DNA from: Phaeocystidibacter luteus
GTDB taxonomy: Bacteria; Bacteroidota; Bacteroidia; Flavobacteriales; Schleiferiaceae
Direction of reading: 5' to 3'
NCBI RefSeq assembly: GCF_008933115.1
Contig: NZ_WBVO01000012.1
Coordinates: 1-64,000 of the forward strand
Length of the DNA stretch: 64,000 nt
In this document: one piece after another, positions 1 through 64,000 of the stretch
Layout of the letters: every line of letters begins with the position of its first letter
Position numbering within the stretch: position 1 is the first letter of the stretch
Position numbers and translations under genes: made by a program
The notes under the pieces: model-generated
Databases searched by the model: none
Told to the model about the DNA's origin: nothing
What the model saw: the letters and a program-made list of their open reading frames with translations, nothing else

Positions 1-101
1 GGAGGGTTAGACCATTGGATGTCCCTTCCTGATTTTGGTTGACAGGTTTAGGGAGAGTATGTCGGACTGGAGGGAGGTATTCGAAGTTTGGGTGTTGAAT
101 A

Positions 102-139
102 GGGGGCTGGTCGCCCCAGGGGGTAGCACCCGCTACCCC
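102..139. repeat. Two adjacent G/C-rich hairpins
   Basis: GGGGGC-TGGTC-GCCCC (102-116) is followed at once by GGGGTAGC-ACCC-GCTACCCC (120-139), an eight-base perfect stem with a four-base loop. No T-run follows, so these do not look like ordinary terminators. They resemble the small palindromic elements found in other spacers of this window. Confidence 0.5.
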
Positions 140-256
140 ACTCTCAAATTGATCAATTTCCATGACCTAAGTCGTGATTTAAACGTTTACTTCCGTTTTC
201 AAACGCTTGTCGGTATTTGGTCATTTGAGATTTCAGAAGTCTGGATTGAAATCGCG

Positions 257-290
257 AACTTGAGACTGGGGAGGGGCTTGGTGGCCCCCA
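257..290. repeat. Dispersed element AACTTGAGAC(T/C)GGGGAGGGGCT, copy 1
   Basis: The stretch AACTTGAGACTGGGGAGGGG with a following GGC..GCCCC stem is closely matched at 28832-28863 (AACTTGAGACCGGGGAGGGG). Both copies lie in non-coding spacers about 28 kb apart, which points to a short dispersed palindromic repeat family. Function unknown. Confidence 0.5.
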
Positions 291-450
291 AAATGAACAT
301 CGAGATAACTTAGGCAATTGCCTTAGATATGTGACGTGGTAATCACTAAAGCACATGATTGCTTAGCGGCGATTACGGCGTCAAACCGTTTCAATGCTAG
401 GTCATTGATTTTGCGCTTTGATATCCGCTCCTAACAATTTGATTTATTGT

Positions 451-700
451 GTTTTTTCAGCCTGCCCGACTACCGGCGGGAGAAACACGCCAGTAAATCC
501 ACAACACACGATGTTATTCGCGTTTTTGCCTTTTGCGATTTTGCGAGAAACACGCCAGTAAGTCCACCACCCAAGATGATATTGGCGGTTTTGCAGCTTG
601 CCCTCCTACCGGCGCTAGAACCACTTACGCTGATCCCCTGCGAACTCCCTCCACCACGCACATTCTCAAATTCTCTGCGAGAAACCTCTTTCTCCCCTCA
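451..700. repeat. Partial third copy of the CAGCCTGCCCG spacer repeat
   Basis: This block shares several words with the two copies at 2999-3209 and 3304-3514: TTTTTCAGCCTGCCCG, then ACGCTGATCCCCTGCGAACT with CTCCACCACGC, then TTCTCTGCGAGAAACCTC. Inside it, GAGAAACACGCCAGTAA occurs twice (480 and 543), giving an imperfect tandem unit of about 63 bases. It looks like a rearranged member of a dispersed non-coding repeat. Confidence 0.6.
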
Positions 701-702
701 AC

Positions 703-735
703 CAAAAAAGCCCCGAACCTCTCAGTTCAGGGCTT
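703..735 (-). terminator. Rho-independent terminator of the endonuclease I gene
   Basis: Read on the minus strand, AAGCCCTGAAC and GTTCGGGGCTT form a stem with a short loop, followed by a T-run. It lies 24 bases past the stop of the leftward endonuclease gene. Confidence 0.8.
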
Positions 736-758
736 AATCTAAATGACGTTCTACCGAC

Positions 759-2837
759 TTATTCTACAACCAATCGTACAGTGGATATAACCGTGTTTGA
801 AGCGATGGTGAGAATGTAAACCCCAGATTCCAAACTGGACACATCCAATTCTGTGGATTCAATTGTGTGTTCAATCACAACATTACCCGCGATATCAATA
901 ATCCGTAGTTGTCCTGTAGCATCAGAAGGCAAGTAAAGTAAGTCCCTTACCGGGTTGGGATAGAGTTCTAACGTCGGTCGCTCAATTGCACCTTGTGATT
1001 TAGCTGAAGTGCTGTGTGAACCTAAATATGTTCGTGTGTCTTGAGCGTAGCTGTCCCACTCATTACTGTCGTAGCTTGTTGTAGGTTCTGTTATTGTTGC
1101 TTTTCTTACGAGGGTGACATCTTGAGCGAAGTTCGCCGATCCACCGTCAAAGGTCCCGATGATATCGATTAACACTCCGTTCTTAAACAAACCAATGGGG
1201 TCATTTCCGTTGAAGGTTACGATTCCCGAACCCGTAACTAAATCTGCGCGATTGCGAATGTTTTTCTTGGCTTGACTGTTTACAATTACAAAAACGTCCC
1301 CACTAGCTAGTGAACCCGACAAGCTGAGTTCGCTTCCCCAGCTTCCCGCTCCGTTCGTTTGCTTCATCAGAGAGTAATCGGAAAGGTCAATGGAATTTGA
1401 AGTGATGTTCGCAATTTCTAATGCTTTGTTGTTTGAACTACCTTCCATGTATTCCGAGAGAAACAGTTCCGTCGGTTGAGAGGTTCCACCGCCTCCACCA
1501 CCAGAACCGTTGTGACTTCCGATGTAGTCAAACGTGTTTGATGGATAGTCTGTCCATTCGGAAGTCGTGTAGGTCGTGTTTGGACCTGTAACGTTGGCAT
1601 TTCTAACCTTGGTTACGTCTTGGCCATAAGTCGCTGAACTTCCGAAATCGCCAATTACATCGATTAGAGTTCCATTTTTGAAGAGTCCAATGACATCATT
1701 CCCATTGAAGGTCACAATTCCCGAAGCTGTAGTCGCGTCGGCGACTGCTGTGATAGATATATCCGCTGAACTATGAGCGATTACAAATACTCCGCCGTCG
1801 GAAAGTGTGCCCGATAGAGTGTACTCGCTTCCCCAGGACCCACCTCCGTTGGTTTCTTTCTTAAGAGAGTATGATGAAAGGTCGATGCTTGCTCCTGTAG
1901 TATTTGCTAGCTCTAGTGCTTTATTGTAGGATGAGCCTTCAATGTATTCTGAAAAGAACAGGTCATTTCCACCGGTGGATCCGCCGCCACCGTTATTTCC
2001 TCCGCCTCCATTGTTCCCGTCGCAATACTCAGGAAAAATCTCGCATGCATATTCGGGATGGTCAATAAACGGGTTTCTGTTGCCTTGGTAGCTGTAAATG
2101 ATATCGTTGCGATTCTGTTCCTCTGCGCTTACCGGGTCGGCAAGGTGCCACTGCATTAGCACAGAAGCCTTTCCATGAAGTGGAGATTGATCTGTGTTGC
2201 TCAACCATGTGTCTGTAAGCTCCAAATCAGGCTCTCCATTTGTTCCTTCATATCGAACGACCATATAGAAGATCATTCGTGCAACATCTCCTTTTACCTC
2301 GTCACGAGGTTCCCAAATCCAATCTGTAGATGAGGTGTATGAATCCGTGGCTCCCTGGTAGTTTCCTGAACCATCAATGTATTGAGTGGGGGCTTCATCG
2401 AAGTTTCTATTGTTTCTTGCTGAATTGGTGGAGATATCCGCTGCGCGAAGGTGGTGACAGTCCGTTCCGGCACCGAGCGTTGTTCCGAAGTTTCCACGCG
2501 ATTTAGCCCATACGTGTTCGCGATTCCAGCCTTGCCCGCTATTGTATTCGGCCGCTGCATTCATTGAGAAACCCGAGTAAAGTCCAATAACGTTGTTCGG
2601 GTTGTTTGGGTCCTTGTCGGCGTCTTTCAAGATGTCCCACACATCTGTATTTGAGCTAGTGTATGGATATTCTGTGTGGCCATCAATTATTTGATGAAGC
2701 GCTGCTTTCAAGTTGTTTCCGGAAAGTCCATTTGCGGCATCGTAATAGCCATTTGGCACTTGAGCGAATAGGGAAAAGCTCAAGAAAATAGCTGCGAATG
2801 CCAAAGACAGTCTTAGGTCTAACGGTCTCTGATTCAT
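759..2837 (-). CDS. Secreted endonuclease I with two lamin-tail domains and T9SS sorting domain
   Basis: A 692-residue exported nuclease. A Sec signal peptide covers about residues 1-26 (ends SLFAQ). An endonuclease I domain follows (about 30-265) with the GWNREHVW motif near 103-110 and DCHHLRAAD near 126-134, matching the His-metal centre of the EndA/NucM family of DNA/RNA-degrading enzymes. After a Gly/Asn linker come two near-duplicate lamin-tail domains (about 292-440 and 458-605), each starting (L/F)FLSEY-EGSS-NKALE(L/I)AN. The last 75 residues (LELYPNPV... to the C-terminus) are a T9SS type A sorting domain, so the protein is probably exported across the outer membrane by T9SS. The likely role is extracellular nucleic-acid breakdown for nutrients; lamin-tail domains probably help in surface or substrate attachment (inference). 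It is monocistronic with its own terminator. Confidence 0.9.
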   Translation of the reverse strand: MNQRPLDLRLSLAFAAIFLSFSLFAQVPNGYYDAANGLSGNNLKAALHQIIDGHTEYPYTSSNTDVWDILKDADKDPNNPNNVIGLYSGFSMNAAAEYNSGQGWNREHVWAKSRGNFGTTLGAGTDCHHLRAADISTNSARNNRNFDEAPTQYIDGSGNYQGATDSYTSSTDWIWEPRDEVKGDVARMIFYMVVRYEGTNGEPDLELTDTWLSNTDQSPLHGKASVLMQWHLADPVSAEEQNRNDIIYSYQGNRNPFIDHPEYACEIFPEYCDGNNGGGGNNGGGGSTGGNDLFFSEYIEGSSYNKALELANTTGASIDLSSYSLKKETNGGGSWGSEYTLSGTLSDGGVFVIAHSSADISITAVADATTASGIVTFNGNDVIGLFKNGTLIDVIGDFGSSATYGQDVTKVRNANVTGPNTTYTTSEWTDYPSNTFDYIGSHNGSGGGGGGTSQPTELFLSEYMEGSSNNKALEIANITSNSIDLSDYSLMKQTNGAGSWGSELSLSGSLASGDVFVIVNSQAKKNIRNRADLVTGSGIVTFNGNDPIGLFKNGVLIDIIGTFDGGSANFAQDVTLVRKATITEPTTSYDSNEWDSYAQDTRTYLGSHSTSAKSQGAIERPTLELYPNPVRDLLYLPSDATGQLRIIDIAGNVVIEHTIESTELDVSSLESGVYILTIASNTVISTVRLVVE

Positions 2838-2976
2838 GATAGTAGGTATTAGAGTTGTGAGCTCAAGTTCTGAAACATGAACGTTCGCTTGACTATCCCA
2901 AGATTAACTTCTTGTTAAGAAGAGCCTCAATTATCAACACTCGATTACTACTCAAAACACATTCGTATTTATATTA

Positions 2977-2993
2977 ACATTATGTATAGAATG
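2977..2993 (-). promoter_or_regulatory. TTCTATACATAATGTTA element facing the endonuclease gene
   Basis: On the minus strand this reads TTCTATACATAATGTTA, about 140 bases before the endonuclease start. A near-identical element with two extra bases stands in the same orientation relative to the divergent gene at 3690. It could be a shared regulatory site or the end of an inverted-repeat-bounded element. Confidence 0.35.
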
Positions 2994-2998
2994 ACCCA

Positions 2999-3209
2999 GC
3001 ACGCGCTAAAGCACCATACCTATAGCTGGGAATTCGGAGTAGCGATATAGTTCCATCCTCAGCTCTTAATTTCAGCGCAAGTCATCGAGCATCATTTTGC
3101 GGTTTTTTATGCGCTCCGATGATTTTGTTCTTGCCCTTTTTCAGCCTGCCCGCATGCAGGCGGAGAAGCACGTACGCTGATCCCCTGCGAACTCTCTCCA
3201 CCACGCTAT
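2999..3209. repeat. Intergenic repeat, copy 1 (~210 bp)
   Basis: Copy 1 runs from GCACGCGCTAAAGCACCATA through AGCGCAAGTCATCG, GCGCTCCGATGATTTTG and CAGCCTGCCCGC to CTCTCTCCACCACGCTAT. The copy at 3304-3514 matches along the whole length with scattered substitutions. Both lack coding character. Confidence 0.85.
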
Positions 3210-3303
3210 ATCTACAACCCTCGGGCTAAAGCCACGAGGCTATTGGAATTATCCCCTCCGGGGAATCGCACAAGGATAAAACCCCGATCAAGCTTCGAGC
3301 CCG

Positions 3304-3514
3304 GCACGCGCTAAAGCACCATACCTAATAGCTGGGAGTTCAGAGTAGCGATAGAGTTCAATCCTCAGCTCTTAATTCCAGCGCAAGTCATCGCGCATCA
3401 CTTTGCGGTTTTTATGCGCTCCGATGATTTTGTTCTTGCCCTTTTGCAGCCTGCCCGCCTGAAGGCAGAGAACCACGTACGCTGATCCCCTGCGAACTCT
3501 CTCCACCACGCTAT
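3304..3514. repeat. Intergenic repeat, copy 2 (~210 bp)
   Basis: A direct repeat of 2999-3209, in the same orientation about 305 bases downstream. The region after it also carries TTCTCTGCGAGAAACCTC, shared with position 671, so the repeat family extends beyond the 210-base core. Confidence 0.85.
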
Positions 3515-3599
3515 CTCCTTTATTCTCTGCGAGAAACCTCTTTCTCCACCACGTGAGGCCCTCCCAAACCTCTACCCACCGTAGCGATTCACTGTTATT

Positions 3600-3618
3600 T
3601 TCTATACACATAATGTTA
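3600..3618 (+). promoter_or_regulatory. TTCTATACACATAATGTTA element facing the 3690 gene
   Basis: This plus-strand element begins 90 bases before the start at 3690 and mirrors the one at 2977-2993. Both copies have the same polarity towards their genes, which encode secreted proteins. Confidence 0.35.
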
Positions 3619-3689
3619 CCCAGCCAACACTTTCTGAAATATCGCCGTAATAATTGTGCTACCTGACCTTGCTGCCAATCAAACTCACT

Positions 3690-5357
3690 ATGAAAAAAGC
3701 GACCCTGCTATTATTGTTTCTACCTGCATTAGGATGGGGACAACCTCTTCAAGGCGACACCGTCGATTTTAAACGAACCCGATACGAGGTTCAAGCAGAC
3801 GGTAATCTCAATCTCGTTCGAGGCGATAACATCAATCACATCTACCAAGAATCCCTCTGGTTTAGCGGTTATTCGTACGGTACCGATACCATCCATCACA
3901 ATTCCGTTCAAACCTACCGCCAAGATCGAACGAGCTTCTTTCCCGGCCCTATTTCTTCCGATACAGCATCCTTCGATTACTGGAACCGAACCTGGACGGT
4001 CACCTCCGGGATGGTCGACAGCCTAAAAAACGGCTGGTATTTCGCTATTCCGGAACCGCTTCTCAGTTGGCCCGCTCATGGGCGTGCACAGTTTTCCGAG
4101 GCTCAAGACCTTGCACCTTTTGTGGATGTCAATAACAATGGAGTGTACGAACCCCAGATCGGTGATTACCCAGTCATAAAAGGCGATGTATGCACCATTG
4201 CCATTTTTAACGACTGGCAATACCGCGGCTTTACACAGTATTGGTCATTTGTGATGGAAGGTATCGCGTGGTATTACATGCTAGATGGGGATGACATTGA
4301 AGATCGAACCGTTTTCACCGAGTTCGAAATCGTCAACAAGAGTAACAAGACATACCACGACACGTGGCTAGGAGTTTTCGCCGATATCGATGTGGGTTAT
4401 GCCTCCATGAATCTTAGTGGAACCGACATCGCTCGCCACGCGGTTTACAGTTACCCCATGAACTCCATGGCAAACGGTGTAAACTTTCCTGGTGAATCTC
4501 CATGGGCGAGTATGGTGATTCTTGAAGGTCCAGCGGCCGATGCCTTCGACGGTAGAGATAACAACTGGGATGGATGCGTGGATGGCATCTCCGATCAAGT
4601 TGGAAACTGTATTTCCGAGGATCCTTCCAACGGAATCGTAGAGCCCATCACCATGATGCGCTCCATGAGCTTCACCAACACCTTTGGTCAACATAATTCG
4701 AACCCAAATCTCGACATCCATTTTCGCAATTACCTCCGCGGAAGATGGCGAGATGAGACGCACATCTTAATCGAAAATGCGAGTGGTTTTGGGTCAACCT
4801 CAAATGGTGACGGCCATAACCCGAGTGCCGCAATGGGTATTTCACACTATGTTTTCCCAGGGAATACAGCTTCGCCAGATCTGCTTTCACTTCCTTCTAA
4901 CCCGGTTAACTTCTTCGAATCGCCCGCAGATGCGGAAGACAAGCGCGTGGTCGCTTCAATGGGGACATTCACTTGGGAACCGAACGAAAAAATCACCCTA
5001 AAGTATGCCAGCGTTTGGGGGCGAGAAGACACATCTGCCTTCGACAATATTCTCGACAGCATTGGTGCCGATATCGATAAACTCTTCCTGGCCTACAACA
5101 CAATTGGGCAATCTGAGAATTCTGCCCGCACTCAACAGTTGGTTGTAGGTCAGGATTTACAATTCTTATATGTTGAAAACCCTCATGACAGAGCCTTTGA
5201 GCTCGAAGTCATGGATCTTACTGGGAGGACGGTTGCGACTGGTCATGTAGGTGCATTTGGCCAAACGCAACTCCCGATTTCGGGACTCCCTCCAGGCGTT
5301 TATGTCTTGCGCACACCGGAATCAAATTTCTCCATTAAATGGATGAAACGGCCATAG
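3690..5357 (+). CDS. Secreted T9SS type A sorting domain protein, function unknown
   Basis: The start at 3690 is preferred over an in-frame ATG at 3654 because it gives a clean signal peptide (MKKATLLLLFLPALGWGQ). The mature protein is about 535 residues. It has many aromatic and acidic residues, a Ca-site-like DGRDNNWDGCVDG segment near residue 290 and an FTEFEIVNKSNKTYHDTW segment near 210, as seen in large extracellular Bacteroidota proteins of unknown function. The last 70 residues (FLYVENPHDR... LTGRTVATG... SGLPPGVYVLR) form a T9SS type A sorting domain. No catalytic family is recognised. The gene stands alone with a strong terminator after it. Confidence 0.8.
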   Translation: MKKATLLLLFLPALGWGQPLQGDTVDFKRTRYEVQADGNLNLVRGDNINHIYQESLWFSGYSYGTDTIHHNSVQTYRQDRTSFFPGPISSDTASFDYWNRTWTVTSGMVDSLKNGWYFAIPEPLLSWPAHGRAQFSEAQDLAPFVDVNNNGVYEPQIGDYPVIKGDVCTIAIFNDWQYRGFTQYWSFVMEGIAWYYMLDGDDIEDRTVFTEFEIVNKSNKTYHDTWLGVFADIDVGYASMNLSGTDIARHAVYSYPMNSMANGVNFPGESPWASMVILEGPAADAFDGRDNNWDGCVDGISDQVGNCISEDPSNGIVEPITMMRSMSFTNTFGQHNSNPNLDIHFRNYLRGRWRDETHILIENASGFGSTSNGDGHNPSAAMGISHYVFPGNTASPDLLSLPSNPVNFFESPADAEDKRVVASMGTFTWEPNEKITLKYASVWGREDTSAFDNILDSIGADIDKLFLAYNTIGQSENSARTQQLVVGQDLQFLYVENPHDRAFELEVMDLTGRTVATGHVGAFGQTQLPISGLPPGVYVLRTPESNFSIKWMKRP

Positions 5358-5386
5358 AATGGAACGCGATTCCGCGCCTGCTGAAT

Positions 5387-5422
5387 GGACCTCCCGTCAA
5401 ACGGAGGTCCTTTCTTTTTTAT
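5387..5422 (+). terminator. Rho-independent terminator
   Basis: GGACCTCC and GGAGGTCC form a perfect eight-base stem around an eight-base loop, followed by TTTCTTTTTT. It ends the 3690-5357 gene. Confidence 0.9.
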
Positions 5423-5455
5423 ACCCCAATTCGAGAAGCATGACATCCGTCATAT

Positions 5456-5482
5456 TTGCCCGCATGCAAATGGCTAACTTTG
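5456..5482 (+). promoter_or_regulatory. Bacteroidota-type promoter of hmgA
   Basis: TAACTTTG (5475-5482) matches the TAnnTTTG -7 core, with a TTG 16 bases upstream as -33 candidate. The hmgA ATG lies 21 bases downstream. Confidence 0.6.
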
Positions 5483-5503
5483 CCCGCAAAGAATCTCTGA
5501 CCC

Positions 5504-6658
5504 ATGCTATACCATAAATTAGGTAAGATTCCACATAAGCGTCACACGGTGTTTAAGAAACCCGACGGTGGACTTTACTACGAACAATTGTTTGGAACCG
5601 AAGGATTCAGCGGTGTATCATCTTTGCTTTACCACGTGCACCGTCCTACGATGATCAAACAAATTGGCGAGGCCAAGAACGTAGCTCCCGAAGCTGCTAT
5701 CGATAAGAACATCACCTCGCGCATGCTTCGCGGATGGGATGTAACTCCCGCTGACGATTTTCTCGAAAGTCGGAAGATTGTTCTCTTCAACAACGATCTA
5801 AACATCACTCTCGCAGCTCCCAAAAAGGGAATGAGCGATTACTTCTACAAGAATGCGGATGCCGACGAAGTGATCTTCGTGCACAAAGGCAAAGGAAAGA
5901 TTCGCACCATGCTCGGTAACCTCGAATTCGGTTATGCCGATTACATCGTCGTTCCACGCGGTATGATTTACCAAATTGAGTTTGAAACGGAAGACAACCG
6001 TCTACTCATAACCGAGAGTTTCTCGCCCATCGTTACCCCGAAGAGATACCGCAATAACTTCGGACAGCTTCTCGAACACAGCCCGTTCTGTGAACGCGAT
6101 TTCCGCCTTCCAAATGAGCTTGAAACTCATGATGAACTCGGTGAGTTCCGCATGTTTATTCGCAAGGAGAATGTAATGCACGAGGTTGTTTACGGTTCGC
6201 ATCCATTCGACGTTGTAGGATGGGATGGTTATAACTTCCCGTACATCTTCTCAGCCCTCGATTTTGAACCTATCACAGGCCGTGTTCACCAACCGCCTCC
6301 GGTTCACCAAACTTTTGAAGGTTGGAACTTCGTAATCTGCACATTCGCACCGCGTATGTACGATTACCACCCAGAAGCTATTCCTGCACCGTACAATCAC
6401 AGCAACATCGATAGCGATGAGGTGCTGTACTATGTGGATGGCGATTTTATGTCGAGAAACCACGTGGAGAAAGGCTTTATTTCCCTTCACCCCGCAGGCA
6501 TTCCGCACGGTCCGCACCCAGGTGCTTATGAGCGCAGTATTGGTCAGACCGAAACACAGGAACTCGCTGTGATGATTGACACCTTCAAGCCGTTGCGCAT
6601 TACGGCCGAAGCGCTCAACATTGGAGAGAATGACTATTGGAAGTCGTGGCTAGAATAG
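5504..6658 (+). CDS. hmgA: Homogentisate 1,2-dioxygenase
   Basis: A 384-residue iron(II) dioxygenase that opens the ring of homogentisate to maleylacetoacetate in tyrosine/phenylalanine breakdown. The cupin-like fold is recognisable along the whole length. The likely iron ligands are His near 299 (YNHSNIDSDE), Glu near 306 and His near 335 (PAGIPHGPHPGAYE). Length is somewhat shorter than the animal enzymes (about 440), as is usual for the bacterial short form. It lies 56 bases upstream of the gene for the preceding pathway enzyme (HPPD), on the same strand. The later enzymes (maleylacetoacetate isomerase, fumarylacetoacetase) are not in this window. Confidence 0.93.
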   Translation: MLYHKLGKIPHKRHTVFKKPDGGLYYEQLFGTEGFSGVSSLLYHVHRPTMIKQIGEAKNVAPEAAIDKNITSRMLRGWDVTPADDFLESRKIVLFNNDLNITLAAPKKGMSDYFYKNADADEVIFVHKGKGKIRTMLGNLEFGYADYIVVPRGMIYQIEFETEDNRLLITESFSPIVTPKRYRNNFGQLLEHSPFCERDFRLPNELETHDELGEFRMFIRKENVMHEVVYGSHPFDVVGWDGYNFPYIFSALDFEPITGRVHQPPPVHQTFEGWNFVICTFAPRMYDYHPEAIPAPYNHSNIDSDEVLYYVDGDFMSRNHVEKGFISLHPAGIPHGPHPGAYERSIGQTETQELAVMIDTFKPLRITAEALNIGENDYWKSWLE

Positions 6659-6673
6659 GCCACGGCATCTTTG

Positions 6674-6681
6674 TACCTTTG
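6674..6681 (+). promoter_or_regulatory. Promoter core of hpd
   Basis: TACCTTTG fits the TAnnTTTG core and lies 33 bases before the ATG at 6715. The dioxygenase gene can therefore be transcribed independently of hmgA. Confidence 0.5.
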
Positions 6682-6714
6682 AACGAAATTTAGAAAAGGC
6701 TCAAAACTTTGAAT

Positions 6715-7854
6715 ATGGCTACAGATACTACCAGTTTGAAATTGGAGAAAATCTTCACAGATGCCGAAGACTTTCTTCCGCTCAACGGAACCGACCACGT
6801 AGAACTCTTCGTGGGAAACGCCAAGCAAGCAGCACACTTCTATAAAACAGCATTCGGATTTCAGGGTGTGGCTTACGCTGGACTCGAAACCGGAATGAAG
6901 GACCGTACAAGCTACGTTCTTCAACAAGGCAAAATTCGCCTAGTTCTTACCTCGCCTATGAGCGCCGATGGCCCGATCAACGAGCACATCAACAAGCACG
7001 GCGACGGGGTGAAGAACGTTGCCCTCTGGGTAGACGATGCTGTGAAGAGCTTCGAAACTACAACCGGCCGTGGCGCTGAGGTTGCTTTCGAACCAAAAAC
7101 CATCGAAGACGAAAACGGAAAGGTTGTTATTTCTGGAATCAAAACGTACGGTGAAACGGTTCACGTATTTGTTGACAGAAGCGAGTATGACGGTCCGTTT
7201 ATGCCAGGATACCGCGCATGGGATAGCCACTACAAGCCAGAAGATACAGGCTTGAAGTACATCGACCATATGGTTGGTAACGTAGGTTGGGGCGAGATGA
7301 ACAAGTGGGTTGAATTCTACGCGAAAGTGATGGGATTTGCGCAGTTGATTTCATTCGACGACAAAGACATTTCTACCGAGTACACGGCTTTGATGTCAAA
7401 AGTGATGACCAACGGAAACGGTCGCATCAAGTTCCCAATCAACGAACCAGCAGAAGGAAAGAAGAAGAGCCAAATCGAAGAATACATCGATTTCTATAAC
7501 GGTGCAGGTGTTCAGCACATCGCAGTAGCTACTGATGACATCATCAAAACGGTTTCTGCTATGAAAGACCGCGGCGTTGAGTTCTTGTACGTTCCAGATA
7601 ACTACTACGAAGATCTTCTTGAACGCGTCGGTGATATCGACGAAGACATCGCAATTCTGCGTGAACACGGCATTTTGGTTGATCGTGACGAAGAAGGCTA
7701 CCTGCTTCAACTCTTCACAAAACCAGTTGCTGATCGTCCAACTCTATTCTTCGAAATCATCCAACGTAAAGGAGCTCAAAGCTTCGGTAAAGGAAACTTC
7801 AAGGCGTTGTTTGAAGCAATCGAAAGAGAGCAGGATAATAGAGGAACGCTCTAG
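6715..7854 (+). CDS. hpd: 4-hydroxyphenylpyruvate dioxygenase
   Basis: The enzyme converts 4-hydroxyphenylpyruvate to homogentisate, the substrate of the upstream gene product. The ATG at 6715 (MATDTTSLKL) is preferred over a TTG two codons earlier. Two vicinal-oxygen-chelate halves are seen: the N-terminal half from NGTDHVELFVGNAKQA, the catalytic C-terminal half from YIDHMVGNVGWGEM. The iron ligands should be His in IDHMVGNV (about 184), His in GVQHIAVATDD (about 267) and Glu in LFFEIIQRKG (about 346). Length (379) is normal for the family. Together with hmgA it forms a two-step tyrosine-degrading unit. Confidence 0.95.
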   Translation: MATDTTSLKLEKIFTDAEDFLPLNGTDHVELFVGNAKQAAHFYKTAFGFQGVAYAGLETGMKDRTSYVLQQGKIRLVLTSPMSADGPINEHINKHGDGVKNVALWVDDAVKSFETTTGRGAEVAFEPKTIEDENGKVVISGIKTYGETVHVFVDRSEYDGPFMPGYRAWDSHYKPEDTGLKYIDHMVGNVGWGEMNKWVEFYAKVMGFAQLISFDDKDISTEYTALMSKVMTNGNGRIKFPINEPAEGKKKSQIEEYIDFYNGAGVQHIAVATDDIIKTVSAMKDRGVEFLYVPDNYYEDLLERVGDIDEDIAILREHGILVDRDEEGYLLQLFTKPVADRPTLFFEIIQRKGAQSFGKGNFKALFEAIEREQDNRGTL

Positions 7855-7857
7855 AGG

Positions 7858-7980
7858 TGTTGGAGGGTTAGAGGTATTGGAGGGTTAGAGGGTTAGAGGG
7901 TTGGACTCTTGGACTCTTGGACTGATGATCCGACCAAAAGGGAGGAATCCCGAGAGGCGCAGCCGACTCGGGAGAGGGTC
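7858..7980 (+). repeat. GGAGGGTTAGA / TTGGACTC repeat with conserved hairpin, copy 1
   Basis: Tandem short words (GGAGGGTTAGAG three times, TTGGACTC in series) lead into TCCCGAG-AGGCGCAGCCGA-CTCGGGA, a seven-base stem. A reverse-oriented counterpart at 30094-30230 has the same order of parts and the same hairpin core (GGCTGCGCCTCTCGGGA). Partial copies lie at 1-20, 28186-28250 and 28597-28640. Confidence 0.7.
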
Positions 7981-8027
7981 AGACCTACTTCCGCTTCTCT
8001 ACAGCACCTCAAGTTAGATATAGGAAG

Positions 8028-8056
8028 GCCTGCCGGTTTACGGTGGGTCTTTTTTT
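8028..8056 (+). terminator. Possible terminator
   Basis: GGCCTGCCG-GTTTA-CGGTGGGTC forms an imperfect stem with G-T pairs, followed by TTTTTTT. It lies 170 bases past hpd and could end that transcript. Confidence 0.4.
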
Positions 8057-8069
8057 GTGATTTTATGGG

Positions 8070-8233
8070 GCGCTGCGCGCAAGAAACTGCGTTTAAGGTG
8101 CTTCGCACAAGACACTGCGTGTAAGGCGCTTTGCGCAAGAAACTGCGTTAAGGTGCTTCGCACAAAACACTTCGTGTAAGACGCTACGCGTAAGGCTCGT
8201 GGAGCAAGGCGCTTCGCGCAAGACGCTATGCGT
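8070..8233. repeat. Tandem array of 14-bp micro-hairpins with co-varying stems
   Basis: After a first hairpin GCGC-TGC-GCGC (8070-8080), eleven units follow head to tail, each AAG (once AAA) + 4-base arm + 3-base loop + complementary 4-base arm. The arms in order are AAAC/GTTT, GTGC/GCAC, ACAC/GTGT, GCGC/GCGC, AAAC/GTT (13-base unit), GTGC/GCAC, ACAC/GTGT, ACGC/GCGT, GCTC/GAGC, GCGC/GCGC, ACGC/GCGT. Arm sequence changes between units but pairing is kept in all complete units, so substitutions are compensated. Degenerate units recur at 8314-8354. The pattern is not a CRISPR (no spacers) and has no reading-frame period. Confidence 0.9.
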
Positions 8234-8248
8234 AAGGATGGCGTTTGT

Positions 8249-8388
8249 CTTGCCGAAGGATGAGGCCTTTTCAAAGCTTAAAAAGCGCAGAACTTGCTGA
8301 GGTACGAGGCCTTAGAAGCTGCGTGTAAGATACTACGCGTGAGGTGCTTTGAGCAAGGGGGAGGCGTTGCTTGCCGAGGTACGAGGCC
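8249..8388. repeat. Three copies of CTTGCCGAGGTACGAGGCC
   Basis: CTTGCCGAAGGATGAGGCC (8249-8267), CTTGCTGAGGTACGAGGCC (8294-8312) and CTTGCCGAGGTACGAGGCC (8370-8388) are interspersed with degenerate 14-bp hairpin units. They form a second repeat woven into the same block. Confidence 0.75.
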
Positions 8389-8393
8389 CTTTA

Positions 8394-8455
8394 TTCGCCG
8401 TAAGGCGAAGAACCTTTTCCCGCGTGAGCGGGATCCTTTTGCTTCGCAGAAGCAA
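8394..8455. repeat. Three successive hairpins separated by CCTTTT
   Basis: TTCGCC-GTAA-GGCGAA (8394-8409), CCCGC-GTGA-GCGGG (8419-8432) and TTGCTT-CGCAG-AAGCAA (8439-8455) have unrelated stems but share the spacer word CCTTTT. The block abuts the 3' end of trhO. On the minus strand the spacer reads AAAAGG, so these are not standard terminators for that gene. Confidence 0.7.
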
Positions 8456-8457
8456 TC

Positions 8458-9549
8458 TTAACAGGGTTTACTATACCTCTTCTTCGTCCTTCCCTCCTTC
8501 GCCCACTGCTTTCGAATCACTTCCTGCTCTTCTTCTGGGAGGTGGATGATATCCTGACATTCATTCGAGCATGTGCCTTCGTTTTCTGCAGCGCACTCTT
8601 CACATTGAATGAATAGTAGGTTGCAAGCAACGTTTTTACAGTTGGTGTGGGTGTCGCTAGGCTTGCCACATTGGTGACATTTTGAGATCACTTCTTCCGA
8701 GATATGCTCTCCCAAGCGATCGTCGAAAACGAAGTTTTTGCCACGGAATTTATTCGGAAGTTCTTGCTCCTTAATCTGACGCGCATAATCGATGATGCCA
8801 CCGTGTAGCTGGTTCACGTTTTCAAATCCGTGATGCTTCAAATATGCAGAGGTCTTCTCACAACGGATGCCACCTGTACAGTAGAGCAATATTGGCTTGT
8901 CTTCCTGACCTTTTAACTTGTCGAGCACTTCCGGAAGCTCTTCGCGGAAGGTTTCCGCATCAGGAAGAACGGCGCCTTCAAAGTGACCAATCTCCGTTTC
9001 GTAGTGGTTACGCATATCAACCACGATCGATTCACCCGACTCCATGAGCTCATTCCATTCTTGAGCGGTCAAATGTCGACCCACGTTCGTAACGTCATAT
9101 TCGGTCTCTGGAAGTCCGTCGGCCACAATTTGATTTCGAACCTTTACCGCGAGCTTGAGGAAAGACTTTCCATCATCCTCAACTGCGATTTTGAAAGGCA
9201 CATTGGCAAACTGTTCGATAGCGTAAAGCTGTTTTACAAATGCTTCCCAGTTGTGCTCAGGTACGTTCATTTGCGCATTGATTCCCTCGCGTGCGATGTA
9301 TATCCGACCTAAACAATTCAAGTCGTCCCACATGGCATACAAACGGTCGCGCATTTCCTCAACATTCTCAATAATCACATAACGGTAGAAAGAAACAGTT
9401 CTGCGAGTAAAGTCCTCAGCGTCAAGACGCTTCTGTAGCTCCTCTCGGTCGTACTTGTTGTACAGTGCTCTTTTGGGTTGTTTGCGTGATTCTTCCATGA
9501 CATCCTGAATTTCAGGGTGCAAAGGTACGCCGATTTCATCGGAAAACAC
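8458..9549 (-). CDS. trhO: tRNA uridine-34 hydroxylase TrhO (rhodanese family)
   Basis: A rhodanese-like protein that hydroxylates uridine 34 in the wobble position of certain tRNAs, the first step towards 5-methoxyuridine/cmo5U-type modifications. The N-terminal part ([32 protein letters not shown]) is the family-typical acylphosphatase-like domain. The rhodanese domain follows at about 165-265 with the active-site loop CTGGIRC. A Cys-rich tail ([26 protein letters not shown], about 290-335) is also typical. An alternative ATG at codon 18 ([16 protein letters not shown]) would remove a poorly conserved N-terminus and may be the true start. Confidence 0.88.
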
Positions 9550-9618
9550 TGATGAAAGTCATGTTGCAAGTTCTGCTAGGCTTCTATACCGAGGTGTTGG
9601 GATGCAACCGAAGTTGAA

Positions 9619-9626
9619 TATCTTTG
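9619..9626 (+). promoter_or_regulatory. Promoter core of the threonine dehydrogenase gene
   Basis: TATCTTTG (TAnnTTTG core) lies 22 bases before the ATG at 9649, in the divergent spacer shared with trhO. Confidence 0.55.
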
Positions 9627-9648
9627 CCCCGCTTAACCCCTTATTAGT

Positions 9649-10602
9649 ATGAAGGAAGTAATTCTCGTTCTTGGCGCTTCTGGCCAGATTGGTACCGAAC
9701 TCGTGATGAACCTTCGCGAGACGTATGGCAACGCAAATGTTGTTGCATCCGACATCAAAGATGCCCATCCAGATGTGATGGAGTCTGGTCCCTTTGAGGA
9801 AATTAATGTCATGGACGGGAACCGAATTGCGGAGGTGGTTAAGAAACACGGGGTAACCCAAGTGTATCACCTCGTAGCAATGCTCTCTGCCACAGCTGAA
9901 CGCATGCCCGAAAAGGGGTGGGCGCTTAATATGGATAGCCTTTTTCACGTGTTGAACCTCGCAAAGGACGGAGCCATCAAGAAGGTGTATTGGCCAAGTT
10001 CTATTGCTTGCTTCGGACCTAATACGCCGAAGATGAACACGCCTCAGGAGACCATCATGGAGCCTTCTACAGTTTACGGTATCTCGAAACAAGCGGGAGA
10101 GCAGTGGTGTAATTACTACTTCAACAAGTATAATGTTGATGTTCGCTCTATTCGATACCCAGGAATCATTTCATGGAAAAGCGAACCAGGCGGCGGAACA
10201 ACTGATTACGCGGTGGAAATTTATTACGAAGCCCTCAAGCAAGGGAAGTACACGAGTTTCCTCGACAAGGGTACAATGCTTCCAATGATGTACATGCCAG
10301 ATGCAATTCGTGCCACTGTTGGATTGATGGATGCTCCCGCCGATCAAGTAAAGGTTCGCACGAGCTACAATCTGGCCGGTATTTCCTTCGCTCCAGAGCA
10401 TGTGGCGGAATCCATTCAAAAGATAATGCCCGATTTCAAGCTTGATTTTGCTCCTGATTTCCGTCAAGCCATCGCTGATTCCTGGCCTAGTATTATCGAC
10501 GATTCACGCGCCCGCGAAGATTGGGGATGGAAACATGAGTTCGACCTCGACCGAATGACCGAGGACATGCTCACTAACCTAAAAGTGAAGTTGGGTTTAT
10601 AA
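9649..10602 (+). CDS. L-threonine 3-dehydrogenase, SDR type (NAD-dependent epimerase fold)
   Basis: A 317-residue extended short-chain dehydrogenase. The NAD-binding motif GASGQIG lies at 9-15 and the catalytic Tyr143/Lys147 pair in STVYGISKQ. PSSIACFGPNTP and the ISWKSEPGGGTTDYAVEIYY stretch are characteristic of the threonine-3-dehydrogenase branch found in flavobacteria and animals, rather than UDP-sugar epimerases. It oxidises L-threonine to 2-amino-3-ketobutyrate. The gene for the next enzyme (glycine C-acetyltransferase) is not in the window. The downstream gene converges with only one base between the stops. Confidence 0.85.
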   Translation: MKEVILVLGASGQIGTELVMNLRETYGNANVVASDIKDAHPDVMESGPFEEINVMDGNRIAEVVKKHGVTQVYHLVAMLSATAERMPEKGWALNMDSLFHVLNLAKDGAIKKVYWPSSIACFGPNTPKMNTPQETIMEPSTVYGISKQAGEQWCNYYFNKYNVDVRSIRYPGIISWKSEPGGGTTDYAVEIYYEALKQGKYTSFLDKGTMLPMMYMPDAIRATVGLMDAPADQVKVRTSYNLAGISFAPEHVAESIQKIMPDFKLDFAPDFRQAIADSWPSIIDDSRAREDWGWKHEFDLDRMTEDMLTNLKVKLGL

Positions 10603-10603
10603 C

Positions 10604-11098
10604 CTAGCGCTCAATTACGGCTTCAATAGTGGCGTTGAAACTCTGACCCCCAAAGTCCAATTCTTGCTTGGAACGGAGAATCATTCTGTTGTCTGTCCAG
10701 CTTAGAATGCCGTAACTAGTGGTTTGTCCATCTTCGGTAACGAAGAGTGAATCTCGACCCTGAAGTTCCCAAGTGCCTCGACCTGCCTGCTGATACGGGA
10801 TTTCAAATTCCTGAATCGCACTTACCGTGATGGTCGCCGATGCGTCGTACTCAACTTCATCGGGATTCATTTCAAAATCGAAATAACTACCCTGGTCGAT
10901 ATCGGCATTTGTTGTTACAAACGGAATAGACTGTCCCATAAAAGAGATTACCCCATTTGCATCAATATCGGTGAGTTCCCAATTGCCCGAAAGCTTTTCA
11001 CGATTAGAAGGAGTGCTTGGCTCGGGGTCATCTTTCTTACATGAAGAGGCCACGATGACTAGCGAAAAGGCGAGTAACTTGAGAGATAGGGTTTTCAT
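10604..11098 (-). CDS. Lipocalin-like lipoprotein, function unknown
   Basis: A 164-residue predicted lipoprotein with a signal peptide ending in the lipobox VASSCKKD. The body alternates short beta-prone segments (SGNWELTDIDANG, GRGTWELQGRDSLFVTE, NRMILRSKQELDFGG), as in small Bacteroidota lipocalin-like proteins. No ligand or enzymatic motif is visible. It converges tail-to-tail with the threonine dehydrogenase gene and may follow the 11138-12397 gene as a short leftward operon (39-base gap). Confidence 0.65.
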   Translation of the reverse strand: MKTLSLKLLAFSLVIVASSCKKDDPEPSTPSNREKLSGNWELTDIDANGVISFMGQSIPFVTTNADIDQGSYFDFEMNPDEVEYDASATITVSAIQEFEIPYQQAGRGTWELQGRDSLFVTEDGQTTSYGILSWTDNRMILRSKQELDFGGQSFNATIEAVIER

Positions 11099-11137
11099 AG
11101 CGGGTCGTTTAATGCTTCAAATTTAGCTATTTAGGAG

Positions 11138-12397
11138 CTACACGGACTTTTTTCTGAGTTCAAAAACAGTTACCTCAGGCCAAATTCCTGTCCGACCTGG
11201 ATATGCGAGATATCCAAAGCCTCGATTCACGTACAAGTACTTCCCGTTTTCCTCGTAAAGTCCAGCCCACTTCGGGTAACGAAAACTTATGGGACTCCAT
11301 TTTATGAAGCCCGGAATTTCTATCCCAAACTGCATTCCATGCGTATGGCCTGAAAGTGTGAGATGTACCTTCTTCTTGTGGGTCTTTACATGCTTATCGA
11401 AATGAGTTGGGTCGTGACTCATCAATATTTTGAATGAGTCATCTTCCAAACCTTCCGTCGCCTTGTCAAGGTCCCCTTCCTGGTGGAATCCTTCGCCCCA
11501 ATTTTCTACGCCAACAAGGTCGAAGGTCTGACCATCCTTTTCGATTTTCACCGACTCGTTTCGAAGGTTGCGGAAGCCAATTTCATTTTCCTGAATTTCT
11601 ACAAGCCTATCCGTATCCACTTTGGCGAGGTATTTCTGCTCATCTTCATCCTCGCTCCAAGTTCGGTAGGTTCCGTAGTCGTGGTTGCCCAATACGGCGA
11701 ACTGACCGTACGGTGCGCGAATCTCTTTCAATACATCTACCCAAGCTACCACTTCCTCCGATCGATTGTTAACCATATCTCCCGTAAACAGGAATAGATC
11801 CGTGTTCTGCGCCTTGATCAGGTCGATTCCATATTGAATCTTCTCGCGATTGTCGAAAGAACCCGAGTGGATATCACTCACCTGAGTAATGGTAAACCCG
11901 TCAAAGGCCTCGGGTAAATCCTCAAAAAAGAGCGTCTTTTTGATGACGCGAAAGTTGTACTTCCCCTTCCAAATTCCGTGAACAACACCGGCGAGAGGAA
12001 CTGCGGCCAATCCGAGCGCCACATTGTGAATGAATCGCCTACGACCTGGGACGAACTGTTCACCTACCTCTCTGCGTTCCGTGTGAAAGATTCTGCGATA
12101 AAGCCCAATTGGAAGTCGGATGATGTCCTCCGGAATCAAGAAGGCTAACACCACGAATTTTGGCATGTACCACAACATGATAATCGACATGAAGCCATTC
12201 AAAACCTTCCTGCTTTCGTTGGCAGAATCGAAGGTGAGGACAGAAAGTATCATGTACACGTATGCCGAAATGGAGATTGCCCAATACAAGCGACGGACCC
12301 ACTTTTTGGAAGATGCTGTTTTTACGCTTTGGTACACGTAAAGATCCATCAAACCAAAGATGATAAGGGATATGGAAAAGAAGATGATGAAATTCAC
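11138..12397 (-). CDS. Membrane-anchored metallophosphoesterase
   Basis: A 419-residue calcineurin-like phosphoesterase. The first about 130 residues contain several hydrophobic segments (FIIFFSISLIIFGLMDLYV, WAISISAYVYMILSV, LWYMPKFVVLAFLI), then a Tat-like or anchored region (RRRFIHNVALGLAAVPLAG). The metal-binding motifs follow in order: DIHSG, FTGDMVNN, LGNHDYG, SHDPTHF and SGHTHGMQFG. This matches the YaeI/YkuE-like membrane phosphodiesterases; the substrate is unknown, with lipid pyrophosphates or UDP-diacylglucosamine-type lipids among the possibilities (inference). Confidence 0.85.
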   Translation of the reverse strand: MNFIIFFSISLIIFGLMDLYVYQSVKTASSKKWVRRLYWAISISAYVYMILSVLTFDSANESRKVLNGFMSIIMLWYMPKFVVLAFLIPEDIIRLPIGLYRRIFHTERREVGEQFVPGRRRFIHNVALGLAAVPLAGVVHGIWKGKYNFRVIKKTLFFEDLPEAFDGFTITQVSDIHSGSFDNREKIQYGIDLIKAQNTDLFLFTGDMVNNRSEEVVAWVDVLKEIRAPYGQFAVLGNHDYGTYRTWSEDEDEQKYLAKVDTDRLVEIQENEIGFRNLRNESVKIEKDGQTFDLVGVENWGEGFHQEGDLDKATEGLEDDSFKILMSHDPTHFDKHVKTHKKKVHLTLSGHTHGMQFGIEIPGFIKWSPISFRYPKWAGLYEENGKYLYVNRGFGYLAYPGRTGIWPEVTVFELRKKSV

Positions 12398-12498
12398 AAT
12401 GCTGCTAATTGCTTGGGTGTGAACGCGAATTTAGTGCAATTGTTTGCGCTTTACGCCGTTCCATAGGGCAACTCGCGATAAACACGTATTTTTCGGAC

Positions 12499-13659
12499 AT
12501 GCGTCGACCAGATATCCACAGGAATAAAAACGCCTGGAAGCTCATTCTCTTTCTTTGTGCCTTGCTCATAGGTGCCGGAACGCTACTTTACACTGAATCT
12601 TTTTTGAGTGAACTCCGAAAAGGAGAAGAGCGGTCGGTGAAAATATGGGCGAATGCAGTACAACTATTTGGCTCTGATGCTGCCACTGGTGACCTTACAT
12701 TGTATGGGATGATTATGGAAGGGAATACTACTATTCCTATTATTCTCACAGATCAGGATGGTCATATCATCGCAAAACGTAACATCAACCAGGAGAAAGC
12801 TGCTAGGCCAGGCTACTTGGAAGCTTTGATACCTAGAATGGCGGAGGAAAATGAACCCATCGTCATTGAATTTGCCGAAGGGAAAAAGAACATTGTCTAT
12901 TACCAAGAATCCATCCTCCTCAAAAAGCTTCGAATCTACCCTTGGGTACTGCTCGGTGTGATAGCAGTGTTTGTCGGCATTGCATATGCCGCATTTAGTT
13001 CCGCTCGCCGCAGCGAACAAGAGCGGGTTTGGAGTGGGATGGCGAAGGAAACCGCCCACCAAATTGGAACACCGCTCTCATCTATGTTGGGCTGGATCGA
13101 GCTACTAAGAGCTCAAGGGGTCGACGAAACCGCGCTGAATGAGATGCTTAAGGATGTAGACCGACTTGAAACGATCACCGCGCGGTTTAGTAAAATCGGC
13201 TCCATTCCAGAGCTAAAGAATGAAGACCTCATCGATTGCTTGAAAGAATCACTCGATTACCTGCGCTCAAGAACGAGTAAGAAGATTGATATCAATCTAT
13301 CCGTGCCAGAAGGCGAAATCGTCCTTCCGATTAACCGTCAGCTTTTTAGTTGGGTAATCGAAAACCTCATTCGAAATGCCGTTGATGCCATCGAAGGTGC
13401 CGGTCAGGTTGATATCTCACTCGAAGAGGCCGGAAGAAGCATGAAAATCGATGTTCGAGATACCGGAAAAGGACTTCCGAGGAATCAGTATAAAGCCATA
13501 TTCCGTCCGGGTTTCACCACTAAGCAGCGTGGCTGGGGATTGGGGCTTAGCTTGGCGCAGAGAATCATTGAGGATTACCACGATGGGCGAATTTTCGTGG
13601 TGAAGTCTGAACCTGGAGCTGGAACTACCTTTAGAATTCTTCTCCCAATCGCATCTTGA
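12499..13659 (+). CDS. Membrane sensor histidine kinase (orphan)
   Basis: The ATG at 12499 (MRRPDIHRNKNAWKLI) is preferred over 12409, as the extra 30 codons lack conservation-like character. Two transmembrane segments (LILFLCALLIGAGTLLY and IYPWVLLGVIAVFVGIAYAA) enclose a periplasmic domain of about 110 residues. The H-box KETAHQIGTPLSSMLGWIEL is followed by an N-box (ENLIRNAVDAIEG), G1 (DTGKGLP) and the unusual FTTKQRGWGLGLSLAQRIIE G2 region. All catalytic boxes are present. No response regulator gene is adjacent; instead the gene overlaps hemW by one base (TGATG), and cyclase and DUF5686 genes follow. The partner regulator is therefore elsewhere. Confidence 0.85.
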   Translation: MRRPDIHRNKNAWKLILFLCALLIGAGTLLYTESFLSELRKGEERSVKIWANAVQLFGSDAATGDLTLYGMIMEGNTTIPIILTDQDGHIIAKRNINQEKAARPGYLEALIPRMAEENEPIVIEFAEGKKNIVYYQESILLKKLRIYPWVLLGVIAVFVGIAYAAFSSARRSEQERVWSGMAKETAHQIGTPLSSMLGWIELLRAQGVDETALNEMLKDVDRLETITARFSKIGSIPELKNEDLIDCLKESLDYLRSRTSKKIDINLSVPEGEIVLPINRQLFSWVIENLIRNAVDAIEGAGQVDISLEEAGRSMKIDVRDTGKGLPRNQYKAIFRPGFTTKQRGWGLGLSLAQRIIEDYHDGRIFVVKSEPGAGTTFRILLPIAS

Positions 13660-14783
13660 TGAGCGGAATCTATTTACACATTCCCTTTTGCAGAAAGGCG
13701 TGCCATTATTGCGACTTTCATTTCAGCACATCCTTTAAAACATACGATGCTGTAGTTGCCGGAATGAAGCGTGAAATTGAGCATTGGGCAGCCGCATGGC
13801 CCGCGCCTATTCAAACGATCTATTTTGGCGGCGGCACTCCGAGTACATTGGAGTTGTCTGACCTACAATCTATCCTCGAATTGATTCGAGCAAAGTTTGA
13901 CGTTGAACCCGCGGCTGAGATAACCATAGAGGTGAATCCGGAAGATGTAAACGAAGCTCAGCTAGAAGGATGGCTCAGTTTAGGTGTGAATCGATTGAGC
14001 ATGGGCGTTCAATCGTTTTTTGAAGACGAATTGATGTGGATGAATAGAAATCACACCGCATCAAAATCTGTAGAGTCTATTCGCCTCGCGCAAAAAGTAG
14101 GATTTGAGAACATTACTATCGACCTGATTTATGGCGTTCCCGTTTCGAGTACGAGCAGGTGGAAAGACAACGTACAAATGGCCATCGATGCCGGAATCCC
14201 ACACGTTTCAGCCTATGCGCTTACGGTTGAAGAGAAAACGGCATTAGCACATGCCATAGAGAAGGGCAGAACCCAACAGCCCGATGAAGAAGTGGCTCAC
14301 CAGCAGTTTCTCATTTTGAGAGAGATGCTCATAGGTGCCGGATACGACCACTATGAGATTTCGAATTTTGGGAAGCCTGGCTGGCGAAGCGTCCACAATA
14401 GCAATTACTGGAAAGGAGTTCCCTACCTCGGTATTGGTCCAGGGGCGCATAGCTTCGATGGCGACCTCAGGAGGTGGAACGTAAGAAACAACGCCCTTTA
14501 CGGACAAAGAGTGGGGAGTGGAGAAGGTTGGTTCGAAACCGAACGGTTGACTGTGCGGGATCGATACAATGAATGGATGATGATTCAACTGCGCAGGGCT
14601 GAAGGCATTTCTTTAGAAGAAGTTTCAGTTCGCTTCGGGGAACGATATAAGTCACTATTTTTAAGTGCTGCCGAAAGCTTGGTTGATAAGAACTATGTGA
14701 AGTGGGAAGGTGACCGATTAGTGCTCACCGAAAATGGTATGTTTTTGGCGGACGGAATCACCGTTGAACTCATGGACGCATGA
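13659..14783 (+). CDS. hemW: Radical SAM heme chaperone HemW
   Basis: A 374-residue radical SAM protein. The start at 13659 gives MSGIYLHIPFCRKACHYCDF, with the CxxxCxxC cluster at about 11-18 in the HIPFC context typical of HemW. YFGGGTPSTL, EVNPEDV, RLSMGVQSF and IDLIYGVP are further family signatures, and the C-terminal HemN-like domain (GISLEEVSVRFG) is present. HemW binds and delivers heme rather than acting as coproporphyrinogen oxidase. It starts one base inside the stop of the kinase gene and overlaps the next gene by four bases (ATGA). Confidence 0.92.
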   Translation: MSGIYLHIPFCRKACHYCDFHFSTSFKTYDAVVAGMKREIEHWAAAWPAPIQTIYFGGGTPSTLELSDLQSILELIRAKFDVEPAAEITIEVNPEDVNEAQLEGWLSLGVNRLSMGVQSFFEDELMWMNRNHTASKSVESIRLAQKVGFENITIDLIYGVPVSSTSRWKDNVQMAIDAGIPHVSAYALTVEEKTALAHAIEKGRTQQPDEEVAHQQFLILREMLIGAGYDHYEISNFGKPGWRSVHNSNYWKGVPYLGIGPGAHSFDGDLRRWNVRNNALYGQRVGSGEGWFETERLTVRDRYNEWMMIQLRRAEGISLEEVSVRFGERYKSLFLSAAESLVDKNYVKWEGDRLVLTENGMFLADGITVELMDA

Positions 14784-15592
14784 AAACTTGGCTTCTCGCT
14801 TTACCATTGCTAACTGCCTGCACGCTTAACACGGAAAATACCAACCGCATGACTGCCCAGATCATCAAGGACAATGTTGTTTACGATATCGACTTCCACA
14901 CGTTTCACGACCTTTCGGTTCCAATCGATACATCAGGGCCGAGAGCGTGGTATCTCGATCATGCCGAAATTGAGGCCGTACGAGATGAGAACTGGGTGGG
15001 CGTAGTGGCTGAAGGAGGGTCTGTGAACTTCAGAAACATCGCTTTCAACCCTCACAGCCATGGAACCCATACAGAGGGACCTGGACACGTAGAGCCTACC
15101 GTACATTCCATCGACCGAGCAGTGAACTCCTATCACGTGTTGGCTCGTGTAATCACAGTACTGCCTCGCGAACTCGAAAATGGCGACCACGTCATTTATT
15201 GGGATATGCTCGAGGAAGCAGTTGTGAATAATCGTCCAGAGGCCGTAGTTCTAAGAACAAGCACGGAAGACCGCAGGCACAAGAATTGGTCGAATACCAA
15301 TCCTCCCTATATCGACGCCATTGCTGCCAAGGAGTTGGCCAACCACGGCGTTTTACATTTGCTAATCGACTTGCCTTCCGTAGATCGCGAGATGGACGAA
15401 GGCAAGCTTGCCGCTCATAAGGCGTTCTGGAATATTCCAGATGAAGTTCGCATGAACGCTACCATTACCGAATTGATTCATGTACCCGCAGAGGTGCAAG
15501 ACGACACCTATCTCCTCAACCTTCAAATAGGTCCGTTTGAAAACGATGCGGCACCAAGCCGCCCTGTGCTTTACCCTTTACAAAAACGTTAA
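14780..15592 (+). CDS. Cyclase-family (kynurenine formamidase-like) lipoprotein
   Basis: A 270-residue protein of the metal-dependent cyclase/arylformamidase fold. The motif NPHSHGTHTEGPGHV (near residues 93-107) corresponds to the HxGTHxDxPxH metal site, with Glu in place of the usual Asp. The N-terminus MKTWLLALPLLTACTLN carries a lipobox (LTAC), so the enzyme is probably anchored in an envelope membrane, which is unusual for the cytosolic kynurenine formamidases. The substrate is unknown. It overlaps hemW by four bases and is two bases from the next gene, so it is translationally coupled. Confidence 0.8.
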   Translation: MKTWLLALPLLTACTLNTENTNRMTAQIIKDNVVYDIDFHTFHDLSVPIDTSGPRAWYLDHAEIEAVRDENWVGVVAEGGSVNFRNIAFNPHSHGTHTEGPGHVEPTVHSIDRAVNSYHVLARVITVLPRELENGDHVIYWDMLEEAVVNNRPEAVVLRTSTEDRRHKNWSNTNPPYIDAIAAKELANHGVLHLLIDLPSVDREMDEGKLAAHKAFWNIPDEVRMNATITELIHVPAEVQDDTYLLNLQIGPFENDAAPSRPVLYPLQKR

Positions 15593-15594
15593 CC

Positions 15595-18135
15595 ATGAGG
15601 AGACCAACCTTATACCTGACCCTCCTTTTCTTCGCGCTTTCATTCTGCTCATTCGCACAATCCATCACAGGAGTTGTGGTAGATGATGAAACAGGAAACA
15701 GCATCCCCTATGCGGCCATCATAATCAACGATCAGAATAGAGGAACTACGACAGACGCCGATGGAAAATTTGAAATCAAATCGACGGATGATATCTCGTA
15801 TTTCCGTGTGCGTGCGTTTGGCTACACCAGTAAGCGATTTGATTATTCCGGTGAGGCTGAGTTGAGGTTTGAGTTGCGCTCATCCGACAATGTCATCGGC
15901 GAGGTAGAAGTTTTAGCAGGAGAGAATCCGCTACACCGCATCATCAGAAACGTAATTGACAATCGGAATTACAACAATCCAACTTCGTTAGACGCCTTCT
16001 CCTATGAAACCTACTCGAAGTTTGTTTTTACGTTGATGAGCGATTCTCTAGCTCCGGATTTCGACACCATTTATGCACCTCTGGATACAGGAAACCTTCA
16101 GCTGGGGGTCAACAAGGACAGTATTTTGAAGATTGACTCGAGCGGTTATCGAACGCGGAAGTTCATGGAATCTCAGCACTTGTTCCTAATGGAATCGGTG
16201 ACAGAGAGAAAGTATGCGTCCCCAAGGGATAATGAGAAGGTATTGGCGACGCGGATTTCTGGACTTCAAACACCACTTTTCGTGCTGCTCGCTACCGAAA
16301 TGCAGTCCTTCAGTTTCTACGATAACTACATCAAAATACTAGGATCCGAAAGGGTGAACCCCGTAGCTCCTGGAGCCATTGGCAGATATGTGTATTCTCC
16401 ATTGGATACAATTCTAGAAGGTCAAGACACCGTTTTTGTCATCCAGTATTTCCCTGAACCTGGCCACAGTTTCAAAGGAATCGACGGGGAGTTGTATGTG
16501 ACAACCGACAATTGGGCCGTAAGGCGAGTGATTGCACGCCCGACCAATCAAGATTTATTGGGAATCGACCTGGGGGATGACGGAGTATTTGGTGTTGAAA
16601 TCCAACAATTCTACGAGAAGAAATCAAACCGATGGTTCCCTCAGGAGTTGCATATGGACTTTAGGAGATTTGAGTCGGATGAAAACGGAGTGTCTTCCGC
16701 CGTTGCCGTATCAACTTCCGGAGGTAGCGAGTTGGTTGGAATCGGAAGAACGAAGCTTCAGAATATTCAAATCAACCCCGAATTGAGATCTCGGGACATT
16801 CACAGGATTTCGGTTGAAATTGACCCGAATGCGGCGGATAGAGACGAAGAGTTTTGGAATAAGTACCGAGGAGAGAGCTTAACTGAAAAGGAGACTCGAA
16901 CATACGAGGTACTAGACAGTATTGGTGAGGAGTTCAACATCGATCAAAGGTTGAAATGGCTGCTTGCATTGAGTACCGGTAAAATTCGCTGGGGGTATTT
17001 CGATTTCAACATAGACCAAATCATGCGGTACAACGTGTACGAAGGATTCCGATTGGGAGTAGGGCTGCAAACTAGTCCCAAGCTGAGCGAGCACTTTTCT
17101 GTCGGTGGTAAAGTGGCCTATGGCTTTGGAGATGGGGTTTGGAAATACGGTTATTTCGGAGAGATATATTTCGACAGAGTATCGGAGACGAAGCTTTATG
17201 GAGGCTACGACTTCGACATCTTTGAAACGGGCGGCACGCGCTACAACCTCCAACGAAAAACCATTTTCACGAATTCGGATTATCGATTCCTCTTCATTCC
17301 AACCTTTGATGAGGTGAGCGATGTTTACTTTGGAATTTCACACCGAATCTGGCCAAACTGGAGAGCAGATGTGAGTTTCCATCGACAGAATAGATTTACG
17401 TCGGGCGATTATCAATACCGCTACACATCGGAGGATGTAGATATCGCTTTGAATGGCTTCAACGTTGCTTTCGCGCGATTGGAAATGGAGTATGCTCCAA
17501 ATGACAGATACATTTCGGGTCCGTTTGGGCTGCGTGCACTTGAAACGACCTATCCTCGATTCAGAATTGCGTACGAAGAGAGCTTCGACGGTATGTTCGA
17601 CAGAAACTTTCCTTTCCGTAGAATTGACGTGAAGGCTGCACACCAAATCAAGCGAGTGTATACAGGAACTACAACCTTCACGCTCACCGGATCTTACATC
17701 CAAGGCGATGTGCCATATTCTTTCCTAGCAGGTCCGGATGCAAATGCGAGTGGCCCACTTGGCAAATTCGATCTGGCAAATTCACTAGCCACCCTTCGCG
17801 GTTTTGAAACCATGCCGTTCAACACTTTTGCGGCTAATCAATACGTTGCGATCGATGTGCGTCACAGTTTTGAGGATCGCCTGCTCGATCTTTGGGGTTG
17901 GAAGCCGGTAATTGATGTGATGTACCGATCAACCTATGGTGAACTGAATGATGCGGAACGTCACTTGGGTCTGAACCTCCAGGGCTTTGAGAATATTTAC
18001 CACGAAGCGGGACTTGAAATCAACAAGATATTCGGCAGTTTGGGAGTTGGTTTCTACCAAAGATTTGGCCCGTATTACACTGGTGAGTACTCAGATAACT
18101 TTGCATTTAAGTTGAGTCTACGTACCGCGTTCTAA
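15595..18135 (+). CDS. DUF5686 / carboxypeptidase-regulatory-like outer-membrane protein
   Basis: An 846-residue protein with signal peptide (ends SFCSFAQ). A carboxypeptidase regulatory-like domain covers about 23-100 (SITGVVVDDETGNSIPYAAI, RGTTTDADGKFEI). The rest matches the DUF5686 architecture: NVIDNRNYNNPTSLDAFSYETYSKF near 120, EGQDTVFVIQYFPEPG near 280, and a C-terminal barrel-like part (alternating aromatic strands, ending FAFKLSLRTAF). Terminal Phe is typical of outer-membrane beta-barrels. DUF5686 proteins often act at the surface in Bacteroidota; the role is unknown. It is the last gene of the compact 12499-18135 cluster. Confidence 0.82.
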   Translation: MRRPTLYLTLLFFALSFCSFAQSITGVVVDDETGNSIPYAAIIINDQNRGTTTDADGKFEIKSTDDISYFRVRAFGYTSKRFDYSGEAELRFELRSSDNVIGEVEVLAGENPLHRIIRNVIDNRNYNNPTSLDAFSYETYSKFVFTLMSDSLAPDFDTIYAPLDTGNLQLGVNKDSILKIDSSGYRTRKFMESQHLFLMESVTERKYASPRDNEKVLATRISGLQTPLFVLLATEMQSFSFYDNYIKILGSERVNPVAPGAIGRYVYSPLDTILEGQDTVFVIQYFPEPGHSFKGIDGELYVTTDNWAVRRVIARPTNQDLLGIDLGDDGVFGVEIQQFYEKKSNRWFPQELHMDFRRFESDENGVSSAVAVSTSGGSELVGIGRTKLQNIQINPELRSRDIHRISVEIDPNAADRDEEFWNKYRGESLTEKETRTYEVLDSIGEEFNIDQRLKWLLALSTGKIRWGYFDFNIDQIMRYNVYEGFRLGVGLQTSPKLSEHFSVGGKVAYGFGDGVWKYGYFGEIYFDRVSETKLYGGYDFDIFETGGTRYNLQRKTIFTNSDYRFLFIPTFDEVSDVYFGISHRIWPNWRADVSFHRQNRFTSGDYQYRYTSEDVDIALNGFNVAFARLEMEYAPNDRYISGPFGLRALETTYPRFRIAYEESFDGMFDRNFPFRRIDVKAAHQIKRVYTGTTTFTLTGSYIQGDVPYSFLAGPDANASGPLGKFDLANSLATLRGFETMPFNTFAANQYVAIDVRHSFEDRLLDLWGWKPVIDVMYRSTYGELNDAERHLGLNLQGFENIYHEAGLEINKIFGSLGVGFYQRFGPYYTGEYSDNFAFKLSLRTAF

Positions 18136-18153
18136 CAGGTATTTGAATTTAGC

Positions 18154-18161
18154 TACCTTTG
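18154..18161 (+). promoter_or_regulatory. Promoter core before the MMPL gene
   Basis: TACCTTTG (TAnnTTTG core) lies 22 bases upstream of the ATG at 18184 and probably drives the exporter-rmlA-polyprenyl synthase run. Confidence 0.55.
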
Positions 18162-18183
18162 CTTCCGACAGCCCCAATCGGCC

Positions 18184-20568
18184 ATGTGGACAACTATAGC
18201 TCGACTTATACTTCGCCGCAAACTTGAACTGTTAAGCCTGGTCGTTTTGGCTACGGCGTTCATGGGCTACATGGCTCTGGATGTAAAAATTTCCTATAAA
18301 TTTTCGAGGATTCTGCCCGTAACCGACCCTATTAGCGTCGCTTATGATGATTTCCGTACGGAATTTGGAGAGGCGGGAAATGCCATTGTTCTGGGAGCCA
18401 GTTCAAAGAATTTTTGGACTCCGGAAGGCCTCGCCGCTTGGCAGCAATTGGCCGATTCGCTGATCAAAATTAATGGGGTTGAAAACATACTGGGAGTAAC
18501 TTCGGCGTATAACCTCACAGTAGATGAAGGGAAGGGCGAGTTTGTGCCGGTTTCCCTCATGAAAGTTCTTCCATCCACCCAAGAAAAGGTTGATTCCATT
18601 CGCGCCATTTTCGCCGGCTTGCCTTTTTACCGAGGGGTGCTGTATGATGATAAGGAAGAAGTGGAGCTCATGGTCGCTCGTATTCGCGAAGACCAGCTTT
18701 ACAACGCGAATATTATACGAATTGTAGAAGAAGTTAAGCAGGTAACTGCGGCTTACGAAGAAATGACTGGAACGCAGATTCGTGTTTCAGGATTGCCGTA
18801 CATCCGCATGGCCAACACCAAAAAGGTGGAACGCGAAGTGTACTTGTTCATCTTCCTAACGATTGCGGTAACAGCCATCATTCTACTTTTCTTTTTGAAG
18901 AGTATTAGGGCCACAGGAATATCACTGATAGTGGTTGTTTTGGGAGTGATTTGGTCGTTCGGCCTGATCTCCTCCTTCGGATACGAGATATCTCTACTAA
19001 GCTCGCTTATTCCGCCTTTGGTGATAGTGATTGGCGTTCCGAATGCCATCTTTCTCATCAATAAATACCACGCTGAATATCGCCTGCACGGAAATAAAAT
19101 TCTCGCTCTGCAGCGGGTTATTCGCAAAATCGGAAATGTTACCCTCCTTACGAATACTACTACCGCTTTGGGCTTTGCGGCCTTTATCTTAACTGACAGT
19201 ATTACACTGGTTCAGTTTGGGGTAGTTGCCTCGGTGAACATCCTTGTGGTGTTCTGCTTGAGCCTGATCATCATCCCGATTGTTTACACCTACTTGACTC
19301 CTCCAAAAGAGCGTCACTACAAGCATTTGGATCAGCGTTGGGTATTGGGTATGGTGAAGTTTCTCCAGAATTCAGTCGTACACCGTCGTAAGTACATTTA
19401 TGCGCTGACCGTCGTAATTGTAGGCTCGGGTATTTGGGGGATGGTTCAGATTCACACAACGGGAAGTTTGACCGAAGACTTTGGGGAGAACGATCCGTTA
19501 TATCTCGACTTGAAGTTCCTCGAAAGTAAGTTTCATGGGGTAGTTCCGATGGAAATCATCATCGACACCAAGGAGGATAATGGAGTGGAAAGAGCCTCGT
19601 TCTTGAGAGACTTAAGTGACTTGCAGGCATCGCTTGACAGTCTGCCACAAACCTCTCGCTCCCTGTCCATTGCCGACTTTGTGAAGTTTAGCCGCCAGGC
19701 ATTCATGGGCGGAAATGCCAGCATGTACTCCTTACCTACAAGTCAGGAAAGGAGTTGGATTGTGCAATATTTGCCGGATGACCAGACGGACAATGAACTT
19801 CTGAGAAGTTTGGTTGACTCTACAGGTTCGAAAGCGCGAATTACGCTTCAGGTTCCCGACTTACCGACCCCAGAAATGGAACTTTTGCTGGCAGAGGTTG
19901 AGGAGCGATTGGATTGGTACTTCCCATCGGATTACTACGAAACTACGGTGACGGGCGCCAGCGTAGTCTTCTTAGCTGGCACAGAATACCTCATCAAGAA
20001 CTTGATTCTAAGTTTGCTTTTAGCCATTGCGGTTATATCCATCATTATGGCCATCCTGTTTGGCTCGGCGAGAATGGTGATTATATCCATCGTACCCAAC
20101 TTGATTCCATTATTGATGACGGCTGGTTTGATGGGCTTCTTGGGAATTCCGCTTAAGCCGAGTACAATTCTCGTCTTCTCTATTGCCTTCGGTATTTCGG
20201 TTGATGACACATTGCACTTCCTCGCGAAGTATCGTCAGGAACTGAAAACCAACGGCTGGAAGATTGGCAAGGCGGTATTATCCGCTATACATGAAACGGG
20301 AATCAGCATGTTCTACACGAGCATGGTTCTCTTCTTTGGATTTAGCATGTTCATTGCCTCAGATTTTGGAGGCACCGTATCATTGGGTATTTTGGTTTCC
20401 CTTACCTTGTTCTTTGCAATGTTTGCGAACTTGCTCATACTTCCTGCGTTCTTAATGAGCGTTGAAAAATGGGTGAACGCCAAATCATTCAACGAGAACA
20501 TCATCGAGGTTTACGAAGGCTTTGATGACGAGGATGAAGAAGAGGAGACTGAAAAAACCGAATCATGA
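18184..20568 (+). CDS. RND/MMPL family membrane exporter
   Basis: A 794-residue membrane protein with duplicated RND architecture. One helix near 13-33, a periplasmic loop, then a five-helix block (about 215-345) containing the sterol-sensing-like core ([22 protein letters not shown]). A second large loop is followed by a second block (about 610-765) with [17 protein letters not shown], which holds the paired acidic residues of the proton relay. The C-terminus is acidic ([12 protein letters not shown]). Such proteins export lipids or hopanoids; the substrate here is unknown, but the downstream polyprenyl synthase makes an isoprenoid lipid worth considering. The stop overlaps the rmlA start (ATGA). 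Confidence 0.85.
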
Positions 20569-21425
20569 AAGGAATTATCCTAGCCGGAGGCTCTGGCACA
20601 AGATTGCATCCACTGACGCTCGCGGTGAGTAAGCAGTTGATGCCCGTGTACGACAAACCGATGATTTATTATCCGCTTAGCACGCTTATGCAAGCGGGAA
20701 TTAAAGACATCCTCATCATTACCACTCCGCATGACATGCCGCTCTTCCAGAAATTGTTGGGAGATGGAAGCAGGATCGGCTGTAATTTCCAATATACCGT
20801 CCAGCACGAACCAAATGGTCTCGCACAAGCCTTTGTTTTGGGCGAGGAGTTCATTGGTGATGATGATGTAGCCCTCATTCTCGGTGACAACATCTTTTAT
20901 GGAACCCAAATGGGCAATTTGCTTCGCAGCAGTGCCAATCCGGATGGCGGGGTAGTTTTCGCATATCGTGTAAGCGATCCGGAGCGTTACGGCGTAGTAG
21001 AGTTCGATTCAGATTACAACGCCATTTCCATCGAAGAGAAACCTCAGAACCCAAAGTCGGACTTCGCGGTTCCGGGCCTATATTTCTACAATAAAGATGT
21101 AGTTGATATTGCGAAGAACTTGAAGCCCTCTGCTAGAGGTGAGTACGAGATTACGGATGTCAACAAAGAATATCTAAAGCGTGGCAACTTGAAAGTTGGC
21201 ATTCTAGATAGAGGAACTGCTTGGCTAGATACGGGTACGTTCCACTCGCTTAATCAGGCAGCTCAGTTCGTTCAGGTAATCGAACATCGACAAGGATTAA
21301 AGATTGGGTGTATTGAAGAGGTGGCGTATGAAATGGGCTTCATCAATGCACAACAACTCGAAGAAATTGCCACCCCTCTTTTGAAAAGTGGATATGGTGA
21401 GTATTTGCTAAAACTTCTCCGATAG
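20565..21425 (+). CDS. rmlA: Glucose-1-phosphate thymidylyltransferase
   Basis: A 286-residue nucleotidyltransferase that makes dTDP-glucose from glucose-1-phosphate and dTTP, first step of dTDP-rhamnose synthesis. Visible signatures: the N-terminal [54 protein letters not shown] and [12 protein letters not shown]. Length is normal for RmlA. The other rml genes are not next to it; it lies instead between an RND exporter (4-base overlap) and a polyprenyl synthase (directly abutting). Confidence 0.93.
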
Positions 21426-22397
21426 ATGAGAGACCTCAAATCACTTCAAGAGCTTTTTATTGAGGCTATTGAAGGAAGAAACTTTGGAGAGAATCCAGCC
21501 AATTTATACGAACCGTTTCATTACATCTTGTCGCTCGGCGGTAAGCGATTGCGTCCTGTATTGACGCTCTTGGCGTGTGAGGCATTTGGAGCGAAGGCTG
21601 AGAAGGCGCTTGAGCCGGCCATTGGCATTGAATTGTTTCACAACTTTTCACTTATTCACGACGACATCATGGATGATGCCCCTCTGCGTAGAGGTAGGCA
21701 AACCGTACACGAAAGATGGGATTCAAACATTGGAATTCTTTCCGGAGACGCCATGCTCGTCAAGGCCTACCAATCCATTGGTCAGGTTGAGGACAATATC
21801 CTCCGTGAGGTAAACGACGTCTTCTCAAAAGCAGCCCTGGAGATCTGTGAAGGTCAGCAATGGGATATGGATTTTGAGACGCGAATGGATGTGACCGAAG
21901 ATGAGTACATCCGAATGATTCAGTATAAGACTTCCGTGCTTCTTGGAGCCGCCTTACAAATTGGGGCACGCGTGGGGGGAGCTGATGATGTTGGAGCCGT
22001 TCAAGCGTATAACTTCGGTTTGAACTTGGGGACTGCGTTTCAGATTAAAGATGACTTGCTAGATGCTTTTGGCGACCCGCTGAAGTTTGGCAAGCAAGTA
22101 GGCGGTGATATTCGGTCGAACAAGAAGACCATCCTTCTCATTCATGCTTTGCAACACGCTAAAGGTGAAGAGAGAGATGAACTGCAAATGTGGCTTGATG
22201 AGGAGACTCGTATCGACCAAAAGGTGGAAGCCGTTAAGAAGCTCTTCAACGAAATAGGTTCAGTGCGTTACGCAGAACAGCGCATGGAAGCATACTATCG
22301 AATGGCGCTAAATGCGCTTGAAGAATGCGAGGCCCATGGTGCGAATATCTCGGAGATGAAAGCCTTTGCGGAGTATTTGTACACGCGAGACCATTGA
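21426..22397 (+). CDS. Polyprenyl (geranylgeranyl/farnesyl-type) diphosphate synthase
   Basis: A 323-residue trans-isoprenyl diphosphate synthase. First Asp-rich motif DDIMDD at about 79-84 followed by RRG; second motif KDDLLDAFGD at about 208-217. GGKRLRPVL near 38-46 binds isopentenyl diphosphate. It condenses IPP with allylic diphosphates; the chain length cannot be set from the sequence alone, though it could supply the quinone side chain or a lipid. The ATG begins at the base after the rmlA stop. Confidence 0.9.
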   Translation: MRDLKSLQELFIEAIEGRNFGENPANLYEPFHYILSLGGKRLRPVLTLLACEAFGAKAEKALEPAIGIELFHNFSLIHDDIMDDAPLRRGRQTVHERWDSNIGILSGDAMLVKAYQSIGQVEDNILREVNDVFSKAALEICEGQQWDMDFETRMDVTEDEYIRMIQYKTSVLLGAALQIGARVGGADDVGAVQAYNFGLNLGTAFQIKDDLLDAFGDPLKFGKQVGGDIRSNKKTILLIHALQHAKGEERDELQMWLDEETRIDQKVEAVKKLFNEIGSVRYAEQRMEAYYRMALNALEECEAHGANISEMKAFAEYLYTRDH

Positions 22398-22432
22398 TCG
22401 ATAATTATCTGAACAAACCTTAACTTTCCATA

Positions 22433-23041
22433 ATGCGGAAAGTATGTTTCATTCTTTTGTTGATGAGTTTTGGCGCGACAGCCCTAGCTCAAAGCGACAC
22501 GACCTTACCGGGTAGGAAGAACTACGTGACGTTCCGTATCCATCCAGCTCGTCTTCTTTATGGCTTCAATTCTGGTTTTGACTTCCGGATTGGGAAGAAC
22601 GCCATGTTTGGTGTCTTGTATCAGTATCACGGTCGAGATTTCATCTCGCCAATTCGCACACTAGAAATCGACCTGCGTCCGTCGCAAGGTCATTTTTTGG
22701 CCGCTCAATTATATCTAGAAACACGAACCGTGATGTGGCATGGACCTAGAATTGCGGTGAAGGACATCACCTTTCCAACGAGTACCTACGGCGATGCGGA
22801 TGACGCGGAAGGGACATATGAGCTGGCTAGAGATCAGCAGAACTGGTATGCTACTTATTCCTTTGGATTGAAGCGTATTGATCCGGGGTTCTACGTTTCG
22901 GCCAATGTCACAGCCGGACTTGTTTGGTTCAGGGCGAAGGATGTTTACAGGCTAGAGGGTGAGCAGAACTACAATGTCGTTGAAGCCAACCAAATTTACC
23001 CGCACATCCTGCTAGAGCTTGCTATTGGCTTCTCCATATGA
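22433..23041 (+). CDS. Exported protein, probable small outer-membrane barrel, function unknown
   Basis: A 202-residue protein with signal peptide (MRKVCFILLLMSFGATALAQ). The mature part shows alternating aromatic/polar strands (YVTFRIHPARLLYGFNSGFDF, NWYATYSFGLKRIDPGFYV, HILLELAIGFSI), as expected of an eight-strand-like barrel. No family is recognised with confidence. It overlaps the next gene by four bases (ATGA). Confidence 0.65.
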   Translation: MRKVCFILLLMSFGATALAQSDTTLPGRKNYVTFRIHPARLLYGFNSGFDFRIGKNAMFGVLYQYHGRDFISPIRTLEIDLRPSQGHFLAAQLYLETRTVMWHGPRIAVKDITFPTSTYGDADDAEGTYELARDQQNWYATYSFGLKRIDPGFYVSANVTAGLVWFRAKDVYRLEGEQNYNVVEANQIYPHILLELAIGFSI

Positions 23042-23394
23042 GCGGCCTGATACATAGAAATCGACGAGAACTCCTTACGCGTCGCGAGGACGTGTTTCAT
23101 GCATGGCTAGATCAGATTTCAAAGGATTTAGGCGAGCAGATCTTCGCGGATACAATTCCTAAAACTTGGGAGGAAGTCGTTCACGAGATTCAGAAATACC
23201 TTGCCAACACGTACCAAATTACGGCAGGTGAAATCCCCGAATTGCTTTACAGGATTGACCTTAGCGAAGCGAAGTTGCGGGAAGATATGGAACAGGGAGG
23301 TTGGTCTGATTGGTACGAACTCTTAGCCCACCGCATAGCCGAACGGGAGGCGCAAAAAGTCATCTTCAGATTTCAATACTCGGGAAAGCTTTAG
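23038..23394 (+). CDS. Small cytoplasmic protein of unknown function
   Basis: A 118-residue, charged, mostly helical protein (LLTRREDVFHAWLDQISKD, WEEVVHEIQKYLANTYQI, EIPELLYRIDLSEAKLRED, ELLAHRIAEREAQKVIFRF). It lacks a signal peptide. The start overlaps the stop of the upstream exported-protein gene (ATGA) and its stop overlaps the convergent 23391-24026 gene by four bases. No family was recognised. Confidence 0.65.
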   Translation: MSGLIHRNRRELLTRREDVFHAWLDQISKDLGEQIFADTIPKTWEEVVHEIQKYLANTYQITAGEIPELLYRIDLSEAKLREDMEQGGWSDWYELLAHRIAEREAQKVIFRFQYSGKL

Positions 23395-24026
23395 AACATA
23401 AAGCTGATCCGGAACGTCCATGGTGAGAATGGATTCAGGCTTCTGTTTGGATCGTGAAGTACATCGTAAAGTGCCATCAGATACACGCCGCCTCCGGAGC
23501 CAATACGCTGAACGTACGCCGCGCCTAAACGGAGGGCAGGTACCCATTCGCGCTGGTATTCAAACTCTTGTGGGTTCCAAAGCTCAAGGTTCATCGCTTC
23601 GAATTCGCCGTGGAGGGCAAGCGGCAAGCCGATGGGAAGGTTGTACGTGCTGTAAACGTTACCGCCGTACAGTGAGAAACTCACTTCTGGAGAGCCGGGG
23701 TAGGAGATGTTTTCGGCGTATCGAACGTAGATGTAATTCACGCCAACACCGGCGATAAGGTCATTGGTGACGAGATATCCCACGCGAGGAGCGAGCTCCA
23801 CATAGGTCACCGAACCGAAGCTGAGCTGTAGGCTTCCTCCATAAAGAAGCCGTTGTCCGAAACTTCTTCGACTTACATCTGTTGGGACATTGTTAGTAGT
23901 AGACTCTGCGGAAGTGGAAGCGGAGTCTGAAGAACTCGCGCTGCGTCGGCTCATTGGCTCATAGTACTGGGCGAATGAAAGGCTCGACAAGAGCACGAAA
24001 ACGGTGGTAAAAATTCTCGACTTCAT
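23391..24026 (-). CDS. Exported protein, probable outer-membrane beta-barrel
   Basis: A 211-residue protein with signal peptide (MKSRIFTTVFVLLSSLSFAQ). After a Ser-rich linker (RRSASSSDSASTSAEST) come amphipathic strands (SLQLSFGSVTYVELAPRVGY, LIAGVGVNYIYVRYAE, WTFRISFMF), with a C-terminal Phe typical of barrel proteins. Function unknown. It is divergent from sucA. Confidence 0.68.
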   Translation of the reverse strand: MKSRIFTTVFVLLSSLSFAQYYEPMSRRSASSSDSASTSAESTTNNVPTDVSRRSFGQRLLYGGSLQLSFGSVTYVELAPRVGYLVTNDLIAGVGVNYIYVRYAENISYPGSPEVSFSLYGGNVYSTYNLPIGLPLALHGEFEAMNLELWNPQEFEYQREWVPALRLGAAYVQRIGSGGGVYLMALYDVLHDPNRSLNPFSPWTFRISFMF

Positions 24027-24097
24027 ATTCGGTGAATATCAACGAAATTAAGGCTTTAAATGTGGAAACGAGAAACTGCCGTGCAAATTATTATTTG

Positions 24098-24105
24098 TAA
24101 TTTTG
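24098..24105 (+). promoter_or_regulatory. Promoter core of sucA
   Basis: TAATTTTG fits TAnnTTTG and lies 26 bases before the sucA ATG in the divergent spacer. Confidence 0.5.
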
Positions 24106-24131
24106 GCGGAAATTTTTTGTAGAGAAATCCC

Positions 24132-26861
24132 ATGGACAGATTCTCCTTCTTAGGTAGTGTACACATTGGTTTTATTGATGACCTGTACCAGAAGTACCTG
24201 AAGGACCCAGATTCAATCGAGCCGAGTTGGCGCGCCTTTTTCCAGGGGTATGACTTCTCAAAGGAAATGTATGGCGACGACCCAGTGGGTACGGTCGACC
24301 AGCAAGCTTTGGAAGACGTACGTCGCGAATTCCTCGTTTTGGACCTTATACAAGGTTACCGTACACGCGGTCACCTCTTCACAGAAACCAATCCCGTTCG
24401 TTCTCGTAGAAAGTACGAGCCTACGCTCGACATCGAGAACTTTGGCCTTGAGAAAGACGATCTCGATCGCGAGTTTCAGGCCGGAACAGAGGTTGGTCTT
24501 GAGGGCCCTGCTACACTTCGAACTATCGTTCAACACCTCCAGAACATGTACTGCCGTTCAATTGGCGTCGAGTACATGTACATCCGTAAGCCGGAAGTAA
24601 CCTCTTGGATTAAGCAGTGGCTTCATCAGAATGAAAATTCAACCATCTTCTCAAAGCAGGAGAAGATGCGCATTCTACACAAGTTGAATGAAGCAGTTTC
24701 GTTTGAGGCGTTCCTGAATACCAAGTTCGTTGGTCAGAAGCGTTTCTCCATCGAAGGTGCTGAGTCGCTCATTCCCGCGCTTGATTTTGCCATCGAGTAC
24801 GCTGCCGACCAAGGTGTAGAGGAGTTCGTTATGGGCATGGCTCACCGCGGTCGACTCAATGTGCTCTCTAACATCTTCGGAAAGCCGCGTAAGCAAATCT
24901 TCTCTGAGTTTGAGGGCAAGGCGTTTGTTGAAGATGAGTTTGACGGTGACGTGAAATATCACCTTGGCTATTCGACTATCAAACACCTTAAAGGGAAAGA
25001 CGTAAAGCTGAACCTTTCGCCAAACCCATCTCACCTAGAGGCTGTAGACCCTGTGGTTGAAGGTATTTCGAGAGCGAAAATCAATAACGATTACGAAGGC
25101 GATAGCTCCAAGGTGATGCCTATCCTGATCCACGGTGACGCGGCAGTCGCTGCTCAGGGTGTGGTGTACGAAGTGGTTCAAATGGAAACTCTCAACGGTT
25201 ATGGCACGGGTGGCACACTCCACATCGTTATCAATAACCAAGTTGGTTTCACAACGAACTACCTCGACGCACGAAGCAGTACCTACTGTACCGATATTGC
25301 AAAGGTGATTCTTGCACCTGTGCTTCACGTGAACGGTGACGATCCAGAAGCATTGGTTCACGCCATTCGCTTCGCAACGGAGTACCGTCAGAAGTTCAAC
25401 AAAGACGTATTCATCGATCTCCTATGCTACCGAAAGTATGGTCACAACGAAGGTGACGAACCTCGTTTCACCCAGCCGCTGTTGTACAAAGAGATTTCGA
25501 AGCACCCGAATCCACGTGAGATCTACAGCAAGAAGCTAGAGGAATCGAATGACCTCGATGATTCTGCTTTGAGTGAAATGGAGTCGGAATTTAAGGCCAT
25601 GCTCGAAGAAGATTTCGACGAGTCGAAGAAGATTGAGCGCAACTTTATCACTCCGTTTATGGACGATGAGTGGAAGGAGTTCCGCCAGTCGAAGCCAGAA
25701 GATTTCCACGTTTCGCCGAAGACTGGAGTAGAAGAGGAGGAGTTGAAAACGATTGCAGAGACAATCACTACGCTTCCTTCAGATCTCAAGTTTATCAAGA
25801 AGATTACACGCCTCTTTAAGGATCGACATAACCAAGTGTTTGAGCGCAACTCGCTTGATTGGGGTATGGGTGAATTGATGGCTTATGGTAGTCTGATTAT
25901 GGAGGGCTTTAATGTTCGCATTTCGGGTGAAGATGTTGCCCGAGGTACCTTCTCTCACCGCCACGCAATTGTAAAGGTGGAAGACAGCGAGCAGGAAGTT
26001 TGCCGACTAAATGAAATACCAGGACGTGAGGGTCGCTTCGCGATTTATAACTCACTTCTTTCGGAATATGCCGTTCTCGGTTTCGATTACGGATACGCCA
26101 TGGCTAGTCCAAAAACGCTAACCGTTTGGGAAGCTCAATTTGGTGACTTTGCCAATGGTGCACAGATTATTATCGACCAGTTTTTGTCGGCCGCTGAAGA
26201 CAAATGGAAGGTTCAAAATGGCTTAGTACTTCTTCTGCCTCACGGTTATGAAGGTCAGGGTGCAGAGCACTCAAGTGCTCGTTTAGAGCGCTTCTTGCAG
26301 CTTTGTGCACAGTACAACATGCAGGTGGTGAATATTACTACGCCAGGAAACTTCTTCCACGCATTGCGTCGACAAATGCACCGACCGTTCCGCAAGCCAC
26401 TCGTTGTGATGAGTCCAAAGAGCTTGCTTCGTCACCCTAAGGCCGTGTCGTCTTTGGAAGAAATGACGGGTGGTCAGTTTGAAGAAGTAATCGTAGACTC
26501 GCCGAACGAAGACTCGAGGATTGAGAAAATCGTCTTCTGTTCAGGTAAGCTTTATTATGATTTGCTCGCCGAGCGTGAAAGTCGTGAAGACAAGACCACG
26601 GCCATTGTGCGACTTGAGCAGCTTTACCCGCTTCCACAGAAGCAGATTGACGAAGTGCTCAATCGATTCTCGGGAGCGAAGAAAAAGATTTGGGCACAGG
26701 AAGAGCCGGCAAACATGGGTGCATGGACATTCATTTTGTGGTACTTCCCAGAGCGCCTAGAATTGTTCTCGCCGGCAGCAAGTGCTTCGCCGGCCGCAGG
26801 ATCGTCAAAGACCGCTTTGGCGCGCCACCGTGAAATTGTAGAATCCGTTTTCAACGCATAA
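24132..26861 (+). CDS. sucA: 2-oxoglutarate dehydrogenase E1 component
   Basis: A 909-residue thiamine-diphosphate enzyme of the TCA cycle that decarboxylates 2-oxoglutarate and passes the succinyl group to E2. The N-terminus (FLGSVHIGFIDDLYQKYLKD) is the E2-binding helix of this family. MGMAHRGRLNVLSNI, LSPNPSHLEAVDPVVEG, IHGDAAVAAQGVVYE, NNQVGFTT and CYRKYGHNEGDEP form the ThDP/Mg site. DVARGTFSHRHAIV and LLPHGYEGQGAEHSSARLER lie in the C-terminal transketolase-like half. Length is close to the usual 930. The E2 gene follows after 24 bases, while E3 is elsewhere. Confidence 0.96.
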   Translation: MDRFSFLGSVHIGFIDDLYQKYLKDPDSIEPSWRAFFQGYDFSKEMYGDDPVGTVDQQALEDVRREFLVLDLIQGYRTRGHLFTETNPVRSRRKYEPTLDIENFGLEKDDLDREFQAGTEVGLEGPATLRTIVQHLQNMYCRSIGVEYMYIRKPEVTSWIKQWLHQNENSTIFSKQEKMRILHKLNEAVSFEAFLNTKFVGQKRFSIEGAESLIPALDFAIEYAADQGVEEFVMGMAHRGRLNVLSNIFGKPRKQIFSEFEGKAFVEDEFDGDVKYHLGYSTIKHLKGKDVKLNLSPNPSHLEAVDPVVEGISRAKINNDYEGDSSKVMPILIHGDAAVAAQGVVYEVVQMETLNGYGTGGTLHIVINNQVGFTTNYLDARSSTYCTDIAKVILAPVLHVNGDDPEALVHAIRFATEYRQKFNKDVFIDLLCYRKYGHNEGDEPRFTQPLLYKEISKHPNPREIYSKKLEESNDLDDSALSEMESEFKAMLEEDFDESKKIERNFITPFMDDEWKEFRQSKPEDFHVSPKTGVEEEELKTIAETITTLPSDLKFIKKITRLFKDRHNQVFERNSLDWGMGELMAYGSLIMEGFNVRISGEDVARGTFSHRHAIVKVEDSEQEVCRLNEIPGREGRFAIYNSLLSEYAVLGFDYGYAMASPKTLTVWEAQFGDFANGAQIIIDQFLSAAEDKWKVQNGLVLLLPHGYEGQGAEHSSARLERFLQLCAQYNMQVVNITTPGNFFHALRRQMHRPFRKPLVVMSPKSLLRHPKAVSSLEEMTGGQFEEVIVDSPNEDSRIEKIVFCSGKLYYDLLAERESREDKTTAIVRLEQLYPLPQKQIDEVLNRFSGAKKKIWAQEEPANMGAWTFILWYFPERLELFSPAASASPAAGSSKTALARHREIVESVFNA

Positions 26862-26885
26862 ACAGACGTATAAGTCACTATTAAG

Positions 26886-28130
26886 ATGATCGTAGAACTT
26901 AAAGTCCCATCTCCAGGAGAATCAATCACAGAGGTTGAAATTGCTGAATGGCTAGTGTCCTCTGGAGACTACGTGGAGAAAGATCAAGAAATTGCCGAAA
27001 TCGATTCAGATAAGGCTACACTCGCGCTTCCATCTGAAGAGAGCGGGGTTATCGAAATTCTCGTTGGCGACGGCGAAGTGGTAGAAGTTGGTCAGGTTAT
27101 CGCAAAGATTGATACCGACGCAGCTGCTCCGGAAGGCGGATCCAAGAAGGAAGGAAAGAAAGAAGAGAAGAGTGAATCGAAGAAAGAGGATAAGAAAGAG
27201 GAGGCTCCAAATCCTGGTCCGACTTCATCTTCTGATGATTCAAACAAAACATACGCAACGGGCACCCCATCCCCTGCGGCAAAGAAAATTCTCGACGAAA
27301 AGGGAATTGACGCCAAAGATGTGAAGGGCACCGGTAAAGATGGAAGAATCACGAAAGACGACGCTGTTAAAGCTGAGGTTTCTATGGGTTCTCCAGGAAA
27401 CGGAAACCGCGGATCGGAACGCAAGCGCATGAGTGCACTTCGTCGCAAGTTGGCGCAACGCCTCGTTAGCGTGAAGAACGAAACAGCGATGTTGACCACC
27501 TTCAATGAGGTTGACATGAAGCCGATTTTTGATCTTCGCAACGAGTACAAGGAGGCATTTAAAGAGAAGTATGGTGTTGGACTCGGATTCATGAGTTTCT
27601 TCACACTTGCTTCGGTTTATGCCTTGCAAGAATTCCCGCAGGTGAATAGTATGATTGATGGTGACGAGCTAGTTACCTTCGATTATCAGGACATTTCTAT
27701 CGCAGTTTCTGGTCCACGTGGATTGATGGTGCCAGTAATTCGCAATGCGGAGAACTTGAGCTTTGCAGGAGTTGAGAAAGAAGTGAAACGTTTGGCGCTT
27801 CGTGTTCGCGACAGCGAAATCACTGTGGATGAAATGACCGGCGGCACATTCACCATCACCAATGGCGGTGTCTTCGGCTCTATGTTGTCTACGCCAATTA
27901 TCAACCCACCGCAGAGCGCAATTTTGGGAATGCACAACATTGTTGAGCGTCCGGTTGCTATCGACGGCAAGGTTGAGATTCGTCCGATTATGTACGTAGC
28001 CTTGAGTTACGACCACCGAGTAATTGACGGTCGTGAGTCGGTAGGATGTTTGGTGAAAATCAAGGAAGCGCTCGAGAATCCGGTTGAGATTTTGATGGGT
28101 GGTGATCCGAAGAAGACTTTGGGATTGTAA
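26886..28130 (+). CDS. sucB: Dihydrolipoyllysine-residue succinyltransferase (2-oxoglutarate dehydrogenase E2)
   Basis: A 414-residue E2 component. Lipoyl domain 1-78 with the modified Lys43 in [13 protein letters not shown] charged Lys/Glu-rich linker (about 87-112) leads to the peripheral-subunit binding domain ([27 protein letters not shown], about 130-162). The catalytic domain has its active site in [12 protein letters not shown] (His near 377). It transfers succinyl from E1 to CoA. It is the second gene of the sucAB operon and is followed by a clear terminator. Confidence 0.95.
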
Positions 28131-28153
28131 ATTGGTTCCAAACTAGATATGAG

Positions 28154-28185
28154 AATCCTCGTCGGTAGACGGGGATTTTTTTTTT
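28154..28185 (+). terminator. Rho-independent terminator of sucAB
   Basis: AATCCTCGTC-GGTA-GACGGGGATT forms a ten-base stem (one mismatch or G-T pair), followed by nine T. It begins 24 bases after the sucB stop. Confidence 0.92.
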
Positions 28186-28250
28186 GGAGGGTTAGACTAT
28201 TGGAGGGTCAGAGGGTTAGACTGTTGGACTGTCAGAGGGTTAGACGGAGG
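28186..28250 (+). repeat. GGAGGGTTAGA / TTGGAC low-complexity repeat, partial copy
   Basis: TTGGAGGGTTAGACTATTGG and AGAGGGTTAGACTGTTGG-type words repeat with an approximately 10-base rhythm. The same words occur at 7858 and, inverted, at 28597-28640 and 30150-30230. Confidence 0.65.
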
Positions 28251-28407
28251 TGATGTCGTAGAAACGACCATTGGATCCAATTGGCTGACTCAGCATTTAA
28301 GTAAGAGAGATGCTGATAGTTCTTGCTGTATCGCAAGGCGAACTAATGTGGAGTAGTAGAGTGAGGGCTATCTAAAAAGCAGTAGGATTGAGCTTTTAAT
28401 GATTTTT

Positions 28408-28620
28408 CAAGCCCCAAGCCTCAAGCCTCAAGTCTCAAGCCTATTGATGTCAACCTTTCAATACTAGCTTAACGTCCAACCCTCCAACTCGCTGACAGTC
28501 TGCTAGTTCATTTAACCCCCGCATTGGCTTAGACTCGCGGGATTTCCCCACAAGCCCCAAGCCTCAAGCCTATTTATGTAAACCTTTCAACTCTAGCCTA
28601 GCGTCCAACCCTCCAACCCT
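28408..28620. repeat. Direct repeat pair starting CAAGCCCCAAGCCTCAAGCC
   Basis: Copy 1 (28408-28490) and copy 2 (28551-28620) share CAAGCCCCAAGCCTCAAGCC, then CTATT(G/T)ATGT(C/A)AACC, then TTTCAA(T/C), and end in CGTCCAACCCTCCAA. Copy 1 has an extra CTCAAGTCTCAAGC insertion. Non-coding. Confidence 0.75.
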
Positions 28621-28831
28621 CTAACTCTCTAACCCTCTTTTCTCCGGAGGGGCTCCACCCCCGCCCCCTGTAGCGAAGTTCTAGATTTATAGGGATAACT
28701 ATGGTCTGTTCAAGAGGACGAATCAGGGACATTTGGTTGACAAATGGTGGACATTTTCTCTAACCTGAAGATTCGTTTTGTTGTCTACGATGTGTCTTAT
28801 TGAGAAACAGCAGAGGGGCCAATTACTGTAT

Positions 28832-28863
28832 AACTTGAGACCGGGGAGGGGCTAATCAGCCCG
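28832..28863. repeat. Dispersed element AACTTGAGAC(T/C)GGGGAGGGGCT, copy 2
   Basis: Counterpart of 257-290. The GGGGCTAATCAGCCCG end forms a short stem (GGGCT/AGCCC), as does the GGGGCTTGGTGGCCCC end of copy 1 with different loop bases. Confidence 0.5.
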
Positions 28864-29017
28864 TATGGAAAGAGCTGCTCAGCTGCTAGTTTCACAGCCC
28901 ATCTGTGTAAACGTTTCTTAGAATTATTCGGACCTGATGATTTCTGTGTTTTCACTGAATTTCTGATTTGAGATTCGAGTCTAAACATTAAAGTAGCTCT
29001 ACCTTGTCTTATTCAAT

Positions 29018-29035
29018 GTTGTCCAATTAGACAAC
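29018..29035. promoter_or_regulatory. Likely operator of the toxin-antitoxin operon
   Basis: GTTGTC-CAATTA-GACAAC is a perfect six-base inverted repeat ending 15 bases before the toxin start. Another TTGTCT half-site lies just upstream (29004). HigA-type antitoxins usually repress their own operon through such dyads; binding here is inference. Confidence 0.6.
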
Positions 29036-29050
29036 AAGATGTAAGTTTGT

Positions 29051-29410
29051 ATGGGTAAAAGACAATTGTATTTCTACAAGAACTACTTCGAAGAGTTTTT
29101 CAGGGTCCAGTCGAAACGGGTCCGATACAAAGTTCTTTGGACATTGCGGATAGTTTCCGAATTGGAAAATGTTCCCGAGAAATATTTGAAGCGCCTCAGA
29201 GGCACATCTGGCATCTATGAGGTCCGAATCCGAGTTGGAACCAACATCTATCGCGTTTTCTGTTTTTTCGATAGAGATGACATTATCGTTGTAGGACATG
29301 GTTTTCAGAAGAAAGACCAGAAAGTGCCTAGGTCAGAAATCTTGAAGGCAGAAGAAGTAAAAAGAAAGTATTATGAAGAATATAAAGAAGGACCTAACCA
29401 GTCTAAATGA
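29051..29410 (+). CDS. higB: Type II toxin of the RelE/HigB (Gp49-like) family
   Basis: A 119-residue basic protein with the RelE/HigB fold pattern: helix-rich N-terminus (YKNYFEEFFRVQSKRVRYKVLW), then beta segments KRLRGTSGIYEVRIRVGTNIYRVFCFF and DIIVVGHGFQKKDQKVPRSEI. The RGTSGIYEVR and GFQKK-QK-P motifs are hallmarks of HigB-like ribosome-dependent mRNA interferases. It is the first gene of the pair, the order typical of higBA, and overlaps the antitoxin by 38 bases. The C-terminal tail rich in Glu/Lys may contact the antitoxin. Confidence 0.88.
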   Translation: MGKRQLYFYKNYFEEFFRVQSKRVRYKVLWTLRIVSELENVPEKYLKRLRGTSGIYEVRIRVGTNIYRVFCFFDRDDIIVVGHGFQKKDQKVPRSEILKAEEVKRKYYEEYKEGPNQSK

Positions 29411-29678
29411 TTTCATAGAACAGAATGTAGGTCCAGAAGGAACGATAGAGCGGGAAGAGTTCGAGACTGAGTATGACACCTTCAAACTTGGTGTATTGAT
29501 ACAGCAAGCGAGGGAGCGAAAAGGGCTCACTCAACAACAGTTGGCTGAACTAGCTGGTACTAATAAGTCGTACATTTCAAAATTAGAACACAACTTAAAG
29601 GATATCAGGTTCTCCACCTTGCAAAGAATAATCAATGAAGGACTGGGAGGGAAAATGGAGATCAGGTTAAAGTTCTAA
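29373..29678 (+). CDS. higA: HTH antitoxin of the HigA/XRE family
   Basis: A 101-residue protein with a helix-turn-helix of the Cro/C1 type in the C-terminal half (IQQARERKGLTQQQLAELAG, NKSYISKLEHNLKDIRFSTL, about 48-90). It should neutralise the toxin and repress the operon through the dyad at 29018-29035. The start lies within the toxin coding sequence, so translation is coupled. Confidence 0.88.
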   Translation: MKNIKKDLTSLNDFIEQNVGPEGTIEREEFETEYDTFKLGVLIQQARERKGLTQQQLAELAGTNKSYISKLEHNLKDIRFSTLQRIINEGLGGKMEIRLKF

Positions 29679-29715
29679 GTTTGCCTCTCACTGTACATCT
29701 TCATCAAACGCTCTC

Positions 29716-30042
29716 ATGAGAACGCTCTCAAAGGTCCTTTTGTCCATACCGTACCTCATTTATATGGGGTATGTGATCGTCTTCTTCAATCCACAAAAGT
29801 TAAACTGGGTATTTCCCGATATGCAGAGTTACAATCTGCAGATGTCTGTTTTAGCAGTTCTAATGCTCACTTCCCTTGGGATTCAACTGCGTATCCTATG
29901 GTCGTTTAAGAATATAGCCCGCAGCAAAAAAGTGAATTGGACCTGGTTGCAGTTTTTCTTTTCTGGTATCGTTGGACTGTTTTTTATTTGGAAGAAGTGG
30001 GAAGAGTTCGAGTTGCTAGACAAAGCGGCACAAGAGTCTTAA
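29716..30042 (+). CDS. Small three-helix membrane protein, function unknown
   Basis: A 108-residue protein with three hydrophobic segments (SIPYLIYMGYVIVFF, LQMSVLAVLMLTSLGIQL, WLQFFFSGIVGLFFIW) and a charged tail. It follows the antitoxin after 37 bases on the same strand. A role in the toxin-antitoxin unit is not supported by anything in the sequence. Confidence 0.6.
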   Translation: MRTLSKVLLSIPYLIYMGYVIVFFNPQKLNWVFPDMQSYNLQMSVLAVLMLTSLGIQLRILWSFKNIARSKKVNWTWLQFFFSGIVGLFFIWKKWEEFELLDKAAQES

Positions 30043-30093
30043 TAAAACTGAACCGGCCATTAACTCAACTAATTGGCCGATTGTGATTTGTTG

Positions 30094-30230
30094 TGCCTCA
30101 CCTCCAGCCCTCTGAGCCTCTCCCGAATCGGCTGCGCCTCTCGGGATGCTTCCTTTCAGTCAGCACATCAGTCTATTAGTCCGACCATCCAAAAGTCTAT
30201 AAGTCCAAAGGTCCAAAGGTCCACGAGTCT
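30094..30230 (-). repeat. GGAGGGTTAGA / TTGGAC repeat with conserved hairpin, copy 2 (inverted)
   Basis: Reverse-oriented relative of 7858-7980: the hairpin TCCCGA-ATCGGCTGCGCCTC-TCGGGA (30120-30145) is followed by CAGTCTATTAGTCC, AAGTCTATAAGTCC and AAAGGTCCAAAGGTCC words, the complement of the TTGGACTC type. No gene is supported in 30043-30317. Confidence 0.7.
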
Positions 30231-30317
30231 CACCCCATCCAAACCAATTTCTTAACTTCTGCGTTTTATTTTTAATCGCTCATTCAAAAAAGACTTCCTC
30301 TTCTCAAAAGACCTAGT

Positions 30318-33300
30318 ATGCTAAGAAAACTTCTTATCGCTCTAATTCTTCCAATTGGAGCATTCGCTCAGGTGTCAAAAGACTACCAAGGGCTTCTATG
30401 GAAAATTTCAGGTAACGGACTCGAAGAGCCTTCCTACCTCTATGGAACCATGCATGTGAGTAACCGCGTTGCGTTCCACCTAAGTGAAACTTTCTTCGAC
30501 GCCATCGATAACGCCGATATCATCGCGCTCGAAACAAACCCAGAAATGTGGGTCGAAGAACTGACAAATTCTGCCCTCCATAACGATTACTACGAGATTC
30601 AAAGCAGATACAGCCGCTACAACATGCCGCTGTATTCCTCCTTCCTTGCCGAGATGCCACAACAACAAGATTGGGAGTACTTCCTGGCTCAAGATCAAGG
30701 GATGCTCAACAATCTTCTGTACCGCAAGAATCCCTACGATCAAGATTTTGCAGAAAACACTTATCTAGACCTTTTCATCTTTCAAGCGGGAAAGAAAGGT
30801 GGGAAGACCATCGTTTCACTCGAAGATTACAAAGAGTCATTCCTTCAAGTGTTGCAATCGGGTAAGTCTGACGAAGATGCCGTATACATTACGGAACGCC
30901 AAGCACGCGATTTACTAGGTGATTTTAGCGATTGGGGTTCACTCATGGAAGACGCCTACCGCAAGGGAGATCTCGATCTCATCGATACACTCAACACAGT
31001 TCTGTATCCAAGTAAGTATTACCGTGTTAACATGCTCGATGTCCGCAATCAAATTATGGTTGAAGGCATGGATTCTCTCATGAAGGAAGGTGTTCTGTTC
31101 ACAGGCGTTGGCGCCGCACACCTTCCAGGCGATATGGGTGTCATCAACCTACTTCGCGAAATGGGGTACACGGTAGAAGCGGAAGAGCGCGCCATCACCA
31201 CCACAAGCATCAGTAAAAAAGAGGAAATCGACGATATCATCTATACACATCCTACCCAGGATTTTATATCAGACGATGGATTCGTAACCCTCACCGTTCC
31301 CGGAACACTCACCAAACTACTAGGTACTCCATACCAAGAGTACATGTATGCCGATATGGCAAACGGTTCTTTCTACAGCCTTCGTAGAATTCCAACATTC
31401 GGACACTTAAACAACCGCGATGCCGAGTTCTTCTTTGGGAAGATTGATAGCATGCTGTTCGAGAATATTCCGGGAAAGATTCTTTCTAAAGACACCATCG
31501 AAGTTTCCGGGTTTCCAGCACTCGACATCCGCAATGAAACTCGAATGGGCGACCATCAACATTATCAAATTGTATTCACCGAGCTCGAAGTGCTCATATT
31601 CAAGGTCGGTGGAAACAAGGAGTTCGCAAATTCTGAGTTACCGGAGCTTTTCTTCCAAAGCATTGAGCTTCACCCCGCAACAGAAGAAGCGCTTTACAGT
31701 CCCAAATTCGCCGGATTCGAAGTGTCGCTACCCGGCGTGGTTCGTACCGAGCAGTACGAAGGGGTATTCGAAAACCCACACTATACTTTTTGGGCTCAGT
31801 CGTTTGATGAAGGCGACTATTATGCAGTAGGCATGCGCCAATTCCACGACTTCGCCTACCTCGAAGAAGACGATTTCGAACTGGAGTACCTAGTGGAGAA
31901 AATGGCCGAAGAAAAGGAATTCGATATCGATGAACTCGAAGTTGTTAACGAAAACGGTGAGCATTTTAGCCGATTCGAAGTGAGCAACGAAGAAGGTCTA
32001 AAGCTCTTTGGAGAGGTCCACATTCAAGGCCCTAAGTACGTCATGCTTATTACCGACTCAGAGTCGAAGGCTACACGCACTAGTTTCTTCAATTCCTTCT
32101 CCTTTTCTCCGTGGAAATATCAAGACGAGTTCACGGTTCAAAAGGATAGCGTTCTGCACATTTCCCTCGAATCGCCAGCTCGTTTGAATGACTATGAGTC
32201 GTTCTTTAGAAACCTGTATGAAAACCGCGGTTTCGGTAGTGACGATGAGGACATGAGCTTCACCGGTGAGTATACAGAGAAGATGCTCACTTATCCTCCA
32301 ACCGGAGAGCAATTGCTCGTGAGCATGCGCACTCTTCATAAGTACGGTTCATTCGAAAGTACGGAGGAGTTCTGGGAAGATAAGAAGGAAGATTTCATCG
32401 AGGACAAGGGATTAGTCATCCTAAAAGATTCCATCCTTTCGCGTGAGGAGCGCGATGGATACCTGATGGAGATGGCAGCGTTTACATTGACCGATACAAA
32501 TACACGCCGACTCATAGAAGTACGCATGATTCTAGAGAATTCCGCTGTGTATAGCCTGTACGCGATGTCGGACTCTCTAGGGTATCAATCTCAATTCGCT
32601 TCCGCAGCCTTGAATAGCTTCGCCTCAGCAGGCGACACCCTAATTGGAACCCCTATTACCGAAAGTAAATCCGACCTGTTCTTCGCGGCGCTCGAGAGTC
32701 GCGATAGTGTGGATGTGTTTGAGGCTAGCAAGTCTGTATACGTCGTTGATTTCAAAGATGAAGACGCTGACTATATCAAGGAATACGTTCAGAATTATAC
32801 GCAAGAAGGCTTCGATCGTACGGCAAGATTGCAGTTGCTTCATCAGCTTCCTGATCTTGAAGCGAATAGAGTAGATCACATCGAGTTCTTGGGCGAATTC
32901 TATTACGAGAAGCTCGATTCATCCGCATATCTGTTCTCCATTCTGGATTGCCTCCTCGAGTTTAACATGCAGGAAGGGGTCGACAAATTCAACCAGCTCA
33001 TACTGGACGAACCACCGTTTACCACAAGTTCATATACCTATTCAAGTCTCTTTGCAGGTTTCAATGATTCACTCGAATTGGCTAAGTCGATTTACCCAGA
33101 TATCATGACCCTTGCCGATTTTGAAGATTACCGTGGCGAGATCTACGAGTTGCTCAGCACCTTACTCGACAGTGGATATGTTGAGGGAGCAGATTATCAG
33201 TATAAATATGAAACACTGTTGCTCTTCGCGAAAGTAGAACTCAAGAAGCAACATGCGGCAGATGAAATGAGAAGCGCATATGGTCGACCTGCAAGCATGA

Positions 33301-33890
33301 ATGGTGACCTTGAGGTATATTCAAACTTGCTCTCGCCTTTTGCTGATAATGAAGACGTTCAAGAGCATTATTTGAAACTTCAGCGCATCAGAAACAAGCG
33401 AATATTGGCCGATATGCTCATGCTAACCGATGGGTATGTAGACGTGCCTGATTCAAGTTGGAATTACATTGCAAAGGATCCAAAGGCGCTGTACGACATC
33501 TTCCCATATTTGATTGAAGAGGATAAGTTGGATGTGCTTGACGAGCAGTATCGTTCGAGAGACGCGCTAGCGAAGAGTATCATGGCCAACAACTATTACC
33601 GCAGTTATGACACCATCTCATTCATCCGAAGCGAGAAGATTGATATCAAACCATTCCCAGCCGAAGTGTTCTTCTTCCGTGGAAGGAATGATGATGACAA
33701 GCTGTGGAACCTACTTTACGTCGTAGTTGAAGACAAAGAGGAGCTCGATACGGAGTATGCCATTGCAACCAATGGAGAAACGTACAACGAGAGCATCAGC
33801 GATATTGATGAAATTATTGAAGATGCCATGAAGGAAATTAAGCTCCACGACCGCGAACGCGTAGTTCAAGATCGGGGCGTTTACTATTAA
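30318..33890 (+). CDS. TraB/GumN-type protein with a 900-residue C-terminal extension
   Basis: A 1190-residue exported protein with signal peptide (MLRKLLIALILPIGAFAQ). The first about 290 residues match the TraB/GumN (TIKI-like) fold, a putative metal-dependent protease family, with the two conserved GxxH motifs YLYGTMHVS (about 41-49) and GVGAAHLPGD (about 262-271), and IALETNPEMWVEEL between them. The remaining 900 residues are acidic and have no family I can name. They contain at least three similar segments reading as stress-like beta modules (FISDDGFVTLTVPGTL, KFAGFEVSLPGVVRTE, DSVLHISLESPARLND), each followed by a Y/F-rich stretch. Most TraB/GumN proteins are about 300 residues, so this is an unusual fusion. 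Confidence 0.82.
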   Translation: MLRKLLIALILPIGAFAQVSKDYQGLLWKISGNGLEEPSYLYGTMHVSNRVAFHLSETFFDAIDNADIIALETNPEMWVEELTNSALHNDYYEIQSRYSRYNMPLYSSFLAEMPQQQDWEYFLAQDQGMLNNLLYRKNPYDQDFAENTYLDLFIFQAGKKGGKTIVSLEDYKESFLQVLQSGKSDEDAVYITERQARDLLGDFSDWGSLMEDAYRKGDLDLIDTLNTVLYPSKYYRVNMLDVRNQIMVEGMDSLMKEGVLFTGVGAAHLPGDMGVINLLREMGYTVEAEERAITTTSISKKEEIDDIIYTHPTQDFISDDGFVTLTVPGTLTKLLGTPYQEYMYADMANGSFYSLRRIPTFGHLNNRDAEFFFGKIDSMLFENIPGKILSKDTIEVSGFPALDIRNETRMGDHQHYQIVFTELEVLIFKVGGNKEFANSELPELFFQSIELHPATEEALYSPKFAGFEVSLPGVVRTEQYEGVFENPHYTFWAQSFDEGDYYAVGMRQFHDFAYLEEDDFELEYLVEKMAEEKEFDIDELEVVNENGEHFSRFEVSNEEGLKLFGEVHIQGPKYVMLITDSESKATRTSFFNSFSFSPWKYQDEFTVQKDSVLHISLESPARLNDYESFFRNLYENRGFGSDDEDMSFTGEYTEKMLTYPPTGEQLLVSMRTLHKYGSFESTEEFWEDKKEDFIEDKGLVILKDSILSREERDGYLMEMAAFTLTDTNTRRLIEVRMILENSAVYSLYAMSDSLGYQSQFASAALNSFASAGDTLIGTPITESKSDLFFAALESRDSVDVFEASKSVYVVDFKDEDADYIKEYVQNYTQEGFDRTARLQLLHQLPDLEANRVDHIEFLGEFYYEKLDSSAYLFSILDCLLEFNMQEGVDKFNQLILDEPPFTTSSYTYSSLFAGFNDSLELAKSIYPDIMTLADFEDYRGEIYELLSTLLDSGYVEGADYQYKYETLLLFAKVELKKQHAADEMRSAYGRPASMNGDLEVYSNLLSPFADNEDVQEHYLKLQRIRNKRILADMLMLTDGYVDVPDSSWNYIAKDPKALYDIFPYLIEEDKLDVLDEQYRSRDALAKSIMANNYYRSYDTISFIRSEKIDIKPFPAEVFFFRGRNDDDKLWNLLYVVVEDKEELDTEYAIATNGETYNESISDIDEIIEDAMKEIKLHDRERVVQDRGVYY

Positions 33891-33910
33891 ACGATATTCC
33901 CAACACAAGG

Positions 33911-33941
33911 AAAAGAGCGGCTATTCAGTCGCTCTTTTTTT
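33911..33941. terminator. Shared bidirectional terminator between TraB/GumN and BCCT genes
   Basis: AAAGAGCG-GCTATTCAGT-CGCTCTTT forms an eight-base stem with A-rich sequence before and T-run after, so it can act in both directions. The stop codon of the leftward BCCT gene (33921) lies in the loop. Confidence 0.8.
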
Positions 33942-35471
33942 GTTTCTGATGATGAAGAACACGATGCCGATGCTCACGGCAATCATTGTGAAGAGGGAGG
34001 GCAACCCACCAAGATTCGACAGCATCCGAATACCGTCCAAACCCGTCGCGTCTTCTCCACCTCCAAACGAGATCATCACCCAGGCAATGATGCCAATCAG
34101 TGCCCCCCAGGTTACTTGAATCCATTTAGGCGGCTCTTGATTTTGGGGAGAAATTCCTGTTGAGCTAATGCCCGACATAGCCGAAGTATTGCTGTCAGCG
34201 GCCGTGACGTACGACAAAAACGATGTAATGAGGTAGATGACGCTCAACACTTGCGCGATAGGCAAGAGCTCGAAGAGGGCGAAGATGATTTCTCCGGCGT
34301 TTCCACCAGAATCTAATATGTTCCAAAGCGTGTCGGAACCGCTTGCAGAAACCAGTGCGCTACCGCTAAATATGCCCATCCAGAGTATTCCAAAAAGTGA
34401 GGGATAGAGCAGGTTGAATCGTATGACCTCCCGTATCGTTCTGCCTTGCGAAATCCTGCCTAAAAATACCGCCGTAATGGGTGTCCAGGCTAGCCAATTT
34501 GCCCAGTAGAATATGGTCCAGTCGCCCGCCCATTCACGATTCTCGCTACTGAAACCAATCATACTCCGCTCTGGGAAAGTCGTTATGAATTCTGATACAC
34601 CCCTGCCCGTGAGCCTGAGTATCTCGGTTGTTGGTCCGAGCAAGAGCATCGCCCCAGCTATTAGGATGAAGATACGAACGTTCCAGGTGGACAGAATCCG
34701 AATTCCCTTTTGGAGACCGCTTGTAGCAGAAATTGTGAAGGCAAGAACGACCAAAATGGTAATGACTCCGAAAAGTAATGGCGAGGAACGAATTGAAGTA
34801 AGTTGAGTTACACCGCCCGAGAGGACGAGAATTCCAGCTCCTAAGCTTGCGGCCATTCCCGCTACCAAAGCGAAAAGTGCGAGTACATTCAGAATGTTCC
34901 CGAGCTTATCGGCTTTCACTCCAGCTAGTGGGCGCAGTAATGACGATAATCCAAATGGTCCCTTTAAGTTGTAATAGCCAATGGCAAAAGCCACTGCTGC
35001 AAGGGTGTATATTCCATACGGGATGAATGACCAATGCATGAACATGGTCGACATGGCGAAATCGGCTGCTTCTGGAGTTGCAGGCGTGATGTGCAGTCCC
35101 GGTGGAGGCTGATGGTAGTGGTACAAGGGTTCCATGGGACCCCAGAAAAGAATTCCGGAAGCGATCGTGGTGGATAAGGTAATGGCAAACCACCTGAACT
35201 TTGTCAGTTGAGGTTTGGCTTTGCTGCCTCCAACTCGGACTCTGCCTGCTGGCGAGAAGTACAAAACGACTACAATCAATAGAAAGAAAAGGGCAGCTGA
35301 GCTGAAGAGCCAATCAAATGTGTTTAGAATAATTGCATTTAGCTTCTGCATGGTGGCGACGAACGCGCTGGGTTGCACTAGACTGTAGACTGCAGCAAAG
35401 GCCACGATGGCGAAACTTGGAATGAAGACGGCTTTTCGAAGTCGGGAAAGGGACATGAGTTCAATGTACAT
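33921..35471 (-). CDS. BCCT family betaine/carnitine/choline transporter
   Basis: A 516-residue membrane protein with about 12 hydrophobic helices. Family signatures: FWGPMEPLYHYHQPPPG near 105-120, FMHWSFIPYGIYTLAAVAFA, and FYWANWLAWTPITAVFLGRI with SQGRTIREVI (about 325-355). These match sodium- or proton-coupled uptake of quaternary amines used as osmoprotectants. An alternative ATG lies five codons in (MSLSRLRKA). No enzyme for betaine metabolism is adjacent. Confidence 0.9.
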   Translation of the reverse strand: MYIELMSLSRLRKAVFIPSFAIVAFAAVYSLVQPSAFVATMQKLNAIILNTFDWLFSSAALFFLLIVVVLYFSPAGRVRVGGSKAKPQLTKFRWFAITLSTTIASGILFWGPMEPLYHYHQPPPGLHITPATPEAADFAMSTMFMHWSFIPYGIYTLAAVAFAIGYYNLKGPFGLSSLLRPLAGVKADKLGNILNVLALFALVAGMAASLGAGILVLSGGVTQLTSIRSSPLLFGVITILVVLAFTISATSGLQKGIRILSTWNVRIFILIAGAMLLLGPTTEILRLTGRGVSEFITTFPERSMIGFSSENREWAGDWTIFYWANWLAWTPITAVFLGRISQGRTIREVIRFNLLYPSLFGILWMGIFSGSALVSASGSDTLWNILDSGGNAGEIIFALFELLPIAQVLSVIYLITSFLSYVTAADSNTSAMSGISSTGISPQNQEPPKWIQVTWGALIGIIAWVMISFGGGEDATGLDGIRMLSNLGGLPSLFTMIAVSIGIVFFIIRNKKRATE

Positions 35472-35522
35472 CCAATTCTATAAAATCGTACCTTGTTAAT
35501 ACATCACTAAAAAACTGCACGT

Positions 35523-36248
35523 ATGAAGATTGTTGGATACTCACTTGTTTTAGCGCTGGTTTTTGCCTCATGTTCTAGAGACGATGACCCTACACCAAAC
35601 CCTACACCTACTAAAGGAAACATCTCGGGTGAAGTGAACTTGTATCTTGAAGGTCCACAGCCTGCCGACGACGATGGGATGACCGTAAGTATTACAGGTA
35701 CGAACTTCACTACCACGACCGACATCGATGGAAAATATGAATTCACAGACGTGCCTTTTGGGTCGGTGGATTTGGTTTTTGAGAAGAGTGGGTACGGAAC
35801 GTTCAAACGATTTGGAATAGATCACAGTGCCGCAGTCACTTTTATAAGTCCGAATCCTTCTTTAAGCCAACTTTCAACAACGTCCATCACAAATTTGTCC
35901 ACTAGCGTGGTGGATACGGTAGTTACCGTTGCTACAACGATGAATCCTTCGGCTTCTAATGGAAACCCGAGGTATCTCACCTATTTCTTTAGCACAAGTT
36001 CCACAGTTTCGAATAACGAATGGAGCAATGTTCTGGGGGTAATCGAGGCGCAGATTGCTCCTTATAACCTGAATTTGCGGAAAAGTGCTCTGGAAACTAT
36101 GGGATTTCAGTCAGGCCAAACGGTATATGTAAGATGCTATGGCAACTCGTATTGGACAAACGAATATGAAGATCCAAATTTGGGAATGACGGTCTATCCT
36201 AATTTGAATCAGATGACCGTTGCCGCGGCTTCGTTTGTTGTACCGTGA
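35523..36248 (+). CDS. Lipoprotein with carboxypeptidase-regulatory-like domain
   Basis: A 241-residue predicted lipoprotein (lipobox ALVFASCSRDD). Residues about 35-110 form a carboxypeptidase regulatory-like beta sandwich (GNISGEVNLYLEGP, TTDIDGKYEFTDVPFGSVDLVFEKSGYG). The C-terminal part (VDTVVTVATTMNPS, YLTYFFSTSSTVS) lacks a recognised family. It probably sits on the cell surface; a partner is not evident. TACCTTG at 35489 is a possible weak promoter core. Confidence 0.7.
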   Translation: MKIVGYSLVLALVFASCSRDDDPTPNPTPTKGNISGEVNLYLEGPQPADDDGMTVSITGTNFTTTTDIDGKYEFTDVPFGSVDLVFEKSGYGTFKRFGIDHSAAVTFISPNPSLSQLSTTSITNLSTSVVDTVVTVATTMNPSASNGNPRYLTYFFSTSSTVSNNEWSNVLGVIEAQIAPYNLNLRKSALETMGFQSGQTVYVRCYGNSYWTNEYEDPNLGMTVYPNLNQMTVAAASFVVP

Positions 36249-36251
36249 TCT

Positions 36252-36425
36252 TTAGAATCGATTGGATTTCTTCTTCATTTTAAAGCCTCCATATACCAAC
36301 CCAGCTCCAATTAGAAGCTCTGTGAAGCCAAGAGGTGCTGGGGTGGACGGATTACCGGGTTGAGCATATGCAACGAATCCAAAAAGGATGAACATTGATA
36401 GTATAGAGAAGGTCTTCAACTTCAT
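36252..36425 (-). CDS. Small PID-CTERM-like sorted protein, 57 residues
   Basis: This short frame encodes a signal peptide (MKLKTFSILSMFILFGFVAYAQ), a Pro-rich spacer (PGNPSTPAPLG), one hydrophobic helix (FTELLIGAGLVYGGF) and a basic end (KMKKKSNRF). That tripartite layout, with P-x-P-(I/L)-(D/G)-G before a Gly-rich helix and Lys/Arg tail, is the pattern of Bacteroidota PID-CTERM proteins, where the tail is thought to be a sorting signal. Here Asp is replaced by Gly, so it is a divergent member. The ATG overlaps the stop of the 1229-residue cargo gene (ATGA), which supports real translation and co-expression. Confidence 0.7.
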   Translation of the reverse strand: MKLKTFSILSMFILFGFVAYAQPGNPSTPAPLGFTELLIGAGLVYGGFKMKKKSNRF

Positions 36426-39400
36426 GGCTTAATCGATTTAATTGCCTGAAGGAACTCGCCTTCCTGCGTGAATGTGATTACATAAACTCCGCTTGGTATA
36501 GACGGTGCGTGCAATAGAATCGGATTCGACTCAGAAACAGAGAAGGTATAAGACTGCAGCATCTTTCCTGTCAAATCAGAAATCGAAACAGTCAAGTTTT
36601 TATACATCAACTCTTCCCCAACAAATACTCCAAATGATTCATTTGAGAAGTATGCATCGAAATTGGCTACGCTGTTTTGAGCCTCAGCTTCGTCTTCAAG
36701 ATTAACGGTACTTCCAGAGAAATGTAGAATGAACCTCTGTTCCGGATAGCCTATATCATTGACAAAGCTGTATGAACCATTGTTCGTCAATTCTACTCGA
36801 TTTCCCGTTTTGATATCTTCAATTTCAACTGTTGTAAACGATTTTAGATTTGCATAATCAAGAGAAACGGTAATCATCTCATTGTTATCCGAATCGCTGA
36901 ACGATACAGGGAAGCTAGTGACTGAAACGGGGGATGAACATATAGAGAGGTGTTCACTCGAGTTCATTTCAATCCAATTGGAAGGAATATTGTCCGAATT
37001 AACGAGTTTCAAAGCATCCAAGCCTGGGTCGAATCCAGGCGTTGAATTAGCGATGAAATTCACATAGGAGTTATCGCTCTTCATCGAATTCGTTTCTGTG
37101 AAGGTGAGTGTAACACCATCCGCTGGAGCTTTCCAGAAACTTGAGCTTCCCGTGACATCTATGTTGGAGGTGTCTAAGGCAAGATTACCTGGAGCTGCTG
37201 TGGCTTGAATCCAGAATCCCTTGCCCGGGGAAATATACCTCGCGTCAGAATCTCCCGTTTGTGATCCAGTATTGTAACTGAACCACTGAGAGCCATCCCA
37301 TTGATAAATCGCGCTTGAGATATTCGATGGTAGCGTTTGATCCTGCCAATCGTAGTTTCCTAGGTATGGATTTGAAACGAAATTCCATCCTTGCGTTGCA
37401 CTCACGCCAGATCCACCAACGAATGATACCGAGCCCCCTTGTCCATTGTTTGAGGTTTGTCCGTCGTGGTAGTCCAATGAATACGTGATGTTATCAGCAA
37501 CCGCATCCCCGCTTGCGTCTATAATTCCCGAACCTGATCTCAAAAATGTTCCATCACCTGTTGTTCCAGCAAAAATGGCTTGTCCTCTAGAAGCTAGGGT
37601 GTTTGTTGTGCTTGCGCTAATATCTGCCGCTGTCCAAGATGACGTTGAGGCATCCCAATACCAAGTCGTTACTTGAGCAGCCGAACCGCCATTGCCAACC
37701 ATGATCGAGCTGTTGTTCAACTCGTCTAGCGAACTTCCCGTCAGCGGTAATCCCATGTGGAAATATCGGGCAGTAGAAAGGTCTACGTACTGCTCTTTAG
37801 TAAAGTCTAATGAAGTACCGCTGTTAGATACTGAACGACATTTAAGTTGTCCATACCCATCGGAATCCGCTTTCAAATTCACAACTGTAACTCCAGTGGT
37901 GTTTGTAACCCCTTCACAGTTGATGTAAGTGTTCTTTGCTATGTCAATTTCAATGGCGTTGCTCGTAGAGACAAAGAGAATGCTCGACATATTGACATTT
38001 CCTTGTGTGGTAAGCGTTCTGGCAGATCCTGTGATAGAGATGCTCGAATAGGTTCCGCCTACTAGTGAAGTAGAACTCGATCGGTACGTCACTTCTGAAA
38101 GTGAAGACCAATCTTTATCAGCTGGGAATGGAGTCGTAGAAGTGTTGTCTGTCGTGAACGACCCAGACCCAGCAATGATGAAGTCAATGTTGTTTACGTC
38201 ATCTTCGGTAACCTGGAAAGTGCTGCAAGCGAGTACGGTGTTTGTATTGATTGTCGTGGTGCCATCCAATGCAATATTTCCGCTTAGAGTTTTAGTGCCT
38301 GTACTTGCTTCGAGCGTCACACCTCGACGATACGTTCCAGCGGGGATGACCTGGCTGTTGTTCCCGTAAAATGATGGTGTCACTCCACTTCCGAAGAGAA
38401 TGGTTCCTGAAAAAGGGGTCGTGGCAGAGGTTCGTACAACTGAGCCAGATCCAAACGTAGCGAGCACCGATGCCCCGCCTGAACCAAAATCAATTGTGTT
38501 ACTTCCACAGTCGAGTGTGACTGCAGATCCGGTTCCTAATTCTAAATCACCTGCGCCAGAGAAGGTCACATTTCCGCCCAAGCTACAGCTTTCTCCTATG
38601 GTCAAATCATTATCAACAAGCGTCAAAGCGGGAATAGAATAACTAGCTTGATCTATAAACACCCCACAGTACCAAGTTTTGTTAGAGGGGAATGCACCTG
38701 CCGGAGAGCTTGACCCAATCTCAAGCGTTCCGTAAGTGCCGGTGCTCGAAGTTCCAAATGTTCCGCCGTCTGTCAATACATGATTGAGAACCAAGTAAGA
38801 ATCACTTCCAAGGATAATTAAACCGTTATTTACTGTAATTGCGCCACTCGTTGTTTTGTGTCGAGGTGTGCCAGATGAGCTACTCTCACATTGCAAGTTG
38901 TAATACGTTCCTGGTGGAATGGTTTGGTCTGCTACCGAAGAATTGAAATTTATCGTACAACCGTTACCCCAAGAAATATTGTCTGGAATGGGATTGCTGG
39001 AGGTATTTTGTGTAGAGATGGTGTAAGTGCCAATAGATGTTGCTGAGAATCCATCTCCGTCAGTTAACACCTGAAATGTTCCCATGTCTATATCCGTACC
39101 TACATCTAGCCATGCATCATTAATTGTGATATTTCCTAGAGCTTCGTGTGAAACCGTTGCGACATTGCTGGCATCACCAATATTGTCATACGTGCCACCA
39201 GGTATGTACTGTGGGCCTCCGGAAGACGCATTGAAGATAACCGTCCCCCAAGTCTTACTTGAAGGGATAGGAGGGTTGTCTGTAGATTGAGTTCGAATAG
39301 CCGAAGTTCCACTAACCGTAAAAGCTGCGCTTCCATCCAAAAGTTGATGAGTTGACATGTCGAATACCGCATCGACATCTAAAGATGTGTGAACAGTTAT

Positions 39401-40111
39401 GTCACCCGAAGCAGTTTTCGTTCCAGCAGTAGATAATGTTAAACCACCTTCGTACTCCCCAGATGGTACTGTCTGATTGCCTGGAGCGTTAAACTCAATG
39501 GCTGACATCCATGAACCTGACGAGAGAGAAATAGGACTGGCCGTTGTGTTCTGAGTTTTAATCGTACCATTTACAGCCCCACCAATCAAATTTGAACGAT
39601 TCGTTGCGAGTGTAAATGTCTGCATGTCTAACTCACTCCCAGAAAACAACTCTAAATCTAAAGAAACTGTGATGTTGCCTTGAGCCACTCCTGAAACACC
39701 TGTCTGAAGAGCTAAAGCCGAGGAATATGTGCCTGGAAGAATATCGACCGAATTAGTAGTGTAGTAATAATTCACGCTGGTGTAAGAACCGGTAAACTTA
39801 TCTCCATTTTGTACGTCTCCTTGGAAATCCAGGTTGGCTGATAGTGTTAACGTACTCGTTGTAACCGAAGAATTTAAAAAGGTACCCGCAATAGAAAGCG
39901 AATTGTTCAGAATTCCATTAAGGCCATTCATGTCCCAGGTATCTGTAGTGAGGGCGAAAGAAACGGGATGGTTCGAATTGTTTCCAACCTCACCCCAGTT
40001 GTTCACATCGTCCAATGCGCCACCGTTAGTCAAAAATTCATAGTCAATATTCTGACCAAATAGTCCCAGGCTAACTGTGGAAAACAATATCAAGAGAGTC
40101 TTTTTCATCAT
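36422..40111 (-). CDS. Giant T9SS type A sorting domain protein with beta-solenoid-like repeats
   Basis: A 1229-residue exported protein with signal peptide (MMKKTLLILFSTVSLGLFGQ). Residues about 60-760 are Ser/Thr/Gly-rich and contain recurrent beta-strand units (SGNIALDGTTTINTNTVL, LTLSANLDFQG, GNITVSLDLELFSGSE and IPPGTYYNLQ/VPSGEYEGGLTL/IPGGTYDNIG), typical of a repeated right-handed or stalk-like structure. A region near 860-960 (QGWNFVSNPYLGNYDWQD, GKGFWIQATA) matches the Bacteroidota adhesin-like domain preceding the tail. The end (DAYFSNESFGVFVGEELMYK... SGVYVITFTQEGEFLQAIKSIKP) is a T9SS type A domain. Likely a surface adhesin; the ligand is unknown. Composition is more AT-rich than the metabolic genes nearby. 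Confidence 0.82.
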   Translation of the reverse strand: MMKKTLLILFSTVSLGLFGQNIDYEFLTNGGALDDVNNWGEVGNNSNHPVSFALTTDTWDMNGLNGILNNSLSIAGTFLNSSVTTSTLTLSANLDFQGDVQNGDKFTGSYTSVNYYYTTNSVDILPGTYSSALALQTGVSGVAQGNITVSLDLELFSGSELDMQTFTLATNRSNLIGGAVNGTIKTQNTTASPISLSSGSWMSAIEFNAPGNQTVPSGEYEGGLTLSTAGTKTASGDITVHTSLDVDAVFDMSTHQLLDGSAAFTVSGTSAIRTQSTDNPPIPSSKTWGTVIFNASSGGPQYIPGGTYDNIGDASNVATVSHEALGNITINDAWLDVGTDIDMGTFQVLTDGDGFSATSIGTYTISTQNTSSNPIPDNISWGNGCTINFNSSVADQTIPPGTYYNLQCESSSSGTPRHKTTSGAITVNNGLIILGSDSYLVLNHVLTDGGTFGTSSTGTYGTLEIGSSSPAGAFPSNKTWYCGVFIDQASYSIPALTLVDNDLTIGESCSLGGNVTFSGAGDLELGTGSAVTLDCGSNTIDFGSGGASVLATFGSGSVVRTSATTPFSGTILFGSGVTPSFYGNNSQVIPAGTYRRGVTLEASTGTKTLSGNIALDGTTTINTNTVLACSTFQVTEDDVNNIDFIIAGSGSFTTDNTSTTPFPADKDWSSLSEVTYRSSSTSLVGGTYSSISITGSARTLTTQGNVNMSSILFVSTSNAIEIDIAKNTYINCEGVTNTTGVTVVNLKADSDGYGQLKCRSVSNSGTSLDFTKEQYVDLSTARYFHMGLPLTGSSLDELNNSSIMVGNGGSAAQVTTWYWDASTSSWTAADISASTTNTLASRGQAIFAGTTGDGTFLRSGSGIIDASGDAVADNITYSLDYHDGQTSNNGQGGSVSFVGGSGVSATQGWNFVSNPYLGNYDWQDQTLPSNISSAIYQWDGSQWFSYNTGSQTGDSDARYISPGKGFWIQATAAPGNLALDTSNIDVTGSSSFWKAPADGVTLTFTETNSMKSDNSYVNFIANSTPGFDPGLDALKLVNSDNIPSNWIEMNSSEHLSICSSPVSVTSFPVSFSDSDNNEMITVSLDYANLKSFTTVEIEDIKTGNRVELTNNGSYSFVNDIGYPEQRFILHFSGSTVNLEDEAEAQNSVANFDAYFSNESFGVFVGEELMYKNLTVSISDLTGKMLQSYTFSVSESNPILLHAPSIPSGVYVITFTQEGEFLQAIKSIKP

Positions 40112-40249
40112 TTCGGCTAGTTGATTTGATTTCTAAGTTAAAGATTTAAACTCATAAAGTTTCAACAGAATTTGATGAGGATGCGGTTTTATGCGTTGAT
40201 GTGCATTATTTGCCTTTTTTCGGTGAAGATTATTTCGACCTTTGCTCGC

Positions 40250-41026
40250 ATGCAGTACATCGACACGCACACGCACCTGTTTCACAAACAGTTTGATGAA
40301 GATAGAGCCGAGATGATGGAGCGCGCCCGCGTTGCCGGAGTGGAACGAGTTTTACTTCCCAATATTGATGTAGATACCATCGACCGCATGATGAAGATGG
40401 TTGAGGATTATCCAGGTCGAGCATTTCCCATGATGGGAATTCATCCAACCCATGTTGGCGAAGATCGAAGGGCTCAACTCGATACCGTAAGAAGTTGGTT
40501 TGAGAAATCAGCCGACCGCTTTGTGGCGGTGGGTGAGATTGGGATTGACCTGTACTGGGAAAAAGATAAACTCGACTGGCAAGTTGAAGCCTTTGAGGAA
40601 CAGATAGACATCGCATTAGAATTCGATAAACCCATCGTCATCCACGCGCGCGATTCGTTTGACGAGATCTTTGAGTCGTTGGAGCGAAAGCAAAATGGGA
40701 ATTTGAAAGGCGTCCTGCATTGCTTTACGGGAAATATAGAACAGGCGAATCGCTGCTTAGACCTCGGAATGCACTTGGGGATTGGCGGTGTTGCTACCTT
40801 TAAAAACGGCGGTCTAGATAAAGTTCTGCCACATGTTTCAAAAGATGTAATTATACTGGAAACAGATAGCCCGTACTTGGCGCCAGTTCCTTACCGCGGA
40901 AAGAGAAATGAGAGCAGCTATGTGCCGATAGTGGCCCAGCGTGTTGCCGAGTTGATGGGAATGACGGTCAAAGAGGTGGCAGAGCAAACGACGTTGAACG
41001 CAGAAAAGTTATTCCGACTTCCATGA
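40250..41026 (+). CDS. tatD: TatD family metal-dependent hydrolase (DNase-like)
   Basis: The ATG at 40250 (MQYIDTHTHLFHKQFDEDR) starts exactly at the conserved strand; an in-frame ATG at 40172 would add 26 unconserved residues. Metal ligands: DTHTHL (5-10), Glu in VGEIGIDLYW, HARDSFDEIF, LHCFTGNI and ETDSPYLAPVPYRGKRNES. Family members are 3'-to-5' exonucleases or deacylases acting on damaged DNA or D-Tyr-tRNA. The stop overlaps the asparaginase start by four bases (ATGA). Confidence 0.92.
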   Translation: MQYIDTHTHLFHKQFDEDRAEMMERARVAGVERVLLPNIDVDTIDRMMKMVEDYPGRAFPMMGIHPTHVGEDRRAQLDTVRSWFEKSADRFVAVGEIGIDLYWEKDKLDWQVEAFEEQIDIALEFDKPIVIHARDSFDEIFESLERKQNGNLKGVLHCFTGNIEQANRCLDLGMHLGIGGVATFKNGGLDKVLPHVSKDVIILETDSPYLAPVPYRGKRNESSYVPIVAQRVAELMGMTVKEVAEQTTLNAEKLFRLP

Positions 41027-42042
41027 CCAGAATATTGCTGATATATACCGGTGGAACCATTGGAATGGTACGTGGAGCAGGAGGTGAGCTCGAGCCATTC
41101 AATTTTGAGAACTTGCTTGAGCAGGTTCCGGAGCTCGGACAATTGAATTGTGAAATCGATACGAGATCCTTTGAACATCCGATTGATTCTTCCTTGATGA
41201 AGCCCCATCATTGGTTGGAAATGGCCGAAATCATTGGAAGTAACTACGATCAGTACGATGGATTTGTGTTGCTGCACGGATCGGACACCATGGCCTATAC
41301 CTCCTCAGCTTTGAGTTTCTTGTTGGAGAACGTAGCCAAGCCTGTGATCTTAACTGGTGCTCAGCTTCCGATTGGTATGTTGCGCAGTGACGCCAGAGAA
41401 AACATCATTACGGCAATGGAACTTGCTTCAGCGCGTGATAATGAGGGCAAACCGGTCATTCCAGAAGTGGCGGTTTATTTTGAATACACCCTGCACAGGG
41501 GCAATCGATTGTATAAATACAGCTCTCAGAGTTTCGACGCGTATGATAGTCCGAATTACCCTGTTCTAGCTGAATCGGGAGTGGATTTGCACATTTACAA
41601 CGACCGAATTTGGCGAGGAGCGAAAGAGCCTTTGAAGGTTCACAAGGAGCTTGAGACAAATATTTCGGTGCTTCACTTCTACCCGGGTTTAGATAGAGAC
41701 ATCATTGAGCATACGTTGCTGAGGGGCAATAGGAAAGGAGTGATACTGCACACGTTTGGAGCGGGCAATGCACCGATGGATCCATGGTTGGCTGAAGCGA
41801 TAAGTGAGGCAATTTCCAACGGGACGGTTGTCATTAACGTTACACAGTGTAAGGCGGGTGGCGTGGATCAATGGAAATATGCTGCCGGTGCGCATTTGGC
41901 CCGACTTGGCGTGATAAGTGGCGGGGATATGACCTTGGAAGCGGCCTTGACTAAAAGCATGGTACTTTTGGGTGAAGGTTGGAGAGGTTCGGAATTCCGC
42001 GACAAATTTGAGCAATCTCTTTGTGGAGAACGTTCGATTTAA
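41023..42042 (+). CDS. ansA: Type I (cytoplasmic) L-asparaginase
   Basis: A 339-residue amidohydrolase that converts L-asparagine to aspartate and ammonia. The first catalytic motif YTGGTIGMV lies at 7-15 and the second, HGSDTMAYTSSALSF, near 86-100. Further family signatures are LTGAQLPIGMLRSDARENI and VINVTQCKAGGVDQWKYAAG. No signal peptide, which fits the cytoplasmic type I form. Coupled to tatD by overlap. Confidence 0.92.
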   Translation: MTRILLIYTGGTIGMVRGAGGELEPFNFENLLEQVPELGQLNCEIDTRSFEHPIDSSLMKPHHWLEMAEIIGSNYDQYDGFVLLHGSDTMAYTSSALSFLLENVAKPVILTGAQLPIGMLRSDARENIITAMELASARDNEGKPVIPEVAVYFEYTLHRGNRLYKYSSQSFDAYDSPNYPVLAESGVDLHIYNDRIWRGAKEPLKVHKELETNISVLHFYPGLDRDIIEHTLLRGNRKGVILHTFGAGNAPMDPWLAEAISEAISNGTVVINVTQCKAGGVDQWKYAAGAHLARLGVISGGDMTLEAALTKSMVLLGEGWRGSEFRDKFEQSLCGERSI

Positions 42043-42120
42043 GGTTTGAACGCCACGTATTTTTTGTATTTTGGCGCCGAATTTCCACAGGTTTGAACCA
42101 TGTGGAAATGTCGTTTAATA

Positions 42121-42207
42121 GGAGAGGTGTCCGAGTGGCTGAAGGAGCGCGCCTGGAAAGTGCGTATACGTTTACGCGTATCGAGGGTTCGAATCCCTCT
42201 CTCTCCG
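42121..42207 (+). tRNA. tRNA-Ser (anticodon GGA)
   Basis: An 87-base class II tRNA. Acceptor stem GGAGAGG pairs with TCTCTCC (one G-T), discriminator G. The anticodon loop reads CTGGAAA (GGA). A variable arm GTGCGTATACGTTTACGCG-type stem and T-arm GAGGG-TTCGAAT-CCCTC are clear. The 3' CCA is not encoded. Confidence 0.93.
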
Positions 42208-42259
42208 CTGAGTTCTTTTTAAACCCTAATTTGTACTTGAATACTAAATCAACGTTGAA

Positions 42260-43105
42260 ATGAGAAGAGTACTTTCATTGTTGGTACTTGCTGGAGTCTT
42301 GAGCTTCGGTACGGCTAACGCTCAAAATGACGCTGACACTGCGATGCAAGCAGAGGCAGCAACTACGGAAATGACTACTGACTCGACAGCTGCTGCTGAA
42401 GAGGCTACAGAAGAAGCTTCCGAACCTGCCGAAGCAGCTGCGACGGAGGAGATGGCAGAAGACTTGACCTACACTCAGGTTTTCCGCAAATATTTTATTG
42501 AAGGTGGTGCTGGCTTTATGGGCATCGTATTGGTTGCCTTGATTCTCGGTCTTGCTATCGTAATCGAGCGTATCCTTTACTTGACCTTCTCAATTTCAAA
42601 CAACGAGAAACTTCTCCGCAAGGTAGAAGAGGCGTTGAACTCAGGTGGTGTTGAAGCCGCTAAAGAAGTTTGCCGCGGAGAGCGTGGTCCAGTTGCCACT
42701 ATCTTCTACGAAGGTTTGGATCACTACGACGAGGGTATCGAAATGGTAGACAAGTCTATCATCTCTGTAGCTTCAGTTGAGCAAGGTAAGCTCGACAAAG
42801 GTGTTTCTTGGATTTCCCTATTTATCGCTTTGGCTCCGATGCTCGGGTTCATGGGTACGGTAATCGGTATGATCCAGGCATTCGATGCGATTGAAGCAGC
42901 GGGTGATATCAACCCTTCATTGGTAGCAGGTGGTATTAAGGTGGCACTCCTTACAACCGTATTCGGTTTGATCGTTGCCATCATCCTCCAGATTTTCTAC
43001 AACTTGATCGTTGCGATGATTGACGGCATCGTAAACAAAATGGAAGATGCTTCCATTTCTTTCCTTGACCTAATGATCGATTTCCACAAGAAAAACACCA
43101 AGTAA
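42260..43105 (+). CDS. exbB: MotA/TolQ/ExbB proton channel protein with acidic N-terminal extension
   Basis: A 281-residue inner-membrane protein of the TonB/Tol energy system. A cleavable or membrane-anchoring N-terminus (MRRVLSLLVLAGVLSFGTANAQ) is followed by an Ala/Glu-rich acidic linker (about 24-68). Three helices then appear: GFMGIVLVALILGLAIVIER, SLFIALAPMLGFMGTVIGMI and LLTTVFGLIVAIILQIFYN, with the GTVIGMIQAF motif that carries the conserved polar residue near the proton path. It forms the pentameric channel around ExbD dimers. Four energy-transduction genes follow in the same direction. Confidence 0.9.
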   Translation: MRRVLSLLVLAGVLSFGTANAQNDADTAMQAEAATTEMTTDSTAAAEEATEEASEPAEAAATEEMAEDLTYTQVFRKYFIEGGAGFMGIVLVALILGLAIVIERILYLTFSISNNEKLLRKVEEALNSGGVEAAKEVCRGERGPVATIFYEGLDHYDEGIEMVDKSIISVASVEQGKLDKGVSWISLFIALAPMLGFMGTVIGMIQAFDAIEAAGDINPSLVAGGIKVALLTTVFGLIVAIILQIFYNLIVAMIDGIVNKMEDASISFLDLMIDFHKKNTK

Positions 43106-43107
43106 TC

Positions 43108-43527
43108 ATGAAATCAAATACAAAATTGATTTCGATGATTGTTGCACTTGTGGTGGGCGTAGTAGGCGTCATCCCAGTTCTCACCTTTGCGGGAGCTGAA
43201 GATGCTGAACTCGCTGGTCCAGTGGAAACTTCCGTGATGATTACACTCGGTGTACTCATTGTGGCCGCTGTTCTAGCACTCGCCGCAGCCGCGGGTAATA
43301 TGGTTGTCAATCCAGCCGGATTGCGCAACGCACTCATCGGAATCGGAACCCTAGCAGTAGTGGTTATCGTCGCTTTCGCCATGGCGGACGGCAGCAACCA
43401 CGAAATGTTCGATACTGACGAAGAAACAGCTTATTATGTCTCTGCAGGTCTCAATGCATTCTACATCATCGGTCTTCTGACCCTAGTGTCTGTATTGTAC
43501 TCAGCAGTGGCTCGAATCATTAAGTAA
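43108..43527 (+). CDS. Four-helix membrane protein of the ExbB/ExbD operon, function unknown
   Basis: A 139-residue protein with four hydrophobic segments (LISMIVALVVGVVGVIPVL, MITLGVLIVAAVLALAAAAG, ALIGIGTLAVVVIVAFAM, NAFYIIGLLTLVSVLYSAV). It sits two bases after exbB and eight before the first exbD, so it is probably part of the same complex or membrane unit. The family is known to me only as a recurrent companion of Bacteroidota exbB-exbD operons; its role is not established. Confidence 0.7.
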   Translation: MKSNTKLISMIVALVVGVVGVIPVLTFAGAEDAELAGPVETSVMITLGVLIVAAVLALAAAAGNMVVNPAGLRNALIGIGTLAVVVIVAFAMADGSNHEMFDTDEETAYYVSAGLNAFYIIGLLTLVSVLYSAVARIIK

Positions 43528-43534
43528 ATAAGAC

Positions 43535-44107
43535 ATGGCAAGGAAAAAACGCGAAATCGCAGAAATCAATGCCGGCTCTATGGCCGACATCGCGTTCTTG
43601 CTACTTATTTTCTTCTTGGTGACAACCACCATGGACATTGATAAGGGCTTGAACCGTAAGCTTCCTCCAATCGACGAGGAGCAAACCGAGCAAGACAACA
43701 AGATTAAGAAGAAGAATATCTTCGAAGTCGTTGTCAACGCTAACAACGATTTGTTGGTTGAGCAGGAGTACATGGAACTTACCGAACTCCGCGAAGCAGC
43801 GATGAATTTCATCGACAACAATGGCGACGGTTCTTGCGAAGAATGTCAAGGTTTCAATGACCCGACATCATCCGATAATCCCGGCAAGGCGATTATCTCG
43901 GTGTCGAGCGACCGTGGTACGTCCTACAAGACGTATGTAACTGTAACGAATGAGCTAATTGCAGCATACAACGACCTTCGCGAAGGTTTGTCTCAACGCA
44001 AATTTGGGAAGTCGGTTGCCGACCTCACCGAAGAGCAGCGCGACTTCATCGCCGATGTGTATCCGCAAATTATCTCAGAAGCTGAACCTGTTCAAATCGG
44101 AGGATAG
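43535..44107 (+). CDS. exbD: ExbD/TolR biopolymer transport protein 1 with CxxCQG insert
   Basis: A 190-residue single-pass protein with the short basic N-terminus and transmembrane segment SMADIAFLLLIFFLVTTTM that contains the essential Asp. The periplasmic domain is longer than in proteobacterial ExbD (about 140). It contains SCEECQGFND near 107-116, a CxxCQG pair also seen (TCTYCQG) in the third ExbD of this cluster. It should convert proton motive force to motion of TonB-type partners together with exbB. Confidence 0.9.
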   Translation: MARKKREIAEINAGSMADIAFLLLIFFLVTTTMDIDKGLNRKLPPIDEEQTEQDNKIKKKNIFEVVVNANNDLLVEQEYMELTELREAAMNFIDNNGDGSCEECQGFNDPTSSDNPGKAIISVSSDRGTSYKTYVTVTNELIAAYNDLREGLSQRKFGKSVADLTEEQRDFIADVYPQIISEAEPVQIGG

Positions 44108-44109
44108 AC

Positions 44110-44598
44110 ATGTCACACATTAAAAAGGATAAAGTCAGAGAAACTCCGGCCGTTTCAACAGCGTCACTCCCGGATATCGTCTTCATGCTTCTCTTCTTCT
44201 TCATGGTGGCTACTACCATGCGAGAAGTGACTCTGAAAGTTGCCGTGAATAAACCACAAGCAACAGAAATTCAGAAGCTAGAACGCAAAGACCTCGTTAC
44301 CTACATCTACGTAGGTACGCCGAGAGACGAAACGCTCTACGGAACCGAACCACGTGTACAGCTCGACGATCAGTTAGGTACTGTAGATGACGTTCAAACG
44401 TTCGTTGTTGTTGCCAGAGAAGAAATTAACGAAGCAGAACAGCCGCTTATGACCGTTTCCATCAAAGCCGACGGCGAGGTGAAAATGGGATTGATTTCTG
44501 ACATCAAACAAGAATTGAGAAAGGCACAAGCCTTGAAGATCAATTACTCTACCATGCCAGCCATCGATGCTGCCGGTATGATCGAGAGTAATTTGTAA
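44110..44598 (+). CDS. exbD: ExbD/TolR biopolymer transport protein 2
   Basis: A 162-residue paralogue with membrane segment VSTASLPDIVFMLLFFFMVATTM, the essential Asp following Pro. The periplasmic part (KDLVTYIYVGTPRDETLYG, DGEVKMGLISDIKQELR) lacks the CxxCQG insert of the other two. Its start lies two bases after the previous stop. A strong terminator follows. Confidence 0.9.
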   Translation: MSHIKKDKVRETPAVSTASLPDIVFMLLFFFMVATTMREVTLKVAVNKPQATEIQKLERKDLVTYIYVGTPRDETLYGTEPRVQLDDQLGTVDDVQTFVVVAREEINEAEQPLMTVSIKADGEVKMGLISDIKQELRKAQALKINYSTMPAIDAAGMIESNL

Positions 44599-44620
44599 GA
44601 ACTCTTCTCATTCATATACA

Positions 44621-44650
44621 GGCCACCAAAGCAATTTGGTGGCCTTTTTT
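44621..44650 (+). terminator. Rho-independent terminator inside the exb cluster
   Basis: GGCCACCAAA-GCAA-TTTGGTGGCC is a perfect ten-base stem followed by TTTTTT. It separates exbB-exbD1-exbD2 from the third exbD. Confidence 0.95.
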
Positions 44651-44719
44651 ATTTCTATCCGTATAGATTGACCACCCTTTGGAATAGGAGTTGCACTTGT
44701 AACAGAAATATGTACTGTT

Positions 44720-45295
44720 ATGAAATCTCGACGCTCCTCTTCATTCAACGCAGGCTCCACCGCGGATATCGCATTCCTGCTCCTCGTTTTCTTTCTCCTC
44801 GTTACCACCATGCAATCCGAAGTAGGCATGCAACGGAAGCTTCCTCAGCTTTCCAATGAGACGCCCACCGCTCCTATAGCAGATCATAACATCCTCCCCA
44901 TTTTCGTCAACTCCAAAGGCGACCTGATGGTAAATCAAGAGTACCTCGAACTCGATGGCCTGAGAAGTCTAGTGAAAACCTTCGTAGACAATAACAAGCT
45001 CGGGACTTGCACCTATTGCCAAGGCGATGGCCTGGAGAACCTGAGTGATTCACCAAAGAAGGCTGTAGTTTCCATTACCTCCGACCGCAACGCTTCCTAC
45101 GCTACCTATATATCCGTTCAAAATGAAATTGCAGCCGCGTACAACGAGCTGCGCAATGAAATGGCCGTGCGAGAGTATGGTGTCGAATTCGATGACCTAA
45201 AGGGCGATGTGCAAGAGATTATTCTTCGCTCGTATCCCATGATTGTTTCGGAGGCTCAGGTAGAACTGGGGTCGGCGGTAGCGACCGCGCCATGA
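44720..45295 (+). CDS. exbD: ExbD/TolR biopolymer transport protein 3 with CxxCQG insert
   Basis: A 191-residue close paralogue of the first ExbD: STADIAFLLLVFFLLVTTMQ transmembrane segment, then QRKLPQLSNE, VNQEYLELDGLRSLVKTFV, TCTYCQGDG and TSDRNASYATYISVQNEIAA match it block by block. It is separated from the rest of the operon by a terminator, so it is probably expressed on its own. Its last 77 bases overlap the convergent CPBP protease gene. Confidence 0.85.
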   Translation: MKSRRSSSFNAGSTADIAFLLLVFFLLVTTMQSEVGMQRKLPQLSNETPTAPIADHNILPIFVNSKGDLMVNQEYLELDGLRSLVKTFVDNNKLGTCTYCQGDGLENLSDSPKKAVVSITSDRNASYATYISVQNEIAAAYNELRNEMAVREYGVEFDDLKGDVQEIILRSYPMIVSEAQVELGSAVATAP

Positions 45296-46067
45296 GCAAC
45301 GCCCCAACACCCAAGACGGCAGTAATAAACGCCAAGTATAATGGCGAATGCCAGCCAATCCATCCCAACTCAACCGCATAGGAAACCCCATTAAATACGA
45401 CATGGGCTACAATGGTCGTCCACAACGACTGCGTGCGATCGTAAAGATATCCCAGCACAAGCCCCAGTGTGAAAATGGATGCGAATTGATCCACCTGCAA
45501 GTGCATCATGGCAAAGAAGAATGCCGTTAACAAGATGGATTTCGTTCCGCCAATTTGAGCGGTCATCAAGCGCTGAACGGTTCCTCTAAAAAAGAATTCT
45601 TCCGCAATTGGACCGATAACTACTATGAGCAAGGCACCCAAACCAACTACCCAATTGGGGCCATTGAGGACATCCGTGAAGAAACCTCCACTCGCCGAGC
45701 TCGCCTCACGCATACTCACCCACCACTCGGGGACATTTGTCCACGAGCTTATTTCAACATAAAGCCACTCGCCAATATCCATAAACAGTGGCATTACGAG
45801 TACTGCGGGCAAGATTAGCCTCCAATCTGCACGAGGCATTAGTCGCCATGCCTCATTTGGAGTTTCCCCCCTCAAATTCAAAAGCATGAGGGCTGGCATT
45901 AGGAAGATGGTAATCATCCCCAAAGCCTGACGAAGCAGGTTCATTTCTACTGTGTCGGGAAATGAAGTCAGACTTGAAAGGACGATTAGATTGGAAGCCA
46001 AGCCGAATGTGAAGGCGAGGAAGACCTGAATATTCGGAGGCGAAGCTTGTATGATTTTTCGAAACAT
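45219..46067 (-). CDS. CPBP family intramembrane glutamic endopeptidase
   Basis: A 282-residue membrane protein with about seven helices. The catalytic motifs are GPIAEEFFFRGTVQRL (EExxxR), FFAMMHLQVDQF (FxxxH) and AHVVFNGVSYA (HxxxN), all intact. CPBP proteins include CAAX-prenyl protease-like and bacteriocin-immunity members. The last 77 bases run antiparallel to the end of exbD3. The upstream region is shared with the divergent dusB. Confidence 0.87.
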   Translation of the reverse strand: MFRKIIQASPPNIQVFLAFTFGLASNLIVLSSLTSFPDTVEMNLLRQALGMITIFLMPALMLLNLRGETPNEAWRLMPRADWRLILPAVLVMPLFMDIGEWLYVEISSWTNVPEWWVSMREASSASGGFFTDVLNGPNWVVGLGALLIVVIGPIAEEFFFRGTVQRLMTAQIGGTKSILLTAFFFAMMHLQVDQFASIFTLGLVLGYLYDRTQSLWTTIVAHVVFNGVSYAVELGWIGWHSPLYLAFITAVLGVGALLMARSLPPTPVLPEPPKQSWDTSEE

Positions 46068-46088
46068 TTTAGTGCTCAGAGGTTTTCG

Positions 46089-46096
46089 TACTTTTG
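46089..46096 (+). promoter_or_regulatory. Promoter core of dusB, nearly leaderless
   Basis: TACTTTTG (TAnnTTTG) ends four bases before the ATG at 46101. Since transcription starts about seven bases after this core, the mRNA is probably leaderless. Confidence 0.55.
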
Positions 46097-46100
46097 CCGC

Positions 46101-47102
46101 ATGAGCGACGCAGTAAAAATAGGGAATGTTGAAGTGGGAGAATTCCCCTTCTTGTTGGCTCCGATGGAGGATGTAAGTGACCCGCCTTTTCGTGCGCTAT
46201 GCAAGCAGCATGGAGCTGACGTGATGTATACCGAATTCATCTCGAGCGAAGGCTTGATTCGAGATGCGGCCAAGAGTGTTCAAAAGCTCGACATCTTCGA
46301 ATACGAACGTCCAATCGGAATTCAAATCTTTGGATACGATATAGACAACATGCGCGAAGCTGCGTCAATCGCCGCGGAAGCCAATCCAGATATCCTCGAT
46401 ATCAACTATGGCTGTCCCGTGAAGAAGGTTTCTTGCAAGGGTGCTGGAGCCGGTATCCTTCGCGATATTCCTAAAATGGTGTCAATGACCGCCGAAATCG
46501 TAAAGGCGGTAGACAAGCCGGTTACCGTAAAAACTCGTCTCGGTTGGGATGAGAATACCAAGTACATCGTCGATGTGGCCGAACGTCTTCAAGATGTGGG
46601 AATCAAAGCGATTTCAATTCACGGTAGAACGCGTAAGCAGATGTACAAGGGCGAGGCCGATTGGTCACTCATCGCCGATGTGAAGAACAACCCGCGCATG
46701 AATATTCCTGTATTTGGGAATGGCGATATCGACACACCCGAAAAGGCGGTTGAGTATCGAAACAGATACGGTGTGGACGGAATTATGATTGGTCGCGCTT
46801 CTATTGGATATCCTTGGGTGTTCAATGAGATGAAGCACTATATGAAGACCGGAGAACATCTGCCAAAGCCTACCATCGCGGAACGCGTAGCCGTTGCTAG
46901 AAAACACTTTGAGATGTCATTGGACTGGAAGGGCGAACGCCTAGCCATCAATGAAACGCGTCGACATTACACCAGCTATTTCAAAGGTTTGCCGAACTTC
47001 AAAGAGTACCGAACTCGCTTGGTTACTGAGGATGATGCGGAAAACGTATTCGCCATTCTACGAGAAATCGAAGAGGGCTATGTAGGCGAACCCGTGATTT
47101 AA
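46101..47102 (+). CDS. dusB: tRNA-dihydrouridine synthase
   Basis: The start at 46101 (MSDAVKIGNVEVGEFP) is preferred over 46047. A 333-residue FMN-dependent reductase that reduces uridines in the tRNA D-loop. LLAPMEDVSDPPFR, EFISSEGLI, DINYGCPVKKV, CKGAGAGILRD, VKTRLGWDE, IHGRTRKQMYKG and GNGDIDTPEKA with MIGRASIGYPW follow the family order. The catalytic Cys is in CPVKKVSCKGAG. Its stop overlaps the convergent permease gene by four bases (TTAA). Confidence 0.93.
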   Translation: MSDAVKIGNVEVGEFPFLLAPMEDVSDPPFRALCKQHGADVMYTEFISSEGLIRDAAKSVQKLDIFEYERPIGIQIFGYDIDNMREAASIAAEANPDILDINYGCPVKKVSCKGAGAGILRDIPKMVSMTAEIVKAVDKPVTVKTRLGWDENTKYIVDVAERLQDVGIKAISIHGRTRKQMYKGEADWSLIADVKNNPRMNIPVFGNGDIDTPEKAVEYRNRYGVDGIMIGRASIGYPWVFNEMKHYMKTGEHLPKPTIAERVAVARKHFEMSLDWKGERLAINETRRHYTSYFKGLPNFKEYRTRLVTEDDAENVFAILREIEEGYVGEPVI

Positions 47103-48319
47103 TTCTGCGACAGTCCCGATACTTTCAAGCGACGTACTGCAAGCCAACTGATGCTCAAACCCACAATGAGAATTGTGGCGAGTATCTGTAGCATGTCTGC
47201 CATGCGAATCTCTACCGGATAGTATTCTACAATGTAGCCACTGCCCATAGCGAGCAGTCCCACGTGCTTTTGCAGCAGGACGATCACCAATCCTAAGATG
47301 AAGCCTATAGATGCTCCACCAAGGGAGATCAACAGGCCTTCGGCCATGAAAATCCGACGCAGCAGCTTTTCGGTCGCACCCATACTCCAGAGCGTGTGAA
47401 GATCTTTCCGCTTCTCAAGGATGAGAATGTTCACCGAAGATAAGATCCCGAAGCTGGCTACAATCAATATAAATGTGAGTACCAAGAAGGTGATGAGCCC
47501 TTCCGATTTGAGAACCTTGAAAATCGAAACCTGAAGGTCATCTCTATTCTTCACCACCCATTCTTCCCCCATCTTTTCTTGAAGATCCTCCACCGCATCT
47601 TCGAGGTCGGTTTTAGGGGCAAGGCGAATTTCGATGCCTGAAACTTTGTCGGGGTTTAAACCGAAAAGACGCTGGGCGTAGGACTGAGAAACGAATACAT
47701 ACTTGGTGTCGAATTCAGGTTGAATTTGAAAGAAGCCAGACGGGTAGATCAATTGAAAACGAACATTTCCCATGGGATTGATTCGGTCTACCGAGCCCAT
47801 TTTCGGCACATAAACATGCACTGGGTCCATCGTTTCAAGACTTCTCAATCCGATAAAACTTGCCACACCGGAGCCAAATACGGCGGTTGGATCTGCCGAC
47901 TCCGGATTGAGGTATTTTCCGCGAATGATGAAGGAGTCGATTTGGGAGACAGCTTGATAGTTGGCATCCACGCCCTTGATTTGAGCGATATATTCTCGCT
48001 CGCGGAATCGAAAGAGCGCCTTGTCTTCGACCACTTGGCTCGTCGTTTCAACATAATCAAAGCTGAAAACGATGCTCTCTAGTGAGTCGTTCCAAACGGC
48101 GAACTTGCCCTCCGCGGGTGTGATTTTGATGTCGGGATCGAACGAAGTGTAAAAGCTTCGGACGAGATTGTCTAAGCCGGCAAAGGCGGAGAGGACGACC
48201 ACCATCGCGGCGGTTCCAACCAGAACACCTAGGGCGGATATGCCGGTGATCCAGTTTACTGCGTTGGTAGACTTTTTGGCAAAGAGATACCGCCTCGCGA
48301 TGTGAAACGGTAGGTTCAC
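47099..48319 (-). CDS. FtsX-like ABC transporter permease (LolC/LolE type)
   Basis: A 406-residue permease of the MacB/Lol fold: one helix near 26-48 (ITGISALGVLVGTAAMVVVL), a periplasmic domain of about 220 residues, then three helices (LITFLVLTFILIVASFGILS, GLLISLGGASIGFILGLVIV, LQILATILIVGLSISWLAV). It fits lipoprotein release from the inner membrane; an ATPase partner is not adjacent. It overlaps rbfA by four bases. Confidence 0.85.
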   Translation of the reverse strand: MNLPFHIARRYLFAKKSTNAVNWITGISALGVLVGTAAMVVVLSAFAGLDNLVRSFYTSFDPDIKITPAEGKFAVWNDSLESIVFSFDYVETTSQVVEDKALFRFREREYIAQIKGVDANYQAVSQIDSFIIRGKYLNPESADPTAVFGSGVASFIGLRSLETMDPVHVYVPKMGSVDRINPMGNVRFQLIYPSGFFQIQPEFDTKYVFVSQSYAQRLFGLNPDKVSGIEIRLAPKTDLEDAVEDLQEKMGEEWVVKNRDDLQVSIFKVLKSEGLITFLVLTFILIVASFGILSSVNILILEKRKDLHTLWSMGATEKLLRRIFMAEGLLISLGGASIGFILGLVIVLLQKHVGLLAMGSGYIVEYYPVEIRMADMLQILATILIVGLSISWLAVRRLKVSGLSQN

Positions 48320-48675
48320 TTTATCGGATTGTCACCTTCGCCGCGCAGGAGCTTGTCAATGTTCTCCTGGTAATCCAAGGTATCATCAATATAAAACTCA
48401 AGTTCTGGAATGATGCGAAGTTGATGACGTGCTCTTTGGGCAAGATCGTTGCGGATGGATGCGCTGTTGTCACGAACCCAATCAATCATCGTTTCCTTGT
48501 CGTTCACAGGAAACATGGAGATGTAAACTCTCGCAATACCGAGGTCGGGAGTAACACGAACCTTGGTCACTGAAAGCAGTGCGCCAGGAAAGTGATTCTT
48601 ACCTAGTTGCTGGAAGATTTCTCCGAAGTCTCGCTCTAGCAAGCGGGCTATCTTTTTTTGTCGTGTACTTTCCAT
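48316..48675 (-). CDS. rbfA: Ribosome-binding factor A
   Basis: A 119-residue KH-type protein required for maturation of the 16S rRNA 5' end and cold growth. RQKKIARLLERDFGEIFQQL, LLSVTKVRVTPDLGIARVYI and HQLRIIPELEFYIDDTLDY follow the family order, with the usual conserved Pro in the last block. First gene of a leftward operon with the permease (ATGA overlap). Confidence 0.92.
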   Translation of the reverse strand: MESTRQKKIARLLERDFGEIFQQLGKNHFPGALLSVTKVRVTPDLGIARVYISMFPVNDKETMIDWVRDNSASIRNDLAQRARHQLRIIPELEFYIDDTLDYQENIDKLLRGEGDNPIK

Positions 48676-48680
48676 GTAAG

Positions 48681-48688
48681 CAAAGGTA
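48681..48688 (-). promoter_or_regulatory. Promoter core of rbfA, nearly leaderless
   Basis: On the minus strand TACCTTTG ends five bases before the rbfA ATG, so the transcript should be leaderless or nearly so. Confidence 0.6.
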
Positions 48689-48719
48689 CGGATTGAACGT
48701 TAGCTATCTGGCTATCCCT

Positions 48720-48727
48720 TACCTTTG
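48720..48727 (+). promoter_or_regulatory. Promoter core of the ABC exporter gene, nearly leaderless
   Basis: TACCTTTG ends five bases before the ATG at 48733. With the mirror-image core for rbfA it makes a compact divergent promoter within 57 bases. Confidence 0.6.
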
Positions 48728-48732
48728 CCGCA

Positions 48733-50595
48733 ATGAAAAATTATTTGCGCATTCTCCGTTTTGCGAAGCCGTACGTTTGGAGAGCTTATGTGAATGCACT
48801 TTTCAACATCTTGATGATCCTCTTTTCTTTCGGATCCATCGGTGTAATCATTCCACTTCTCCAAATACTTTTCGGCACGGAGGCGCCTGTTGTAGAACGT
48901 CCGGAGGAAATCCATTCCTTCTTCGAAATATCCGCTTGGATCTCTGATATCAAGCAATTGGCCTACTATGAATTCGGTCAGCTTCTCGCCACCCAAGGCG
49001 AAGCCAAGGTGCTCGCCTACATTTGTGTGGTAGGTGGAATTATGTTCTTCTTCAAGAACCTATTCCGCTATTTGGCACTCTGGGTACTTGCACCACTCAG
49101 AAACGGGGTGATTCATGACATCCGCGTGGCGGTTCACCGCAAGGCATTAGAGCTGCCTATTTCTTACTTTACTGAAAAGCGAAAAGGTGACACACTAGCC
49201 CGCATGAGTTCCGATGTTACCGAACTCCAGTGGAGCTTCCTCACCTCCTTAGAAATGATGGTCCGCGATCCCCTGATGATTATCGGAACCCTCGCCATTC
49301 TAATCTTCTTGAGTCCAAAACTCACCCTCTTCATGTTTATCGTTCTGCCCATAGCTGGTGTTATGATGGCGTGGGTAGGGAAAACGCTGAAGCGCAAATC
49401 CACAAAAGCGCAAAGCCAACTCGGACATCTCCTTTCCATTTTTGAAGAGACACTTTCTGGACTTCGAATCATAAAGGCGTTTAGAGCGGAGGGCACGCAA
49501 GACGGAAGATTCCAGCACACGTCGGGTGAGTACACGAGAACGATGAACTCCGCGCTTCGCAGAAAGGACCTTGGCTCCCCGATCAACGAGTTCTTGGGGG
49601 CAACGGTCATGTTCCTTATTCTTTGGTATGGAGGGCAGATTATTTTGGGAGATAACGTGAGCACGAATAGCATCGGACTTACTGGGAGTGAGTTGATAGG
49701 TTACCTCGGTCTGTTCTATCAGATTATCCCCGCTATCAAGAGTTTCACTACTGCTTTGAATAACGTGCAGAAAGGATCGGCTTCGGCGGAAAGAATTATT
49801 GAAATATTAGATGCGCACAATCCGATTACTGAGTCGGACGGCGCCGTGAACATCGGTGAATTCAAGGATAAGATTTCCCTCGAAAACGTCACTTTCCGAT
49901 ACAGTGCAGATGGTCCCGATGTGTTGAAGAACATCAATTTTGATCTCGAAAAGGGCAAAACCATAGCCCTAGTGGGAGCATCGGGCTCGGGGAAGACCAC
50001 CATCTCGAATTTGATTCCGCGCTTTTGGGATGTTACTTCCGGTAGCATTAAGATTGATGGGCTAGATATACGCGATGCGAAGCTGAACGACCTACGCGGG
50101 ATTATGGGAATTGTGAATCAAGAATCCATTCTATTCAATGATTCCATTCGCACCAACATCGCATTGGGCAAGCCAGATGCGACAGATGATGAGATCAGAA
50201 AGGCTGCAGAAGTGGCGAATGCAACCGAATTCATCGATAAGATGGAGGAGGGATATGACACGAATGTTGGCGAAGGAGGCGGTAAATTGTCTGGCGGCCA
50301 GCGCCAGCGAATGAGTATCGCCCGCGCCGTACTCGAAGATCCGCCGATCCTTATTCTGGATGAAGCTACATCAGCATTGGATACGGAGAGCGAGCGCGTC
50401 GTTCAAGATGCCCTGAACAAGTTGATGTCGAACCGAACATCGCTCATCATTGCACACCGCTTAAGCACTATACAGCATGCCGACGAAATCTTGGTGATGC
50501 AAGATGGAGAAATCGTTGAGCGTGGAACACACGACGAACTCATGTCGAAAGACGGAGCTTACGCGAACTTGGTGAACATGCAATCTTTCGCATAA
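48733..50595 (+). CDS. ABC exporter, MsbA-like (lipid/multidrug half-transporter)
   Basis: A 620-residue half-transporter with a six-helix transmembrane domain (about 15-350) and an ATPase domain (about 375-620). Walker A is GASGSGKTT, Q-loop VNQESILF, signature LSGGQRQRMSIARA, Walker B LILDEATSALD, H-loop IAHRLS. The overall layout fits MsbA-type lipid A flippases or related exporters; the substrate is inferred. The upstream promoter is shared divergently with rbfA. Confidence 0.88.
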   Translation: MKNYLRILRFAKPYVWRAYVNALFNILMILFSFGSIGVIIPLLQILFGTEAPVVERPEEIHSFFEISAWISDIKQLAYYEFGQLLATQGEAKVLAYICVVGGIMFFFKNLFRYLALWVLAPLRNGVIHDIRVAVHRKALELPISYFTEKRKGDTLARMSSDVTELQWSFLTSLEMMVRDPLMIIGTLAILIFLSPKLTLFMFIVLPIAGVMMAWVGKTLKRKSTKAQSQLGHLLSIFEETLSGLRIIKAFRAEGTQDGRFQHTSGEYTRTMNSALRRKDLGSPINEFLGATVMFLILWYGGQIILGDNVSTNSIGLTGSELIGYLGLFYQIIPAIKSFTTALNNVQKGSASAERIIEILDAHNPITESDGAVNIGEFKDKISLENVTFRYSADGPDVLKNINFDLEKGKTIALVGASGSGKTTISNLIPRFWDVTSGSIKIDGLDIRDAKLNDLRGIMGIVNQESILFNDSIRTNIALGKPDATDDEIRKAAEVANATEFIDKMEEGYDTNVGEGGGKLSGGQRQRMSIARAVLEDPPILILDEATSALDTESERVVQDALNKLMSNRTSLIIAHRLSTIQHADEILVMQDGEIVERGTHDELMSKDGAYANLVNMQSFA

Positions 50596-50613
50596 CGAGA
50601 TAAACTACTAAAG

Positions 50614-51021
50614 ATGGGACTAGATAAAATCGAGCACTTGGGAATTGCAGTTAAAGACTTGGAGAAATCCGAAGAACTCTTCACCGCACTCCTCGGCACG
50701 AAGCCTTATAAGCGAGAAGAAGTTGAGCGCGAGGGCGTAATCACATCCTTTTTTCAAACAGGTCCCAATAAAGTAGAGCTTTTAGAAGCCACAAAGCCCG
50801 ATTCACCCATAGCGAAGTACGTGGAGAAAAAGGGGGAAGGCCTGCATCACGTTGCCTTTGCCGTTGAGGACATTAGAGCCGAAATGGCGCGCTTGAAAGG
50901 TGAGGGCTTCACCTTGTTGAGCGACGAGCCAAAGGAGGGTGCTGACAACAAGTTGGTAGCTTTTCTGCATCCAAAAAGCACAAATGGCGTGCTCATCGAG
51001 CTATGTCAAGATCGAGGATAG
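50614..51021 (+). CDS. mce: Methylmalonyl-CoA epimerase
   Basis: A 135-residue vicinal-oxygen-chelate enzyme that interconverts (R)- and (S)-methylmalonyl-CoA in propionate metabolism. IEHLGIAVKDLEKSEELF, PNKVELLEATKPDSPIAKYV, GLHHVAFAVEDI and LIELCQD carry the expected metal ligands (His near 7, Gln/Glu, His near 83, Glu near 131). The final 29 bases overlap the convergent HAD gene. Methylmalonyl-CoA mutase is not in the window. Confidence 0.92.
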   Translation: MGLDKIEHLGIAVKDLEKSEELFTALLGTKPYKREEVEREGVITSFFQTGPNKVELLEATKPDSPIAKYVEKKGEGLHHVAFAVEDIRAEMARLKGEGFTLLSDEPKEGADNKLVAFLHPKSTNGVLIELCQDRG

Positions 51022-51580
51022 TCTCCTCTTCCAGATTTACATAATGTGCGTCCATACCGAGTTTAGCGGCTGCATCTACGTGCTCTTTGGTGTCGTCAAT
51101 GAAAGAGCAATCCTCTGCACTTAGCCCGGCATCTTTTAGAATGGATTCGAAGAAGGCCTTATTGGGCTTGCGGTTGCCGACTTCGTGACTGAAGTACATC
51201 TTTTCGAACAGTTTGGAGAATTGATTCCACCCGAAGATTCCCATTTGTGACTTAATGGCGTTGATATGAAGCTCGTTTGTATTGCTTACGAGATAGAGAC
51301 GGTGTTTGCGCGAAAGCTTCTTTAAAAGTGCGATTCGTTCTTCCGGAATGTCGAGAAGAAGCGCGTTCCAAGCATGGTTGATATCGGACTTCATGACCCA
51401 GTTAGAGGTCTGCCAAAGTGAGTAGAAGTCAGCCGTTGACATTTTCCCTGTTTCATACTTCTGGAGGTCGGATTTCGCGGGCTCTTCGCGTACACCCAAC
51501 GCTTCAAAAGCGTCGTGCATCGCGTTGAAATCTAGGTCGATGAGGATTCCTCCGAGGTCGATGAGAATATTTTCTTTCAT
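50993..51580 (-). CDS. HAD-superfamily hydrolase (subfamily IA, YihX-like)
   Basis: A 195-residue phosphatase-like protein. Motif I is ILIDLGGILIDLDF near the N-terminus (nucleophile Asp in DLGG), motif II is YLVSNTNELH (Ser/Asn), motif III Lys in RKPNKAFFESIL, motif IV SFIDDTKEHVDAAAKLG. The sequence fits small-molecule phosphatases such as sugar-phosphate hydrolases; the substrate is unknown. Its 3' end overlaps mce antiparallel by 29 bases. Confidence 0.87.
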   Translation of the reverse strand: MKENILIDLGGILIDLDFNAMHDAFEALGVREEPAKSDLQKYETGKMSTADFYSLWQTSNWVMKSDINHAWNALLLDIPEERIALLKKLSRKHRLYLVSNTNELHINAIKSQMGIFGWNQFSKLFEKMYFSHEVGNRKPNKAFFESILKDAGLSAEDCSFIDDTKEHVDAAAKLGMDAHYVNLEEETILDLDIAR

Positions 51581-51679
51581 GGGAATGTCAGTGTTTTCGG
51601 GTGATAGCAGAGAATCGATTCTGCTTTACCGAACAAATGTGGTAAAATTTCCTTTCCTTGGAAAACCAAATACCGCAAT

Positions 51680-52294
51680 GTGGCCGTAGATGATACAGCT
51701 ATGAGCACATTGCAACAAACGAATTATTCGACAATGGCTATGGCCAGAGAAACCCGAAAGAGTGAAGAAGAGATCGTGGGTATGCTCCGGGCCGGAGATC
51801 GAGGTGTGATGGAATATTTATATGACCATTACTCTGGGGCTCTATACGGAGTATGTCTGAAGGTCGTCCAAGATGAAACAGCTGCACAGGATGTTTTACA
51901 GGATGCTTTCATCAAGATCTGGAAAAAGGGTGCGCAGTATGACCCGTCGAAAGGCAGACTGTTCACTTGGATGTTAAACATCGTGCGCAACACATCTATT
52001 GATTATTTGCGGTCTAAGGCCGTGAAGTATGAAATAAATGGAGATGAACGCGTATCGCACATCATCGAAACAAATAGTTCACAGGAGCTATCGACGGATG
52101 CGATCGGACTGCGGAAGCACATGAAGCAGTTGAGGAAGGAGGAACGAGAAATACTGGAATTGGCCTACTTCGGTGGCTACACTCAAGATGAGATTTCCAA
52201 GGAACTCGAGATTCCATTAGGTACGGTAAAAACTAGAGCTCGTAGGGCTTTGAATGATTTGAGAAAAATATTAGGAACTAGCGGTGGATATTAA
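51680..52294 (+). CDS. ECF-type RNA polymerase sigma factor
   Basis: A protein of about 200 residues. Region 2 is MEYLYDHYSGALYGVCLKVVQDE with QDVLQDAFIKIWKKG and FTWMLNIVRNTSIDYLRSK; region 4 is LRKEEREILELAYFGGYTQDE with LEIPLGTVKTRARRALNDL. The start is uncertain: GTG at 51680 or ATG at 51701 (MSTLQQTNYS). The gene overlaps the start of the anti-sigma gene by 11 bases, as in sigma/anti-sigma pairs of the SigK/RskA type. Confidence 0.9.
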   Translation: MAVDDTAMSTLQQTNYSTMAMARETRKSEEEIVGMLRAGDRGVMEYLYDHYSGALYGVCLKVVQDETAAQDVLQDAFIKIWKKGAQYDPSKGRLFTWMLNIVRNTSIDYLRSKAVKYEINGDERVSHIIETNSSQELSTDAIGLRKHMKQLRKEEREILELAYFGGYTQDEISKELEIPLGTVKTRARRALNDLRKILGTSGGY

Positions 52295-53129
52295 ACAATA
52301 CATAGGGTCTGGTATTCTGGAGGACTTTGTCCTCGGAATGACGTCCGAACAGGAACAGCGGGAGGTTCAGTGCCTGTCGAAGATCTATCCTGAGATTGCG
52401 TCTTACATCGCTACGATAGAAGACGAGCTCGCGGATGCGGTCATGGTCGACGCTGTAACCCCTCCACAAGATTTGAAATCCAGAATCTTGGAGAACTTGC
52501 CAGAGCGCGACGAGGCTGACTTGGCGCCGGTGGCAGAAAAGCCTGTAATGCAGGTGGTTCACGATGAAGAACCAGCAGTAGCACAGGAGCACAGCACTAA
52601 GCGCAACTTCCCTTGGGGAATTGCAGCATCACTTGTAGTGATTATTGGACTTGGCGGATTGTATATGAATGCGCTCACCAAAGCCAACACACAAGAAGGA
52701 GAGATATTAGAACTTACCACAGAGAAGGGGCTTGCTCAGGAGGAGATTGAGAGTCTGTCAGCTAGGAATAGCGCGCTTGCCTCAAACTTGGAAATCCTCA
52801 CGGATCCAGGAACGGAGCGAATTACCCTGAATGCAACGGGTGACCAAGCAGCTCAGGTGTTGGTCTACTGGAACCCAGAAACACAGGATGTACTGTTGGA
52901 GTCTGTAGACATGCCAGCAGTTCCGGAGGGAAGTCAGTACCAACTGTGGACTTTAGTAGACGGGCAACCGATAGACCAGGGCATGTTGCCGCTGGATGAT
53001 TCGGAAGGCTTGGCAAGAATGAAATCAGCAGGAGCTGCGGATGCATTCGCCATCACTTTGGAGCCTGAAGGAGGTTCGGTATCGCCTACCTTAGAAAAGT
53101 TGATTGTTCTCGGAACTGTAGAAGGTTAA
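52284..53129 (+). CDS. RskA-type anti-sigma factor
   Basis: A 281-residue membrane protein starting with GTG at 52284, inside the sigma gene. The N-terminal cytoplasmic part (SGILEDFVLGMTSEQEQREV) resembles the sigma-binding domain. A transmembrane helix lies near 110-128 (FPWGIAASLVVIIGLGGLYM). A coiled-coil (about 140-170) and a C-terminal RskA domain (YQLWTLVDGQPIDQGMLPLD, VSPTLEKLIVLGTVEG) follow. It should hold the sigma factor inactive until an envelope signal; the signal is unknown. Confidence 0.88.
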   Translation: MDIKQYIGSGILEDFVLGMTSEQEQREVQCLSKIYPEIASYIATIEDELADAVMVDAVTPPQDLKSRILENLPERDEADLAPVAEKPVMQVVHDEEPAVAQEHSTKRNFPWGIAASLVVIIGLGGLYMNALTKANTQEGEILELTTEKGLAQEEIESLSARNSALASNLEILTDPGTERITLNATGDQAAQVLVYWNPETQDVLLESVDMPAVPEGSQYQLWTLVDGQPIDQGMLPLDDSEGLARMKSAGAADAFAITLEPEGGSVSPTLEKLIVLGTVEG

Positions 53130-53139
53130 TGAGAATGCA

Positions 53140-53168
53140 TTGAAATCTGGACAAAAGGCCTATTTTTG
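53140..53168 (+). promoter_or_regulatory. Promoter of the CAT-anticodon tRNA
   Basis: TATTTTTG (53161-53168) with a TTG (53140-53142) 18 bases upstream matches the Bacteroidota -33/-7 pattern well. The tRNA begins 14 bases later. Confidence 0.65.
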
Positions 53169-53181
53169 CCGACACGAAAAT

Positions 53182-53255
53182 GGGCCCATAGCTCAGCTGG
53201 TTAGAGCAGTTGACTCATAATCAATTGGTCGCGGGTTCAAGTCCTGCTGGGCCCA
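53182..53255 (+). tRNA. tRNA with CAT anticodon (elongator Met or Ile2)
   Basis: A 74-base cloverleaf: acceptor GGGCCCA/TGGGCCC, discriminator A, D-loop GCTCAGCTGGTTAGAGC, anticodon loop CTCATAA (CAT), T-arm GCGGG-TTCAAGT-CCTGC. The body resembles the lysidine-modified tRNA-Ile2 of other bacteria at GACTCATAATC and TTGGTCGC, but an elongator tRNA-Met cannot be excluded without comparing the other CAT tRNAs of the genome. No encoded CCA. Confidence 0.88.
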
Positions 53256-53262
53256 CTGAAAC

Positions 53263-53298
53263 AAAAGCTCCGTCTGAAAAGGCGGAGCTTTTTTGTTT
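53263..53298 (+). terminator. Rho-independent terminator after the tRNA
   Basis: AAAAGCTCCG and CGGAGCTTTT form a ten-base stem around TCTGAAAAGG, followed by TTTTGTTTTG. Confidence 0.92.
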
Positions 53299-53376
53299 TG
53301 TGATAACCCGGTGTGAGTCGGTCAATTTCCTTAGCTTCGGTTAGAAAACCTATCCTAAAATTTAAAATTACCTCTA

Positions 53377-53700
53377 ATGGCTAATGGCTCTATGATTTCA
53401 AAAGCCGAGGCGAAAGCTTTGGTTGACAGATTTAAAGCAAATCCAACGAAGACGACGAATGCTTGTCAAGCGATGCTCTACGACCTTACAATGATAGAAC
53501 AGCTAAAAGGAGCAGCTCCCGAAGGTACAATTACGGCCGTACGTGTCTATTTTGGTATGAATGAAGACTTTTCACTTTGTACTGTTTTAGTAGGCTGCGA
53601 CTCTGCTGGGAACAACTACTATGGTGCAGGTGACGACATGTGCTTGGATTATGGTACGAGATGTCCTTCTGATTGCGGAGATGACACCTTAGGTAGCTAA
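53377..53700 (+). CDS. Small Cys-containing protein preceding a signalling module, function unknown
   Basis: A 107-residue protein without signal peptide. After MANGSMISKAEAKALVDRF comes a charged helix, a TNACQAMLYDLTMIEQL segment, TAVRVYFGMNEDFSLCTVLV as a beta core, and a Cys-rich acidic end (MCLDYGTRCPSDCGDDTLGS). I recall Bacteroidota hypothetical proteins with a MANG-start, a VRIYY-like core and a C-P-x-x-C tail in front of a membrane protein and kinase, but the family has no function known to me. The 7-TM gene starts eight bases downstream. Confidence 0.7.
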   Translation: MANGSMISKAEAKALVDRFKANPTKTTNACQAMLYDLTMIEQLKGAAPEGTITAVRVYFGMNEDFSLCTVLVGCDSAGNNYYGAGDDMCLDYGTRCPSDCGDDTLGS

Positions 53701-53707
53701 GTCCAAC

Positions 53708-54406
53708 TTGGACATAGAAGCGTCATATCGGTTCTTAATTGAGGTTAAGAATGTACTGCGGATAAGCTTGTTGCTTTTGCCAGTATTTCAATACCACATG
53801 CACAAGAATATTGGGGGGATGTTAATCCTCCCGATTCTTGTTTCTATTGGCTTTGACGTTTACGGGAACTACTTGGTTGCTTCCGGTAGCTGGTCGATTA
53901 TCATAGGATTTTTATATCCTATCGTGGCGCTTCTCGTAAGTTTTGCCACTTTTGGATTACTTATTCATACTCGTTCCTTGTTTCGTGTAGCTTTCGCTGT
54001 TACTGCACTCACCTTGATAGCTTGTTTATCATTCGTATGGTTCATTCACGGCGTTGACAGAACCAATATCATGAGTACGACATTTATCTTTGGAATAGCA
54101 GCACCGGCAGCTTTAGGTGTTGCGATTATGCTTGAGTTAGACAATGTCGTCAGAAGCGACGCTGGCTTGAGCAAGTACATTTCAATACTCAACAGGACTT
54201 GGATTTTTTACTTTGCCGCTGGCTATGCCAATTGGAATATTAGATACTTCACTATTCAAATTGAAGATCAGTTAATGCGTCGGTCTATTGATCTAGGACT
54301 AGACTTTCTTCATGTGGTAGGATACTTTGCCTTGATAGTTAGCTACCTCTACGTCATCAACAAAACCAACCTCAAACCACTTTGGAAGATTCCTCAGACC
54401 TCATAG
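53708..54406 (+). CDS. Seven-helix membrane protein of a signalling module
   Basis: A 232-residue membrane protein from a TTG start (53708). Hydrophobic segments: FLIEVKNVLRISLLLLPV, GGMLILPILVSIGFDVYG, WSIIIGFLYPIVALLVSF, FRVAFAVTALTLIACLSF, IMSTTFIFGIAAPAALGV, TWIFYFAAGYANW and LHVVGYFALIVSYLYVI. An ATG at codon 31 would remove the first. The gene overlaps the histidine kinase start by 25 bases in another frame. Since the kinase itself has no sensory domain, this protein is a candidate for the sensor part of a split receptor (inference). Confidence 0.72.
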   Translation: MDIEASYRFLIEVKNVLRISLLLLPVFQYHMHKNIGGMLILPILVSIGFDVYGNYLVASGSWSIIIGFLYPIVALLVSFATFGLLIHTRSLFRVAFAVTALTLIACLSFVWFIHGVDRTNIMSTTFIFGIAAPAALGVAIMLELDNVVRSDAGLSKYISILNRTWIFYFAAGYANWNIRYFTIQIEDQLMRRSIDLGLDFLHVVGYFALIVSYLYVINKTNLKPLWKIPQTS

Positions 54407-55149
54407 AATTTCTATTTCTCACTTTGGGAGGCGTTTTAATTCTTCTCATCGTGGTCTTTTCTGCTTTCTATGCCCTCAATGTTTCCCGCAAAAGAGTCAT
54501 TCAGGCAGAGAAAGAAAAGGCGAAAATTGCTCTTGAAGAAAAGCAAAAAATGCTCGAAGCTTCCATTCAGGGCGGTGAACGCGAACGAAAGAAAATTGCC
54601 GAGGAACTGCACGACCACATCAATGCACAATTGACCGTCGTGCGCATGTCGCTCGTACGCGAAGAGGGTGAGAACATTTCAAACGCGGTTGAATCTATCG
54701 ACCACACCATACAAGAGCTGCGCGGAATCAGTAGAGAATTGATGCCGCCCGTGCTCGAGCGTTTCGGATTGCTTGATGCTCTAGATGATTTGTTCGACAA
54801 GGTGGAGAAGGCTGGGGAGCTTCGAATCGATTTCAACGCCCCAGAGGAGTGGGAGTACAAAGACATCGATCGGGATTTGGCGTTGTACCGCATCGTTCAG
54901 GAGTTTATTCAGAATACCATAAAGTATGCGGAGGCCTCGAAGCTAGATATTTCCGTGCAAGCCGACGGACATCATATCTACATGAACCTTAGAGACAATG
55001 GTGTGGGCTTCGATATGAATGAGGTTGAAAGCGGCCTGGGTACCCGAAACGTCAATTCCCGTGCAGAATACCTAGGCGGCACGGCAAATCTGAGTTCATC
55101 TCCCGGAAAGGGGGTATCTTTGAGTGTAACTGTCCCATTGAACACCTAA
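54382..55149 (+). CDS. NarL-type sensor histidine kinase with a single membrane helix
   Basis: A 255-residue kinase from TTG (54382). One transmembrane segment (FLFLTLGGVLILLIVVFSAF, about 9-28), a coiled-coil (RKRVIQAEKEKAKIALEEKQ), the HisKA_3 H-box ERKKIAEELHDHINAQLTVV (His near 73), and a HATPase domain (LRDNGVGFDMNEVESGLGTR). It has essentially no extracellular or PAS sensor, so the input must come from elsewhere, likely the overlapping 7-TM protein. No ATG in frame preserves the helix (the first lies after it), which supports TTG. The response regulator follows after six bases. Confidence 0.85.
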   Translation: MEDSSDLIEFLFLTLGGVLILLIVVFSAFYALNVSRKRVIQAEKEKAKIALEEKQKMLEASIQGGERERKKIAEELHDHINAQLTVVRMSLVREEGENISNAVESIDHTIQELRGISRELMPPVLERFGLLDALDDLFDKVEKAGELRIDFNAPEEWEYKDIDRDLALYRIVQEFIQNTIKYAEASKLDISVQADGHHIYMNLRDNGVGFDMNEVESGLGTRNVNSRAEYLGGTANLSSSPGKGVSLSVTVPLNT

Positions 55150-55155
55150 CTCGAC

Positions 55156-55818
55156 ATGTCTACAGAGAAGATCAAAGTCATTCTTGCCGAAGACCAGCAG
55201 CTCGTGAGAGCCGCGCTTGTGAGTCTGCTGAACGACCTAATCAACATTGAGGTTGTTGCAGAGGCTGAAGACGGAGTCCAATTGTTGAGTTTGTTGGAAA
55301 GCACCCCTTGCGACATTGTGGTTACCGATATCCGAATGCCGAAGATGGATGGCATTGAGGCCGTTTCGAAAATCGGGGAATACTACCCTGAGGTTGGCGT
55401 TATTGGGCTTTCGCAGCACGATGATAACGACATAATCGTAGAGTTTATTAGGGCTGGCGGACGTGGTTTCTTGTTGAAGAATGCAGATCCGACGGAGGTT
55501 GAAAAAGCCATACACACGGTTCGTGAAACGGGGCATTACTTGAATGCGAAGGTTTCGCAATCGTTGTTTCAGAACAGCTTTAGAGCGCGTAGGCGAAGAA
55601 ACAACTCCAGGTTTAATGGGGTGACAGAACGCGAGGTTGAGATATTGAACCTCCTCAGTAGGGAATATACGGCGGCGGAGATGGCTCAGAAGTTGAGTAT
55701 TTCGCCTCGTACGGTGGAGAAGCACATCTCGCACTTGCATCAAAAATTCGAGACCAAGAAGACGATTGGTCTTGTGCTCTGTGCGCTTCGTGAAGGCATC
55801 ATCCAGATGGATATTTAG
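55156..55818 (+). CDS. NarL/FixJ family response regulator
   Basis: A 220-residue two-domain regulator: receiver (about 5-122) with the acidic pocket in VILAEDQQLV, phosphoacceptor Asp in DIVVTDIRMPKMDG and Lys in FLLKNADP; LuxR-type helix-turn-helix at about 150-215 (LTEREVEIL-like VTEREVEILNLLSREYTAAE, LSISPRTVEKHISHLHQKF). Partner of the kinase at 54382. Confidence 0.93.
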   Translation: MSTEKIKVILAEDQQLVRAALVSLLNDLINIEVVAEAEDGVQLLSLLESTPCDIVVTDIRMPKMDGIEAVSKIGEYYPEVGVIGLSQHDDNDIIVEFIRAGGRGFLLKNADPTEVEKAIHTVRETGHYLNAKVSQSLFQNSFRARRRRNNSRFNGVTEREVEILNLLSREYTAAEMAQKLSISPRTVEKHISHLHQKFETKKTIGLVLCALREGIIQMDI

Positions 55819-55826
55819 CCTTCATT

Positions 55827-55856
55827 AAATACGAAAAAGCGTACGTATTTCTACGT
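55827..55856. promoter_or_regulatory. Inverted ACGTA/CGTATTT repeats, possible operator
   Basis: AAATACG and CGTATTT (55827-55850) pair as an inverted repeat and ACGTA-TTTC-TACGT (55843-55856) overlaps it. A related dyad TTTACG-TTTGGT-CGTAAA stands before the XRE gene (56568-56585). The XRE regulator may bind both sides. Confidence 0.35.
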
Positions 55857-55966
55857 ATTTTTATTTTGCAAAACGCTGAAAATCAGCCATAAAGGGTTTT
55901 CAGCTCAGTTTGTGCATCCATTCAATTGGTACATTTGAGTAGTTAAAGTTCTCAAAGACAACCACC

Positions 55967-56083
55967 ATGATGACCAAACAGACCAAGCCAGACAGGTCGA
56001 CTAGAAACCGCGTAAACGACCGGGTTTTGATTCGGAGTTTACGTTGGTCGGTGGGTGTTAAACGTATGCCTACGACTGTGTAG
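55967..56083 (+). CDS. Possible small basic protein (38 residues)
   Basis: A short reading frame starting MMTKQTKPDRSTRNRVND with many Arg/Lys, followed after 19 bases by a GGGGTA hairpin and then by a T-rich hairpin terminator at 56127-56164. No family. The basic composition and the terminator downstream are the only support; it could be non-coding. Confidence 0.3.
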   Translation: MMTKQTKPDRSTRNRVNDRVLIRSLRWSVGVKRMPTTV

Positions 56084-56126
56084 GAATAATTTCTCTTGCG
56101 CAGGGGTAAAAGTACCCCGTCTCTTT

Positions 56127-56164
56127 AGAAGGTCGATTACACCTAATCGGCCTTCTTCCTTTTT
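56127..56164 (+). terminator. Rightward terminator overlapping the XRE 3' end
   Basis: AGAAGGTCGATT-ACACCT-AATCGGCCTTCT forms a twelve-base stem (one G-T pair), followed by TCCTTTTT on the plus strand. It lies partly inside the 3' end of the leftward XRE gene (stop at 56143), so it belongs to a rightward transcript. Confidence 0.7.
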
Positions 56165-56529
56165 GCAGATATTCCAAGTTGGATGGCCTCGATGATGTTG
56201 GCCTTGTCTTCCTCAGATTGGGGGCCTTTAGGCAAGTGAATGTGTATGTGGTTTCCGTCCTTTTCTCCTGAGTAGGTTATGGTTTGATCTGCGGCTTTGA
56301 CATCGTCGCCATCGAGCAGAACCTTTGAATACTCCGAGAAGAAATCGTGGTTGAGACAGCGCGATATTTCCATCAGGAGTTCGGTATCAATGGTATGTCG
56401 GCCAAAGATGTTGTGGACGTTTTGTCGGGTTCGATTAATCATCTTGGCGAAGTGCGAAATTTTCATTCCGCGCTCTTCTACAATGGACTTAATCCGTTCA
56501 CCGATAATGATTTTGGACGGGTTTGACAT
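56143..56529 (-). CDS. XRE-family transcriptional regulator
   Basis: A 128-residue protein with a Cro/C1-type HTH at about 10-65 (GERIKSIVEERGMKISHFAK, INRTRQNVHNIFGRHTIDT). The C-terminal part (GNHIHIHLPKGPQSEEDKANIIEAI) holds a His-rich strand. A dyad TTTACG-TTTGGT-CGTAAA (56568-56585) lies 38 bases upstream and may be its operator. Confidence 0.82.
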   Translation of the reverse strand: MSNPSKIIIGERIKSIVEERGMKISHFAKMINRTRQNVHNIFGRHTIDTELLMEISRCLNHDFFSEYSKVLLDGDDVKAADQTITYSGEKDGNHIHIHLPKGPQSEEDKANIIEAIQLGISAKRKKAD

Positions 56530-56567
56530 ATGTGATTTGACTCTTCAACAAACTTGTCAAACATTGT

Positions 56568-56585
56568 TTTACGTTTGGTCGTAAA
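56568..56585. promoter_or_regulatory. Dyad upstream of the XRE gene
   Basis: TTTACG-TTTGGT-CGTAAA, six-base arms and six-base spacer, followed by TACGTCC. Candidate autoregulatory site. Confidence 0.4.
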
Positions 56586-56639
56586 TACGTCCATTTGGTT
56601 ATACGAATTGTAAAATAATATTTGCTACTTGCCCACATA

Positions 56640-56726
56640 TCCGTACGCAAGATGGATAATTGGTTGGGCACTACGTGTGCTATTTGATTTGGTTAAATGC
56701 CTCGTCGTGATGACGGGGCATTTTTT
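56640..56726 (+). ncRNA. Candidate small RNA ended by an orphan terminator
   Basis: A clear rho-independent terminator (AATGCCTCGTC-GTGAT-GACGGGGCATT then TTTT, 56696-56726) has no gene upstream on the plus strand; the neighbouring gene on that side is leftward. An 11-codon frame (MDNWLGTTCAI, 56652-56687) sits before it and could be a leader peptide. No promoter is certain; treat as a candidate. Confidence 0.4.
56696..56726 (+). terminator. Rho-independent terminator without an upstream gene
   Basis: AATGCCTCGTC and GACGGGGCATT form an 11-base stem (one G-T pair) with a five-base loop and TTTTTT after. Confidence 0.85.
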
Positions 56727-56784
56727 GGTGGGATAGTCTAAGGGATGTACAAGTGGGGTTGGGTGGAATCGGTGTAGATATCCC

Positions 56785-56792
56785 TAACTTTG
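56785..56792 (+). promoter_or_regulatory. Promoter core before the beta-helix gene
   Basis: TAACTTTG is followed by AGGAGTAATCTCC, a leader word shared with two later genes (60269, 61425). The ATG is 25 bases downstream. Confidence 0.6.
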
Positions 56793-56817
56793 AGGAGTAA
56801 TCTCCTGATACTCTCTA

Positions 56818-58938
56818 ATGAAGAATCTATTTCTCTCAATTGTGGCTTTGTTTGCCACTGCATCTATCACAGCCCAAACTGTTACTAATCTCAACAATGC
56901 TGGCCCGGGCTCATTGCGTAATGAAGTGCTCAATAGCCAGCCTGGAGATGTGATTGATTTCTCGCCAGCGCTTTTTGCCAATGGCAATGCTACGCTCAAT
57001 TTGGAATATGCAATACCTATACTGCATAGTCTGACGATTAATGGTTATCTAAATAATGGAGATACATTAATCATTAATGGACAAGATACTTCACAGGCGT
57101 TTTTTGTTGATGGTACGGCTGGCTCCTTAACTACGGAGTTGAAGTTAAGTGATATGGTAATAGAAGACTGTAAAAAGTATTCATCTAATCCATTAGTATT
57201 CAACTCGCATGGCGGAGCCATTATGGCGTTGGACATAGCTAGACTAGAATTAGATGATGTTCATTTCAGGAATAATCGTGTGAGTGGAGACGGTAGAGGA
57301 GGTGCTATTTACAGCAATGGAGTGGACTCTTTATTCATTCGTAATTGTACTTTCGTCAGAAATCGGGCTGCCACATACGCTATTTCAAATGGAGGTGGTT
57401 GGTCAGGAGGCATTCGCTTAGAGGCGGGCTATTTGTCTATAGATTCCTCCCTGTTCTTAGGGAATGAAAGTGGAGGTAGGGGGGCTGCACTCAGTACTCT
57501 AGATGCGCATGATGTTACAATCTCTAACTCATCGTTCCGCAATAACATAGCAGGTCTTGATACTAATTCTGCTCAAGTTAAAAGGGGAGGAGCTATTCTA
57601 TTTTGGCTCACTGCAGAGTATACACTAAAGAATTGTCTCTTCGAAGGGAATTATGCTCCGGAATCGGGAGGAGCCATAGAAAAGATAGCAGGATTTAATC
57701 CATCGGCTAATTTTATCATGGAGGATTGCATTTTTAGAAATAACGAGTCTGGAGGAAATGCTGGTGCGGTAAGTGTGACTAGTCAGCCGTTGGTTCAAAA
57801 AAATTGCACTTTTGAATCAAATATTGCTGGACGAAGGGGAGGCGCATTGGTGCTCTTTAGAAGCTCAGCATTAATTGAGAGATCAAGCTTCGTAAATGAC
57901 TCGGCTGCCGATGGTGCGGCTGTATATTTGGGAGATAGTGTAGTGAATTTCGTTAATTCCACTTTTATCACAGATCGAACTAGTAATGAACTAATTCTCT
58001 TTAGTCAGTTTTCATCGGACTCGTTGTATTTACACAATTGTATATTCTCCATTGCAAATGGGGTCGATGTAATTAGTGGCAATAATGCGGTAGAGAGTTT
58101 GGGGTACAATGCTTTTTCGTCCTCACCTAGCTTTGCAATTGGATCAGATCTGACAAGCGTTACACCAGCCATGCTAGACTTGGGCCCTCTCCAAATGAAC
58201 GGAGGATCAACACCTACCTTAATGCCTGGCCCAAATTCGGTTGCCCTCAATGCAGGCAATCCTAACGACTTCTCACCGGCACAGAATGGGCCAATTTATG
58301 GTTTACGAGAGATTGGAGCGGCAGAGTCACGCGTGATATCTTATGACACAACGTTAGTCTGCGGCAACATTTCTTGGTGGGGCAACAACTACAGCACGCC
58401 CGGCACATACTCCGACACCGCCTACAATGCGAACTCAATCGATTCAGTTGGAGTTCTAGTGTTGTACAGTCAGGACACCTCCATTGTGAACCGAAACGGT
58501 ACTCTTGTGGCTCTCGAGCAATCGCAAGGAACCTCCTACCAATGGGTAGATTGTGCGAATGGGTTCTTGCCGGTTACAGGAGCAATAGATTCGACCTTTC
58601 TTCCCACGGCGAACGGAAGTTATGCGGTTGTGCTCACAAACGGATCCTGCTCGGACACTTCTGATTGCATCAATTACAACGAGGTGGGCATCGATGAACA
58701 ATCGACAAGACCATTGTTAACTTTCTATCCGAATCCAACAAACGGCGGCCTCACGCTGAACTCACTCGATAATCTTCCAAAACAACTTCAGGTTCTAGAT
58801 TTATATGGCAGAACCATTTCGACTCTCAAGGTGCCAAGTAATGAAATTCAGCTTCCAGCTTTGAGCAAAGGAATCTACCTCTTGAAATGGGAGTTTGAAG
58901 GAGGGGTCGTTCAGGTGGATAGGGTTGTGGTGGAGTGA
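56818..58938 (+). CDS. Secreted parallel beta-helix protein with T9SS type A sorting domain
   Basis: A 706-residue protein with signal peptide (MKNLFLSIVALFATASITAQ). Residues about 20-500 form a right-handed parallel beta-helix with repeated GGAI and FRNN/FEGN motifs (HGGAIMALDIARLELDDVHF, GGAIYSNGVDSLFIRNCTF, GGAIEKIAG), and a pectate-lyase-like choice-of-anchor pattern (LGPLQMNGGSTPTLMPGPNS). The last 75 residues (PLLTFYPNPTNGGLTLNS to the end) are a T9SS type A domain. DNA composition changes near 58330: the helix part is AT-rich, the tail is markedly richer in G/C, which suggests a mosaic gene. The substrate is unknown; polysaccharide binding or cleavage is possible. Confidence 0.82.
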   Translation: MKNLFLSIVALFATASITAQTVTNLNNAGPGSLRNEVLNSQPGDVIDFSPALFANGNATLNLEYAIPILHSLTINGYLNNGDTLIINGQDTSQAFFVDGTAGSLTTELKLSDMVIEDCKKYSSNPLVFNSHGGAIMALDIARLELDDVHFRNNRVSGDGRGGAIYSNGVDSLFIRNCTFVRNRAATYAISNGGGWSGGIRLEAGYLSIDSSLFLGNESGGRGAALSTLDAHDVTISNSSFRNNIAGLDTNSAQVKRGGAILFWLTAEYTLKNCLFEGNYAPESGGAIEKIAGFNPSANFIMEDCIFRNNESGGNAGAVSVTSQPLVQKNCTFESNIAGRRGGALVLFRSSALIERSSFVNDSAADGAAVYLGDSVVNFVNSTFITDRTSNELILFSQFSSDSLYLHNCIFSIANGVDVISGNNAVESLGYNAFSSSPSFAIGSDLTSVTPAMLDLGPLQMNGGSTPTLMPGPNSVALNAGNPNDFSPAQNGPIYGLREIGAAESRVISYDTTLVCGNISWWGNNYSTPGTYSDTAYNANSIDSVGVLVLYSQDTSIVNRNGTLVALEQSQGTSYQWVDCANGFLPVTGAIDSTFLPTANGSYAVVLTNGSCSDTSDCINYNEVGIDEQSTRPLLTFYPNPTNGGLTLNSLDNLPKQLQVLDLYGRTISTLKVPSNEIQLPALSKGIYLLKWEFEGGVVQVDRVVVE

Positions 58939-59012
58939 GCAATAAAAAGGGACTAGAATTGAAAAGGTTGGTGATATACACTCGCGGTTTGCATGCTTGG
59001 AAGTTGCTCGAT

Positions 59013-59594
59013 ATGATGCTTAAGAAAGGGTGGGGAACTAAGTTTCGCTTTGTTCTCAGCATTACCCTGCTCGTAGGGATTTGCTCTTGTCAATATGTTA
59101 ACAACGGTGATAGCGAATCTGAAAACATTGATTCTTCTAGTCACCTTGACACCGTGACTTCACCTCAAGATTTTGAAGGAAATGATTCTGAAGGTATAGA
59201 CCACTACAAGATTAAGTTGCCAAAGCCGTGGGTTAGACACCCAGATTACAATACGGCGTTTTGGATTGAGTGCGATGATGTTTTTTGTTCGAACCTTGTG
59301 ATTACCACTACCGAATTCGACCTACCTAAATCTGAGTTCCCAAGTTTTGTGCTCGAATCAATGAAGGTTGGTACCCAGTCTTTTGATTTGTTGGTGGAAT
59401 CTAGTGATAGTAATATGTATTATGCAGAATTCAACTTAACATCTGCAGATAATGAAGATGTGGACCTCTTTTGTATTACAAGAAGCTATTTGGTTAATGA
59501 TGATTTAATCGCATTTGTGTACCTCTCACTTCGCGAAAGGGCCGATGAGCTACGGTATGCTGAACGCCGTGTTTCCGATTCATTTAGCTTTTGA
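59013..59594 (+). CDS. Lipoprotein of unknown function
   Basis: The start at 59013 (MMLKKGWGTKFRFVLSIT) gives a signal peptide with lipobox (VGICSCQY). An in-frame GTG at 58935 overlaps the upstream stop but would leave a long N-terminal tail. The 193-residue body contains HYKIKLPKPWVRHPDYNTAF and ESSDSNMYYAEFNLTS, with no known family. It begins the AT-rich run of exported genes. Confidence 0.62.
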   Translation: MMLKKGWGTKFRFVLSITLLVGICSCQYVNNGDSESENIDSSSHLDTVTSPQDFEGNDSEGIDHYKIKLPKPWVRHPDYNTAFWIECDDVFCSNLVITTTEFDLPKSEFPSFVLESMKVGTQSFDLLVESSDSNMYYAEFNLTSADNEDVDLFCITRSYLVNDDLIAFVYLSLRERADELRYAERRVSDSFSF

Positions 59595-59665
59595 CACATA
59601 ATGGTAGAGCTCTCAGGGAAATGGGAATTGGCTAAGGCCAATCAATTTAACGGCAAGTCTGAAAG

Positions 59666-60199
59666 ATGGTAACAAGAAAGGAAGTTCTTCTCGCATTGAT
59701 GGGGTTGCTCCCATCAATTGGTCTAATAACTGGTGGGGTTTTATTGCCGCGCGGAGTCAAGCGCAAGAGTATTCTCTTAATTCTGTTGGCGATTCTGAAC
59801 CTATTCCTAGGTGCCATCTCACTCTTTGGTCTTGTCAATACATTCCAGAATTCTGATGAGGTTGAAAAGAGATCATTTCAGATGTTTTCACAGCAACGCA
59901 TGGATGGGTTAGTTCAGAATATTGAATACTACAAATTGATAAATGATCATTACCCCGATTCTTTGAGTCAACTTTATTTTTCAGAGCCAAGAGTAAATGA
60001 AATAGATCCAATAATGGTGAACATCGGCGTTGAGCCACCAGAGTACAATTACATTCTAAACGATGATAATACCTATTACTTGTTTTCGTCAGGATACGAT
60101 GGGGTTCCCTTTACGTCTGACGATGTTTTACCTAGCATAGAAGTGACAACTAAAATTGGTTATCGCAAATCAGAAGTACACCAGGATACGCTAAATTGA
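59666..60199 (+). CDS. Two-helix protein with a GspG-like pseudopilin C-terminal segment (paralogue 1)
   Basis: A 177-residue protein with two helices (LLALMGLLPSIGLITGGVLL, LLILLAILNLFLGAISLFGL) and a soluble C-terminus: NIEYYKLINDHYPDSLSQL, YNYILNDDNTYYLFSSGYDG, PFTSDDVLP. That segment corresponds to the globular part of major pseudopilins (GspG): an alpha/beta core ending in a FSxGxDG Ca-site-like loop. The usual prepilin-peptidase leader (Gly-Phe-Thr-x-x-Glu) is absent. A paralogue lies at 60772-61341. Confidence 0.65.
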   Translation: MVTRKEVLLALMGLLPSIGLITGGVLLPRGVKRKSILLILLAILNLFLGAISLFGLVNTFQNSDEVEKRSFQMFSQQRMDGLVQNIEYYKLINDHYPDSLSQLYFSEPRVNEIDPIMVNIGVEPPEYNYILNDDNTYYLFSSGYDGVPFTSDDVLPSIEVTTKIGYRKSEVHQDTLN

Positions 60200-60260
60200 A
60201 ATAAGCGTATCAGGGAGTCAGAAGCCGAAACATTGTCAAGAGAATTAATTGCCAACTTCC

Positions 60261-60268
60261 TAACTTAG
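60261..60268 (+). promoter_or_regulatory. TAACTTAG promoter core with shared leader
   Basis: A TAnnTTAG core is followed by GGGGAGTAATCTCTTTCTCG-AATGAA, nearly identical to 61417-61450. Confidence 0.5.
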
Positions 60269-60288
60269 GGGAGTAATCTCTTTCTCGA

Positions 60289-60739
60289 ATGAAGAGAACT
60301 TATCGCTCTTCATACTTTAATCGCATTGAAAAAAACTAATTACACCCGAATGTTCGTCATTGTTATCGCCTCGATGGCGCTGATTGGATTCTTATATGGG
60401 ACATTCTTTAATGCGTACTATTTTCGGAAACTTGCCGAATCGCCTGTTCGTGAAGTCTGTGCTGACAAACTCCCAAACTTCGTGAACGTCCCAGTGCTAA
60501 TCAGTTTGGAGGGGAATTATATTCGGAATTATGTTTTGTTTGTTAAGACAAACATTACTAAAATTGGATTTCAATCTAGGGTGGTTAAGAATGGCCAATC
60601 AGTATTTGTGTTGGATACTGTGCCCACTGAATTAACTAACGGAGAAAGCATCGTGGAAATCGTTGCGAAGACCAATCCTATTTCGACTAAAGAGCTGAAT
60701 GTGAAGTACTACATTCATTCAGATTGGCTTTGCGACTAG
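60289..60739 (+). pseudogene. Single-helix membrane protein with an A7 frameshift at its start
   Basis: The shared leader places an ATG at 60289 that opens MKRTYRSSYFNRIEKN and stops at 60339. The long frame (TTG at 60326 or ATG at 60350 to 60739) is offset by one base and encodes a transmembrane helix (MFVIVIASMALIGFLYGTFF) plus a beta-rich domain. The two frames meet in a run of seven A (60329-60335). Removing one A joins them as ...NRIEKTNYTRMFVIV..., which gives a natural basic start before the helix. This is an assembly/sequencing error, a broken gene, or slippage-based regulation. Without fusion, the TTG/ATG-started protein would be 129-137 residues. The function is unknown. Confidence 0.6.
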
Positions 60740-60771
60740 GCTATGTCGAAGGTTCATTTCTTTCTCGCTTT

Positions 60772-61341
60772 ATGCTCATGAAAAGCAGGATCAACAAATC
60801 AGAGCTAATCACATATTCAGTGCTTAGTTTGGTTCCATTGATAAATCTGGTTTTAGGCGTGATTCTGGTTGTAAAGTATTTTAGAACAAATACTTCAGGT
60901 CTGTTGGTTGGTGTTCTAAACATATCCATGGGGATAGTTTGTGTCCTTGGTTTTCAATTCTACATGAGTACTACCAGCCTGTTTCGAGATGCCGATAACA
61001 AGTTGACACAAACTCAATTAAACTTGCTAGTCAAGGAGATTGAATTCTATAAATCCTTGAATGGGCATTATCCGAGCTCACTGAGTCAACTGGATCTGGA
61101 AGGTTCATTAGTTACTATTTACGAGGTGTATAAATCAAAGCTAGGTTCAAATCGAATAGAGTTTTATTACGAAATCAATGAAGATGGCTTTTATCTATTC
61201 TCTCGTGGATTTGATGGGATTGAGTACACCTTAGACGATGTATTACCAAGCTACGACACTTCAAATAGTATTGGCTATCGGTTAACTTCATATCATCGTG
61301 AAATCAAAAAGAAGCATTCCGATTCAATCTCTCGTCACTGA
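60772..61341 (+). CDS. Two-helix protein with a GspG-like pseudopilin C-terminal segment (paralogue 2)
   Basis: Paralogue of 59666-60199. The ATG at 60772 or 60778 (MKSRINKSEL) precedes two helices (ELITYSVLSLVPLINLVLGV, LLVGVLNISMGIVCVLGFQF). The tail EIEFYKSLNGHYPSSLSQL, FYYEINEDGFYLFSRGFDG and EYTLDDVLPSYDT lines up with paralogue 1. A TTG at 60724 is possible but would add 16 unlikely residues. Confidence 0.65.
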   Translation: MLMKSRINKSELITYSVLSLVPLINLVLGVILVVKYFRTNTSGLLVGVLNISMGIVCVLGFQFYMSTTSLFRDADNKLTQTQLNLLVKEIEFYKSLNGHYPSSLSQLDLEGSLVTIYEVYKSKLGSNRIEFYYEINEDGFYLFSRGFDGIEYTLDDVLPSYDTSNSIGYRLTSYHREIKKKHSDSISRH

Positions 61342-61416
61342 TAATCGCACTAGCGCAGTTGACTACGATAATTGCTTGTTGATTCAGGAGTGAATCCGAA
61401 CCAATTTTCAACTTCC

Positions 61417-61424
61417 TAAATTAG
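61417..61424 (+). promoter_or_regulatory. TAAATTAG promoter core with shared leader
   Basis: A TAnnTTAG core precedes TGGAGTAATCTCTTTCTCG-AATGAA, matching the 60261 leader base for base over the GGAGTAATCTCTTTCTCGAA stretch. Confidence 0.5.
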
Positions 61425-61444
61425 TGGAGTAATCTCTTTCTCGA

Positions 61445-61822
61445 ATGAAACGCTATATACTCCTTTTTCTAATTCCGTTAGCTGGCTGTGTTCAAGAGCC
61501 TTCAAAACCAGACATACAAAAGTTCTATGTTGTTGATGACTTAGGAGACCCGATTCCGTTTTCAATTCTTAAAGTGTCAAATTTAGATACTTCGTTTGTC
61601 GACACTTTGAAGTTGACCGAAGTGTGTTTTAGAACTTGTCTACCCCAGGGGGTGTATACCCTATCTATAAGCGCTAATCCCTTATGGACACCTCTCTTTG
61701 ATACAATTCGAATAACTCCTGAAGTAGATTCCTTTTATGTGGAATTGAAATCCATACCGATTTCAGATCAAGTAATTACCCCTAGTTATGAAGGGAGTAC
61801 TCCTCAGGTTCATGAAGGTTAG
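61445..61822 (+). CDS. Small lipoprotein with a beta-sandwich-like domain
   Basis: A 125-residue predicted lipoprotein (MKRYILLFLIPLAGCVQEP, lipobox LAGC). The body (FYVVDDLGDPIPFSILKVSN, CLPQGVYTLSISANPLWTPL) resembles a carboxypeptidase regulatory-like sandwich. Function unknown. Confidence 0.65.
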   Translation: MKRYILLFLIPLAGCVQEPSKPDIQKFYVVDDLGDPIPFSILKVSNLDTSFVDTLKLTEVCFRTCLPQGVYTLSISANPLWTPLFDTIRITPEVDSFYVELKSIPISDQVITPSYEGSTPQVHEG

Positions 61823-61862
61823 GAAGGTGAAGTGACGTGTTGATAGCAGCTTAAAAAAAGTG

Positions 61863-62543
61863 ATGATGAAAAACTTAACCCTGTCGACCTTATTCCTCGC
61901 TTTCCTATTCTTGAAGCAATCCAATGCAAATGCTCAGGTTAGCCCGCGGATTTTCGACACTGCCATCTTAAAAGTGGATTCAGTTCTTGTGCTCAAATCT
62001 ACCGATTCTGCTTTCTCAATTGAGGTGTTCTATGATTCCACGGGTATCTTCCAGATTATTAATGAGACATCTGACACGAATTCAGCTCTGTATTTTGATG
62101 AAGCCCAATATCTCGTGGCGTTTACAAGATGTGCCCGAGATACTTGCTGGGAATATGAGTATTACAAGAATGGAATACTTAAGTCTGTGCACGCATATAA
62201 TACCAATGAAGATGACTATATTAAATACCCTTACAGATCTGTTTATCGACGGAAGTATGACTGTGATGGCAGAATTAAAGAAGAGCGTGAATATGAATAT
62301 GGCACACAGGTAAGTCGCGTTCGAGGATATTTTCCCAATGGCCAGCTAAAGTTCGAAGGTCAAGCTTCCGATTGGCATGGAGAGTTCGGCTTGTTTCATT
62401 ATTATCACCCCAATGGAAGATTAGAATCGAAAGGGGAATATGTGAGGAGTGAATCGCCATTAGAGGAATCTCAGAAGGTTGGCGTCTGGCAGTATTTTGA
62501 TGAGGACGGCGTGTTGATTAATGAGGAGAATTACTCGGAGTAG
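61863..62543 (+). CDS. Exported MORN-variant (YwqK-like) repeat protein
   Basis: About 226 residues from ATG 61863 (a GTG lies just before). Signal peptide ends SNANAQ. The C-terminal half has YwqK-like MORN variant repeats: YKNGILKSVHAYNTNE, DGRIKEEREYEYG, FPNGQLKFEGQASDWHGEFG, HPNGRLESKGEYV and DEDGVLINEENYSE. Such repeats are common in Bacteroidota exported proteins; the role is unknown. The next gene starts two bases after the stop. Confidence 0.78.
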   Translation: MMKNLTLSTLFLAFLFLKQSNANAQVSPRIFDTAILKVDSVLVLKSTDSAFSIEVFYDSTGIFQIINETSDTNSALYFDEAQYLVAFTRCARDTCWEYEYYKNGILKSVHAYNTNEDDYIKYPYRSVYRRKYDCDGRIKEEREYEYGTQVSRVRGYFPNGQLKFEGQASDWHGEFGLFHYYHPNGRLESKGEYVRSESPLEESQKVGVWQYFDEDGVLINEENYSE

Positions 62544-62545
62544 AT

Positions 62546-63193
62546 ATGAAGTTTTATATGCGATTAAGGACCAGTTGTATTGCCTTCGCAGCTTCAGTAC
62601 TGTTCGGAAGCTGTTCTAGCGATGTTACTCCCTGCGATGATATCGAGCAAATTGCCAAGGTCATTAAACTTGAATCAGTCCAATCCAGACTGAAAGTGAC
62701 AAAGAGAGAAGACAATTTCTTCTTAGAGATGGTTGGTTCGGAGAATCGAGCGAATGAATTCATTCTGTTGGCCAACAACACCATCCCTGATTCAATTTGG
62801 TTGGACAACGACACTCTGAGAGTTGTTTACGGCAATCTTTCCCTTCCATCAAAAGAAGAAACCCTAAAGGGGCTGCTCGAGTATCATAATTTGCACCACG
62901 GGAAACTCGATTCCTATATCGTCGTACACGAAATTGACAATCGAGAATTCACTGGTAGTCATGCCTCTATGAGTCAGACTTTCGATTCTATCTCCGTAAA
63001 CGGAAACACCCTCACCTTCATCAATGAAGGCAACAATATTGGAAAAGTGCACTTCAACGAACTGACTTACATGGAGGGGGCGTATTCTGTAGATAGGAAG
63101 ATTGCAGAAAGTGATGTGTTGAGATTTCAGAGCTTTGAACCTACAGATGAGGAACTGAAGTGCGAAGTTTATCAGAACTGGATTAATTGGTGA
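62546..63193 (+). CDS. Lipoprotein of unknown function
   Basis: A 215-residue predicted lipoprotein (lipobox VLFGSCSSD). The body is charged with no recognised motif (KEETLKGLLEYHNLHHGKLD, VHEIDNREFTGSHASMSQ, LTFINEGNNIGKVHF). It is probably co-transcribed with the MORN-variant gene. Confidence 0.65.
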   Translation: MKFYMRLRTSCIAFAASVLFGSCSSDVTPCDDIEQIAKVIKLESVQSRLKVTKREDNFFLEMVGSENRANEFILLANNTIPDSIWLDNDTLRVVYGNLSLPSKEETLKGLLEYHNLHHGKLDSYIVVHEIDNREFTGSHASMSQTFDSISVNGNTLTFINEGNNIGKVHFNELTYMEGAYSVDRKIAESDVLRFQSFEPTDEELKCEVYQNWINW

Positions 63194-63248
63194 GAATTTG
63201 AGTATGCTCCGAGTAATTTCATTCCACATCCCCACCCATTTTCTTCCC

Positions 63249-63256
63249 TATCTTAG
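63249..63256 (+). promoter_or_regulatory. TATCTTAG promoter core
   Basis: A TAnnTTAG core 18 bases before the ATG at 63275, the same variant core seen at 60261 and 61417. Confidence 0.4.
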
Positions 63257-63274
63257 CACCAAAGCTCTCTGTAC

Positions 63275-63835
63275 ATGAAGTTGGCCGTATTTCTACTCCT
63301 TAGCCTCACTTTCAGTTTCTCAATTGAATGTAATTCACAGCCTGCTTTGCGAAGCTTCACTTGGGATTATGTTGTTGAGCGCGGCGACACCTTATTCTTC
63401 TCTAATTACGATTCCCTGTATCTTGATGTTTTCAAGAATGATACGACAGCCCTAGTCGGTGATCTGGTTCTAGATCGAAACGACTCCACATTTTTTAGTT
63501 CGCTAACGGTAGATAGAATTACCGGTGATGGCTACTATCTCTCATTGTATGAAGAAGATACGCTACAACTCGTGGAAGTTCGCAATTACAGGTTTGACGG
63601 GCTAGGACTTCAATATTACAGTTTATCAGGAACCATCGTACTAGCATTTAAAGCTGTTTTTCGGCATGATGAAATTGACGGAGTCGTAGTGCAATATGGT
63701 AGAGGAGGGGCCATTTTATCTGTATCACTATTTGAAGGTGGAGATTTTTTGAGATACCTATTCTACGATCGTCCTTTCAATTATAGATATTATAAGAATG
63801 TGTCTCCGTTAAGGGTCGATGTTGTAAAAATGTAA
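63275..63835 (+). CDS. Exported protein of unknown function
   Basis: A 186-residue protein with signal peptide (MKLAVFLLLSLTFSFSIECN). The repeated Y/G motifs (GLQYYSLSGTIVLAFKAVF, EIDGVVVQYGRGGAILSVS) loosely resemble degenerate MORN-type repeats, similar to the 61863 gene. Family uncertain. Confidence 0.6.
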   Translation: MKLAVFLLLSLTFSFSIECNSQPALRSFTWDYVVERGDTLFFSNYDSLYLDVFKNDTTALVGDLVLDRNDSTFFSSLTVDRITGDGYYLSLYEEDTLQLVEVRNYRFDGLGLQYYSLSGTIVLAFKAVFRHDEIDGVVVQYGRGGAILSVSLFEGGDFLRYLFYDRPFNYRYYKNVSPLRVDVVKM

Positions 63836-63887
63836 GTTTGAAGCCTTCCCCTCTTTCGAGGAGGCCTACCAAACGACTCAATAGACG

Positions 63888-64000
63888 ATGAGAATTTTCG
63901 CGAGCCTATCAATCTTAATCCTAGTCTGTACAAACTGTGGCGGCCAAAAAGGAGTCAACGAGGGTTATGGATTTTGTCCCGAAAAATTGACTGTTGAAAG
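63888..64000 (+). CDS. Lipoprotein, truncated by the window edge
   Basis: ATG at 63888 begins MRIFASLSILILVCTNCGGQ, a signal peptide with two candidate lipobox cysteines, and stays open to the window end (KGVNEGYGFCPEKLTVE). Only the first 37 codons are present. Confidence 0.6.
   Translation, partial: MRIFASLSILILVCTNCGGQKGVNEGYGFCPEKLTVE

Follow-up and report, generated by a model that had tools for sequence, protein, structure and literature searches.

How can a run of short hairpins vary the letters of its arms and keep them paired? The question is raised by an intergenic region of Phaeocystidibacter luteus within the window that we analysed, a stretch of 64,000 nucleotides from contig NZ_WBVO01000012.1. 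Twelve units stand head to tail at 8070-8233 (8067-8236 with the outer linkers), each following the hairpin plan AAG-N4-N3-N4' with a period of 14 bp, and eleven of the twelve are perfectly paired as 4+3+4. The remaining unit, at 8137-8149 (AAAC-TGC-GTT), has one base gone from its 3' arm. Two linkers depart from AAG, one reading AAA and the other, ahead of the first unit, GGG. The region is laid out as follows.

6709..7854, plus strand: hppD, encoding 4-hydroxyphenylpyruvate dioxygenase, the left flank (Pfam HPPD N-terminal and glyoxalase domains)
8022..8054, plus strand: predicted intrinsic-terminator-like hairpin of hppD with a T tail (consensus match, 14 pairs, 5-base loop)
8067..8136, plus strand: units 1-5 (GCGC.TGC, AAAC.TGC, GTGC.TTC, ACAC.TGC, GCGC.TTT), perfect 4+3+4 with AAG between them
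8137..8149, plus strand: unit 6 (AAAC.TGC.GTT), 3' arm one base short
8150..8236, plus strand: units 7-12 (GTGC.TTC, ACAC.TTC, ACGC.TAC, GCTC.GTG, GCGC.TTC, ACGC.TAT) and the closing AAG
8237..8390, plus strand: degenerate continuation of the array, with a weak covariance-model match at 8327-8357
8394..8455, minus strand: hairpins in reverse orientation (TTCGCC.GTAA, TCCCGC.GTGA, TTGCTTC.GCA), linked by CTT, which is AAG on the minus strand
8458..9549, minus strand: gene for a TrhO-like (UPF0176/rhodanese) protein, the convergent right flank (Pfam UPF0176_N, Rhodanese, Rhodanese_C)

HppD shares 89-91% amino acid identity with its counterparts in congeners, and comparison of the homologous site shows a different gene order downstream of hppD in both. 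The first array hairpin begins 15 bp past the predicted hppD terminator, while the reverse block at 8394-8455 adjoins the convergent trhO gene. Words such as CTTGCCGAGGTACGAGGCC in the degenerate continuation recur in other arrays of the genome.

Among the eleven complete units (ten distinct), 40 of 40 cells are Watson-Crick pairs and no G-U pair is present. Changes are two-sided in 11 cells and one-sided in none, and covariation stands at 0.767 compared with 0.273 +- 0.073 in shuffles, a value that none of 500 shuffles reached. At three arm positions both members of the pair have changed together, far beyond what shuffling produces. The initial annotation was therefore right about the 14-bp period, the coordinates, the AAG linker and the six arm pairs, as well as about the full pairing of complete units and the matching of changes across arms. 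Its count of twelve units also stands, but TRF detects a 55-bp higher-order repeat inside the array (2.3 copies, 87%), and units 1-4 and 5-8 are duplicates (a duplication of 55-56 bp). The twelve units are thus not twelve independent events, and the independent arm types number about six to eight.

Further arrays occur across the genome. A degenerate two-unit pattern has 19 matches on five contigs of the 3.21-Mb assembly. A two-unit covariance model (R1), for which 15 dyads and their structure were supplied, finds 111 matches, about 100 of them beyond the window, at about 15 intergenic places; matches with E < 1e-5 lie on contigs C1, C3, C4, C6, C7, C8, C12, C22, C23 and C24. In the window it gives 42-50 bits to the dyads at 8164-8194 and 8206-8236. 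The few intragenic matches (C2:68112, C22:23389) are weak and probably due to chance. The short unit at these places is AAG-RYRC-TNC-GYRY, joined head to tail and accompanied by longer-armed variants. Read individually, the loci have arms of 4-9 bp, loops of 3-5 bases and AAG spacers (or AAGG, AAAGG), and several show higher-order repeats of 44-55 bp. Genome-wide parsing gave about 250 units, 138 of them distinct, though some are imperfect forced fits; a stricter parse gives 167 units (91 distinct), where shuffled sequence yields almost none. The initial annotation had held that its proposal would fall if no other array existed or if expansion of one unit could explain the count; about 15 loci with many other arms show that neither is the case.

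Two comparisons make no demand for pairing. One contig, over 356 kb, has 22 fully paired AAG-N11-AAG segments versus 1.6 expected, and the same control in 400 kb of a congener gives 2 versus 1.4 expected. Within the array regions, taking every AAG-N11-AAG without a pairing filter gives 55 distinct segments, of which 32 are fully paired at four positions; Watson-Crick pairs fill 174 of the 220 cells, against a mean of 105 and a maximum of 122 in 1000 shuffles. These results, with those from the window, rule out a chance origin of the pairing. Exact words of 55 and 72 nt are common only to arrays a few kb apart, and words much longer than one unit are almost confined to neighbouring arrays. Blocks of units have multiplied by tandem duplication, and copies have passed from one intergenic region to others nearby. 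Searches of plasmids and phages returned no match to the arrays.

The arms vary yet remain paired, and the closing C-G pair and the class of loop are nearly invariant. C-G closes 163 of 167 units (87/91 distinct). On the AAG strand the triloops are TNC (82), TNT (24) or GNA (7) and the tetraloops mostly TNNC, so the CTT strand of the TNC and TNNC units reads C-GNA-G or C-GNNA-G. In DNA, GNA and GNNA loops on G-C stems form mini-hairpins of extraordinary stability, with a melting temperature of 78 C for GCGAAGC (PMC4686876). Judged by their letters, with the class taken as a GNA or GNNA loop, C-G closure and at least two G-C pairs on one strand, most units would qualify as stable DNA mini-hairpins on the CTT strand.

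Variation in the four-base arms consists almost entirely of paired transitions. Arms of the form RYRC (GCGC, ACGC, GTGC, ATGC, GCAC, ACAC) make up 26 of the 32 distinct fully paired 4-bp units, so that the differences among these amount to transitions in each of the two arms; for AAAC, AAGC, GAGC and GCTC, compensated transversions are required, which have no route through a G-U pair. Young higher-order copies carry 6 and 21 one-sided changes versus 3 and 3 two-sided ones, and some one-sided mismatches have been amplified uncorrected, such as ACGC/GCTT in contig C7. The mismatches in imperfect parses (G.T 16, A.C 9, other 21) are not decisive as an RNA wobble signature. Loop third positions and G.T mismatches both indicate an excess of C-to-T change on the AAG strand, and because the excess extends to the loops, mutation bias also accounts for G.T exceeding A.C.

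Orientation follows a simple rule. Wherever one intergenic region has both orientations, the outermost block on the left is AAG and that on the right CTT, as in the window, three C8 regions, one C1 region and two C22 regions, and also in C12, C7 and C22:129 kb (around a small ORF) when imperfect units are counted. Arrays are present in all four gene arrangements (+-, ++, --, -+) and the rule is common to them, so polarity follows the region and not transcription. One C1 region (C1:459.5-460.2 kb), flanked by divergent genes, consists of about three consecutive copies of the AAG-then-CTT module. This polarity could result if a break were extended at each of its 3' ends, or from inverted duplication at a fork. 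The higher-order duplication, the C-G closing pair, the GNA loops of the opposite strand, the transition-only arms, the opposing polarity and the reverse block at 8394-8455 all go beyond the initial annotation.

The genome carries other repeats as well. G-rich octamer tandem repeats (TTRGAGGG, TTRGACTN) lie at 7877-7924, 28184-28231 and 28609-28624 of the window; such runs number 24 in 457 kb of this genome, whereas three relatives, over about 930 kb, have none. The runs tend to have the G-rich strand leading inward from the gene edge, and the lineage-specific TTRGAGGG repeats tend to the same polarity as the arrays. A dispersed element some 50 bp long, CCGACCGAAGGGAGGAATCCCGAGAGGCGCAGCCGATTCGGGAGA, is inserted in octamer repeats and found in the window at 7930-7980 (plus strand) and around 30128 (minus strand), with eight copies in 420 kb. 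Three RAYT-like Y1 transposase genes, at C23:163 kb (L197), C11:6.4 kb (L202) and C1:16.8 kb (L203), are each flanked by their own tandem long-hairpin arrays such as GGGCTTTAGCCC, apparent REP/RAYT systems.

The expectation that relatives would hold similar arrays was not borne out by any of three approaches. The two-unit pattern is absent from both congeners. Under a strict filter the covariance model gives 56 matches here versus at most one weak match per genome in 119 relatives, and in 395 genomes of the class it likewise finds at most one weak match per genome. The single matches (E 1e-4 to 3e-7), which come from a dozen of the relatives and from two genomes of the class, are probably chance. 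Clustered C-loop-G hairpins, counted without regard to dialect, form 10 clusters in a 457-kb sample of this genome, known loci included; five relatives have 0, 1, 0, 0 and 0 clusters in 400, 334, 200, 160 and 40 kb. The family is lineage-specific, and comparable arrays were not found in the relatives or class genomes checked. No SbcD nuclease exceeds the cut-off here, nor in most family members checked, while the control genomes mostly have it. Since SbcD is missing from the array-free congeners too, loss of SbcCD was rejected as the cause of the arrays and does not explain their restriction to this species. The exonuclease VII large subunit is present in this genome.

The reading we favour, with middling confidence, is that the arrays are a lineage-specific repeat of the DNA itself that has multiplied through tandem duplication; its pairing would be maintained by hairpin-templated copying (template switching), which is the part we infer. 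When replication or repair leaves the DNA single-stranded, the CTT strand would snap into mini-hairpins with C-GNA-G or C-GNNA-G loops. A polymerase stalling at such a hairpin could switch template inside it and copy one arm from the other, which would transfer a point mutation in one arm (mostly a transition) to its partner. Units without a stable loop or closing pair would leave the cycle and decay. Re-copying of arms together with such decay would lead arrays to preserve structure and not sequence, and no function in a transcript would be needed. In reconstructed RNA histories, hairpins whose compensatory changes are instantaneous show an enrichment of loops that are stable in DNA (GNRA and CUUG, but not UNCG), and template switching is given as the cause (PMC8794818). 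The loops of the present arrays are of that kind. Quasipalindrome template-switch mutagenesis resembles this scheme in that one arm is copied from the other and DNA-stable loops favour the process (PMC8794818), but it is known as a mutation mechanism and not as the upkeep of a tandem repeat family.

Arrays with different arms across the genome, covariation without one-sided changes in the window and loops stable in DNA all suggest template copying. Against it, one-sided changes persist uncorrected in young copies, folding is not below shuffles and the scheme does not account for the polarity; G.T exceeding A.C would also follow from selection on an AAG-strand RNA. On neither DNA strand is the array predicted to fold to a lower energy than its shuffles (z 1.1 and 0.6), because the palindromic units also pair with one another, and in plus-strand folding the units of the second half appear as local hairpins. 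The initial annotation had offered selection on a hairpin or templating of one arm from the other; the compensated arms agree with both, and between the two the data lean to a DNA-level process.

The main mechanistic rival is spread of AAG-tagged, single-stranded hairpins by a Y1 (RAYT-like) transposase in the manner of REPs and REPINs, which we consider improbable. Like REP, BIME and REPIN sequences, the arrays are intergenic clusters of short hairpins with a fixed short tag and opposed orientation (PMC3116915), and three Y1_Tnp genes exceed the curated cut-off here versus 0 and 1 in the two congeners. However, each of these genes is flanked by different hairpin repeats of its own that lack AAG linkers, the arrays do not lie beside them, and two related genomes (G005, G019) have three Y1_Tnp genes yet no arrays. 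REP arms are conserved, unlike the 32 distinct fully paired 4-bp units and many 5-9 bp arms seen here, with long common words restricted to neighbouring arrays. In the part of the literature consulted, the REP tag is GTAG or CGTC at one end (PMC3733652); here AAG stands on both sides of the unit (A1/A2) in a 14-bp tandem period. Neither the conserved palindrome nor the tag of a REP or REPIN is found.

Other known repeats are more distant. CRISPR has identical repeats of about 23-50 bp and unique spacers of similar length, and the initial annotation correctly set it aside given 14-bp units, a constant 3-bp linker and variable arms. Allomyces mitochondrial double-hairpin elements and the organellar palindromic repeats of Fusarium, Lobosphaera and Volvox are likewise short palindromic hairpins, scattered between the genes of particular lineages and variably present among near relatives (PMC7218506), but they are separate, mobile and organellar, where the present arrays are bacterial, tandem and AAG-linked with C-GNA-G loops. 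In the mainly open-access literature that we searched, tandem micro-hairpin arrays of this kind are not described from bacteria, and nothing is closer than REPs. Cyanobacterial small dispersed repeats (SDRs) and short tandemly repeated sequences are lineage-specific and intergenic and have hairpin potential. They are defined by conserved sequence, unlike the arrays here, and are set apart by that description. SDRs are named in PMC3116915. The arrays are a true, unusual variant of bacterial intergenic palindromic repeats, for which we propose maintenance at the level of DNA.

Selection on RNA hairpins, with transcribed arrays acting in mRNA stability, termination or regulation and compensation passing through G-U intermediates, also appears unlikely. 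Compensated transitions are typical of RNA helices and G.T exceeds A.C on the AAG strand, yet the window array contains no G-U pair. The array starts beyond the hppD terminator-like hairpin, and arrays occupy every gene arrangement, divergent included, with an orientation independent of transcription. Predicted RNA folding pairs unit with unit in place of the micro-hairpins, at an energy within 1.1 sd of shuffles. Over 7800-8520 no Rfam covariance model matches up to E = 1, so no known structured RNA family is recognized. On these grounds a role in the transcript is unlikely. Nor are the units intrinsic terminators, which have a G+C-rich stem and a T run: a terminator scan called none of the twelve, only 8022-8054 and the reverse-block hairpin at 8418-8433.

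It is quite unlikely that a nucleoid, gyrase or recombination protein uses the arrays as double-stranded sites or as cruciforms, with selection for palindromy. They are intergenic, clustered and palindromic, with arms that alternate purine and pyrimidine, but a duplex-binding protein would want fixed arm letters, which here vary; the strand asymmetry of the loops would be unexpected, and relatives show no conservation. An ordinary minisatellite (VNTR), in which a single unit expanded and mutated at random and the pairing is the founder's legacy, is very improbable: the higher-order duplications (55 bp in the window, 44-55 bp elsewhere) fit it, but differences are paired across arms far beyond shuffles in the window and genome-wide, and many loci have unrelated arms of 4-9 bp.

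Returning to hairpin-templated copying, a more tentative extension is that the hairpin and not the sequence is inherited: mini-hairpins whose loops are exceptionally stable in DNA may renew their arms by self-copying, increase in number in tandem and extend from each edge of an intergenic region towards its middle, which would produce the AAG/CTT polarity. The study of RNA evolution has long asked how matched arms persist when their letters change; as an answer, template switching has been proposed mainly from reconstructed histories of structural RNAs. Here some 250 micro-hairpins lie in a single genome, in DNA that is seemingly untranscribed and with loops that are special in DNA. Present at about 15 loci in this species and at none in the relatives checked, they therefore offer a natural case for how hairpins stay matched without conservation of sequence.

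Follow-up and report, generated by a model that had tools for sequence, protein, structure and literature searches.

How a histidine kinase with almost no part outside the membrane receives its signal is the question raised by a cassette of four genes in Phaeocystidibacter luteus (Bacteroidota; Flavobacteriales). The genes lie within a stretch of 64,000 nucleotides (contig NZ_WBVO01000012.1, positions 1 to 64,000), hereafter the window, and encode a small protein (S), a membrane protein (T), a histidine kinase (K), and a response regulator (R). The features are as follows.

53182..53256, plus strand: tRNA gene with CAT anticodon, just 5' of the cassette; context, outside the system
53263..53292, plus strand: terminator-like hairpin between the tRNA gene and S; context
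53377..53700, plus strand: S, small protein of 107 aa, ATG start, C-terminal CPxxC, without leader or known family
53708..54406, plus strand: T, seven-helix membrane protein of 232 aa, TTG start, N-out/C-in, without known family
54382..55149, plus strand: K, histidine kinase of 255 aa, TTG start, one N-terminal helix, HisKA_3 (His77) and HATPase_c
55156..55818, plus strand: R, NarL-type response regulator of 220 aa, ATG start, REC (Response_reg) and GerE

The initial annotation had described a small protein, a 7-TM protein, a kinase, and a NarL regulator, and the open reading frames and coordinates match this description. The 25-base overlap that it gave for T and K is exact; the gap between S and T, however, is 7 bases and not eight. 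The reading frames of T (53708–54406) and K (54382–55149) both begin with TTG, as annotated. These starts are plausible since two relatives of the same genus show similar gaps and overlaps, with first starts (mechanically chosen) of GTG/TTG for T and ATG/GTG for K. The window S contains six cysteines (residues 30, 68, 74, 89, 96, and 100), three of them within the final 19 residues, which agrees with the C-terminal Cys cluster noted before.

Two further genomes of this genus have both the tRNA gene and the cassette in the corresponding place, preceded by the same genes for a sigma factor and an anti-sigma factor. In the window, an ECF-type sigma factor and an RskA-type anti-sigma factor (51680–53129), conserved in the genus, lie just 5' of the tRNA gene. 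The position of the hairpin between the tRNA gene and S suggests that transcription of the cassette starts at a promoter of its own, 3' of the hairpin. Apart from this hairpin and an AT-rich palindrome, no regulator-binding repeats were found 5' of S, and little of the sequence there is kept within the genus. On the 3' side, a small HTH_26-like regulator is encoded on the minus strand (56143–56529), and both same-genus relatives also have it close to their cassette. Positions 56818–58938 encode a 706-aa protein; by eye, it seems to consist of beta-helix repeats and to end in a type IX secretion sorting region.

K carries HisKA_3 (residues 68–124) and HATPase_c (166–254), and R carries Response_reg and GerE. 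All four domains score over the Pfam cut-offs, and the K/R pair is a HisKA_3/NarL two-component system, the NarL regulator being as first annotated. The two kinase domains stand behind a single hydrophobic N-terminal segment with almost no outer part, and Pfam detected no sensor domain in the window K; the earlier description of a one-helix kinase without a sensing domain is borne out. Across the cassettes, the phospho-accepting His lies at median residue 75, which indicates that K has no sensor of its own. Kinase orthologues with upstream sensor domains, which the initial annotation had set against its own reading, were found in part: PAS-like parts occur in the kinases of six loci (L138, L141, L158, L161, L167, and L172), but they are located downstream of the helix. 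Where these kinases are complete, HisKA, hybrid, or (L161) HisKA_3-like parts follow, all domains being named by eye. At least three of the six loci belong to other phyla (Calditrichota, Ignavibacteria). S and T are present in all six; the kinase thus varies while S and T stay.

The same gene order, which was to be sought in Bacteroidota, recurs widely there and in other phyla. Scanning with four profiles detected all of S-T-K-R in 117 of 170 distinct loci (60 + 80 + 40 = 180, less 10 duplicates), many of the incomplete loci ending at a contig edge. Besides Bacteroidota, the cassette was found in Neomarinimicrobiota, Calditrichota, Ignavibacteria, and one Gemmatimonadales bin. Confinement of the order to the window genome is ruled out by this recurrence, and its conservation across genera and phyla excludes chance. 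A search of 88 genomes of the family with the single S as query matched 10 at E ≤ 0.01, one of them the genome of the window itself. On inspection of the other nine, the order S, multi-TM protein, one-TM kinase, regulator was present in eight and absent in L017; among the eight is L018, whose contig ends within the regulator. An alignment of eight S matched 44 of 295 class genomes (33 of 156 genera) at E ≤ 0.001, and the 50 further matches of this search were all fetched. A scan of named genome contigs with S yielded 98 relatives, of which the best 80 were taken; going by record title, 10 of these 80 are from outside Bacteroidota (KSB1, 1; Neomarinimicrobiota/Marinimicrobia, 4; Calditrichota, 1; Ignavibacteria/Ignavibacteriae/Ignavibacteriales, 3; Gemmatimonadales, 1). 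T diverges fast, and a search with the single T sequence was therefore uninformative (matches in only 3 of 88 genomes). An alignment of 90 T matched 85 of 295 class genomes at E ≤ 1e-5 (57 of 156 genera; no more than six matches in any one genome) and 58 of 296 phylum genomes at E ≤ 1e-8 (no more than eight in any one genome).

Among the 130 loci anchored on S, all four genes were detected in 91, ST only in 11, STK in 9, S only in 7, S-KR in 5, ST-R in 2, TKR in 2, S-K in 1, and none in 2. Four of the five S-KR loci (L055, L016, L124, and L130) contain a multi-TM reading frame of the right size that was missed by the T profile. The 40 loci anchored on T are a selection of T matches that had no known S alongside. 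All four genes were detected in 26 of them, TKR without detected S in 8, STK in 2, ST in 2, T only in 1, and TK in 1. The kinase follows T directly in 37 of the 40 and after one extra gene in two more (L239, L245), and by the profile S lies directly 5' of T in 30. In some TKR loci (e.g., L230, by eye), a protein encoded upstream ends in a CPP-like motif and escaped the S profile; no S-like upstream protein is visible by eye in L248 to L250. Because S stands directly 5' of T in most T loci, it looks like a part of the signalling unit rather than a random regulated neighbour.

Incomplete loci away from contig edges include L066, L079, and L097, which have no regulator, L176 (T without kinase), and L240 (T without S and without kinase). 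Four loci (L017, L072, L098, and L100) contain a lone S without T, K, or R; it has a hydrophobic N-terminal segment in all four and lies at 4283–4717 in L017. The S matches of L099 and L101 were rejected as false. No conserved target gene was found beside the cassette, only extra regulators or kinases and small local clusters, and there is no further gene that generally accompanies it.

Over the 117 complete cassettes, the median gap between S and T is 6 bases, T and K overlap in 105 cassettes (most commonly by 22 bases, in 30 of them), and K and R overlap in 73 (most commonly by 4 bases, in 26). Starts were chosen mechanically; if K is instead taken to begin at its first ATG, the overlap with T remains in 87 of the 117. 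No T-kinase fusion was seen among the T matches listed in the class and phylum searches, in which the largest open frame was 304 aa, and this makes the T/K split a fixed feature. An apparent fusion in L175 (reading frame of 481 aa) was discarded, as a re-scan detected T there as a reading frame of its own and the long frame is probably a frame artefact. The distance correlations over the same cassettes were 0.77 for K-R, 0.63 for T-R, 0.61 for T-K, 0.26 for S-T, 0.26 for S-K, and 0.16 for S-R, and permutations reached at most 0.14; these values are due in part to common species history, and S is short and diverged.

The AlphaFold2 model of T, built from the window T and 89 relatives, is confident and has seven helices (pLDDT 89.3, pTM 0.85), as the term 7-TM protein had implied. 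Charge predicts the N-out/C-in topology in 89 of the 90 rows, with one tie; loops 1, 3, and 5 and the C-terminus are positive. Foldseek against the PDB gave nothing at E ≤ 0.001 (best E 0.12), and its list consisted almost wholly of GPCRs and microbial rhodopsins, proteorhodopsin (4kly_C) having a TM-score of 0.55. All 50 rows of VIA-align were GPCRs or GPCR-like, with Z 12.8 and rmsd 4.2 over 201 residues (9fte), but Z values below about 13 may reflect a common helical-bundle arrangement, and the chains were preselected by Foldseek. The likeness of the predicted model to GPCRs and rhodopsins would thus be a resemblance of fold only, and we claim no family membership. TM7 of T has no conserved Lys (in no TM7 column do more than 9% of the 90 T have one), which rules out a retinal receptor of the known kind. 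The most conserved residue is Tyr168 (76%); Cys reaches at most 13% and His at most 43% in any column, and this lack of a near-invariant Cys or His argues against an enzyme. The 90 rows of T are not covered by any Pfam family, and the sole transporter-type match was one weak DctQ.

S likewise matches no Pfam family (32 members) and no NCBIfam family (three members; one chance match with E 0.014 and 14.8 of 300 bits). The PDB contains no sequence relatives of S (best E 0.02) and no fold matches (best Foldseek E 0.34, best Z 2.5) to its model, which is of moderate quality (pTM 0.65). The CPxxC motif is present in 131 of 156 S. By hand, both cysteines of the pair were counted in 135 of the 156, the first only in 6, the second only in 0, and neither in 11; the remaining 4 were dropped as truncated (L169, L182) or two-domain (L216, L229). 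The pair tends to be kept or lost jointly and yet is dispensable, although the rows are related and count for less than independent ones. Most S, including that of the window, have no leader, and some are lipoprotein-like. A crude rule flagged a leader on 29 of 156 S (15 lipobox-like, 14 hydrophobic), all four lone S among them; by eye, the flags of L016 and L221 look false, and L234, hydrophobic by the rule, looks like a lipoprotein. When the exported/leaderless label is mapped on a FastTree tree of 139 T, it changes 9 times vs. 19.8 times in shuffles, and the starred branches force at least two changes, a rough number since many branches are long.

Several known systems come close to the cassette. 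Sensory rhodopsin I and HtrI (e.g., in Salinibacter ruber) are described as a separate 7-TM receptor in a probable operon with a membrane transducer (PMC3274258). The likeness consists in the separate gene for a 7-TM receptor and in signalling between two chains within the membrane. In contrast, T lacks a conserved retinal-binding Lys in TM7, HtrI is a two-helix transducer whereas the partner of T is a one-helix histidine kinase, and S has no counterpart there. BtsS is reported to have seven helices, the N-terminus outside, and ligand-binding residues on the periplasmic side (PMC10653868), and 5TMR kinases are reported to share the S-component fold (PMC11109136). The seven helices, the outer N-terminus, and receptor input into a histidine kinase would be common to BtsS/LytS-type proteins and the cassette; however, receptor and kinase form one chain in the former whereas T is unfused in the matches listed, the LytS-type regulator is LytTR whereas R is of the GerE type, and the Pfam model 5TMR-LYT had no match among 90 T. 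The 7TMR-DISM receptors are also bacterial 7-TM modules in signal transduction, but they are fused to output domains and have a large outer domain; their Pfam model had no match among 90 T, and no such fusion was seen among the T matches listed.

SaePQRS of Staphylococcus aureus is, in the published description, a set of four genes for a lipoprotein, a membrane protein, a regulator, and a kinase with little outer part, in which the lipoprotein SaeP and the four-helix membrane protein SaeQ form a complex with SaeS and induce its phosphatase activity (PMC5083920). Compared by description, SaeQ has four helices and T seven, and the gene order differs. LiaF, described as the inhibitory membrane protein of the LiaSR pair (PMC3543457), is another accessory membrane protein beside a kinase/regulator pair. 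K matched the NCBIfam model of LiaS with E 1.5e-27 and 96.7 bits against a cut-off of 450, which is below the equivalog score, and no LiaF-like Pfam match was found among 90 T. An AgrB-type peptidase was not found by Pfam among 90 T either, and the one-helix K has no agr-type multi-TM receptor part. The PADLOC anti-phage models gave no specific match for S and T and weak generic matches for K and R. By these tests, the cassette belongs to none of the families examined except the HisKA_3/NarL pairs; SaePQ was compared by description, and the likeness of T to GPCRs is one of fold.

On balance, with moderate confidence, we favour reading S, T, K, and R as a single signalling unit that would work as a split receptor kinase: T is the receiver, K the transducer, and S the partner of T. 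Gene order, domain content, and conservation fit the four-part unit with a sensorless kinase proposed initially. In favour of the split receptor are also the frequent T/K overlap, the absence of T-kinase fusions among the matches listed, the change of kinase type beside constant S and T, the predicted fold and topology of T, the T, K, and R distance correlations, and the leaders on S in some cassettes. The proposal that the 7-TM protein senses stands insofar as the separate T is the best candidate receptor; its receptor role is something we infer. T would take up the stimulus, whether this is a ligand reaching its outer face, one within the membrane, or S itself, and would hand on its state laterally to K's only transmembrane helix through a putative T-K contact. 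K would then phosphorylate R, the NarL-type regulator acting on DNA. S, a weakly supported candidate for a dedicated partner of T, would presumably contact T, and its lipoprotein forms would serve as co-receptor or ligand carrier on the outer face. Several results count against the split receptor: the weak S-T distance correlation, the eight of 40 T-anchored loci with TKR and no detected S, the four lone S, fold matches no better than E 0.12, and a Z value (12.8) within the range of common arrangements. No known export route was seen for leaderless S, and a single mechanism for both kinds of S is therefore strained.

A bolder and more doubtful version, which we put forward tentatively, is that T founds a large, unnamed bacterial family of GPCR-fold chemoreceptors. 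These would signal in trans via the single helix of the kinase they are paired with, and S would be a protein ligand or co-receptor dedicated to them, which evolution has shifted between the interior and the exterior of the cell.

We consider it unlikely, but the most serious of the alternatives, that T and S are accessory brakes which tune the kinase/phosphatase balance of a K that itself senses the state of the membrane or envelope. The SaeP/SaeQ complex with SaeS and the inhibitory LiaF are reported precedents (PMC5083920, PMC3543457), S is a lipoprotein in some cassettes, and LiaS is among the best NCBIfam matches of K, although far under the cut-off. With one helix and almost no outer part, however, K has little to sense with, and T retains seven helices and a receptor-like arrangement. 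There is a smaller chance that the CPxxC of leaderless S reports the thiol or metal state of the cytoplasm to T/K. The frequency of the motif, the joint keeping or loss of its two cysteines, and the four further Cys of the window S fit such redox or metal sensing; but the pair is missing from 11 S in otherwise ordinary cassettes, is also retained in exported forms of S, and leaves T unexplained. Peptide signalling of the agr kind, in which S would be a pheromone precursor that T processes or exports and to which K/R respond, is improbable. The order of small protein, multi-TM protein, kinase, and regulator and the Cys-bearing C-terminal tail of S recall it, but T has no conserved Cys or His for a protease, the folded part of S is conserved and so, across phyla, is its tail, which is not variable, and K has no multi-TM receptor part. 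That T is a transporter whose activity K reads is the least credible of all, for although bacterial receptors and transporters are reported to be able to share folds (PMC11109136), the weak DctQ was the only transporter family match among 90 T, and the best folds are receptors and rhodopsins, some of the latter being ion pumps.

If T is, as we favour, a receptor acting via a separate one-helix kinase, the cassette would be a natural two-chain receptor kinase in which sensing and catalysis are separable, swappable, and testable, and two protein families without a Pfam model would gain a likely role. If the wider chemoreceptor reading is true, this would be a widespread non-rhodopsin "receptor plus separate kinase" system of Bacteroidota and neighbouring phyla. 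Members of the S and T families are present in a large share of the sampled Bacteroidota genomes, with up to eight copies per genome. We found no description of such a cassette in the open-licence PMC literature, a scope that is no proof of absence. K and R are ordinary. As far as that literature shows, the S family, the T family, and the union of the four genes are undescribed, and the cassette seems to represent a family of bacterial sensing systems that is new to description.

The P. luteus genome itself has a second S-T-K-R cassette outside the window (locus L213, G000:C23, about 84193–87075, minus strand), in which S is lipoprotein-like, about 288 aa long, and, if an internal ATG is used, begins with a lipobox-type leader; a further kinase-like gene (481 aa) follows this cassette. 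Tandem copies of T were observed in L239, at G275:C1 (about 2383804–2386101), and at G441:C7 (about 162408–164861 and 250528–251937). Two S stand in a row in L218 and L221, and some S contain two copies of the domain (L158, L245).
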